NCBI GenBank assembly: GCA_937888955.1
Contig: CALAQW010000148.1
Location: 1-32,206, forward strand
Direction: 5' to 3'
Source: an uncultured Alphaproteobacteria bacterium
GTDB taxonomy: Bacteria > Pseudomonadota > Alphaproteobacteria > UBA11222
Length of the DNA stretch: 32,206 nt
Shown: piece by piece, positions 1-32,206 of the stretch
Layout of the letters: each line of letters begins with the position of its first letter
Position numbering within the stretch: position 1 is the stretch's first letter
Position numbers and translations under genes: made by a program
The notes under the pieces: model-generated
What the model saw: only the letters and a program-made list of their open reading frames with translations
Databases searched by the model: none
What the model was told of the DNA's origin: nothing

Positions 1-683
1 CCGAGCAGGCGCAAGCAGGCACGCAGCGCCACCGCGACAGCACTGTGGCTTTGGTGCTGCCCGCATTCAAGCAGCAGCGCTGTATGATGCGCGTTTGGTC
101 CGCAAAATCGGCCAAAGTCACGCATCCGGCGGCCTGCGGCATGTCCGGGATCGGCGATCAGATAGTCGCCGATGCAAAGCTGTTCGGCAAACTGCCGCGC
201 CCGTGGCATCAGCCCGGTCAGCACAAGCGGCGGCCCCTCAAGTGTCATCGAATGCAGATCGAGCAGGAAGTCGGTCGCCTGCAAAAAAGGCAGCAAGTCC
301 TGACAGCGGCGGGTTTCGCAATCGCCTGCCGGTTGCGCCAGCATATCGTCTGCCCACAGCCGGTTCATGTCCTGATCGACATAGCGGTTGACGCCACCTC
401 TCGCCAGATGCGCGGCATAGGCATCGGGATTTGCCAGTGCCAGGATGATGGTTCCCGTCTGGGGCGTGATCGCGCAGTCAAGCAGGGTCTTGATTGCATG
501 CACACCACAAACTTCATTGCCATGCACGGCGGCGCTGATCATCAGAACAGGACCGGGCGCGGGGCTGTCGAACCGCCAGACATAGGGCGTGCCGCAATTG
601 GTGGGGGGAAAGTCCCCAAGCGCGGGTCCGGTGCCAGCAGCGGCGCGGTCAGCCGCTGAAGAATTTTCAGAGGCCATGGGCAT
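1..683 (-). CDS. M14-family zinc hydrolase, succinylglutamate desuccinylase/aspartoacylase-like (partial, 3' end outside window)
   Basis: This reading frame is open from the ATG at 683 to the window edge, giving about 227 codons without a stop. The translation carries the M14 AstE/AspA metal-site pattern: HGNE at residues 54-57 (zinc ligands His54 and Glu57), an NR pair at 107-108, DLHS at 142-145 (third zinc ligand His144), and LLLECGQH at 203-210, where Glu206 fits the catalytic glutamate. Family members remove acyl groups from N-acyl amino acids or act as carboxypeptidases; the substrate here cannot be told. The start lies 5 bp after the nadK stop, so the two genes are probably cotranscribed. 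An alternative start is the ATG at 677. No strong Shine-Dalgarno sequence precedes either start. The C-terminal domain is missing only because the window ends. Confidence 0.85.
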   Translation of the reverse strand, partial: MPMASENSSAADRAAAGTGPALGDFPPTNCGTPYVWRFDSPAPGPVLMISAAVHGNEVCGVHAIKTLLDCAITPQTGTIILALANPDAYAAHLARGGVNRYVDQDMNRLWADDMLAQPAGDCETRRCQDLLPFLQATDFLLDLHSMTLEGPPLVLTGLMPRARQFAEQLCIGDYLIADPGHAAGRRMRDFGRFCGPNAHHTALLLECGQHQSHSAVAVALRACLRLL

Positions 684-688
684 TGCGA

Positions 689-1456
689 TCAGTCGGTGAA
701 TTGTTCCATCAATATACGTTCATCGAGTTCATGCCCTTCATCAAACAGGATCGGGACAGCAATATCATGCGCGATCTGCACTTCGACATGGTTGACCTCG
801 CGCACCTCCAGCATATCGGCAACGGCGCTGACAGGGCGCTTGTCTTTTTCCAGAATATCGAAGCGCACAACAGCGCTGTCTGGCAATAAGGCACCCCGCC
901 AGCGGCGCGGCCGAAAGGCGCTGATCGGGGTCAGGGCAAGCACGCCGGCCTTGATCGGCAGGATTGGCCCATGCGCTGACAGGTTATAGGCGGTGCTGCC
1001 GGCGGGTGTGGCGACAAGTACGCCGTCGCAATTGAGTTCCTTCATCCGCACCCGCCCATCGACCGTGATCCGGATTTTTGCCGCCTGCCGGGTCGCGCGC
1101 AGCAGCGACACCTCATTGATGGCAAGTCCTTCGAACTTGTTGCCGTGAATATCGGTCGCCAGCATCCGCAAGGGGTGTAATTCGCTGCGTTCGGCCTTGG
1201 CCAATCGCGCGGACAGTTCGTCAACGAGAAACTCGTTCATGAGAAAGCCAAGCGATCCCCGATTCATCCCGTAAATAGGGATGTTGCGGCCCATATTCTC
1301 GTGAATCGTATGCAGCATGAAACCATCGCCGCCCAGTGCGACGATCACATCGGCTTCTGCCGGTGACACATTATCGTAGCGGTCTTTCAGAATCAGCAGT
1401 GCGTCGCGGGCCTGGCGGGACTCGCTGGCGACAAATGCAATTTTCTCATACGGCAT
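689..1456 (-). CDS. nadK: NAD kinase
   Basis: NadK phosphorylates NAD+ to NADP+ in the cytoplasm, using ATP or polyphosphate. The 255-residue product has the family hallmarks: GGDG at 42-45, the [10 protein letters not shown] segment at 65-74, the NE pair at 114-115 that contacts NAD, and TPAGSTAYN at 150-158. The length matches the short alphaproteobacterial type. The ATG at 1456 is preceded by an A-rich, weak ribosome site. A 283-bp gap separates it from the divergent P450 gene. The M14-type hydrolase follows after 5 bp. No unusual residues were seen. Confidence 0.95.
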
Positions 1457-1670
1457 CAGTTAATTTTTCCCCGGCTCAAGGATGTGCTGTGTGTGACAAG
1501 CTACCGAAAGGCAGCTGAACACAGCGAGAATATAGCGCAATGATATGAACAGCTTTTTTCGATCGCCAATCTATTTGGATTCATGCGCTTGCGCAAAATA
1601 TACCCCACGGAAACCGGTAACATCCGCAAGCTTACAAGAATATGAATTAATACTGGTGTATCATTTATGA

Positions 1671-1699
1671 TGGAATCCGTAAGGGCTGCGGTCTATAAT
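1671..1699 (+). promoter_or_regulatory. Candidate sigma70 promoter of the P450 gene
   Basis: A perfect -10 hexamer TATAAT sits at 1694-1699. Seventeen bases upstream is a poor -35, TGGAAT, at 1671-1676. Transcription would start near 1706, leaving a leader of about 34 nt before the ATG at 1740. A short palindrome ATCAT-TT-ATGAT (1660-1671) abuts the -35 and could be an operator. The weak -35 would suit an activator-dependent promoter. I see no other feature in the 283-bp gap between nadK and this gene. Confidence 0.45.
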
Positions 1700-1739
1700 A
1701 GGCGTCGTCCGGCTATTGAAAAGTTTGAGGAGAGTTCAG

Positions 1740-3008
1740 ATGAGTGATGCGGTGGTGATCAACAAGGCGGCGCCCGCGACAGATATTCCAGATCCCTATT
1801 CGATCCCGCTTTCCGACATCGATGTTTCGGGGGCGGAGTTATTCCGCGCCGACAAGCAGGACGCGTATTTCGAACGCCTGCGCCGCGAGGATCCTGTGCA
1901 TTACTGCGCTGACAGCCAATATGGCCCTTACTGGTCGGTGACGAAATTCAACGACATCGTGTATGTCGACACCCATCACCAGATCTATTCCTCCGATTCG
2001 CAGCTTGGCGGGGTGGTGATGCGCGGCCAGCCCGAAGAAACCGCGCTGCCCATGTTCATTGCCATGGACCCGCCAAAGCATGATGCCCAGCGCAAGGTGG
2101 TGCAGCCGATCGTCGCCCCGTCCAATCTGGCCAAGCTTGAAAGCACGATCCGCGAACGTGCGGGCCGCATTCTCGATTCCCTGCCGCGCAATGAAACTTT
2201 TAACTGGGTCGATCTGGTTTCCATCGAACTGACGACCCAGATGCTCGCGACCCTGTTCGATTTCCCGTTTGAGGATCGGCGCAAGCTCACCGAATGGTCC
2301 GATGCCGCAACCTCGGAAGAGGATGCGAAGACCCCCGAACTCGAAGAAGCGCGCCGCGCCAAGATCTTTGAATGCGCGGATTACTTCATGGGGCTGTGGA
2401 ACGAGCGGGTCAATGCGCGCGAGCCCGGTGGCGATCTGATCTCCATGCTGGCGCATGGGGAATCGACCCGTTACATGGATCGGGGCGAATTCATCGGCAA
2501 TCTGCTGCTGCTTATCGTGGGCGGTAACGATACCACCCGCAATTCAATCACCGGCGGCCTGCTTGCGCTTAATCAGAACCCGGATCAGTATCGGAAGCTG
2601 CGTGAAAATCACAAGCTGATCGAAACCATGGTGCCCGAAATCATTCGCTGGCAGACGCCGCTGACCCATATGCGGCGCACCGCGCTTGCCGATACCGAAC
2701 TTGGCGGCAAGCAGATCAAGAAGGGCGACAAGGTGATCATGTGGTACATCTCGGGCAACCGGGATGACGAGGTGATCCCCGATCCCTACAGCTTCATCAT
2801 CGATCGCAAGAACCCGCGGCAGCATCTGTCCTTCGGCTTTGGCATCCACCGTTGTGTGGGCAACCGGCTGGCGGAAATGCAACTGCGCATCATCTGGGAA
2901 GAGGCGATGAAACGCTTCGACTTTATCGAGGTGGTGGGCGATCCGGTGCGGACCAATTCCAACCTGATCCACGGCTATCTCGAACTGCCGGTGCGGATCG
3001 CAGGCTGA
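1740..3008 (+). CDS. Cytochrome P450, CYP153-like (alkane / fatty-acid terminal hydroxylase family)
   Basis: This is a soluble bacterial class I P450 of 422 residues. The I-helix oxygen-activation motif GGNDTT is at residues 261-266, an ExxR K-helix motif follows in EIIRW, and the heme loop FGFGIHRCVG has its thiolate Cys at 372. The GGNDTTRNS stretch, the IIRWQTPLTHMRRTA segment and the heme loop are typical of CYP153, whose characterised members hydroxylate the terminal carbon of medium-chain alkanes or fatty acids. Assignment to CYP153 is by recall of the family signature, not alignment. The ATG at 1740 follows a good GGAGAG ribosome site; an in-frame TTG at 1716 is less likely. CYP153 genes are often followed by ferredoxin and ferredoxin reductase genes, but neither is here, so redox partners must come from elsewhere. 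Confidence 0.92.
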   Translation: MSDAVVINKAAPATDIPDPYSIPLSDIDVSGAELFRADKQDAYFERLRREDPVHYCADSQYGPYWSVTKFNDIVYVDTHHQIYSSDSQLGGVVMRGQPEETALPMFIAMDPPKHDAQRKVVQPIVAPSNLAKLESTIRERAGRILDSLPRNETFNWVDLVSIELTTQMLATLFDFPFEDRRKLTEWSDAATSEEDAKTPELEEARRAKIFECADYFMGLWNERVNAREPGGDLISMLAHGESTRYMDRGEFIGNLLLLIVGGNDTTRNSITGGLLALNQNPDQYRKLRENHKLIETMVPEIIRWQTPLTHMRRTALADTELGGKQIKKGDKVIMWYISGNRDDEVIPDPYSFIIDRKNPRQHLSFGFGIHRCVGNRLAEMQLRIIWEEAMKRFDFIEVVGDPVRTNSNLIHGYLELPVRIAG

Positions 3009-3036
3009 GCTGCCCGCGCATTGCCGAATAGAAGCA

Positions 3037-3075
3037 ACGCCCGTCTTTTGCAATAAAGACGGGCGTTTTTCTTTT
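3037..3075 (+). terminator. Rho-independent terminator after the P450 gene
   Basis: A perfect 12-bp stem (ACGCCCGTCTTT at 3037-3048, complement at 3055-3066) encloses a 6-nt loop and is followed by TTTTCTTTT. It begins 28 bp after the P450 stop. The opposite strand lacks a comparable U-tract, so it mainly ends the plus-strand transcript before the convergent acyl-CoA synthetase gene. Confidence 0.9.
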
Positions 3076-3116
3076 GCCGGGGTAGGCGCTGGGTGTCGTT
3101 CTTTCCGCGCTCTGCT

Positions 3117-4745
3117 TCACGCCAGGCCCAGCGCGTCATGCGCTGCGGCCTTTGCCCATTTATAGTCGGCCTTGCCGTTGGGCGCGCGCTGCACCTTGTC
3201 CACCATCACCACATGTTTGGGCAGTTTGTAGCCCGCAAGCTTGTCGCGCAGGAAGGTGATCAGGTCTGCCTCGTCCAGTGTATCGCCAGGGCGTGGTGCG
3301 GCGACGGCAACCACCCGTTCGCCGAAGCGTTCGTCAGGCACCCCGACAACCAGACAGTCATAGATCGCGGGGTTGAGCTTGACCGCCTCCTCCACCTCTT
3401 CGGGAAAGATCTTCTCACCCGCGCTGTTGATGCAGACCGAACCGCGCCCAAGCAGGGTAATGCTGCCATCGGCTTCCACCGTTGCCCAGTCGCCGCCGAA
3501 GGTGTAGCGAACGCCATTCACGGTACGGAAGGTTTTCGCCGATTTTTCCGGATCCTTGTAGTAGCCGATGGGCACCACACCGCCCGTTGCGATCAGCCCC
3601 TTTTCGCCGGAGCCGGGCACCACTTCCTGATCATCCTCACTGAATACCTTCGTGGTATCGGCAAGTTCGAAACGGGCTGTGGCGGCCTTTGTCGCGCGGG
3701 TCATGACAGAGCGGCCCGTCGTCCCTTCGGTCGAGCCCATGGCGTCGATCAGCGTCATATCATGATGCGCAAGCAGCCGTTCCTTGACTTCCATCGTCCA
3801 CATCACGCCTGAGGAGACGATGAGTCTCAGGCTGGACAGATCGTGGGGCGTGCCGGCTGCCTTGGCGCGGTCGAGCGCATCGGCAAGCGGTTTGGCAAAT
3901 GCGTCGCCGACAATGACAAGATCGGTCGCGCCTGTCCGGGTCACCTCGGCCCACACCGCATCGGCATCGAAGTGCAGATTGGGCACCGTCACCGCGCAGC
4001 CGCCCACCGTCATCGGCCCCATCGCGCCCGCCCACATGCCCGTGCCATGCATCAGCGGGCAGGCGGTCAATGCGATGGGCAATTCACCATTTTGCGCCAT
4101 GCGTTTGATGTTGGCGGCCATTTCCGCTTCGCTTGCGGGGCGCGGCACATCGCGAAAGTCAAAGCCAAGCCGCATCAGCCGCATACATTGATCACGCTGG
4201 CTGTACATCACCCCTTTCGGCATGCCGGTGGTGCCGCCGGTATAGAGCATATAGATCTCGTCTTCCGAACGGTCCCTGCGCGGCATTGGATCGCCGCTAT
4301 TCAGGAAAGCCTCATAGTCGACCGCGCCGTCAAGCAGCGGCGCCTCCCCGTCATCCACCTGCACAAGCAGCTTGAGTTTGGGCAGCTGCCCGCGCACCCT
4401 GTCGATCCGTTCGGCAAGCCGGCCATGAAACAGCACCGCCTCGCTATCGCTATTGTCGAGCAGATAGCGCAGCTCCTCATCCAGATAGCGGTAATTCACA
4501 TTGATGGGGGAGGCGCTCATCTTGAAGGCGGCGAAATGCGCCTCGGTATATTCGGCGCAATTGTAAAGATAATGTCCGATCTTCGAATCCGGGCCGAGCC
4601 CCGCCGCGGCAAAAGCGCTGGCAAGCTGCGCCGCACGCCGGTCGAATTCGGCCCAGCTGCGCCGCGTTTGCGCATGGATAAGCGCGGGATGATCGGGCAC
4701 CGTATCGGCCACAATCTCCCAAAGTGATGCCAGATGCATGCGCAT
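3117..4745 (-). CDS. Acyl-CoA synthetase (AMP-forming, FadD-like)
   Basis: This ANL-superfamily ligase activates a carboxylic acid as acyl-AMP and then forms the CoA thioester. The 542-residue product has the phosphate-binding motif YTGGTTGMPKG at 168-178, the GDW and GRGSVCINSAGEKIFPEEVE region of the hinge and C-terminal domain, and NGKADY near the end with the predicted adenylation Lys at 525. The architecture is closest to FadD-type enzymes acting on fatty or cyclic/steroid-side-chain acids; chain length cannot be read from sequence. The ATG at 4745 follows a good GGGGAGAG site; a second ATG lies two codons on. It converges on the P450 gene, and its substrate could be the acid made by further oxidation of a P450 product, which is inference. 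Confidence 0.92.
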   Translation of the reverse strand: MRMHLASLWEIVADTVPDHPALIHAQTRRSWAEFDRRAAQLASAFAAAGLGPDSKIGHYLYNCAEYTEAHFAAFKMSASPINVNYRYLDEELRYLLDNSDSEAVLFHGRLAERIDRVRGQLPKLKLLVQVDDGEAPLLDGAVDYEAFLNSGDPMPRRDRSEDEIYMLYTGGTTGMPKGVMYSQRDQCMRLMRLGFDFRDVPRPASEAEMAANIKRMAQNGELPIALTACPLMHGTGMWAGAMGPMTVGGCAVTVPNLHFDADAVWAEVTRTGATDLVIVGDAFAKPLADALDRAKAAGTPHDLSSLRLIVSSGVMWTMEVKERLLAHHDMTLIDAMGSTEGTTGRSVMTRATKAATARFELADTTKVFSEDDQEVVPGSGEKGLIATGGVVPIGYYKDPEKSAKTFRTVNGVRYTFGGDWATVEADGSITLLGRGSVCINSAGEKIFPEEVEEAVKLNPAIYDCLVVGVPDERFGERVVAVAAPRPGDTLDEADLITFLRDKLAGYKLPKHVVMVDKVQRAPNGKADYKWAKAAAHDALGLA

Positions 4746-4914
4746 GGCCGTGTCTCTCCCCTGTTTGCTTGTTTTTATGCGCTATTCGATAGCACAGGCG
4801 CGGCGCAAGGTGAATGTCGCCGCCGCGCTACCGTCAGGAAAGAGTGTTGCGAACATGGCTGTCGACAGGATTTAATGAGCCACGCGCTGAAAAAGGGGCA
4901 GAAGAGGGTTGGGG

Positions 4915-6012
4915 ATGACAAACAGGTTTTTGCGGTTCGGTTTGGTGTCGGGCCTGTTATGTGCGGCGTTGCTTGCGTCTGCGCCGCGGGCGGAGGCCTT
5001 TGTCGGCGGGTTCAAGGTGCGTATGACCCTGTCGCTGGTGGTGGACGGGGCGCCGGTGGAGATCGTCCGCACCTATAAATGCGGCGGGGCCGGGCGACTG
5101 TTCAACGATTATGTGGGGGCGCATCGGCTGAAATATATTTTTCATGAACTGCCTAATGGCGCGGCCATCGCGGTCGATCTGCTCGGCAATAATTATTGTT
5201 ACCGGGACCGGATGCCCAGCGAATATTCCCCGCCGATTTCGTGGGAATGGCCCAGCCTGCTTTATCTTGAGAATGCGGATATCGAACAGGCGAAATATTT
5301 TGAAACCTATGAAACAAATTATACGGAGGGATATTCGTTCGGCGGTCATATCGATATGACGAAGTCGCGCATGCGGCTTGAGGAGGTGGGGCGGTTTTCC
5401 GCCACCTCCGACAATGTGCCGCAACCGCTTTATGACCGGCTCAAAAGGATATTTCACCATCAGTACAAATTCATACCGAACCCGGATTATCCATTCCGGG
5501 CATTGCTTTTTTTTGCGTATCCGCATGCGAAATGGCGGCATATTGAGCCGTTGAACAGTTTTCTGCTGTCGCTGGACAAGCCGACCCTGCTGCTCCCCTC
5601 CATGCCCGCGGTTGCGCCGCTTTATGCGAAGAAGCTCAAATCGCCCGAGCCCTCTTTGAGAGGGGTGCCGGGGGCATCGCCCTTCACCTACGGGTCGAGA
5701 GGTACTGATCCGAAATTCCATAACCTTTCGGGCACTGACCGCCCAAATGTATTCATGACCAGCCTTTCCTATAAGGGGGACGGAATTTGGGCCTATGACG
5801 GGGTGAGGCGACATGTGTACCGCTATTTCCGGATCGAGGACGGGCTGGACAAGCTGAAACCTTTCCCGATCATCGAATTTCTGGGGGAACGTGTCGACAC
5901 GTCCGGGGTGCGCGAAAGTTTCCGGGAGAACCCGATGATCTGGTTCTATGACCCGGCACAAAAATACATGTTCAATATTTCACAGCGGAACCGGCAACAG
6001 TTTTATTATTGA
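4915..6012 (+). CDS. Secreted protein of unknown function
   Basis: I do not recognise this family. The 365-residue product starts with a clear Sec signal peptide (residues 1-28, predicted cleavage after APRAEA), so the mature protein should be periplasmic or exported. The mature chain is rich in aromatic residues and has two cysteines, Cys56 and Cys95, that could form a disulfide. It contains no membrane segment after the signal. The ATG at 4915 has a purine-rich GAGGG site just upstream; an in-frame TTG two codons earlier is less likely. The stop overlaps or closely precedes the next gene, so the two are probably one operon. Bases 5804-5886, encoding RRHVYRYF and what follows near the C-terminus, recur almost unchanged at 7208-7291. 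Codon use is more AT-rich in places than in neighbouring genes. Confidence 0.75.
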   Translation: MTNRFLRFGLVSGLLCAALLASAPRAEAFVGGFKVRMTLSLVVDGAPVEIVRTYKCGGAGRLFNDYVGAHRLKYIFHELPNGAAIAVDLLGNNYCYRDRMPSEYSPPISWEWPSLLYLENADIEQAKYFETYETNYTEGYSFGGHIDMTKSRMRLEEVGRFSATSDNVPQPLYDRLKRIFHHQYKFIPNPDYPFRALLFFAYPHAKWRHIEPLNSFLLSLDKPTLLLPSMPAVAPLYAKKLKSPEPSLRGVPGASPFTYGSRGTDPKFHNLSGTDRPNVFMTSLSYKGDGIWAYDGVRRHVYRYFRIEDGLDKLKPFPIIEFLGERVDTSGVRESFRENPMIWFYDPAQKYMFNISQRNRQQFYY

Positions 6013-6014
6013 TG

Positions 6015-6039
6015 TGGGGCAACGCCCCTATCCGGCGGG
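6015..6039. repeat. Short repeat shared with 7287-7311
   Basis: The segment starting TGGGGCAACGCCCCT just after the secreted-protein stop recurs at 7287-7311 with a few mismatches, in both cases followed by a C/G-rich stretch. It contains a small hairpin, GGGGC-AAC-GCCCC. In the second copy it directly follows the remnant of the secreted-protein gene. This suggests that the duplicated unit included the 3' end of that gene and its downstream flank, with an internal deletion. Confidence 0.5.
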
Positions 6040-6074
6040 GTCGCGTATCTGGCAAGTGTATGGGGGCAGAAGGG

Positions 6075-7049
6075 ATGTTCTGGAAGCGTAAAACAACAAG
6101 CGTCACCCCTGATCCCGCCACGCTCCCGCCGGTCAGCTCGATCGACGCGAAGGCCGCCTACCGCGCGCGGGTGGGGCGGCTGACCCGGGTGGTCTTTTTC
6201 GCCTTTCAATATATGCCGCTCACCATTGTCTACTGGCTGATGGCGGGAACTGCATTTGTGGGCGAGACGCTGGAGTGTGCCCTGATTACCGTCGGTGTCG
6301 TTGGCGATTTGCTGCGATTCAGGTTTGCGCCCGATCTGAAGGTGCCACTCGAGAGCTGGGTTGATCTCTATTACGATGAATGGGACGCGAAGGCTGAACA
6401 TGCTTTCTCACGCTGGTATTGCGGCTGGGAGAAACCGGTCATTATCGGCAGTTCCATTTACATCGTTATTTTCTTCCTACTCGATCTGCTGCTGCCCGCC
6501 GGTATTCTAACTGCCTATACCGCTCTTTTTGCACCTCTGCACGACTGGATGCAGGCGCATCTTGCTATCGCCGGGCGGCACAGCGCCGATTTGATCGCGC
6601 ATGGTTATGCGCAACGCATCCCGTTTCTGATTCATGTCGAAACGGTTGCGGCGCTCATCATGATGAGTGTCCCGTTCCTGATCGGCGTTGGCGGTAACAC
6701 GTGGCAGATACTGTATTTGAAGAAATTTTACCAGACAGATAAGGATGCGAATTCTTATCGCGAATCATTAAAGAAAACAGGTAAAATAGAATTTTTTTTC
6801 ATGATGAAATTTTCTATTATTGTTATTATTTTAGCAACAACAATGGTGTTGTTTCAAAATATTAGCTTTGATGGGTGTTCTGCTCGGGCTTATTGCCCGC
6901 ATATTAGGAGTTCTGGAGTACTAATATTCTTTTTTATTTGTCCATTTGCCACTTTGTTTTGTTTAAGCCAATTATTGATCGCCCGGTGCTCAACTTTTGC
7001 ATTTTCGGTTCGTGTTGAGCAGGAACGTCTGGCTGTAAATGGGGGCTGA
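6075..7049 (+). CDS. Polytopic membrane protein of unknown function
   Basis: I do not recognise this family. The product (324 residues from the ATG at 6075) has about five or six hydrophobic segments: one or two near the N-terminus (VVFFAFQYMPLTIVYWLMAG and onward), PVIIGSSIYIVIFFLLDLLL, IPFLIHVETVAALIMMSVPF, FFMMKFSIIVIILATTMVLF, and a last one near SGVLIFFFICPFATLFCL. The start is uncertain. ATGs at 6012 (overlapping the previous stop as TGATG) and 6060 are in frame. I prefer 6075 because 6015-6039 recurs downstream as flanking DNA and a GGGGG run lies at a usable distance. The last third, from about 6720, is strikingly AT-rich compared with the rest of the window, suggesting foreign origin or a recent exchange. 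It probably works with the preceding secreted protein. Confidence 0.7.
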   Translation: MFWKRKTTSVTPDPATLPPVSSIDAKAAYRARVGRLTRVVFFAFQYMPLTIVYWLMAGTAFVGETLECALITVGVVGDLLRFRFAPDLKVPLESWVDLYYDEWDAKAEHAFSRWYCGWEKPVIIGSSIYIVIFFLLDLLLPAGILTAYTALFAPLHDWMQAHLAIAGRHSADLIAHGYAQRIPFLIHVETVAALIMMSVPFLIGVGGNTWQILYLKKFYQTDKDANSYRESLKKTGKIEFFFMMKFSIIVIILATTMVLFQNISFDGCSARAYCPHIRSSGVLIFFFICPFATLFCLSQLLIARCSTFAFSVRVEQERLAVNGG

Positions 7050-7207
7050 AATATCAGGTGACCAATCAGGTAATCAAACTGTTGCAAACGGAATAACCGG
7101 TGCTTGCACTTTGCCAGATATTTCAGTCGCAAATCCTCCTTTACTGCAGCAGCGGGAACGCGCTCTTGCCACTGAGCTTCACGTGCCAGGGGATTGGCGA
7201 AAACGGA

Positions 7208-7311
7208 TGCGGCGGCATGTGTACCGCTATTTCCGGATCGGGGACGGGCTGGACAAGCTGAAAACTTTCCCCGATCATCGAATTTCTGGGGCAACGCCCC
7301 TGTCGGGCGGG
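7208..7311 (+). pseudogene. Decayed duplicate of the 3' end of the secreted-protein gene
   Basis: Bases 7208-7291 match 5804-5886 with only a few substitutions and one inserted C in a CCCC run. In frame it first reads RHVYRYFRIGDGLDKLK, then shifts out of the parental frame at the insertion. It then joins directly to a copy of the flank found at 6015-6039, so the last part of the gene has been deleted. An open frame starting at the ATG at 7039, which overlaps the stop of the membrane-protein gene, runs through the remnant and on into the antisense of the BVMO gene. I doubt this is a real gene, though a short coupled peptide cannot be excluded. The rest of the 314-bp gap 7050-7363 shows nothing I can identify. 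Confidence 0.7.
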
Positions 7312-7363
7312 CGCGCGGCCATGATTGGCGCGCGCACCCCGCCGGATGCGGGATTTGGCGGCG

Positions 7364-8833
7364 TCAGGCCGCCTCGAAATCCTGAAGTGCCGGAGCGCTC
7401 AGATCTTCCTCGAATTTGGCGAAGGTCCAGGGCCAGGAGGCGACATTGCCGAAGCGGTCATAATACCAGCTCTGGCAGCCGCCCGATGCCCAGACGGTTT
7501 GCGGCATGGCGTCCTTGATCGACTGATTGAATGCTGCGGTGACGTCGGCCTTGGGCGTGACCTCTTCAAGTTTGCCCTCGCGCAGCAGGCCGATCAGCTT
7601 TTCGATATAGCCGAATTGGCGTTCCGCCGTCATCAGATAGGAGAAGTTGCCGATCGGGCTGTTCGGACCGCCAAGGAAGAACAGGTTGGGGAAGTTCGGC
7701 ACACAGATGGTCTTGTAGGCGTAATTGCCTTGTGACCATGCCTCGTTCAGGGTTTGCCCGTTGCGGCCCACCACCTCGGCATCGGCGAGGAAGCGGTGCG
7801 GGTCAAAGCCTGTGCACAGTACCAGCACGTCAAGCGCGTGCAGGCGGCCATCCCTGGTGCGCACACCTTCGGGTTCGATGCTTTCGATCGCGTCGGTCAC
7901 AAGCTCTGCATTGGGTTTCTGGATCGCGGGATAGAAGCGATCAGACATGATCAGCCGCTTGCAGCCGGCCGAATAATCGGGCTGCAGCTTCGCGCGCAGT
8001 TCGGGATCCTGCACGCCCTGGTCAAGGCTCTGCTGGCAGCCTTCCTGGATCTTCTCCAGCGCCATCGCATTATCGCCGACGATGGCGGCCGCAAAGCCGT
8101 GATTCATCGTCGCGGCAAGCTGGTCATACATGGCGGACATTTCTTCGGGATGCGCCCGGTAATGCGCCTTGTCCTCTTCCGCCACGGGCAGGTTCGGCGC
8201 ATTCATCACCCATTGCGGGGTGCGCTGGAACATCGACAGATGCGCCACATCATCGACGATCGCGCCGACGATCTGCACCGCGGTCGAGCCGGTGCCGATG
8301 ATGCCGACGCGTTTGCCCTTGAGCGACACGTCATGGTTCCAGCGCGCACTGTGGAAACAATCGCCCTTGAAACTGTCGAGCCCCGGAATATCGGGATAGA
8401 CCGGGTGGTGCAGGATGCCGACCGCGCTCACCACCACATCGAATTCACCCTGATCGCCCTGGGTCGTGGTGACGCGCCAGCGCTTGTTGTTATATTCGAG
8501 TTTGGTAACCTCGCTGTTATAGCGGATCATCTCTTCGGCATTATTGTCTTCGGCCACCTTGCGGACATAGGCATAGATTTCCGAACCGGGCGAAAAGGTC
8601 TGGCTCCAGTCCGGGTTGGGCGCGAAGGAGAAGCGGTAAAGATGCGAGGGTACGTCGCAGACAAGCCCGGGATAGGTATTGTCGCGCCAGGTGCCGCCAA
8701 GATCGGCCGCTTTTTCGAACAGGACGACTTTCTTGATGCCCGAATCGCGTAATTTGATCGCCGACATGATGCCGCCCGCGCCCGCGCCGATGATTGCGAC
8801 GCTCAATTCCCGTTTATCCGCCATGCCACTCAT
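7364..8833 (-). CDS. Flavin-containing monooxygenase, type I Baeyer-Villiger type
   Basis: BVMOs use FAD and NADPH to insert oxygen next to a ketone, giving an ester or lactone. The 489-residue product has an N-terminal FAD Rossmann motif GAGAGG (16-21), GGTWRDNTYPG (46-56), the BVMO fingerprint FxGxxxHxxxW at 155-165 (followed by Asn where Pro or Asp is usual), and a second NADPH-binding Rossmann motif GTGSTA (180-185). The length is at the short end for the family. Starts are possible at 8833 and at the ATG three codons later (8824). The GAGAGG site is rather close for the first and rather far for the second. The gene stands alone on its strand, with possible operator elements upstream at 8850-8902. 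The ketone substrate is unknown. Confidence 0.92.
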   Translation of the reverse strand: MSGMADKRELSVAIIGAGAGGIMSAIKLRDSGIKKVVLFEKAADLGGTWRDNTYPGLVCDVPSHLYRFSFAPNPDWSQTFSPGSEIYAYVRKVAEDNNAEEMIRYNSEVTKLEYNNKRWRVTTTQGDQGEFDVVVSAVGILHHPVYPDIPGLDSFKGDCFHSARWNHDVSLKGKRVGIIGTGSTAVQIVGAIVDDVAHLSMFQRTPQWVMNAPNLPVAEEDKAHYRAHPEEMSAMYDQLAATMNHGFAAAIVGDNAMALEKIQEGCQQSLDQGVQDPELRAKLQPDYSAGCKRLIMSDRFYPAIQKPNAELVTDAIESIEPEGVRTRDGRLHALDVLVLCTGFDPHRFLADAEVVGRNGQTLNEAWSQGNYAYKTICVPNFPNLFFLGGPNSPIGNFSYLMTAERQFGYIEKLIGLLREGKLEEVTPKADVTAAFNQSIKDAMPQTVWASGGCQSWYYDRFGNVASWPWTFAKFEEDLSAPALQDFEAA

Positions 8834-8849
8834 TTCCTCTCACTGACAA

Positions 8850-8902
8850 CGCTATGTCCTGCGCTATGTGCTGCAAAGGGTTTGTCTAACTATGATCATA
8901 GT
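8850..8902 (-). promoter_or_regulatory. Palindrome and tandem repeat upstream of the BVMO gene
   Basis: Two elements lie in the 131-bp gap between the BVMO start and the end of mobA. A perfect 14-bp palindrome, ACTATGATCATAGT, is at 8889-8902. A tandem 12-bp direct repeat (CGCTATGTCCTG / CGCTATGTGCTG, one mismatch) is at 8850-8873. Both precede only the BVMO gene, since mobA is transcribed toward this gap. They fit operator sites for a dimeric regulator, but no regulator gene is nearby. Confidence 0.45.
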
Positions 8903-8964
8903 CTTGTAGCGGCTTTGCCCCAATCGCGCAATTTGCCGCAGACCGGCATGCGCTGATCGCGGGT

Positions 8965-9615
8965 TCAGCCTTGCTGTGCCGCGATTGTTTGGGCCCGGGC
9001 CAGATCTTCGGGGCGGTTGATATTGAAGAAGGGGTCATGCGGGGTATCGGGACATACCGCATGGGCGATGCCATGCCGCGCGGTCCAGATATCGACCTTG
9101 CGGATATCTTCTTCGGTCATGGCGCGGCGCAGATCGCCGGCCAGCTCCACAGGCCATAATCCGAATACCGGGTGCGTCCGCCCGCCCGAGCTTGCACAGG
9201 CAAGCGGTACATGCGCCGCCTTGCGCGCGGCCGACAGCCGGGGGACGAGATCGCGCGGGAAGAACGGCGCATCGGTCGCGAAGGTTGCAATCGTGGCACA
9301 GTCGGGGCGGTGCGCGCGCGCCCATTCCATACCGCTCAGCACCCCGGCCAGCGGTCCGGCATGTCCGTCGATGACATCAGGCACCACGGGCAGGTCATAG
9401 GCCGCAAATCGGGCGCGATCGCCATTGGCATTCAGGATCAGAACATCCACCTGCGGCCGCGCCCGCGCGATGGCGTGGGCAAGCAGCGTTTTCCCGCCCA
9501 GCATCTGCAGGCATTTATCGCCGCCGCCCATGCGCCGCGACTGACCGCCCGCCAGCAGGACGCCGACGATGGGCTCACGGGTCGCGGGCATCATCGTCGC
9601 TCGCTTCGTCATCAT
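8965..9615 (-). CDS. mobA: Molybdenum cofactor guanylyltransferase MobA
   Basis: MobA transfers GMP from GTP to molybdopterin-Mo, giving the MGD cofactor needed by DMSO-reductase-family enzymes such as the formate dehydrogenase in this window. The nucleotidyltransferase signature LAGGQSRRMGGGDK is at residues 21-34 of 216, and the length fits. It overlaps the 3' end of fdhD by up to 41 bp. In-frame ATGs at 9594 and 9591 would shorten the overlap and are plausible starts. It is the last gene of the fdhD-mobA unit. Confidence 0.92.
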   Translation of the reverse strand: MMTKRATMMPATREPIVGVLLAGGQSRRMGGGDKCLQMLGGKTLLAHAIARARPQVDVLILNANGDRARFAAYDLPVVPDVIDGHAGPLAGVLSGMEWARAHRPDCATIATFATDAPFFPRDLVPRLSAARKAAHVPLACASSGGRTHPVFGLWPVELAGDLRRAMTEEDIRKVDIWTARHGIAHAVCPDTPHDPFFNINRPEDLARAQTIAAQQG

Positions 9616-10456
9616 CGAAGATGATCCGCTGTTCCCCCGACAGGGCCATGAAGCGCTTGCCCCGCGCCCGCCCGATCAGCGTCAGCCCGGCGAGCCGCGC
9701 CAGCTCCACCCCCCAGGCGGTGAAGCCTGAACGCGAAATCAGGATCGGAATATTCATCAGCACGGTCTTGATGACCATTTCGCTGGTCAGCCGCCCTGTG
9801 GTGTAGAGAATCTTGCCCTCGGCGGGCATGTCATGGCGCAGCATATAGCCCGCGATCTTGTCCACCGCATTGTGCCGGCCGACATCTTCCATGAAGATCA
9901 GCGGGCGGTCCCTCTCGCACAGCACGGTGCCATGGATGGCGCCGGCGGTAAGATACAGGCTCGGCAGCCGGTTGATCTGATTGGTCAGCGCATAAAGCCA
10001 GGAGGTTTTGAGCAGCGCGTCCTCGGGCAGCGCCGCCTTCTCGAAATGTTCCATGACGTCGCCGAACACCGTCCCCACCGCGCAACCCGAGGTGCGGACC
10101 TTCTTTTTCAGCTTTTCCTCATAGTCGGTTTCGCGGGCCGTGCGCACGACGACGACATTGACCTCCTCGTCATATTCCACCTCGGTGATCTCGTCATCAG
10201 GCAGCAGCATGTTCTGATTTTTCAGATAGCCAAGGGCGAGATATTCCGGATGATCGCCGATCGTCATCAGGGTCACGATCTCCTGACTGTTCAGATAAAG
10301 CGTCAGGGCGCGTTCGGTCACCACCCGTGTTTCGATTCGCTGGCCGGTATGATCGATGCCTGTGACCGGCCGGGTCAGCCACGGGTCATCGGGGTCTGGC
10401 CCAAGAATAAGGCTCGGTTGTGCGGCATGGTCTGGCGTTTTGCGCCTGTCGGTCAT
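9575..10456 (-). CDS. fdhD: Formate dehydrogenase accessory sulfurtransferase FdhD
   Basis: FdhD passes sulfur from a cysteine desulfurase to the Mo-bisMGD cofactor, making apo-formate dehydrogenase active. The 293-residue product has the conserved EDVGRHNAVDK (190-200) and YTTGRLTSEM segments. At the sulfur-carrying loop it reads SGCAVGTVFGD, with a single Cys at 125 where E. coli FdhD has a CxxC pair. The ATG at 10456 follows an AAGGCAAGGA ribosome site. The reading frame stays open 47 codons upstream, but that stretch overlaps the divergent mobB gene and does not look like FdhD. Only 34 bp separate it from mobB, so the two divergent promoters must overlap or lie inside each other's gene. 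Confidence 0.95.
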   Translation of the reverse strand: MTDRRKTPDHAAQPSLILGPDPDDPWLTRPVTGIDHTGQRIETRVVTERALTLYLNSQEIVTLMTIGDHPEYLALGYLKNQNMLLPDDEITEVEYDEEVNVVVVRTARETDYEEKLKKKVRTSGCAVGTVFGDVMEHFEKAALPEDALLKTSWLYALTNQINRLPSLYLTAGAIHGTVLCERDRPLIFMEDVGRHNAVDKIAGYMLRHDMPAEGKILYTTGRLTSEMVIKTVLMNIPILISRSGFTAWGVELARLAGLTLIGRARGKRFMALSGEQRIIFDDDEASDDDARDP

Positions 10457-10490
10457 ATCCTTGCCTTCCGGTAAGCGAGTGGGTGAGGCG

Positions 10491-10994
10491 ATGAAAATAT
10501 TCGGGATCGTTGGCTGGAAGAATAGCGGAAAAACCACCCTTGTCGTAGGGCTGGTCAAAGAGTTGAGCGCGCGTGGCCATCGGGTGTCCACAATCAAGCA
10601 CGCGCATCACGCATTCGACGTCGACCAGCCGGGCAAGGACAGTTTCCTGCATCGTGAGGCTGGCGCGAAGGAGGTGATGATCTCATCGGCGGGGCGCTGG
10701 GCCCTGATGCATGAGAACAGGGATGCGCCCGAGCCTGATCTGGATGCGTTGCTGAGCCATATGTCGGATGTCGATATCGTGCTTGTCGAAGGCTTCAAGA
10801 AGGGCAGTCACGAAAAGCTTGAAATCAGGCTGAGCGAAAAGGGCGCGCCGATTTTGGCCGAGCAGGACGAGCAGGTGGTGGCCTTTGCCTGCGATGGTGG
10901 CGAATGGTTGCCCGATTTGCCACGCTTTGCCCATGATGATGTTACGGGAATTGCCGATTTTATCGAGAAACGCTACGGGCTCGGCCAATGGTAG
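10491..10994 (+). CDS. mobB: Molybdopterin-guanine dinucleotide biosynthesis adaptor MobB
   Basis: MobB is a small P-loop GTP-binding protein that assists MobA in MGD formation. The 167-residue product starts MKIFGIVGWKNSGKTTL, with the Walker A motif at residues 8-15, followed by STIKHAHH, typical of the family. The ATG at 10491 is preceded by GTGAGG, close but usable. The open frame extends upstream into fdhD antisense and is discounted. Its end overlaps moeA by 7 bp, so mobB and moeA are translationally coupled. It begins the plus-strand operon that ends with the formate dehydrogenase genes. Confidence 0.93.
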   Translation: MKIFGIVGWKNSGKTTLVVGLVKELSARGHRVSTIKHAHHAFDVDQPGKDSFLHREAGAKEVMISSAGRWALMHENRDAPEPDLDALLSHMSDVDIVLVEGFKKGSHEKLEIRLSEKGAPILAEQDEQVVAFACDGGEWLPDLPRFAHDDVTGIADFIEKRYGLGQW

Positions 10995-12250
10995 CGGTGC
11001 TTGAGGATGATTGCTTCGCCACGGGGCCGGAACGGATCCGTGCTGATGAGGCATTGCGACTGCTGCGCGCGCGGCTCAATTGCATTGTCGATGTGGAAAC
11101 AGTGCCGCTCGGGGCGGCATGCGGGCGGATTCTCGCGCAGGATCTGGTGGCCGAACGCAATATTCCCAACGCGGATAACAGCGCGGTCGATGGCTATGCG
11201 CTGCGTGCCGCCGATCTTGCCGAGGGGGGGGAAATCCGATTGCCGGTGGTCATGCGGGTGGCGGCCGGCGATCCGCCGCCCGGGCTGCTGCAAGTGGGGG
11301 CGGTCGCGCGTATCTTTACAGGTGCCCCGATGCCTGAAGGCGCAGACTGCGTTGTCATGCAGGAAGATGTGATGGCGGATGACGATCATGTCATCATCCC
11401 GCATGGTTTGCGTGCGGGCGCCAACCGCCGGCTTGCCGGAGAAGATCTGAAAAAGGGTGAGGTTGCGCTGCGGGCGGGGAGCGTCTTGCGGCCGCAGCAT
11501 ATCGGTCTGGCTGCCGCGCTTGGCCATGCGCAACTGCGGGTGTTCGCGCCGCTGCACATCGCGCTTTTCTCATCGGGGGATGAGTTGTGCGAACCTGGCG
11601 GCCCGCTTGCGCCGGGCGGTGCATTTGATGTGAACCGTTATCTGTTGTCCGCGCTTCTGGGCGATCGCGGCGTGATCGTAAGCGATCTGGGGATATTGCC
11701 TGATAATCCGCGCAAGGTGCACAGCGCCTTGCGGGTTGCCGCGCGGCAAAATCATGTTGTCATGACATCAGGCGGCGCATCGGTCGGGGATGAGGATCAT
11801 ATCGTGCGCGCGGTCAGTGATCTGGGTGCGCTGCATTTCTGGTCGATTGCGGTCAAGCCCGGGCGGCCGCTCGCCTTTGGCCGGCTGGGTGATGCGGTAT
11901 TTATCGGCCTGCCGGGCAATCCGGTGGCCGCGATGGTCTGTTTTCTGATGTTTGTGCGGCCTGTCTTGCGGCTTCTGGGGGGCGGCAGCTGGTGTGAACC
12001 GCGCGGCTATGCCTTGCGGGCGGATTTCGATTTCACGAAAAAACCGGGCCGGCTTGAGTGGCTGCGTGGTAGTGTGGTGGACAGTCCGGACGGCCAGACC
12101 GTTGTGCGGCGTTTCGCGCGACAGGGATCGGGCATTATCACGGGATTGACCGCTTCTGACGGGCTGATCGAATTGCGCGAAAATGTCACGCGCGTGGCGC
12201 AGGGGGAATTGGTAAAATTCATTCCTTTCACTGAGCTTGGCGTGGTGTGA
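10988..12250 (+). CDS. moeA: Molybdopterin molybdenumtransferase MoeA
   Basis: MoeA inserts molybdate into adenylylated molybdopterin. The 420-residue product shows the expected order: NSAVDGYA (64-71; many members have SAMDGYA), FTGAPMPEGADCVVMQE, SSGDEL, TSGGASVGD (260-268), PGRPLAFG and GLPGNP (307-312), then the C-terminal MoeA domain IV. It overlaps mobB by 7 bp and is followed after 22 bp by fdhB. This placement suggests supply of cofactor to the formate dehydrogenase; whether it is the only moeA in the genome is unknown. Insertion of tungsten instead of molybdenum cannot be ruled out from sequence. Confidence 0.95.
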   Translation: MVAVLEDDCFATGPERIRADEALRLLRARLNCIVDVETVPLGAACGRILAQDLVAERNIPNADNSAVDGYALRAADLAEGGEIRLPVVMRVAAGDPPPGLLQVGAVARIFTGAPMPEGADCVVMQEDVMADDDHVIIPHGLRAGANRRLAGEDLKKGEVALRAGSVLRPQHIGLAAALGHAQLRVFAPLHIALFSSGDELCEPGGPLAPGGAFDVNRYLLSALLGDRGVIVSDLGILPDNPRKVHSALRVAARQNHVVMTSGGASVGDEDHIVRAVSDLGALHFWSIAVKPGRPLAFGRLGDAVFIGLPGNPVAAMVCFLMFVRPVLRLLGGGSWCEPRGYALRADFDFTKKPGRLEWLRGSVVDSPDGQTVVRRFARQGSGIITGLTASDGLIELRENVTRVAQGELVKFIPFTELGVV

Positions 12251-12272
12251 ACGGATAAGGGCCAGTTGAGCG

Positions 12273-13979
12273 ATGAGCGATAATGCGCAGACCGCAGCAC
12301 CTGAAGGTGGCAAGAGGCGCGGCCGGTTTGGCCCGCGTGGCCGTCAGGTCACAGCGCAAGCGCGCCACGACATTCGGCTTTTGCTTGGCGATGCATCGCG
12401 GTCGCGCGATCTGCTGATCGAGCATTTGCATCTTGTTCAGGATCAGTTCGGCGCGATTTCGGCGGCGCATCTCGCGGCGCTTGCCGAGGAGATGCACCTG
12501 CCGATGGCGGAAGTCTATGAGGTTGCGACCTTTTATGCGCATTTCGATGTGCTGCGCGAGGCGGAGGCGCCGCCACCGCCCGTCACTGTGCGGGTATGTG
12601 AAAGTCTGAGTTGCTGTCTTGCCGGGGCGGATGCGCTGCACGACCGGCTTGCCGAGGAAGCCTGGCCCGATGTGCGGGTGCTGCGCGCGCCCTGCATGGG
12701 ACATTGCAATTTCGCGCCTGCCGTCAAAGTCGGGCAACGCTTCGTCGATCACGCCGATTTTGAACAGATTCAGGAGCTTGTGGCCAAAAAGCGGACACAT
12801 CCGGTACTGCCGCGCTTCCAGACGTTCGAGGCTTATGAGGCGGAGGGCGGCTATCACATGCTGCGCGAATGCCGCGCCGGCGAAGTCTCGGCCGCGCAGC
12901 TGATCGCCGATCTGCACGCATCGGGGTTGCGCGGGCTCGGCGGTGCCGGGTTTCCGACAGCACGGAAATGGGAGTTTGTGCGTGCGGAACCCGGGCCGCG
13001 CTATGTGGTGATGAATGCGGATGAGGGGGAGCCTGGGACATTCAAGGACAGGCTGTTTCTCGAGACGACGCCGCATCGGGTACTCGAAGGGTTGCTGCTC
13101 GCGGCCTGGGCTGTCGAGGCGGCCGCCGCCTATATCTATCTGCGTGATGAATATCCGGCGGCGCGCAATATATTGATGCGCGAGATTGCCTGGCTGGAGC
13201 ATGAGGGGCTTGTGCCGGCGGGCTATATCCACCTGCGGCGCGGTGCGGGTGCTTATATTTGCGGTGAGGAATCGGCGATGCTCGAAAGTATCGAGGGCAA
13301 GCGCGGGCTGCCGCGTCACCGACCGCCCTTTGCCGCGCAGGTCGGTCTGTTCGGACGGCCCACCCTTATCCAGAATGTGGAAACGCTGTATTGGCTGCCG
13401 GAGATTTTCGCGCAAGAACCCGAAGTCTTCGCGCAAAAGGGAGTGAACGGTTATCAGGGGCTGCGTGCCTTTTCGGTGTCGGGGCGGGTGGCTGAACCCG
13501 GTGTCAAGATCGCGCCTAACGGCATCACGCTCAATGAACTGATCGCGCAACATTGTGGTGGTATGGCGGCGGGGCACCGGCTGAAGGCATTTTTGCCGGG
13601 CGGCCCCTCGGGCGGCATCCTGCCTGCGGCGAAAGCCGATACCCCGCTCGGTTTCGGGGCGTTCGATGCGGAAGGCTGCTTTGTCGGTTCGGGTGCTGTC
13701 ATCGTGTTATCGGATCGCGACGATTTACGGATTGTCGCGCGCAATCTCTTGCATTTCTTCGCCGAGGAAAGCTGCGGGCAGTGCACCCCCTGCCGCGTCG
13801 GAACCGAAAAGTTGCTCGCTCTCACCGCAGCGCCGGAATGGGATGCGGGGTTGATGCGCGAGATTGCGACGGCGATGGCGGATGCGTCGATTTGCGGGCT
13901 GGGGCAAGCGGCGGCAAATCCGCTTTCCTGCCTGATGCGCTTTTTTCCGGAAGCGGCGCCAACCGGGGAGGGGGCATGA
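12273..13979 (+). CDS. NAD-dependent formate dehydrogenase beta subunit (NuoE-NuoF fusion)
   Basis: This 568-residue subunit takes electrons from the alpha subunit and reduces NAD+ in the cytoplasm. The N-terminal NuoE-like domain has [2Fe-2S] ligands Cys109, Cys114, Cys141 and Cys145. The NuoF-like domain follows, with the FMN/NADH loop RGLGGAGFPT around 220-229 and the [4Fe-4S] ligands Cys501, Cys504, Cys507 and Cys541 (SCGQCTPC...SICG). Fusion of the two domains matches the beta subunit of Methylobacterium FDH1, rather than the separate FdsG and FdsB of Rhodobacter and Cupriavidus. It is followed by the alpha-subunit gene with a 4-bp ATGA overlap. The ribosome site before the ATG is weak (TTGAGCG), and no nearer alternative start is clearly better. 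Confidence 0.95.
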   Translation: MSDNAQTAAPEGGKRRGRFGPRGRQVTAQARHDIRLLLGDASRSRDLLIEHLHLVQDQFGAISAAHLAALAEEMHLPMAEVYEVATFYAHFDVLREAEAPPPPVTVRVCESLSCCLAGADALHDRLAEEAWPDVRVLRAPCMGHCNFAPAVKVGQRFVDHADFEQIQELVAKKRTHPVLPRFQTFEAYEAEGGYHMLRECRAGEVSAAQLIADLHASGLRGLGGAGFPTARKWEFVRAEPGPRYVVMNADEGEPGTFKDRLFLETTPHRVLEGLLLAAWAVEAAAAYIYLRDEYPAARNILMREIAWLEHEGLVPAGYIHLRRGAGAYICGEESAMLESIEGKRGLPRHRPPFAAQVGLFGRPTLIQNVETLYWLPEIFAQEPEVFAQKGVNGYQGLRAFSVSGRVAEPGVKIAPNGITLNELIAQHCGGMAAGHRLKAFLPGGPSGGILPAAKADTPLGFGAFDAEGCFVGSGAVIVLSDRDDLRIVARNLLHFFAEESCGQCTPCRVGTEKLLALTAAPEWDAGLMREIATAMADASICGLGQAAANPLSCLMRFFPEAAPTGEGA

Positions 13980-16729
13980 TGAGCGAACGGATCCGTTTTT
14001 TCCTGGACGGGGAGGCGGTCGAGGCCGCGCGCGGTGAAACCATCTGGCAGGTCGCAAAACGTCAGGGAACCGAGATACCGCATCTTTGCCATAGTCAGGA
14101 ACCGGGATATCGCGCCGATGGCAACTGCCGCGCCTGCATGGTCGAGATCGACGGGGAGCGCGTATTGGCCGCCTCCTGTGTTCGCAAGCCGTCCGAAGGG
14201 ATGCAGGTCCGCACAGCGACCGCCCGGGCGCGAAGCGCGCGGGCCATGGTGCTTGAAATGCTGGCCGCCGATCAACCGCCGCGCGCGCGGGCCCATGACC
14301 GAACGTCACGCTTCTGGGACTGGGCGGATCGCACAGGCGTCACGCAAAGCCGCATGCCGGCCCGGCCCGCTCCCGCGCCCGATCAATCGCATCCCGCGAT
14401 GTCTGTGCATCTTGATGCCTGCATCCATTGCAATTTATGCGTCCGCGCCTGCCGTGAGGTACAGGTGAATGATGTGATTGGCATGGCCGGACGCGGGGCG
14501 GCAGCCAAGATCGTCTTTGATTTTGACGATCCGATGGGGGAAAGCAGCTGCGTTGCCTGCGGGGAATGTGTGCAGGCGTGTCCGACCGGCGCGCTGATGC
14601 CGGCCAATCTGCTGGATGAGGCGGGCAGGGGGGACCGGGCTGCGGATCGTGTGGTGGCAAGTGTTTGTCCCTATTGCGGTGTCGGTTGCCAGATCAATTA
14701 TCATATCCGCGATGGCGAAATCGCTTTTGTCGATGGTCGGGACGGCCCGTCGAACGAGAACAGGTTATGCGTCAAGGGGCGGTTTGGTTTCGATTATGTC
14801 AGCCACCCGCACCGGCTGACCCGGCCGCTGATCCGGCGCGAGGATGCGCCAAAGGTCGTTGACGCGGTCATTGATCCCGCGAACCCGTTGACACATTTCC
14901 GGGTTGCAAGTTGGGACGAGGCACTTGAGCGCGCGGCAGCCGGGCTCGGGCGACTGCGCGAAGGTGAGGGTGATCGTGCGCTGGCCGGTTTCGGTTCGGC
15001 GAAATGTTCCAATGAGGAAGCCTATCTCTTCCAGAAACTCGTTCGCACAGGCTTTGGCAATAACAATGTCGATCACTGCACAAGGCTTTGCCATGCCTCC
15101 TCGGTCGCGGCGTTGCTTGAAACGATCGGGACCGGCGCTGTGACCGCTCCCTTCAATGATGCGGACAAGGCCGATGTCATCATCGTGATCGGCGCGAACC
15201 CGACCGAAAACCACCCCGTTGCCGCAACCTATTTCAAGCAGGCGGCCAAGCGTGGGGCGGAGCTTATCGTCATGGATCCGCGCGGTCAGGCGCTGCGCAA
15301 GCAGGCGACCCATATGCTGCAATTCCGCCCGGGCAGCGATGTATCGCTGCTCAGCGCGATCATGCATGTGATCGTTGAGGAAGAGCTTTACGACACGCAG
15401 TTCATTCAGGCCCGCACCGAAGGGTTTGAGCGGATGAAGCAACATCTGGCCGCTTTCAGCCCGGAGGCGATGGCAGAAATCTGTGGCATTGCACCCGATA
15501 TTATCCGCGCAGTGGCGCGCAGCTATGCCCGGGCGCGCACGGCCATGATCTTCTGGGGGATGGGCGTCACCCAGCATGTGCACGGGACCGATAATGCCCG
15601 TTGCCTGATTTCGCTTGCCCTGATGTGCGGGCAGGTCGGGCGGCCTGGAACCGGTCTGCATCCGCTGCGCGGGCAAAATAACGTCCAGGGCGCGTCCGAT
15701 GCGGGGCTCATTCCGATGATGTTCCCTGATTACGGGCTTGTCGACAGTGCGGAAAAGCGCGCGAAATTCGAAACCCTGTGGGGACAGCCGCTCGATCCCG
15801 AACCAGGTCTGACGGTTGTCGAAATCACTGAAGCGATCCACAAGGATGTTGTTCGCGGCATGTATATCATGGGTGAAAACCCCGCCATGTCAGATCCCAA
15901 TGCGGGCCATGCGCGGGCCGCGCTTGCCAAGCTCGAACATCTGGTGGTGCAGGACATTTTTCTGACCGAAACCGCGATCTATGCCGATGTGATCCTGCCC
16001 GCTACCGCCTGGCCTGAAAAGGACGGCACCGTGACCAACACCAACCGGCAGGTGCAGATGGGGCGCAAGGCGCTTGATGCGCCCGGGGAGGCGCGGCCCG
16101 ACTGGTGGATTACGCAGCAAATTGCGCGGCGGCTTGGCCTTGACTGGGACTATGACGGCCCGGCAGACATCCATGCGGAAATGATGCGCGCGATGCCGTC
16201 GCTCAATAATATCGGCTGGGAGCGGTTGCAGGCCGAAAGTGCCGTGACCTATCCATGCGATGCGCCAGATGTGCCGGGGCATGAAGTTATTCTCGACGAG
16301 AAATTTCCCACCGCGAGCGGGCGTGGCAAATTCGTGCCAGTGGCGATTGTGCCGCCCGATGAACAGCCCGATCACGACTATCCGATGGTGCTGACAACCG
16401 GGCGGGTGCTCGAACATTGGCATACCGGTGCGATTACAAGACGCGCAAGCATGCTTGACACGCTGGAGCCGGAAGCGGTCGCCTGCCTGCATCCGGCGGA
16501 TTTGCAGCGGATCGGCATCGTGCCGGGCGACAAGATCGAGGTTGTGACCCGGCGCGGCCGGATCGAAATCGCTGCCCGCATCGATCCTGCCGTGCCTGAA
16601 GGGGCATTGTTCATACCCTTCTGCTATCGTGAGGCTGCGGCCAATCTTCTGACGAACCCCGCGCTTGACCCTTATGGCAAGATTCCGGAAGTGAAATATT
16701 GCGCGGCACGGGTCAGCCCGGTGGCGTAG
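13976..16729 (+). CDS. NAD-dependent formate dehydrogenase alpha (catalytic) subunit
   Basis: This catalytic subunit oxidises formate to CO2 at a Mo- or W-bisMGD centre. In the 917-residue product the cluster motifs run in order: NuoG-like [2Fe-2S] Cys38, 51, 54, 68; two ferredoxin-type [4Fe-4S] motifs (Cys149, 152, 155, 159 and Cys192, 195, 198, 202); the cofactor-proximal [4Fe-4S] Cys231, 234, 238, 265; then the bisMGD domain. The metal ligand is Cys372, followed by the catalytic His373 (HCTRLCHAS), so this is the cysteine and not the selenocysteine type. No cysteine lies between residues 69 and 148, so the extra His/Cys3 cluster found in some FdsA and NuoG proteins seems absent. The start is ATGATG at 13976/13979 with a strong GGGGAGGGGG site, and the open frame upstream is antisense noise over fdhB. 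Overall this resembles Methylobacterium FDH1. Confidence 0.95.
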   Translation: MMSERIRFFLDGEAVEAARGETIWQVAKRQGTEIPHLCHSQEPGYRADGNCRACMVEIDGERVLAASCVRKPSEGMQVRTATARARSARAMVLEMLAADQPPRARAHDRTSRFWDWADRTGVTQSRMPARPAPAPDQSHPAMSVHLDACIHCNLCVRACREVQVNDVIGMAGRGAAAKIVFDFDDPMGESSCVACGECVQACPTGALMPANLLDEAGRGDRAADRVVASVCPYCGVGCQINYHIRDGEIAFVDGRDGPSNENRLCVKGRFGFDYVSHPHRLTRPLIRREDAPKVVDAVIDPANPLTHFRVASWDEALERAAAGLGRLREGEGDRALAGFGSAKCSNEEAYLFQKLVRTGFGNNNVDHCTRLCHASSVAALLETIGTGAVTAPFNDADKADVIIVIGANPTENHPVAATYFKQAAKRGAELIVMDPRGQALRKQATHMLQFRPGSDVSLLSAIMHVIVEEELYDTQFIQARTEGFERMKQHLAAFSPEAMAEICGIAPDIIRAVARSYARARTAMIFWGMGVTQHVHGTDNARCLISLALMCGQVGRPGTGLHPLRGQNNVQGASDAGLIPMMFPDYGLVDSAEKRAKFETLWGQPLDPEPGLTVVEITEAIHKDVVRGMYIMGENPAMSDPNAGHARAALAKLEHLVVQDIFLTETAIYADVILPATAWPEKDGTVTNTNRQVQMGRKALDAPGEARPDWWITQQIARRLGLDWDYDGPADIHAEMMRAMPSLNNIGWERLQAESAVTYPCDAPDVPGHEVILDEKFPTASGRGKFVPVAIVPPDEQPDHDYPMVLTTGRVLEHWHTGAITRRASMLDTLEPEAVACLHPADLQRIGIVPGDKIEVVTRRGRIEIAARIDPAVPEGALFIPFCYREAAANLLTNPALDPYGKIPEVKYCAARVSPVA

Positions 16730-16797
16730 CGCGGAACAGGCGCTCGGGCATGCGGGGTGCAGGTGAACGGCCATTCTGCTTGCCTTGCTAAACGCCA

Positions 16798-16826
16798 TTG
16801 ACAGTTGCCTGCTTGCCGATAATAAT
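16798..16826 (+). promoter_or_regulatory. Sigma70-like promoter of the argD-argF-hslO operon
   Basis: A consensus -35 TTGACA (16798-16803) is separated by exactly 17 bp from AATAAT (16821-16826), which matches the -10 consensus at 5 of 6 positions. Transcription would start near 16833, about 65 nt before the argD ATG. It lies in the 168-bp gap after fdhA, where no intrinsic terminator is visible. No ARG-box-like palindrome was recognised. Confidence 0.6.
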
Positions 16827-16897
16827 CCCGCGCTTCCCAAATTCGCTTTCGGACAGTTGCAATCCCGCCGCTGTCCTTATTTATTCGGGGGGCAGTT

Positions 16898-18094
16898 ATG
16901 ATCACGCCGGTACTTCCGAACTATGGACGGTTCGACCTTGCTTTCGAGCGGGGCGAGGGCCCCTATCTGTTCACGACCGGCGGCGAGCGATATCTTGATT
17001 TCGGTGGTGGTATTGCGGTCAATGCGCTCGGGCATGCGCATCCACATCTTGTCGAGACATTGAAGGCGCAGGCCGACAAGCTCTGGCATGTCTCCAATCT
17101 CTATCATATTCCGGCGCAGGAGCGGCTGGCCGAGCGGCTTGTGGCGGCAAGCTTTGCTGACACGGTTTTCTTCTGCAACAGCGGTGCTGAAGCAGTGGAA
17201 TGCGCGATCAAGATGGCGCGCATCTATCACCATGCCAATGGTCAGCCTGAACGCTACCGGCTGATCACGGTCACCGGGGCGTTTCACGGGCGGACGCTTG
17301 CAACCATCGCCGCAGGCGGGCAGGAAAAGCATCTGACCGGTTTTGGCCCTGTGGTTGACGGGTTCGACCATGTTCCGTTCGACGACATTGATGCGATGAA
17401 GGCGGCAATCGGGCCGGAAACCGCCGGTATTCTGATCGAACCGCTGCTTGGGGAAGGTGGCATTCTGCCTAACCGGCCGGATTATCTGCGGCAGCTCCGC
17501 GCTTTATGCGATGCGGAAGGTATCCTGCTTGTCATGGATGAGGTGCAGACAGGAATCGGCCGTACAGGCAAGTTGTTTGCGCATGAATGGGCGGGCATTA
17601 CCCCCGACATCATGGCAGTGGCAAAAGCGATTGGTGGCGGTTTCCCGCTGGGTGCTTGCCTTGCGACCGAGCAAGCGGCCAAAGGCATGACCGCCGGAAC
17701 ACATGGCTCGACATTCGGCGGCAATCCGCTTGCCGCGGCGGTTGGGAATGCGGTTCTTGATATCGTTCTGGAAGACGGGTTTTTAGAGGCGGTGCAGCAA
17801 CGGGCCATTGTTTTCCGGCAGAAGCTGGCGCGGATCGCAGATGATCATCCGGAGGTTATCGAAGCTATTCGCGGCGAGGGATTGATGCTGGGGCTGAAAT
17901 GCCGGGTCCCTAATACCGAGCTTGTCGCGGCGCTGATGGCGCAGAAACTGCTCGCTGTCGGGGCTGGCGATAATGTGGTGCGGTTCTTGCCGCCGTTGAA
18001 TATTGAGGATGCCCAGATTGACGAGGCGATTGAACTGCTTGATGCGGCATGCCATGCGCTGAAAGACGCGCCGGACCGGGCGGGAGGGGCGTAA
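16898..18094 (+). CDS. argD: Acetylornithine aminotransferase
   Basis: This is a PLP enzyme of arginine synthesis that converts N-acetylglutamate semialdehyde to N-acetylornithine; in many bacteria it also serves lysine synthesis. The 398-residue product has the class III features: [20 protein letters not shown], the [13 protein letters not shown] segment holding the PLP-contacting Asp, the Schiff-base Lys243 in AVAKAIGGG, and [12 protein letters not shown]. The ATG at 16898 has a strong GGGGGG site 5 bp upstream. It overlaps argF by 1 bp (TAATG). Substrate choice is supported by the argF neighbour; related enzymes acting on ornithine or GABA share the fold. Confidence 0.95.
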
Positions 18095-19026
18095 TGGCCG
18101 GGGTATCGAAACAGGATTTTCTTGATCTGCATGTGATTGCAGCCGAAGCCCTGCGTAAAATCGTTGATGAAGGGCACCGGCTGAAGGCCGCGCGGCGCGG
18201 TCTTGGCCAGGCAGCACCCGATCCCGATGCGCGGCAGCAGGACAAGCTGCTTGCCATGATCTTTGAAAAGCCCTCAACCCGGACGCGGGTATCGTTTGAT
18301 GCCGGTATGCGACAACTGGGGGGGCAGACGCTCAATCTTGGCGGCGGCGAGATGCAGCTCGGGCGTGGTGAAACCATTGCCGATACGGCACGGGTATTGT
18401 CGCGTTATGTCGATGCGATCATGATCCGCACCAGCGGGCATGACAAGCTGCTTGAACTTGCCGAATATGCAGAAGTACCGGTGATTAACGGGCTGACGAA
18501 TTTCAGCCATCCCTGTCAGCTTATCGCCGATCTGATGACATTTGAAGAACATCGCGGGCCGATTGCCGGCCGCAGCGTCGCCTGGTGCGGGGATGGGAAT
18601 AATGTCGCAACAAGCTGGATCCATGCGGCGGTGCAATTTGGATTCGAGCTGCGTCTTGCCTGTCCTGACGAATTTGCGCCCGATCCGGCGGTGTTGCGCT
18701 GGGCCGCGGATCAGCGGGGCAAGGTGCATGTAACTGCCGATGCGCAAGCCGCGGTTGAGGGAACCCATTGCGTCGTGACCGATACCTGGGTGTCGATGGG
18801 CGACAAAGATGCCGAGCGGCGGCACAAATTACTTGCCCCTTATCAGGTGAATGAGAAACTGATGGATCTGGCGGCGGTCGATGCGGTTTTCATGCACTGC
18901 CTGCCTGCCCATCGCGGGGAAGAGGTAACAGTCGGTGTGATCGATGGTCCGCAATCGGTGATTTTCGACGAGGCGGAAAACCGTCTGCATGCGCAGAAAA
19001 GCATTCTGAACTGGTGTCTGGGATAG
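18094..19026 (+). CDS. argF: Ornithine carbamoyltransferase
   Basis: This enzyme makes citrulline from ornithine and carbamoyl phosphate in arginine synthesis. The 310-residue product has the carbamoyl-phosphate motif STRT at 61-64, HPCQ at 139-142, the ornithine-binding SMGD segment, and HCLP at 268-271 with the catalytic Cys. The ATG at 18094 follows a GGGAGGGG site and shares one base with the argD stop, so translation is probably coupled. hslO follows 10 bp later. The short loop between STRT and HPCQ is ordinary for OTCase. Confidence 0.96.
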
Positions 19027-19036
19027 GACGCGAGCT

Positions 19037-20002
19037 GTGCCAGCGACAGTGACAGATATTGCGATACTGGATGACGACAGGATTGTGCCTTTCGCTGTCG
19101 AGGGCGCTGATGTGCGCGGTCGGGTCGTCCGGCTTGGCCCGCTGGTCAATGATGTATTGCGCCGGCATGATTATCCGCAACCGGTTTCTGCGCTTCTGGG
19201 TGAGGCGCTGGCGCTGACCGCACTGCTTGGAAGTGCGCTGAAATTCGACGGAATTTTCAGTCTGCAGACGAAAAGCGACGGGCCTGTTTCCGCCCTGATT
19301 GCCGATTATGTTTCGCATGCCAAATCGGGTAGCGGCACATTGCGCGGCTATGCGATCTATGACAAGGACAGGGATTTCGGCAATGCCGATCTGTCGTTTC
19401 GCGGCTTAATCGGTGCAGGCCATTTTGCCATGACGATCGATCAGGGCAAGCAGATGGAGCGTTACCAGGGTATTGTCGCGCTGGAAGGCGACAGCCTGGC
19501 TGCTTGCGCGCAGGCCTATTTTCAGACATCCGAACAAATCCCGACAGCCATTCATCTTGCGGTCAGTCAGCTTTTTGAGCGGCCGCAAGGCAGGGATGCG
19601 CCAACTGCGACCGGTGGTGCCTGGCGCGCGGGTGGTATGCTTATCCAATATCTGCCCAAAAGCAGGCTGAATTTGCCGCCCGATGCGGAATTTGATGAGC
19701 CCGAAGACTGGCGGCGTAGCCGGATGCTGATGGAGACCGCAACCGATCTGGAGCTGACCGATCCCGCGATTGCGTCCGAAACGCTGTTGTACCAACTGTT
19801 TCACGAAGATGGCGTGCGGGTCTTTGAACCGCAGGCGCTGAAGTTCGGCTGCCGGTGCAGCCGCTTGCGTCTTGAGAATGTATTGCGGCAATATTCGCGT
19901 GAAACCCTGTCGGAACTTGTTGAGGATGGCAAAATCTCAGCGAATTGTGAGTTCTGTAATGCCGATTACCATTTTGACATGGAAGAGCTTGTTACCGGTT
20001 AG
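19037..20002 (+). CDS. hslO: Redox-regulated molecular chaperone Hsp33
   Basis: Hsp33 is a cytoplasmic holdase switched on by oxidation and heat, when its zinc centre is released and disulfides form. The 321-residue product has the usual N-terminal beta domain and a C-terminal zinc site made of Cys272-x-Cys274 and Cys304-x-x-Cys307 (CRC and CEFC). All four redox cysteines are present. The start is GTG at 19037, 10 bp after argF, with only a weak ribosome site. The link to argD-argF is a recurrent alphaproteobacterial gene order and need not mean a functional link. Confidence 0.95.
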   Translation: MPATVTDIAILDDDRIVPFAVEGADVRGRVVRLGPLVNDVLRRHDYPQPVSALLGEALALTALLGSALKFDGIFSLQTKSDGPVSALIADYVSHAKSGSGTLRGYAIYDKDRDFGNADLSFRGLIGAGHFAMTIDQGKQMERYQGIVALEGDSLAACAQAYFQTSEQIPTAIHLAVSQLFERPQGRDAPTATGGAWRAGGMLIQYLPKSRLNLPPDAEFDEPEDWRRSRMLMETATDLELTDPAIASETLLYQLFHEDGVRVFEPQALKFGCRCSRLRLENVLRQYSRETLSELVEDGKISANCEFCNADYHFDMEELVTG

Positions 20003-20045
20003 ACGCGCGCGCGGCTCCCATATTGGCGCATGGCTGCGGCAGGTT

Positions 20046-20636
20046 ATGATTTGCCTGCCGCTCACTGTCTTGGTGGTGCCGGTTGCCGGCTGTCAGCCGA
20101 CTTTGCCGCCGCAGGGCAATCGCCTGCCAACTGTTACTTTCGCCCACAAGGCGCCGATACGGATCACCGCCGAGGCGGTTCAGAAAACCGTCGCATTGCC
20201 TGGCGAGCTGCCGCCGGGCGATGTAAGTGGACAATTTTCGCCCAATTTGCGCGATGCCTTCAATATCTGGGTCGATAGTCGATTTGTTGCCGACGGAACG
20301 CCGGGCGTCTTTGAAGTGCAGCTGGTTGAGGCGCAGCTGACGCGGCAGGTGATTGCAGATAACAAAGACGGCGGTCTTTCGGGGCTGTTCAAGGATGAGC
20401 AGCATTGGAAATATACCGGGAAAATGCAGGTTCGTATTGTCCGGCGCCTGCCGGGGCAGGTCGCGCCGCACAGCTTCGTCGAGGCCGCGGCGGAAGGTTT
20501 TTTCACCACGTCGCAGAATATCACGCTGAATATGCTGGCACTGGAGAAATTTCGTCTGGTGGAAAGTCTGATCACGCAAATCGACGAACAGGCGGAAGAA
20601 AGTTTGCATCAATATATGGGGGATATCGTAAACTAG
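20046..20636 (+). CDS. Putative lipoprotein of unknown function
   Basis: The 196-residue product begins with a hydrophobic stretch ending in the lipobox VAGC (Cys16), so it should be lipidated and held at the inner or outer membrane. The rest is soluble, with no domain I recognise. The start is uncertain. The ATG at 20046 gives a signal without a basic n-region, whereas in-frame upstream codons (for example TTG at 19989, inside hslO) would add an arginine-rich n-region that looks more like a true signal. It follows hslO closely and precedes the TauD gene by 32 bp, which may make it part of the argD-hslO transcript. Confidence 0.75.
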   Translation: MICLPLTVLVVPVAGCQPTLPPQGNRLPTVTFAHKAPIRITAEAVQKTVALPGELPPGDVSGQFSPNLRDAFNIWVDSRFVADGTPGVFEVQLVEAQLTRQVIADNKDGGLSGLFKDEQHWKYTGKMQVRIVRRLPGQVAPHSFVEAAAEGFFTTSQNITLNMLALEKFRLVESLITQIDEQAEESLHQYMGDIVN

Positions 20637-20668
20637 GATAAATTCGGTTGGATTGGGAGGTGAGGCAA

Positions 20669-21529
20669 ATGGACTATCAGACAATCAAAGTAGAAAAAAA
20701 CACCCCGGCTATTGGCGCGACGATCAGCAATGTCGATTTGTCCGCGCCACTCAGCAATAAACAGTTTGATGAGATCCATGATGCATTGCTGCGTCATTCG
20801 GTGATCTTCTTTCACGACCAAAACCTGACTCCCGATCAGCATAAGGATTTTTCGCGCCGCTTCGGTCCGTTGCAGTCGCATGCCTATATTCCGCATCTTG
20901 AGGGCCATGAAGAGATTGTGGTGCTGGAAAATGATGAAAAGCGACCGCCCAATATCAATGCCTGGCATACCGATGTCACCTTTCAGAAAAACACGCCGAT
21001 GGGGTGCGTTCTCTATGCGCGCGAAATGCCGCAATCAGGCGGCGATACCATGTGGGCTTCCATGTATGCCGCTTATGAGGCCTTGTCTGACAAGATGCAG
21101 TCATTCCTGAGCGGGCTGACCGCATTGCATTCGTCGGGTCATATATTCGGGCGGGGCGGCGGCTACAGCCAGAGCCGGGGGGCCGACCAGGCAGCAGAGA
21201 ATATGCCCGAAGCCGTACATCCCGTGTTGCGGTCCCATCCCGAGACCGGTCGTATCGGTTTGTTCGTGAATTCGGTATTCACGGTGAAGATCAACGATAT
21301 GAAAACAGCCGAAAGTGATGCGCTGCTGCAATTCCTGTTCGAGCATATGAAGACGCCGGAGTTTCAGGTGCGGTTCCGCTGGGCACGAAATTCCATCGCC
21401 TTCTGGGACAATCGCTGCACGCAGCATTATGCACTGGCCGATTACTGGCCGGAACGGCGGCTCATGCACCGGGTCAGCATCGATGGCGATGCGCCCTTTT
21501 TCAAACCCGAAAAATCAGCCTTGAACTGA
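20669..21529 (+). CDS. TauD/TfdA-family Fe(II)/2-oxoglutarate dioxygenase
   Basis: Members hydroxylate substrates such as taurine, alkyl sulfates or phenoxyacetates, using Fe(II), O2 and 2-oxoglutarate. The 286-residue product has the iron facial triad His100-x-Asp102 (WHTDVTF) and His253 (TQHYAL), and Arg268 in the 2-oxoglutarate-binding position. The ATG at 20669 is preceded by a strong GGAGGTGAGG site; an in-frame TTG at 20648 is unlikely. No sulfonate transporter (tauABC) is adjacent, so taurine is not implied. It converges with the ABC ATPase gene, with 17 bp between stops and no terminator visible. The substrate is unknown. Confidence 0.93.
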   Translation: MDYQTIKVEKNTPAIGATISNVDLSAPLSNKQFDEIHDALLRHSVIFFHDQNLTPDQHKDFSRRFGPLQSHAYIPHLEGHEEIVVLENDEKRPPNINAWHTDVTFQKNTPMGCVLYAREMPQSGGDTMWASMYAAYEALSDKMQSFLSGLTALHSSGHIFGRGGGYSQSRGADQAAENMPEAVHPVLRSHPETGRIGLFVNSVFTVKINDMKTAESDALLQFLFEHMKTPEFQVRFRWARNSIAFWDNRCTQHYALADYWPERRLMHRVSIDGDAPFFKPEKSALN

Positions 21530-21546
21530 TCGCACCCCGAGCGAAG

Positions 21547-22338
21547 CTAGACAAGGTCCGGGTGGCGGACGCGCATCTTGATTGGCCCTTCCGCCCGGCC
21601 ATGCACAAGTTGCGCGAGATAGGGGTTATCCGCTGTTTCAATATCGGCTGTGGCACCGATCCAGATGATCTGCCCCTCATGCAGCATGGCGGTCTGGTCG
21701 TAATCCCGGCGCATCGCATCCATGTCGCTTGTCACCGACAGAATCGTTGCGCCAGTTTCATCCGCGAGCCTGCCGATCAACTGATTGATCACCCGCGTCA
21801 GAATGGGGTCAAGCCCCGCTGTCGGATCATCGAGCAGCAGGATATCAGGTTCTTCCATGATGGCGCGGGCCAGTGCCACACGCTTTTGCATGCCGCCTGA
21901 CAGATCGGAAGGAAGCAGGTCTGCGGTTTCCGGCTTCATGCCGACCTGGCGCAGTTTTTCGATCGCCAGTTCACGGGCGACACGGCGTTTGACATGCCCG
22001 CGATTGAGCGGCTTGAAAGTGATATTTTCCCAAACAGTCTGGCTGTCAAACAGGGCCGAGCGTTGAAACAGCACGCCGAATTTATCGAGCATTTCTTCGC
22101 GTTCGGAAGCGGACAGGCGCGAAACCTCCTTACCGTCGATCGCGATACTGCCCGCATCGATCTTGTGAAGCCCGACGATACATTTCAGTAAAACAGTCTT
22201 GCCCGACGCGGCACTGCCAATCAGTGCCATATGCTGACCCCGATAGACATCGAGCGTCACATCCTCCAGCACCCGATTGCCGCCAAAACGTTTGGCAACG
22301 CCTTGCAGGCGTATCGTTGGCTGTTCAGTCTCGTGCAC
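21547..22338 (-). CDS. MlaF-like ABC transporter ATP-binding protein with altered catalytic residues
   Basis: The 263-residue ATPase is most like MlaF/Ttg2A, which powers phospholipid or lipophilic-substrate movement between membranes. It has Walker A GSAASGKT (41-48), signature LSGGM (146-150), Walker B ILLLDD (166-171) and D-loop GLDP. The residue after the Walker B Asp is Asp171 rather than the usual catalytic Glu, and the H-loop position is Ser204 (VTSD) where His is expected. The start is GTG at 22338 with no clear ribosome site. The usual partners MlaE (permease) and MlaD (MCE protein) are absent here, so they must lie elsewhere or the protein has another role. ATP hydrolysis may be slow or regulatory, which is inference. 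Confidence 0.85.
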   Translation of the reverse strand: MHETEQPTIRLQGVAKRFGGNRVLEDVTLDVYRGQHMALIGSAASGKTVLLKCIVGLHKIDAGSIAIDGKEVSRLSASEREEMLDKFGVLFQRSALFDSQTVWENITFKPLNRGHVKRRVARELAIEKLRQVGMKPETADLLPSDLSGGMQKRVALARAIMEEPDILLLDDPTAGLDPILTRVINQLIGRLADETGATILSVTSDMDAMRRDYDQTAMLHEGQIIWIGATADIETADNPYLAQLVHGRAEGPIKMRVRHPDLV

Positions 22339-22358
22339 GACAGTTCGGGTCCGTTATC

Positions 22359-22364
22359 ATTATA
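22359..22364 (-). promoter_or_regulatory. Candidate -10 box upstream of the ABC ATPase gene
   Basis: A perfect TATAAT on the minus strand lies 21 bp before the GTG start. The leader would be only about 13 nt, and no good -35 sits at 16-18 bp (ATGTCA is at 19 bp). It is a possible promoter only. Confidence 0.3.
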
Positions 22365-22453
22365 TCAATAGCCCAAAAAACGCTGACATGCTTAACAGTC
22401 CTGCCGCTGAAGCTGAAGTCATATTTTGTGCAGCCGTAAACCGGCGCGTCCGT

Positions 22454-22468
22454 GCCACAGGGTGTGGC
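22454..22468 (-). terminator. Small hairpin after the CoA-transferase gene
   Basis: A 6-bp perfect stem (GCCACA with TGTGGC) and a 3-nt loop lie just past the CoA-transferase stop. There is no U-tract, so it may act as an RNA 3' end structure rather than a true intrinsic terminator. Confidence 0.25.
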
Positions 22469-22470
22469 GA

Positions 22471-23667
22471 TCAGCTAGCCTTGGCAAGTTTGCGGTTGAT
22501 CGCGCCGGCTGCCTCAAGCGCGTCGATCTCGGCCGGTTCAAGGCCGGCTTCGCTTAGAATTGCGTCGGTATGTTCGCCGAGCAGCGGCGCGTGCAGCATC
22601 TCGGGCTCCTCGCCCAGTTTTGCGGTGCCTGGAATATTGGCCAGCGGAATTTTGCCGATACCGGGATAGTCATGCCAGTAGATGGCTTCCATCTCCTCGG
22701 TTTGGGGATGCGCCATGAAATCCTCATAGCTGTTGATGCGCTCGTGCAGCATGCGCAGTTCGCGCAATTTCGCGCACAGATCATCGGCCTTGAAGTTGGC
22801 GACCGCCTTCCGGATCGGTTCATCGATCAATTGCCGGTTCTGATAGCGCAAGAGACCAGTGGTGAGCCTTTCGTCATCGGCGATGTCACCGATGCCAAGC
22901 ATTTCCATAAACGGTTTGAATTCCCTGTCGAACAGAACACCGCACACGACATAGCCATCGGCGGTTTCAAAGGTGGCGACCGGATAGGCCGGCGGCTGGC
23001 TGCGCTCGCCTTCAAGGACCTGTACCGCGAGATTGATATTCTGGAAAGCGGTTGCCGATTGCAGCAGGCTGTTATCGATATAGCGGCCTGCCGTCTCGGA
23101 CTGGCGGGCCCAAAGCGCTGCCTGCAAGGCCTGCACATTGTAAAGCGCGGCGGATAAGTCCATCAGAACGACGTTTGAACGATGCGGCAGGCCGTCAAAC
23201 CCCTTATTGCCACCCATGAAGCCCGAAAAAGCCTGCATAATGCCGTCGGTACCCGGGCGTTCGGCAAATGGTCCCCGCTGCCCGAAACCCGAAACGGAAA
23301 GATAGATGATGCGCGGATTGATCGCTTTGACCGCGTCATAGCCAAAACCCAGCCGTTCGGTGACGCCCGGGCGGAAACTTTCGATAAAGATATCGGCGTC
23401 GCGCAGCAGGGTGCGCACCACATCGGGGCCTTTCGGGTTTTTCAGATCGACACAGATGCTGCGCTTGCCCAGATTGGCAAGCAGCGTATGCACGGTCTGC
23501 CCGCCGGCATAGGTTTTCCCGACCCCGCGCCCCCAATCGCCGCGTTCAGGTTCGATCTTGATGACGTCGGCGCCAAGCCGGGCAAGGATGGCGGCCGCAT
23601 AAGGCCCCGCAATCGCCTGGCTCATATCAATGACCCGAATTCCCTTATAAGGCTTGGCGTAACTCAT
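22471..23667 (-). CDS. Class III (CaiB/BaiF) acyl-CoA transferase
   Basis: These enzymes move CoA between a thioester donor and an acid acceptor through an aspartyl-CoA intermediate. The 398-residue product matches the family from its start (GIRVIDMSQAIAGPYAA, LGADVIKIEP) and has the predicted catalytic Asp141 in GTDGIMQAFSG. Donor and acceptor cannot be read from sequence; alpha-methylacyl-CoA racemases share the fold but are less likely given the general CaiB style. The ATG at 23667 follows a strong GAGGGAGGAA site. The amidohydrolase gene lies 115 bp upstream on the same strand, and both may serve a catabolic route. Confidence 0.92.
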   Translation of the reverse strand: MSYAKPYKGIRVIDMSQAIAGPYAAAILARLGADVIKIEPERGDWGRGVGKTYAGGQTVHTLLANLGKRSICVDLKNPKGPDVVRTLLRDADIFIESFRPGVTERLGFGYDAVKAINPRIIYLSVSGFGQRGPFAERPGTDGIMQAFSGFMGGNKGFDGLPHRSNVVLMDLSAALYNVQALQAALWARQSETAGRYIDNSLLQSATAFQNINLAVQVLEGERSQPPAYPVATFETADGYVVCGVLFDREFKPFMEMLGIGDIADDERLTTGLLRYQNRQLIDEPIRKAVANFKADDLCAKLRELRMLHERINSYEDFMAHPQTEEMEAIYWHDYPGIGKIPLANIPGTAKLGEEPEMLHAPLLGEHTDAILSEAGLEPAEIDALEAAGAINRKLAKAS

Positions 23668-23737
23668 CGCGCGTTCCTCCCTCGTTCTTATTCTGTTGCT
23701 GCCTCCTTGCGGTGTGCGGCATTTGCCTGCTGGCTGT

Positions 23738-23743
23738 ATTATA
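23738..23743 (-). promoter_or_regulatory. Candidate -10 box upstream of the CoA-transferase gene
   Basis: The minus strand reads TATAAT 70 bp before the CoA-transferase ATG, in an otherwise GC-rich gap. The matching -35 region is poor, so the promoter would need an activator or be weak. It could let the CoA-transferase be expressed apart from the amidohydrolase. Confidence 0.3.
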
Positions 23744-23782
23744 TTTTCGCGTTTGCTTCAGCCGCACCGCCAGGGGCTGCAA

Positions 23783-25024
23783 TCAGCCCGCCGATTGTAA
23801 ATTTGCCGGTGCTGTCTCGGGCAGGCCAAGCAGGGTCGCGGCATTGCCGCGCATCACCTTGCGCACTTGCTCGTAATTCAGCCCGTTGAGCCCTTCAGCA
23901 AATTCGCTTGGTTCCGCCAGCCCTTCCGGGTGCGGCCAGTCGGACCCGCCAAGTACCCGCTCAGGGCCAAGCGCGGCGATAAGATCGGTCAGGTTATCCT
24001 CGGGGAAGGGGACCACACTGACATGCTGTCTGAAGATTTCGCGCGGCCGGTCATGGATCGGGCCGAAGGTAAAGTCGCGCGGTTCGACAAGCCTGACTGT
24101 TGCGTCCATCTTCTTTAAAAGCGGCGCGACCCAGGCCGAACCGTTTTCAATCGAGACGACCTGTAATTTGCGGAAACGACCAAACAGGTTATGCATGACA
24201 AGCGCTGCCATCGTGTCGACGATTGGCCGCTCGGCAAAGCTGATCACCCGCTGGAATGCGGACATGCGGTGATGCTGCGGGCGTGCCCTTTCACCCCAGA
24301 CCGTCGAATACAGCTCCTCAAATCCTGCGTCCCCAAGATGGAAGGCCACGGGGATGCCTGCTTCCTCGCAGCGTGCCCAGAACGGATCGAAATGCGGATC
24401 GGCCGGGGAACGGCCCATGACCGGGGTCGGGGTCAGATGCACGATCTTCGCCCCTTCCTTGATCACGCGCTCAAGTTCGGCCACTGCAAGATCGATATCC
24501 ACAAGCGACAGCATGGCGCAGCTCAGGATCGCATCCTGATAGTCCCAGCCCCAATCCTCGGCCACCCATTTGTTGAAGGCGGTCAGATTGGCGAAAACGG
24601 TTTCCGGGCCATCATCACGCAATGCCATCTCGACCCCGACCGCAAGGCTTGGCAGCATGATGGTTGCCTGCACATTCTGTGCGCGCAACCGCTTCATCCG
24701 CACGTCACGATCCATGGATTCAGGAAAATCGTAACAGGAAACCGTCTTGCCGCTGGTCAGCCCGCCACCGCCTGTCGGATTCTGGAAAAAAGCCTTGAGC
24801 GAGCCAGGCTCGCCCGCATGTTCGCCGGGCGGTGCGCTGAAGAAACCGATGCGCTCCCCCTTGAAATGCACCTGGGCGAATTTGCTTTGTCCGCGGACCA
24901 CGGTAATTGCCCGGTCGCGGAATGCAGGGGCAATATGTCGGGTGAAACAGTCATCTGGTTCGTAATAATGCTGATCGCAGTCGATCAGCGGATAGTCGAT
25001 CATCTCGACAGCGGGGTATGACAT
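23783..25024 (-). CDS. Amidohydrolase-2 family metal-dependent hydrolase/decarboxylase
   Basis: The 413-residue product belongs to the amidohydrolase superfamily group that includes ACMSD-type decarboxylases and related hydrolases acting on ring-cleavage products. Visible features are the N-terminal metal motif DxH (Asp17, His19 in DCDQHYYEP), a His on a middle strand in VAFHLGD, and GSDWPHPEG near the C-terminus with the conserved metal-binding or catalytic Asp. The reaction cannot be assigned. The start is ATG at 25024 with a weak ribosome site; the ATG at 25003 would also work. It is divergent from the ClC gene across a 190-bp gap, where I see no convincing promoter, and is followed by the CoA-transferase. 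Confidence 0.9.
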   Translation of the reverse strand: MSYPAVEMIDYPLIDCDQHYYEPDDCFTRHIAPAFRDRAITVVRGQSKFAQVHFKGERIGFFSAPPGEHAGEPGSLKAFFQNPTGGGGLTSGKTVSCYDFPESMDRDVRMKRLRAQNVQATIMLPSLAVGVEMALRDDGPETVFANLTAFNKWVAEDWGWDYQDAILSCAMLSLVDIDLAVAELERVIKEGAKIVHLTPTPVMGRSPADPHFDPFWARCEEAGIPVAFHLGDAGFEELYSTVWGERARPQHHRMSAFQRVISFAERPIVDTMAALVMHNLFGRFRKLQVVSIENGSAWVAPLLKKMDATVRLVEPRDFTFGPIHDRPREIFRQHVSVVPFPEDNLTDLIAALGPERVLGGSDWPHPEGLAEPSEFAEGLNGLNYEQVRKVMRGNAATLLGLPETAPANLQSAG

Positions 25025-25214
25025 GCGTTTAATCCATGATCAGAGATTGCTTTGCGACAGGATAAGCACAAGTAGCCACCCAGGCAATGCAAAGCAGCAA
25101 GGTGGATGATTTCCTGTCTGCATTGTCCTTTAGTAAACAGGCGTTTGTGCTATCAGTAGGTTCCTTGCGGGGCTGAGTCGGGATTTTCTTCTGAAGGGGG
25201 GTGCGGGCCTGCCT

Positions 25215-26963
25215 ATGCCGGATATTTCGCAGACGATCTTGCGTATTGTGCTGGTCAGCGGGGCAGCGCTTGCAATCGGTCTTGTCGCGGCTTTTGGCGC
25301 GGTTTTCTTTGTCGACATTATCACTTATCTGAATCACTTTCTGTTGCCGGAAGTTTGGATGAGCGACGGTCGGATCGACTGGCTGACAGTTCTGCTGATC
25401 ATCTCTGTTCCTGTTTCGGGCGGCCTTGTCGCGGGTCAATTGCGGCGGCTGGTCGATGGTGGACGCGCACACGGCCCTGCCGAAGTGATCGAACTGGCGC
25501 AGCTGGGCAAGGGCGACATACCGTTGCGTAACGGCGTCTTTACCGCTTTGTCCAACCTTGTCTGGTTGGGGGCAGGTGCATCGGCTGGGCAATATGGCGC
25601 GCTTGTGCATCTTGGGGCCACCATCGGCGGCGCGCTTGGCCGGGTAGACAAATGGCTGCGAGAAGACTTTCGCCTGCCTGGCCCGGTGGCGCTTGGCTGT
25701 GGTGTCGCGGCGGCAATCGCGACCGCTTTCAGTGCGCCCATCGCCGGGGTGGTTTTTGCCCATGAGGTGGTGTTGCGGCATTATTCGTTGCGCGCTTTCG
25801 CGCCGGTGACGATTGCCGCGACCGTTGGCTATCTGGTTTCTTTCTGGCTGTTTGGGCGGCCGCCTTTATTTGCTGTCGCTGTCGAAGCGGGCGCACATCC
25901 GCTTGCCTATAGCGGATTTGTCGCGATTGGGTTGTTGGGGGGGATTGTGTCACTCCTTTATATGCGGGCCTTGCTGCAAGCGGGAAAGCTTGCCGACAAA
26001 ACGCCGCTGCCTGATTCTCTCAAACCGGGCATTGCGGGGCTTGTGCTTGGCCTGATTGCGCTTGGGGTGCCACAGGTCACCGGGCTTGGCGTCGAGGCGA
26101 TGCAATCTGTCATCGGTTCGGCGGATTTTCCGTTGGCTGAATTGTTGTTGATCCTGATCGCAAAGCTCTTGGCAACCGCGGTTTGTGTCGGCTATGCCCG
26201 GATCGGAGGCGCGTTTGCGCCAGCTCTCTTTATCGGCACTTTTTTCGGCGCCATCATCGGAGGTATCGCAACAAGCGCGCTTGGCGGCGATCTGGCAGAG
26301 CCTGCCTTTTATGCGATTTGTGGCATGGCAGCGGTGACAAGTCCTGTTGTCGGCGCACCGCTCACGACGATCCTGATCGTGTTCGAGCTGACGCGGAACT
26401 ATGAATTGACGACGGCGGTGATGGTCAGTGTCGTGCTGGCCAATCTTGTGGCCGGGCGGTTTTTCGGGCGTTCCTTCTTCGATGTACAGCTATTGCAGCG
26501 CGGGATCGATCTGTCACAGGGGCGCGAAAAAGTTCTGCTGCAGCAGCATATGCTGCGCGAATATCTGCAATCCGATTTTGTTGCCGTCGCACCCGATATG
26601 ACGATTGCGCAGGCACGCCAGATCATGGGCGCGCGCAATGTCGGCGAAGCATATGTGATCGCGCCGGACAACCGTTTTCTGGGCGTCCTGCAATCGAGCC
26701 ATCTGCTGGCGCTCAGTGACCGGGCCGATGCCATGGAAGAGACGGTGTCAGCGCATCTTGCGCCGCCGCAACTTGTGTTTTCCCTGCAGACAACCATCTG
26801 GGACGCTATGGAAGGAATGGCCGACTTTGTTGGCGAAACAATTCCCGTGCTGAGTGATGATGACGATGAGCAACTTGCCGGCATTGTTACAGAGGCGATG
26901 ATCATTCATGCGTCGGTGGAAATTTCACGCCGCTTGCGGCAGGAAGAAAACGCAACCGGATAA
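25215..26963 (+). CDS. ClC-family anion channel/transporter with CBS domains
   Basis: The 582-residue inner-membrane protein has the ClC core (residues 1 to about 430), followed by a cytoplasmic CBS pair (about 445-575). The anion-pathway motif GGAFAPALFIG (331-341) is intact. The GREGP motif, which carries the gating glutamate of E. coli ClC (Glu148), reads GQYGA here with Tyr127 at that place. The internal proton glutamate (Glu203 in E. coli) aligns with Val185 in AGVVFAHEVV. The GSGIP motif reads AHGPAE (85-90). Loss of both proton glutamates argues for a passive anion channel rather than an H+/Cl- exchanger, by analogy with ClC-K channels; the transported ion is not known. The ATG at 25215 has a G-rich stretch 13 bp upstream, a loose spacing. 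Confidence 0.9.
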   Translation: MPDISQTILRIVLVSGAALAIGLVAAFGAVFFVDIITYLNHFLLPEVWMSDGRIDWLTVLLIISVPVSGGLVAGQLRRLVDGGRAHGPAEVIELAQLGKGDIPLRNGVFTALSNLVWLGAGASAGQYGALVHLGATIGGALGRVDKWLREDFRLPGPVALGCGVAAAIATAFSAPIAGVVFAHEVVLRHYSLRAFAPVTIAATVGYLVSFWLFGRPPLFAVAVEAGAHPLAYSGFVAIGLLGGIVSLLYMRALLQAGKLADKTPLPDSLKPGIAGLVLGLIALGVPQVTGLGVEAMQSVIGSADFPLAELLLILIAKLLATAVCVGYARIGGAFAPALFIGTFFGAIIGGIATSALGGDLAEPAFYAICGMAAVTSPVVGAPLTTILIVFELTRNYELTTAVMVSVVLANLVAGRFFGRSFFDVQLLQRGIDLSQGREKVLLQQHMLREYLQSDFVAVAPDMTIAQARQIMGARNVGEAYVIAPDNRFLGVLQSSHLLALSDRADAMEETVSAHLAPPQLVFSLQTTIWDAMEGMADFVGETIPVLSDDDDEQLAGIVTEAMIIHASVEISRRLRQEENATG

Positions 26964-27020
26964 GCAGCATCCGGACGGCGCATTACGGTCAGCAGTCGGG
27001 CTTGTCGGCCGTTGCCGCGC

Positions 27021-29114
27021 TCAGCTATCCTTGTTCGGGCGTGGCAGTGGCACAGGCGCGTATGCCTTCGCCTGTTTGCCGCGGGCCAGATCTTCCTCAA
27101 GCCGAAAATACTTGTCGCTGCTACCTAGCTGCAGGCGATAGAAGGGCAGGGATTCAAGCACGCGCTGTACATAGTTGCGTGTTTCCCCGAACGGAATGAG
27201 TTCCAGCCAGTCAATGATATCGGTATCTGCGGCCAGTGGGTCGCCATATCTGGTCCGCCATTCTGCAACCCTGTGCCGACCGGCGTTATAGGCTGCCAGC
27301 GCCAGAATGTAGGATCCGTCAAATTGCGCGACATGCTCGCTCAACAGGCTGCTGCCGAGCAATGCGTTATAGGCAGGATCCTGAATAAGCCATTGCGGCT
27401 TGTAGGAAATGTCCAGCTTGCGTGCGACCTGCCGTGCCGTTCCGGGCATGAGCTGCATCAAACCGCGCGCGCCGGCGGAGCTGATCGCGCCACTGTCGAA
27501 TGCGCTTTCCTGCCGTGTCACCGCGAATATCAGCGCCGGCTCGATTTCCGACAATTGCCCGATTTCCTCGGGCAGCGAAATCACAGGATAGCTTTGCGCA
27601 AGCAGGAAGATGCCGTCGCGGCCAGCGCGCTTGGCGGCCCAAAGCGACAGATCGGGGCGACCGATGCGGGTCGCGAAACGGGTTGCCGCCAGATAGTCTT
27701 CGGCTGTTGTCAGCTCCCGGACCAAAGCAGCGAAATATTGTCTGACGGTGGCATCTTCTTTCGCTTCTTCCATTAACTCGGTTGCCTGCGCAAGCGGGCC
27801 CGAAAACCGGATATCAACTGCGTTATGTCCTGTTATGGCGGCCTGTGTTGCAGCGATATCGGGGGTGCTGCGTAGTTTGGCGGCTGCGAGCTGTCCGTAG
27901 AAGGTCATGGGATGCCGCTTGGCGAGATGGTACCATCGCGCAGCCGCCGCCCAGTCGCCTAGAGCTTCGGCTGCGCGTGCAGACCAATAGGCGCCGCGCG
28001 CCAGGCTGATGGGATAAGTAACCGCCTCATACATTGTTACGAAATGGCGCTGTGCGGAACCAGGATCATCAAGGAAGCGCAATGCGATCCAGCCGGCTAA
28101 GAACTCCGCCTCGGCCAGCAATCCGCGGTTGTTTTCAGCCGAGAAATTATGGTGTGCGGACAAGTTATATGCGGTTTGATAATCCTTTACTCCAAGTGCG
28201 GTGCGTACGAGGATATGACGTTCGCGCCACCAGCGATCCTGAATTGCCGCCTCAATGTCGGTTGCTGTGTAATGGTCGCGGATCAGATCAAGTGCGGCTT
28301 CGGTCCGCCCATGTTGCCGCCGCCACCGGACCCGGTCATACACAAGGCCCGGGTCGGAACTGAGTTCAGCAGGCACGCGCGCGACGGCATAATCCACACC
28401 CGGTTTGCGGTGGTGCAGCGCCAGCCGCGCCTGGGCAAGCAACCGGTGCTGCTTGCTGACAAAGGGATACATGCGTTCGACGGCGGCTGCTTGTCCGCGC
28501 CACAACAAGCCGTTGACGCGTGCCGCGTGATCCTCGCTTGTCAGCAGGCTCGCGTAATTTTCCAGAATCAGCCGTTCGGTTTTGTGTGAAAAGCCGCCCT
28601 TGCGCCAGGTATCGCGTATGATCGCCGGCAGCGTGGTGCCCTCGTTTGCTTGGGTGGCGGTGATGGCGGCAAGCAGCCGGGCTTCGGCCGTGATTGGCGG
28701 GTTCGTGCTGAACCAGTCGCGGCGAACCGATAGCGGAGTTTCTTCCGTTAGCTGAGCTTCGGCCTTTCGGGTCAGAATATCTTCCTGCGGCCAGCCAGGA
28801 TAATGCGTGAGAAAGTGTTTCAGCGTTTCGAATGTGGGTGTGCTGTAGGGCGATATAAGGGTCTTGTGCAGAATAATCTGTTCAATCAGCGGTGCAGTTG
28901 CGCCTGCCGCTATTCGTTGCGCGACCTGCCACTCTTTCTGGTTGACCGCGTAAAGTGCCCGGTCAAGGCGTGCGAAATCTTCCGCTGAGACGATATTTGA
29001 GCGCAAAATTGCAGGCTTTGGGCTGGGTGACGGCATCGCGGCATGTGCCGTCATGCTGGCCAAACTGCAAATCAGGCCAACGATAACCAGTTTAACCCAA
29101 TTTCCCGACCACAT
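27021..29114 (-). CDS. slt: Soluble lytic murein transglycosylase
   Basis: Slt70-type enzymes cut the peptidoglycan glycan strand and form 1,6-anhydro-muropeptides. The 697-residue product begins with a Sec signal peptide (WVKLVIVGLICSLASMTAHA), has a long alpha-helical superhelix, and ends in the lysozyme-like SLT domain. The catalytic Glu is residue 536 in RQESAFD, followed by GARGLMQLMPGTA and LALAAYNAG. I chose the ATG at 29114 because GGGTGGGAA lies just upstream; an ATG 11 codons earlier (29147) lacks a site. It converges on the ClC gene and is divergent from dapA across 186 bp. Confidence 0.93.
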   Translation of the reverse strand: MWSGNWVKLVIVGLICSLASMTAHAAMPSPSPKPAILRSNIVSAEDFARLDRALYAVNQKEWQVAQRIAAGATAPLIEQIILHKTLISPYSTPTFETLKHFLTHYPGWPQEDILTRKAEAQLTEETPLSVRRDWFSTNPPITAEARLLAAITATQANEGTTLPAIIRDTWRKGGFSHKTERLILENYASLLTSEDHAARVNGLLWRGQAAAVERMYPFVSKQHRLLAQARLALHHRKPGVDYAVARVPAELSSDPGLVYDRVRWRRQHGRTEAALDLIRDHYTATDIEAAIQDRWWRERHILVRTALGVKDYQTAYNLSAHHNFSAENNRGLLAEAEFLAGWIALRFLDDPGSAQRHFVTMYEAVTYPISLARGAYWSARAAEALGDWAAAARWYHLAKRHPMTFYGQLAAAKLRSTPDIAATQAAITGHNAVDIRFSGPLAQATELMEEAKEDATVRQYFAALVRELTTAEDYLAATRFATRIGRPDLSLWAAKRAGRDGIFLLAQSYPVISLPEEIGQLSEIEPALIFAVTRQESAFDSGAISSAGARGLMQLMPGTARQVARKLDISYKPQWLIQDPAYNALLGSSLLSEHVAQFDGSYILALAAYNAGRHRVAEWRTRYGDPLAADTDIIDWLELIPFGETRNYVQRVLESLPFYRLQLGSSDKYFRLEEDLARGKQAKAYAPVPLPRPNKDS

Positions 29115-29232
29115 CGTTCCCACCCGTATGATGCGCAACCTCAACATGGAAATTAACCATAAACCACATTGATATATCGTCCAACGCCAGCATCATGCGA
29201 ATAGGTGAACAATATATGACTGAATGTCATGC

Positions 29233-29261
29233 TTGCCTCGGATCGGCGGTAGCGCTATTTT
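29233..29261 (+). promoter_or_regulatory. Candidate sigma70 promoter of dapA-smpB
   Basis: TTGCCT (29233-29238) and TATTTT (29256-29261) are separated by 17 bp, each matching the consensus at 4 of 6 positions. The start would be near 29268, with a leader of about 33 nt to the dapA ATG. No tRNA or hairpin was found in this divergent gap. Confidence 0.3.
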
Positions 29262-29300
29262 CCAGCCCCTTCAAGCCCCACAGTTTAAAAAGCGTGCAAA

Positions 29301-30200
29301 ATGTCGGCGACAGAGCAGAAATTCCGGGGATCTTTCACGGCGCTTATCACACCGTTCCGCGACGGGAAGGTGGATGAGCAGGCGTTTCAGTCATTTGTCG
29401 AATGGCAGATTGGCCAGGGCACCCACGGGCTTGTGCCTTGCGGGACAACCGGCGAGTCCCCGACGCTCAGCCATGATGAGCATAAACGGGTCGTCGAGCT
29501 TTGCATTGAAGCAGCAGCGGGGCGGGTTCCGGTGATGGCCGGAACGGGCTCGAATTCAACGGCTGAGGCGATTGATTTCACAGTGCATGCCAAGCAGGCT
29601 GGCGCCGATGCGGCACTGGTCGTTACCCCCTATTACAACAAGCCCACCCAACAAGGTCTGTATCTGCACTTCAAGGCGCTTGCTGAGGCAGTTGATCTGC
29701 CGATTTTCATTTACAATATCCCGGGCCGCAGCGTGATCGATATGAAGATCGACACAATGACACGGCTGGCGGAACTGCCCAACATCATCGGCGTGAAAGA
29801 TGCAACCGCCGATCTGGCAAGAACCAGCCTGCAGCGCGCGGCCATGGGCCCCGACTTTATCCAGCTGTCAGGTGAAGACGGTACGGCGCTCGCTCATACG
29901 GCGCATGGCGGGCATGGCTGCATTTCGGTGACCGCCAATGTTGCGCCCCGGCAATGCGCGGAATTTCAGAACGCGCTGCTGGCAGGCGATTTCAAGCAGG
30001 CACTGGCCTGGCAGGACAAGTTGATGCCCTTGCATGATGCCCTGTTCGTGGAAACAAGCCCCGGGCCCGTGAAATATGCAGCCAGTTTGTTGGGGCTTTG
30101 CCGCAATGAGCTTCGCTTGCCCTTGTCGACCGTTCTGCCGGATACAGAGCAAAGGCTGGCCGATGCAATGCGAGGGCTTGGGCTGAGCGATGGCGGGTAA
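29301..30200 (+). CDS. dapA: 4-Hydroxy-tetrahydrodipicolinate synthase
   Basis: DapA condenses pyruvate with aspartate semialdehyde, the first committed step to diaminopimelate and lysine. The 299-residue product has GTTGESPTL, Tyr138 (FIYNIPGRS) and the Schiff-base Lys166 (GVKDAT), all expected for the family. The Arg that binds the substrate carboxylate is in NIPGRS. The ATG at 29301 is preceded by an A-rich region without a clear Shine-Dalgarno sequence. It overlaps smpB by 11 bp. The slt/dapA/smpB neighbourhood recurs in Alphaproteobacteria. Confidence 0.95.
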
Positions 30201-30687
30201 GAACCGGGGCAAGAAGGCCAAGGGCGATGCCACTGGGCGGCTTCTCGCGGAAAATCGAAAAGCGCGATACAATTACCAGATTGAGGAAACGGTGGAAGCC
30301 GGGATCGCACTCACCGGGTCTGAGGTGAAATCCCTGCGCGAGGGACGCGCCAATATCGCCGAATCCTATGCCTCGGAAGAGGGCAACGAGATCTGGCTGA
30401 TCAATGCCTATATACCCCCCTACAGCCATGCCGGGCGCTATAACAATCATGAACCGCGCCGCAAGCGTAAATTATTGCTGCATCGCCGGCAGATCGGCAA
30501 ACTTGCCGGATTGCGCCAGAAAGAAGGTATGACGCTGATACCGTTGCGGCTGTATTTTAACGATCGCGGTATGGCCAAGCTGGCGTTGGGATTGGCGCGC
30601 GGCAAGAAAATGCACGATAAGCGGGAAACCGAGAAGAAGCGCGATTGGGACCGGCAAAAGGCCCGTTTGTTGCGGGATCGCGGTTAA
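30190..30687 (+). CDS. smpB: SsrA-binding protein SmpB
   Basis: SmpB carries tmRNA to stalled ribosomes for trans-translation. The 165-residue product has the family segments [29 protein letters not shown] and the LALARGKK-like [16 protein letters not shown], with the usual basic C-terminal tail. It starts inside dapA (11-bp overlap), so the two are coupled. The tmRNA gene itself was not seen in this window. Confidence 0.96.
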
Positions 30688-30761
30688 TTCACATCAAAGG
30701 CTTGTTATTCTTTGCGAAGTGTGCGGTAAATTGGACATCATCGCATTTGCGTGAGCATGGT

Positions 30762-30789
30762 TTGACGTATGGCTTGGTCTGCCTATCTT
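30762..30789 (+). promoter_or_regulatory. Candidate promoter of cysE
   Basis: TTGACG (30762-30767, 5 of 6 matches) and TATCTT (30784-30789, 4 of 6) are 16 bp apart in the 172-bp gap after smpB. The leader would be about 65 nt. No riboswitch-like or palindromic element was recognised. Confidence 0.35.
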
Positions 30790-30859
30790 CGGTTGATGAG
30801 GATAAATATGCGCAGGGCCTGTTGTCATGACGGGGCAGTAGTAAGTAAGGGAGCGCAGC

Positions 30860-31690
30860 ATGTCGCAAACATCGGTAAAGGTCGCAACCCACGACCCGGT
30901 CTGGACGACAATCCGGTCGGCGGCTGAAGAGCTGGCAAAAACCGAGCCGGTGCTGTCGAGCCTGCTTTATGCGACGGTCCTCAACCAGCATCGTTTGGAA
31001 GATTCGCTTGCCTATCATCTGTCGCAGCGGCTCGGCACGCTCGAGGTGCCGGCATTGCTGGTGCAGCAGGTGTTTGAGGCCGCTTATGACGCTGATCCCG
31101 AGATCGCGGCGGCTGCGCGCTGCGATATTGTGGCGGTTTATGACCGCGATCCGGCCTGCAGTTCCTATCTTGAGCCGCTCCTCTATTTCAAAGGCTTTCA
31201 TGCCCTGCAGGGCTACCGCATCGCGCACTGGCTGATCGGCCAGGGGCGCCGGGGGCTTGCGCTTTATCTGCAGGACCGGATTTCGGAAGTTTTCGGTGTT
31301 GATATCAACCCGTTGGCGAAGGTCGGCCGTGGCATTATGATCGATCATGGTACCGGTGTCGTGATTGGCGAAACCGCAGTTGTGGAAGACGGGGTGTCGC
31401 TGCTTCAGGGGGTAACCCTTGGCGGGACCGGAAAGGAAACCGGCGACCGGCATCCAAAAATCCGCAAAGGCAGCCTGATCGGCGCGAATGCGACCATTCT
31501 GGGCAATATCGAAGTTGGCGAATGCGCCCGTATCGGCGCGGGCAGCGTGGTGCTTGCCGATGTGCCCGCCCACTGCACGGCAGCGGGTGTTCCGGCACAA
31601 ATCGTCGGTTGCGCGGGATCCGATGAACCGGGCCGCGACATGAAGCAGCAATTCACCGAAAAATCGCAGGATCCATCGGACCAGGCGTGA
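30860..31690 (+). CDS. cysE: Serine O-acetyltransferase
   Basis: CysE acetylates serine with acetyl-CoA, the first step of cysteine synthesis. The 276-residue product has the N-terminal helical domain followed by a left-handed beta-helix of hexapeptide repeats. By motif alignment the catalytic pair is Asp148 (VDINP) and His163 (DHGTG), matching Asp143 and His158 of E. coli. The ATG at 30860 has an AAGGGAG site. The C-terminal tail ends SDQA, without the terminal Ile that anchors the E. coli enzyme in the CysK active site, so a cysteine synthase complex of the usual kind is doubtful. Confidence 0.95.
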   Translation: MSQTSVKVATHDPVWTTIRSAAEELAKTEPVLSSLLYATVLNQHRLEDSLAYHLSQRLGTLEVPALLVQQVFEAAYDADPEIAAAARCDIVAVYDRDPACSSYLEPLLYFKGFHALQGYRIAHWLIGQGRRGLALYLQDRISEVFGVDINPLAKVGRGIMIDHGTGVVIGETAVVEDGVSLLQGVTLGGTGKETGDRHPKIRKGSLIGANATILGNIEVGECARIGAGSVVLADVPAHCTAAGVPAQIVGCAGSDEPGRDMKQQFTEKSQDPSDQA

Positions 31691-31723
31691 GCCGCCGCCC
31701 AGGCCCAGGCAGCCCTATTGCGC

Positions 31724-32185
31724 CTAGTGCTGCGCAAATACCGCATATCCGTTTGTTGTGAACAGATAGCTCGCAAACGGTTCTTTTTCAGCCCCCATCT
31801 CCATCCCCGGGGAGCCGATCGGCATGTCGGGCACCGCAAGGCCCAGCGCCTGTGGCGCGAGCGTCAGGAGTAATTCGATATCGCGCGCCGGTACATGCCC
31901 CTCGATCGTATAGTCGCCGACGATGGCTGTATGGCAGGACTGCAAAGCCGTGGGCACACCACGCGCCGATTTGATCGTTTGCAGATCGTCACGATCCTCA
32001 AGAACAGTTTGAAACCCGTGGTCGCGCAGATGTGCGGCCCATTTAACGCAGCAGCCGCAGCTGGGTGATTTATAGATCGTCACGGCAGGCAGATGCTGTG
32101 CCGCCAAAGCCGGTAACGCTGCGATTGCGATGCTGGCTGTGCCCGCGCCTGCAAGCCCGAACAAGAAATGGCGGCGTGATGGCAT
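31724..32185 (-). CDS. DUF411 metal-binding protein, Tat-exported
   Basis: DUF411 proteins are small periplasmic proteins often found with copper-resistance genes and thought to bind metals. The 153-residue product starts MPSRRHFLFG, a twin-arginine signal (SRRxFL), followed by a hydrophobic stretch ending in ALAAQ. The conserved KSPSCGCC motif follows, giving three near-adjacent cysteines. An upstream in-frame ATG at 32197 adds four residues. No copper ATPase or oxidase is adjacent in the window, so a copper role comes from the family. It converges with cysE, with 33 bp between the stops. Confidence 0.88.
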   Translation of the reverse strand: MPSRRHFLFGLAGAGTASIAIAALPALAAQHLPAVTIYKSPSCGCCVKWAAHLRDHGFQTVLEDRDDLQTIKSARGVPTALQSCHTAIVGDYTIEGHVPARDIELLLTLAPQALGLAVPDMPIGSPGMEMGAEKEPFASYLFTTNGYAVFAQH

Positions 32186-32206
32186 AAACAATCGCATATT
32201 TGCCGC

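Follow-up and report, generated by a model that had tools for sequence, protein, structure and literature searches.

A small, probably acquired island of an uncultured alphaproteobacterium with two orphan genes for putative envelope proteins and the decayed remnant of a partial duplication

Three kinds of described systems come closest to the locus considered here. In CDI/Rhs loci, orphan CT modules consist of common sequence up to a junction; beyond it the C-terminus differs, and a cognate immunity gene is usually present (PMC3150448). The present locus lies in a 32,206-nucleotide stretch (the window) of contig CALAQW010000148.1 from an uncultured alphaproteobacterium. It resembles CDI/Rhs loci in having a partial 3' copy downstream of an intact gene with a partner; however, it has no large delivery protein, alternative C-terminus or second immunity gene, and its fragment is frameshifted and lacks the last 42 codons of gene 1. 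With small lineage-specific genomic islands that carry orphan genes it shares sharp edges against an empty site, atypical composition and near relatives without homologs, the difference being that no mobility gene or attachment site was recognised in 4824–7357. The third is a membrane protein encoded on Azospirillum brasilense megaplasmids (L008:4773–5723, NZ_CP012915.1; L009:4815–5723, NZ_CP059450.1). This protein has in common with gene 2 the motif AHGYAxRxPxxxH, the C-terminal D..R.Y..H region, an accessory position and a lower GC content in the last third, but it occupies by itself a 1.06-kb slot that is flanked by AspA-like and TetR genes, and lacks the Cys pair of D-x-C..CPH, gene 1 and the downstream fragment.

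Overall, the locus looks like an ordinary kind of accessory DNA, two orphan genes, probably for envelope proteins, with a decayed partial duplicate. The initial annotation had described a two-gene island of no known family with such a duplicate, which stands, and had speculated on a C-terminal-diversifying toxin system, which finds no support. The following features define the island and its surroundings.

3117..4745, minus strand: left neighbour, AMP-binding (acyl-CoA ligase-like) gene; G001 protein 95% identical
4824..7357, no strand: lineage-specific island, without counterpart at the syntenic locus of the same-genus genome G001 (about 95–97 bp there)
4915..6012, plus strand: gene 1, 365-aa exported protein with a Sec signal peptide; no known family
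6060..7049, plus strand: gene 2, 329-aa polytopic membrane protein with about 5–6 TM regions; alternative start ATG at 6075
7364..8833, minus strand: right neighbour, flavin monooxygenase (FMO/BVMO-like) gene; G001 protein 92% identical

A DNA search of the family genomes (five family-mates) was carried out with window 1700–12300 as the query. Window segments 1715–4823 and 7358–12296 map to G001:C17:30303–27164 and 27066–22143 with strand and order preserved, so that about 2.53 kb here (4824–7357) stand against about 95–97 bp in G001; a loose alignment extends the left edge to about 4840. The order of the NADK, P450, ligase, BVMO, MobA, FdhD, MobB and MoeA genes is identical in G001, with proteins 81–96% identical. 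In three sister-genus genomes (G002, G004 and G005; loci L014, L017 and L025) the ligase gene is directly beside mobA, without gene 1, gene 2 or the BVMO gene between them, and genes 1 and 2 are absent throughout the five family-mates searched. The empty site in G001, together with three further family-mates that lack the island, identifies 4824–7357 in the assembled sequence as a lineage-specific insertion between the ligase and BVMO genes, which are direct neighbours in G001. By parsimony over these few genomes, a gain in this lineage would be preferred to several losses. The estimated contamination of the assembly is 5.7%; a contaminant contig is unlikely, given that the two flanks agree in order with those of a single genus-mate. 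At the island ends and within 4824–7357 the search for an integrase ORF, a tRNA, terminal repeats or a clear target duplication gave none.

The ligase-mobA interval (window 3117–9615) appears to grow stepwise, from ligase-mobA in the sister genus through ligase-BVMO-mobA in G001 to ligase-island-BVMO-mobA here, and it may be a site of repeated insertion. A second acyl-CoA-ligase-like gene in the same genome, L034 (G000:C149:21964–23531), is 74% identical in DNA to 3117–4745; G001:C19 has one too.

The two ORFs are placed as the initial annotation had them (4915–6012 and 6060–7049), and its statement that neither belongs to a recognised family agrees with the absence of any Pfam, NCBIfam or PADLOC domain. 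For both genes the codon-usage score is best of six in their own coding frame. The gene 1 signal peptide ends in AEA before F, with cleavage likely after A28, leaving a mature part of about 337 aa with two cysteines, Cys56 and Cys95. No Pfam, NCBIfam or PADLOC domain of the profile libraries was found in gene 1, and no homologs in PDB sequences, 385 genomes of the class, plasmids, phages, IMG/VR or one GTDB scan, the last being a pattern scan that also overlooked the Azospirillum relatives of gene 2, so that its negatives are weak. AlphaFold models from single sequences of the two products reached a mean pLDDT of 32 and 48 and were useless.

Gene 2 shows hydropathy peaks at about 44–62, 123–158, 186–214, 240–272 and 281–317. 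Between its last two TM regions lies the motif D-x-C-x(2)-R-x-[YF]-C-P-H, common to a paralog at a contig edge (L033:3–464, that is C30:3–464; 25% identity, E 1e-7). Gene 2 is also 27% identical over about 230 residues to the protein of the Azospirillum brasilense megaplasmids (E 1e-6). Its scores against the C30 and Azospirillum sequences were 119 and 156, the maxima of hydropathy-preserving shuffles being 72 and 80 (0/300 each). Gene 2 links the family, since the C30 paralog and the Azospirillum relatives have no direct match to each other. Nothing similar to gene 2 was found in phages, IMG/VR or the GTDB scan. Weak profile matches in G381 and G673 proved to be chance, being an out-of-gene stretch with stops and NuoA.

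The C30 paralog adjoins a copper-ATPase gene, and the similarity to G001 ends at the ATPase stop codon, beyond which the next gene in G001 is acyl-CoA dehydrogenase-like. The paralog thus sits where G001 similarity ends, which was counted in favour of acquired accessory DNA. The contig begins inside the paralog; its 5' half and its upstream neighbour are absent from the assembly. On these comparisons the gene 2 family emerges as sparse and mobile-looking, with single occurrences in accessory positions.

Does the pair act together? Gene 1 and gene 2 are on the same strand with a gap of 47 bp, and this order and spacing only suggest joint action. The alternative, that two unrelated orphan genes are adjacent by chance and have no joint function, comes a little short of an even chance. 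It agrees with the absence of gene 1 beside the Azospirillum relatives of gene 2 (3/3), with the lack of gene 1 relatives and with a GC-rich palindrome at 6016–6028, possibly a terminator, between the two genes. The only gene 2 relative with intact context is unpaired, which was counted against joint action. The common strand, the 47-bp gap and the shared island speak the other way, and the context of the C30 paralog ends at the contig start. This alternative does not compete with the reading that we favour, acquired accessory envelope genes with partial-duplication debris, as the probabilities given to the two are non-exclusive: the favoured reading concerns origin and anatomy, and chance adjacency concerns joint action only.

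The downstream repeat involves the following features.

6015..6045, plus strand: region 3' of gene 1 that serves as the reference for the flank repeat, with the perfect palindrome GGGGC-AAC-GCCCC at 6016–6028
7046..7126, plus strand: imperfect palindrome directly behind gene 2, with 13-nt arms CTGAAATATCAGG / CCAGATATTTCAG; folding z = -2.4, better than 197/200 shuffles
7205..7296, plus strand: decayed copy of gene 1 codons 296–324, 92% identical to 5801–5891, frameshifted by a one-base insertion
7287..7317, plus strand: flank repeat, 87% identical to 6015–6045 behind gene 1, joined to the fragment by a probable deletion

The initial annotation had noticed that 7208–7291 repeats 5804–5886 with a one-base insertion and then continues as a copy of the flank at 6015–6039, and the alignment confirms this at 92% and 87% for the two parts. 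Segment 5801–5867 corresponds to 7205–7271 at 93%; after one inserted C, 5857–5891 corresponds to 7262–7296, and the copy then jumps to 6015–6045. The Smith-Waterman score of the repeat is 147, the shuffles giving 15.2 +/- 2.3 (0/300), and its E value in a whole-genome search is 1e-31. No further copies exist in the 3.0-Mb genome or among the hits of the wider region in the five family-mates. A dispersed repeat, which would have spoken against the initial annotation, is ruled out, as the only copies are those inside the window. A wider duplication around the repeat is likewise ruled out since the similarity ends at its edges: 7050–7204 is unlike gene 1 upstream of 5801, and 7318–7363 is unlike 6046–6300. 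Of the earlier view that the locus was duplicated in tandem and one copy largely deleted, the decayed partial duplicate remains, but a whole-locus duplication goes beyond the data: the copy comprises no more than about 90 bp from the 3' region of gene 1 and about 30 bp of flank, and none of gene 2.

The jump from 5891 to 6015 falls at a 9/10-bp microhomology (TGGGGgAACG / TGGGGcAACG), and the copy has no counterpart of 5892–6014, which suggests that a microhomology deletion may have removed it. The copied codons have undergone three replacements (V to M, E to G, P to T) and two silent changes besides the frameshift. These comparisons identify 7205–7317 as non-functional debris, copied in part from the end of gene 1 and its flank. 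The palindrome at 7046–7126 could be either a terminator or a remnant. A GC-rich hairpin spans window 7288–7350, behind the stop codon of the BVMO gene (minus strand, z = -2.2); it takes in the flank copy together with 12 bp of 6030–6041 in inverted orientation.

The composition of the island is unlike that of the host, moderately so for gene 1. Gene 1 has 54% GC and gene 2 49.5%, the neighbours 58–62%; the corresponding GC3 values are 0.66 and 0.55 vs about 0.73–0.76. GC is low relative to the neighbours in both hosts, the present genome and Azospirillum. Within the island one further feature stands out.

6708..7145, plus strand: AT-rich segment (36.5% GC, preceding sequence 57%) comprising the final third of gene 2 together with its 3' flank

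Codon 225 of gene 2 marks a fall in GC3 from 0.67 to 0.30 (z = 6.3, 0/1000 permutations), the strongest change among 22 window genes tested. One could read gene 2 as recombinant, its last third being derived, like 7050–7145, from an AT-rich donor and the gene 1 scrap marking the recombination joint. The strength of the change point, which exceeds those of the 21 other genes, speaks for such an event. Against it, GC3 goes down in the Azospirillum homologs as well, from 0.66 to 0.46 in one and from 0.63 to 0.46 in the other, near the corresponding place (z = 3.2 and 2.7), with GC3 near 0.9 in the other genes of that host, and the protein homology to the C30 and Azospirillum sequences crosses the boundary. 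The recombinant origin is unlikely. Because the Azospirillum homologs show the drop near the corresponding place, the break is probably ancient or inherent in the family, and a C-terminal swap of gene 2 was dropped as the simplest reading of it. The case illustrates a trap: an abrupt intragenic GC break mimicked tail swapping until remote homologs turned out to have it too.

A somewhat weaker candidate still is the toxin system, in which gene 1 would be an exported toxin, gene 2 its membrane immunity protein and the orphan 3' fragment a relic of C-terminal exchange; we regard it as unlikely. An exported gene is followed by a membrane gene in an accessory island, the 3' fragment lies behind an intact gene, and there is a GC break within gene 2. 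The signal peptide and the hydropathy profile do place an exported product beside a polytopic membrane protein; such an arrangement of neighbours is common to many other pairs. The fragment itself argues against exchange since, unlike CDI/Rhs orphans, it has neither a different C-terminus nor an immunity gene of its own. After 7205–7296 comes no alternative C-terminus but the repeated 3' flank of gene 1 itself and then the BVMO end, and no immunity gene stands behind the orphan, the next gene being BVMO on the opposite strand, which ends at 7364, within 50–70 bp. Gene 1, at 365 aa and with a signal peptide only, lacks the build of a large or modular protein that joins a conserved trafficking N-terminal part to a toxic C-terminus of variable sequence. 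The Pfam, NCBIfam and PADLOC searches gave no domain, the gene 2 relatives are unpaired, and the GC break is found also in the Azospirillum relatives. The C-terminal-diversifying, polymorphic-toxin-like role on which the initial annotation speculated is thus not supported: the fragment is frameshifted, stops short of the final 42 codons and brings neither a replacement C-terminus nor a second partner gene. Homologs that are single, unpaired and free of fragments had been named beforehand as evidence against that role; the gene 2 homologs in Azospirillum are of this kind in 3/3 cases, and for gene 1 no homologs were found. A pair of exported toxin and membrane immunity protein that does without any tail swapping has a slim probability.

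Acquired accessory envelope genes, a lineage-specific insertion accompanied by partial-duplication debris, remain the likely explanation, rather than a tail-swapping toxin system. The insertion puts about 2.5 kb in place of about 95 bp and carries the genes for an exported and a polytopic inner-membrane protein. The scrap at 7205–7317 may have arisen from a short duplication, or may be an older gene 1 end displaced when gene 2 was acquired; the microhomology deletion and decay of the copy would have followed. The products could act in the envelope, that of gene 1 in the periplasm or outside the cell, that of gene 2 in the inner membrane. Dispensable accessory functions, perhaps in defence or competition, are hinted at faintly by the neighbourhood of a remote relative. 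In this way a real, datable event, an insertion with an empty site and then a small decayed duplication, can be told apart from a toxin reading that is attractive but lacks support.

There is also the idea that gene 2 represents an undescribed accessory membrane family moving between small intergenic slots in Alphaproteobacteria, here with an exported partner as an envelope defence or competition module absent from PADLOC; we would give it little credence.

The variable slot in Azospirillum counts in favour of the accessory reading preferred here. This slot (L008:4765–5826, with AspA-like/TetR flanks) has space for the gene 2 relative only. Judged by comparison of the slots, the gene 2 relatives are cargo of a variable slot in Azospirillum, and the neighbours found in that slot hint at a possible defence role. 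Variable slots of such a kind house many other functions too. If the gene 2 family should be defence cargo, the AspA-TetR slot of Azospirillum would be the natural place for a test, as the cargo differs by strain. Comparison of the slot extended to L037, L038 and L039. The same AspA-like/TetR flanks (95–97% identical) hold another ORF in A. brasilense MTCC4039 and A. argentinense Az39, and the MTCC4039 slot also has an RTX-repeat ORF. The TSH58 slot contains a transposase-like ORF and a pair matching the PADLOC candidates PDC-M30A and PDC-M30B, a candidate defence pair.
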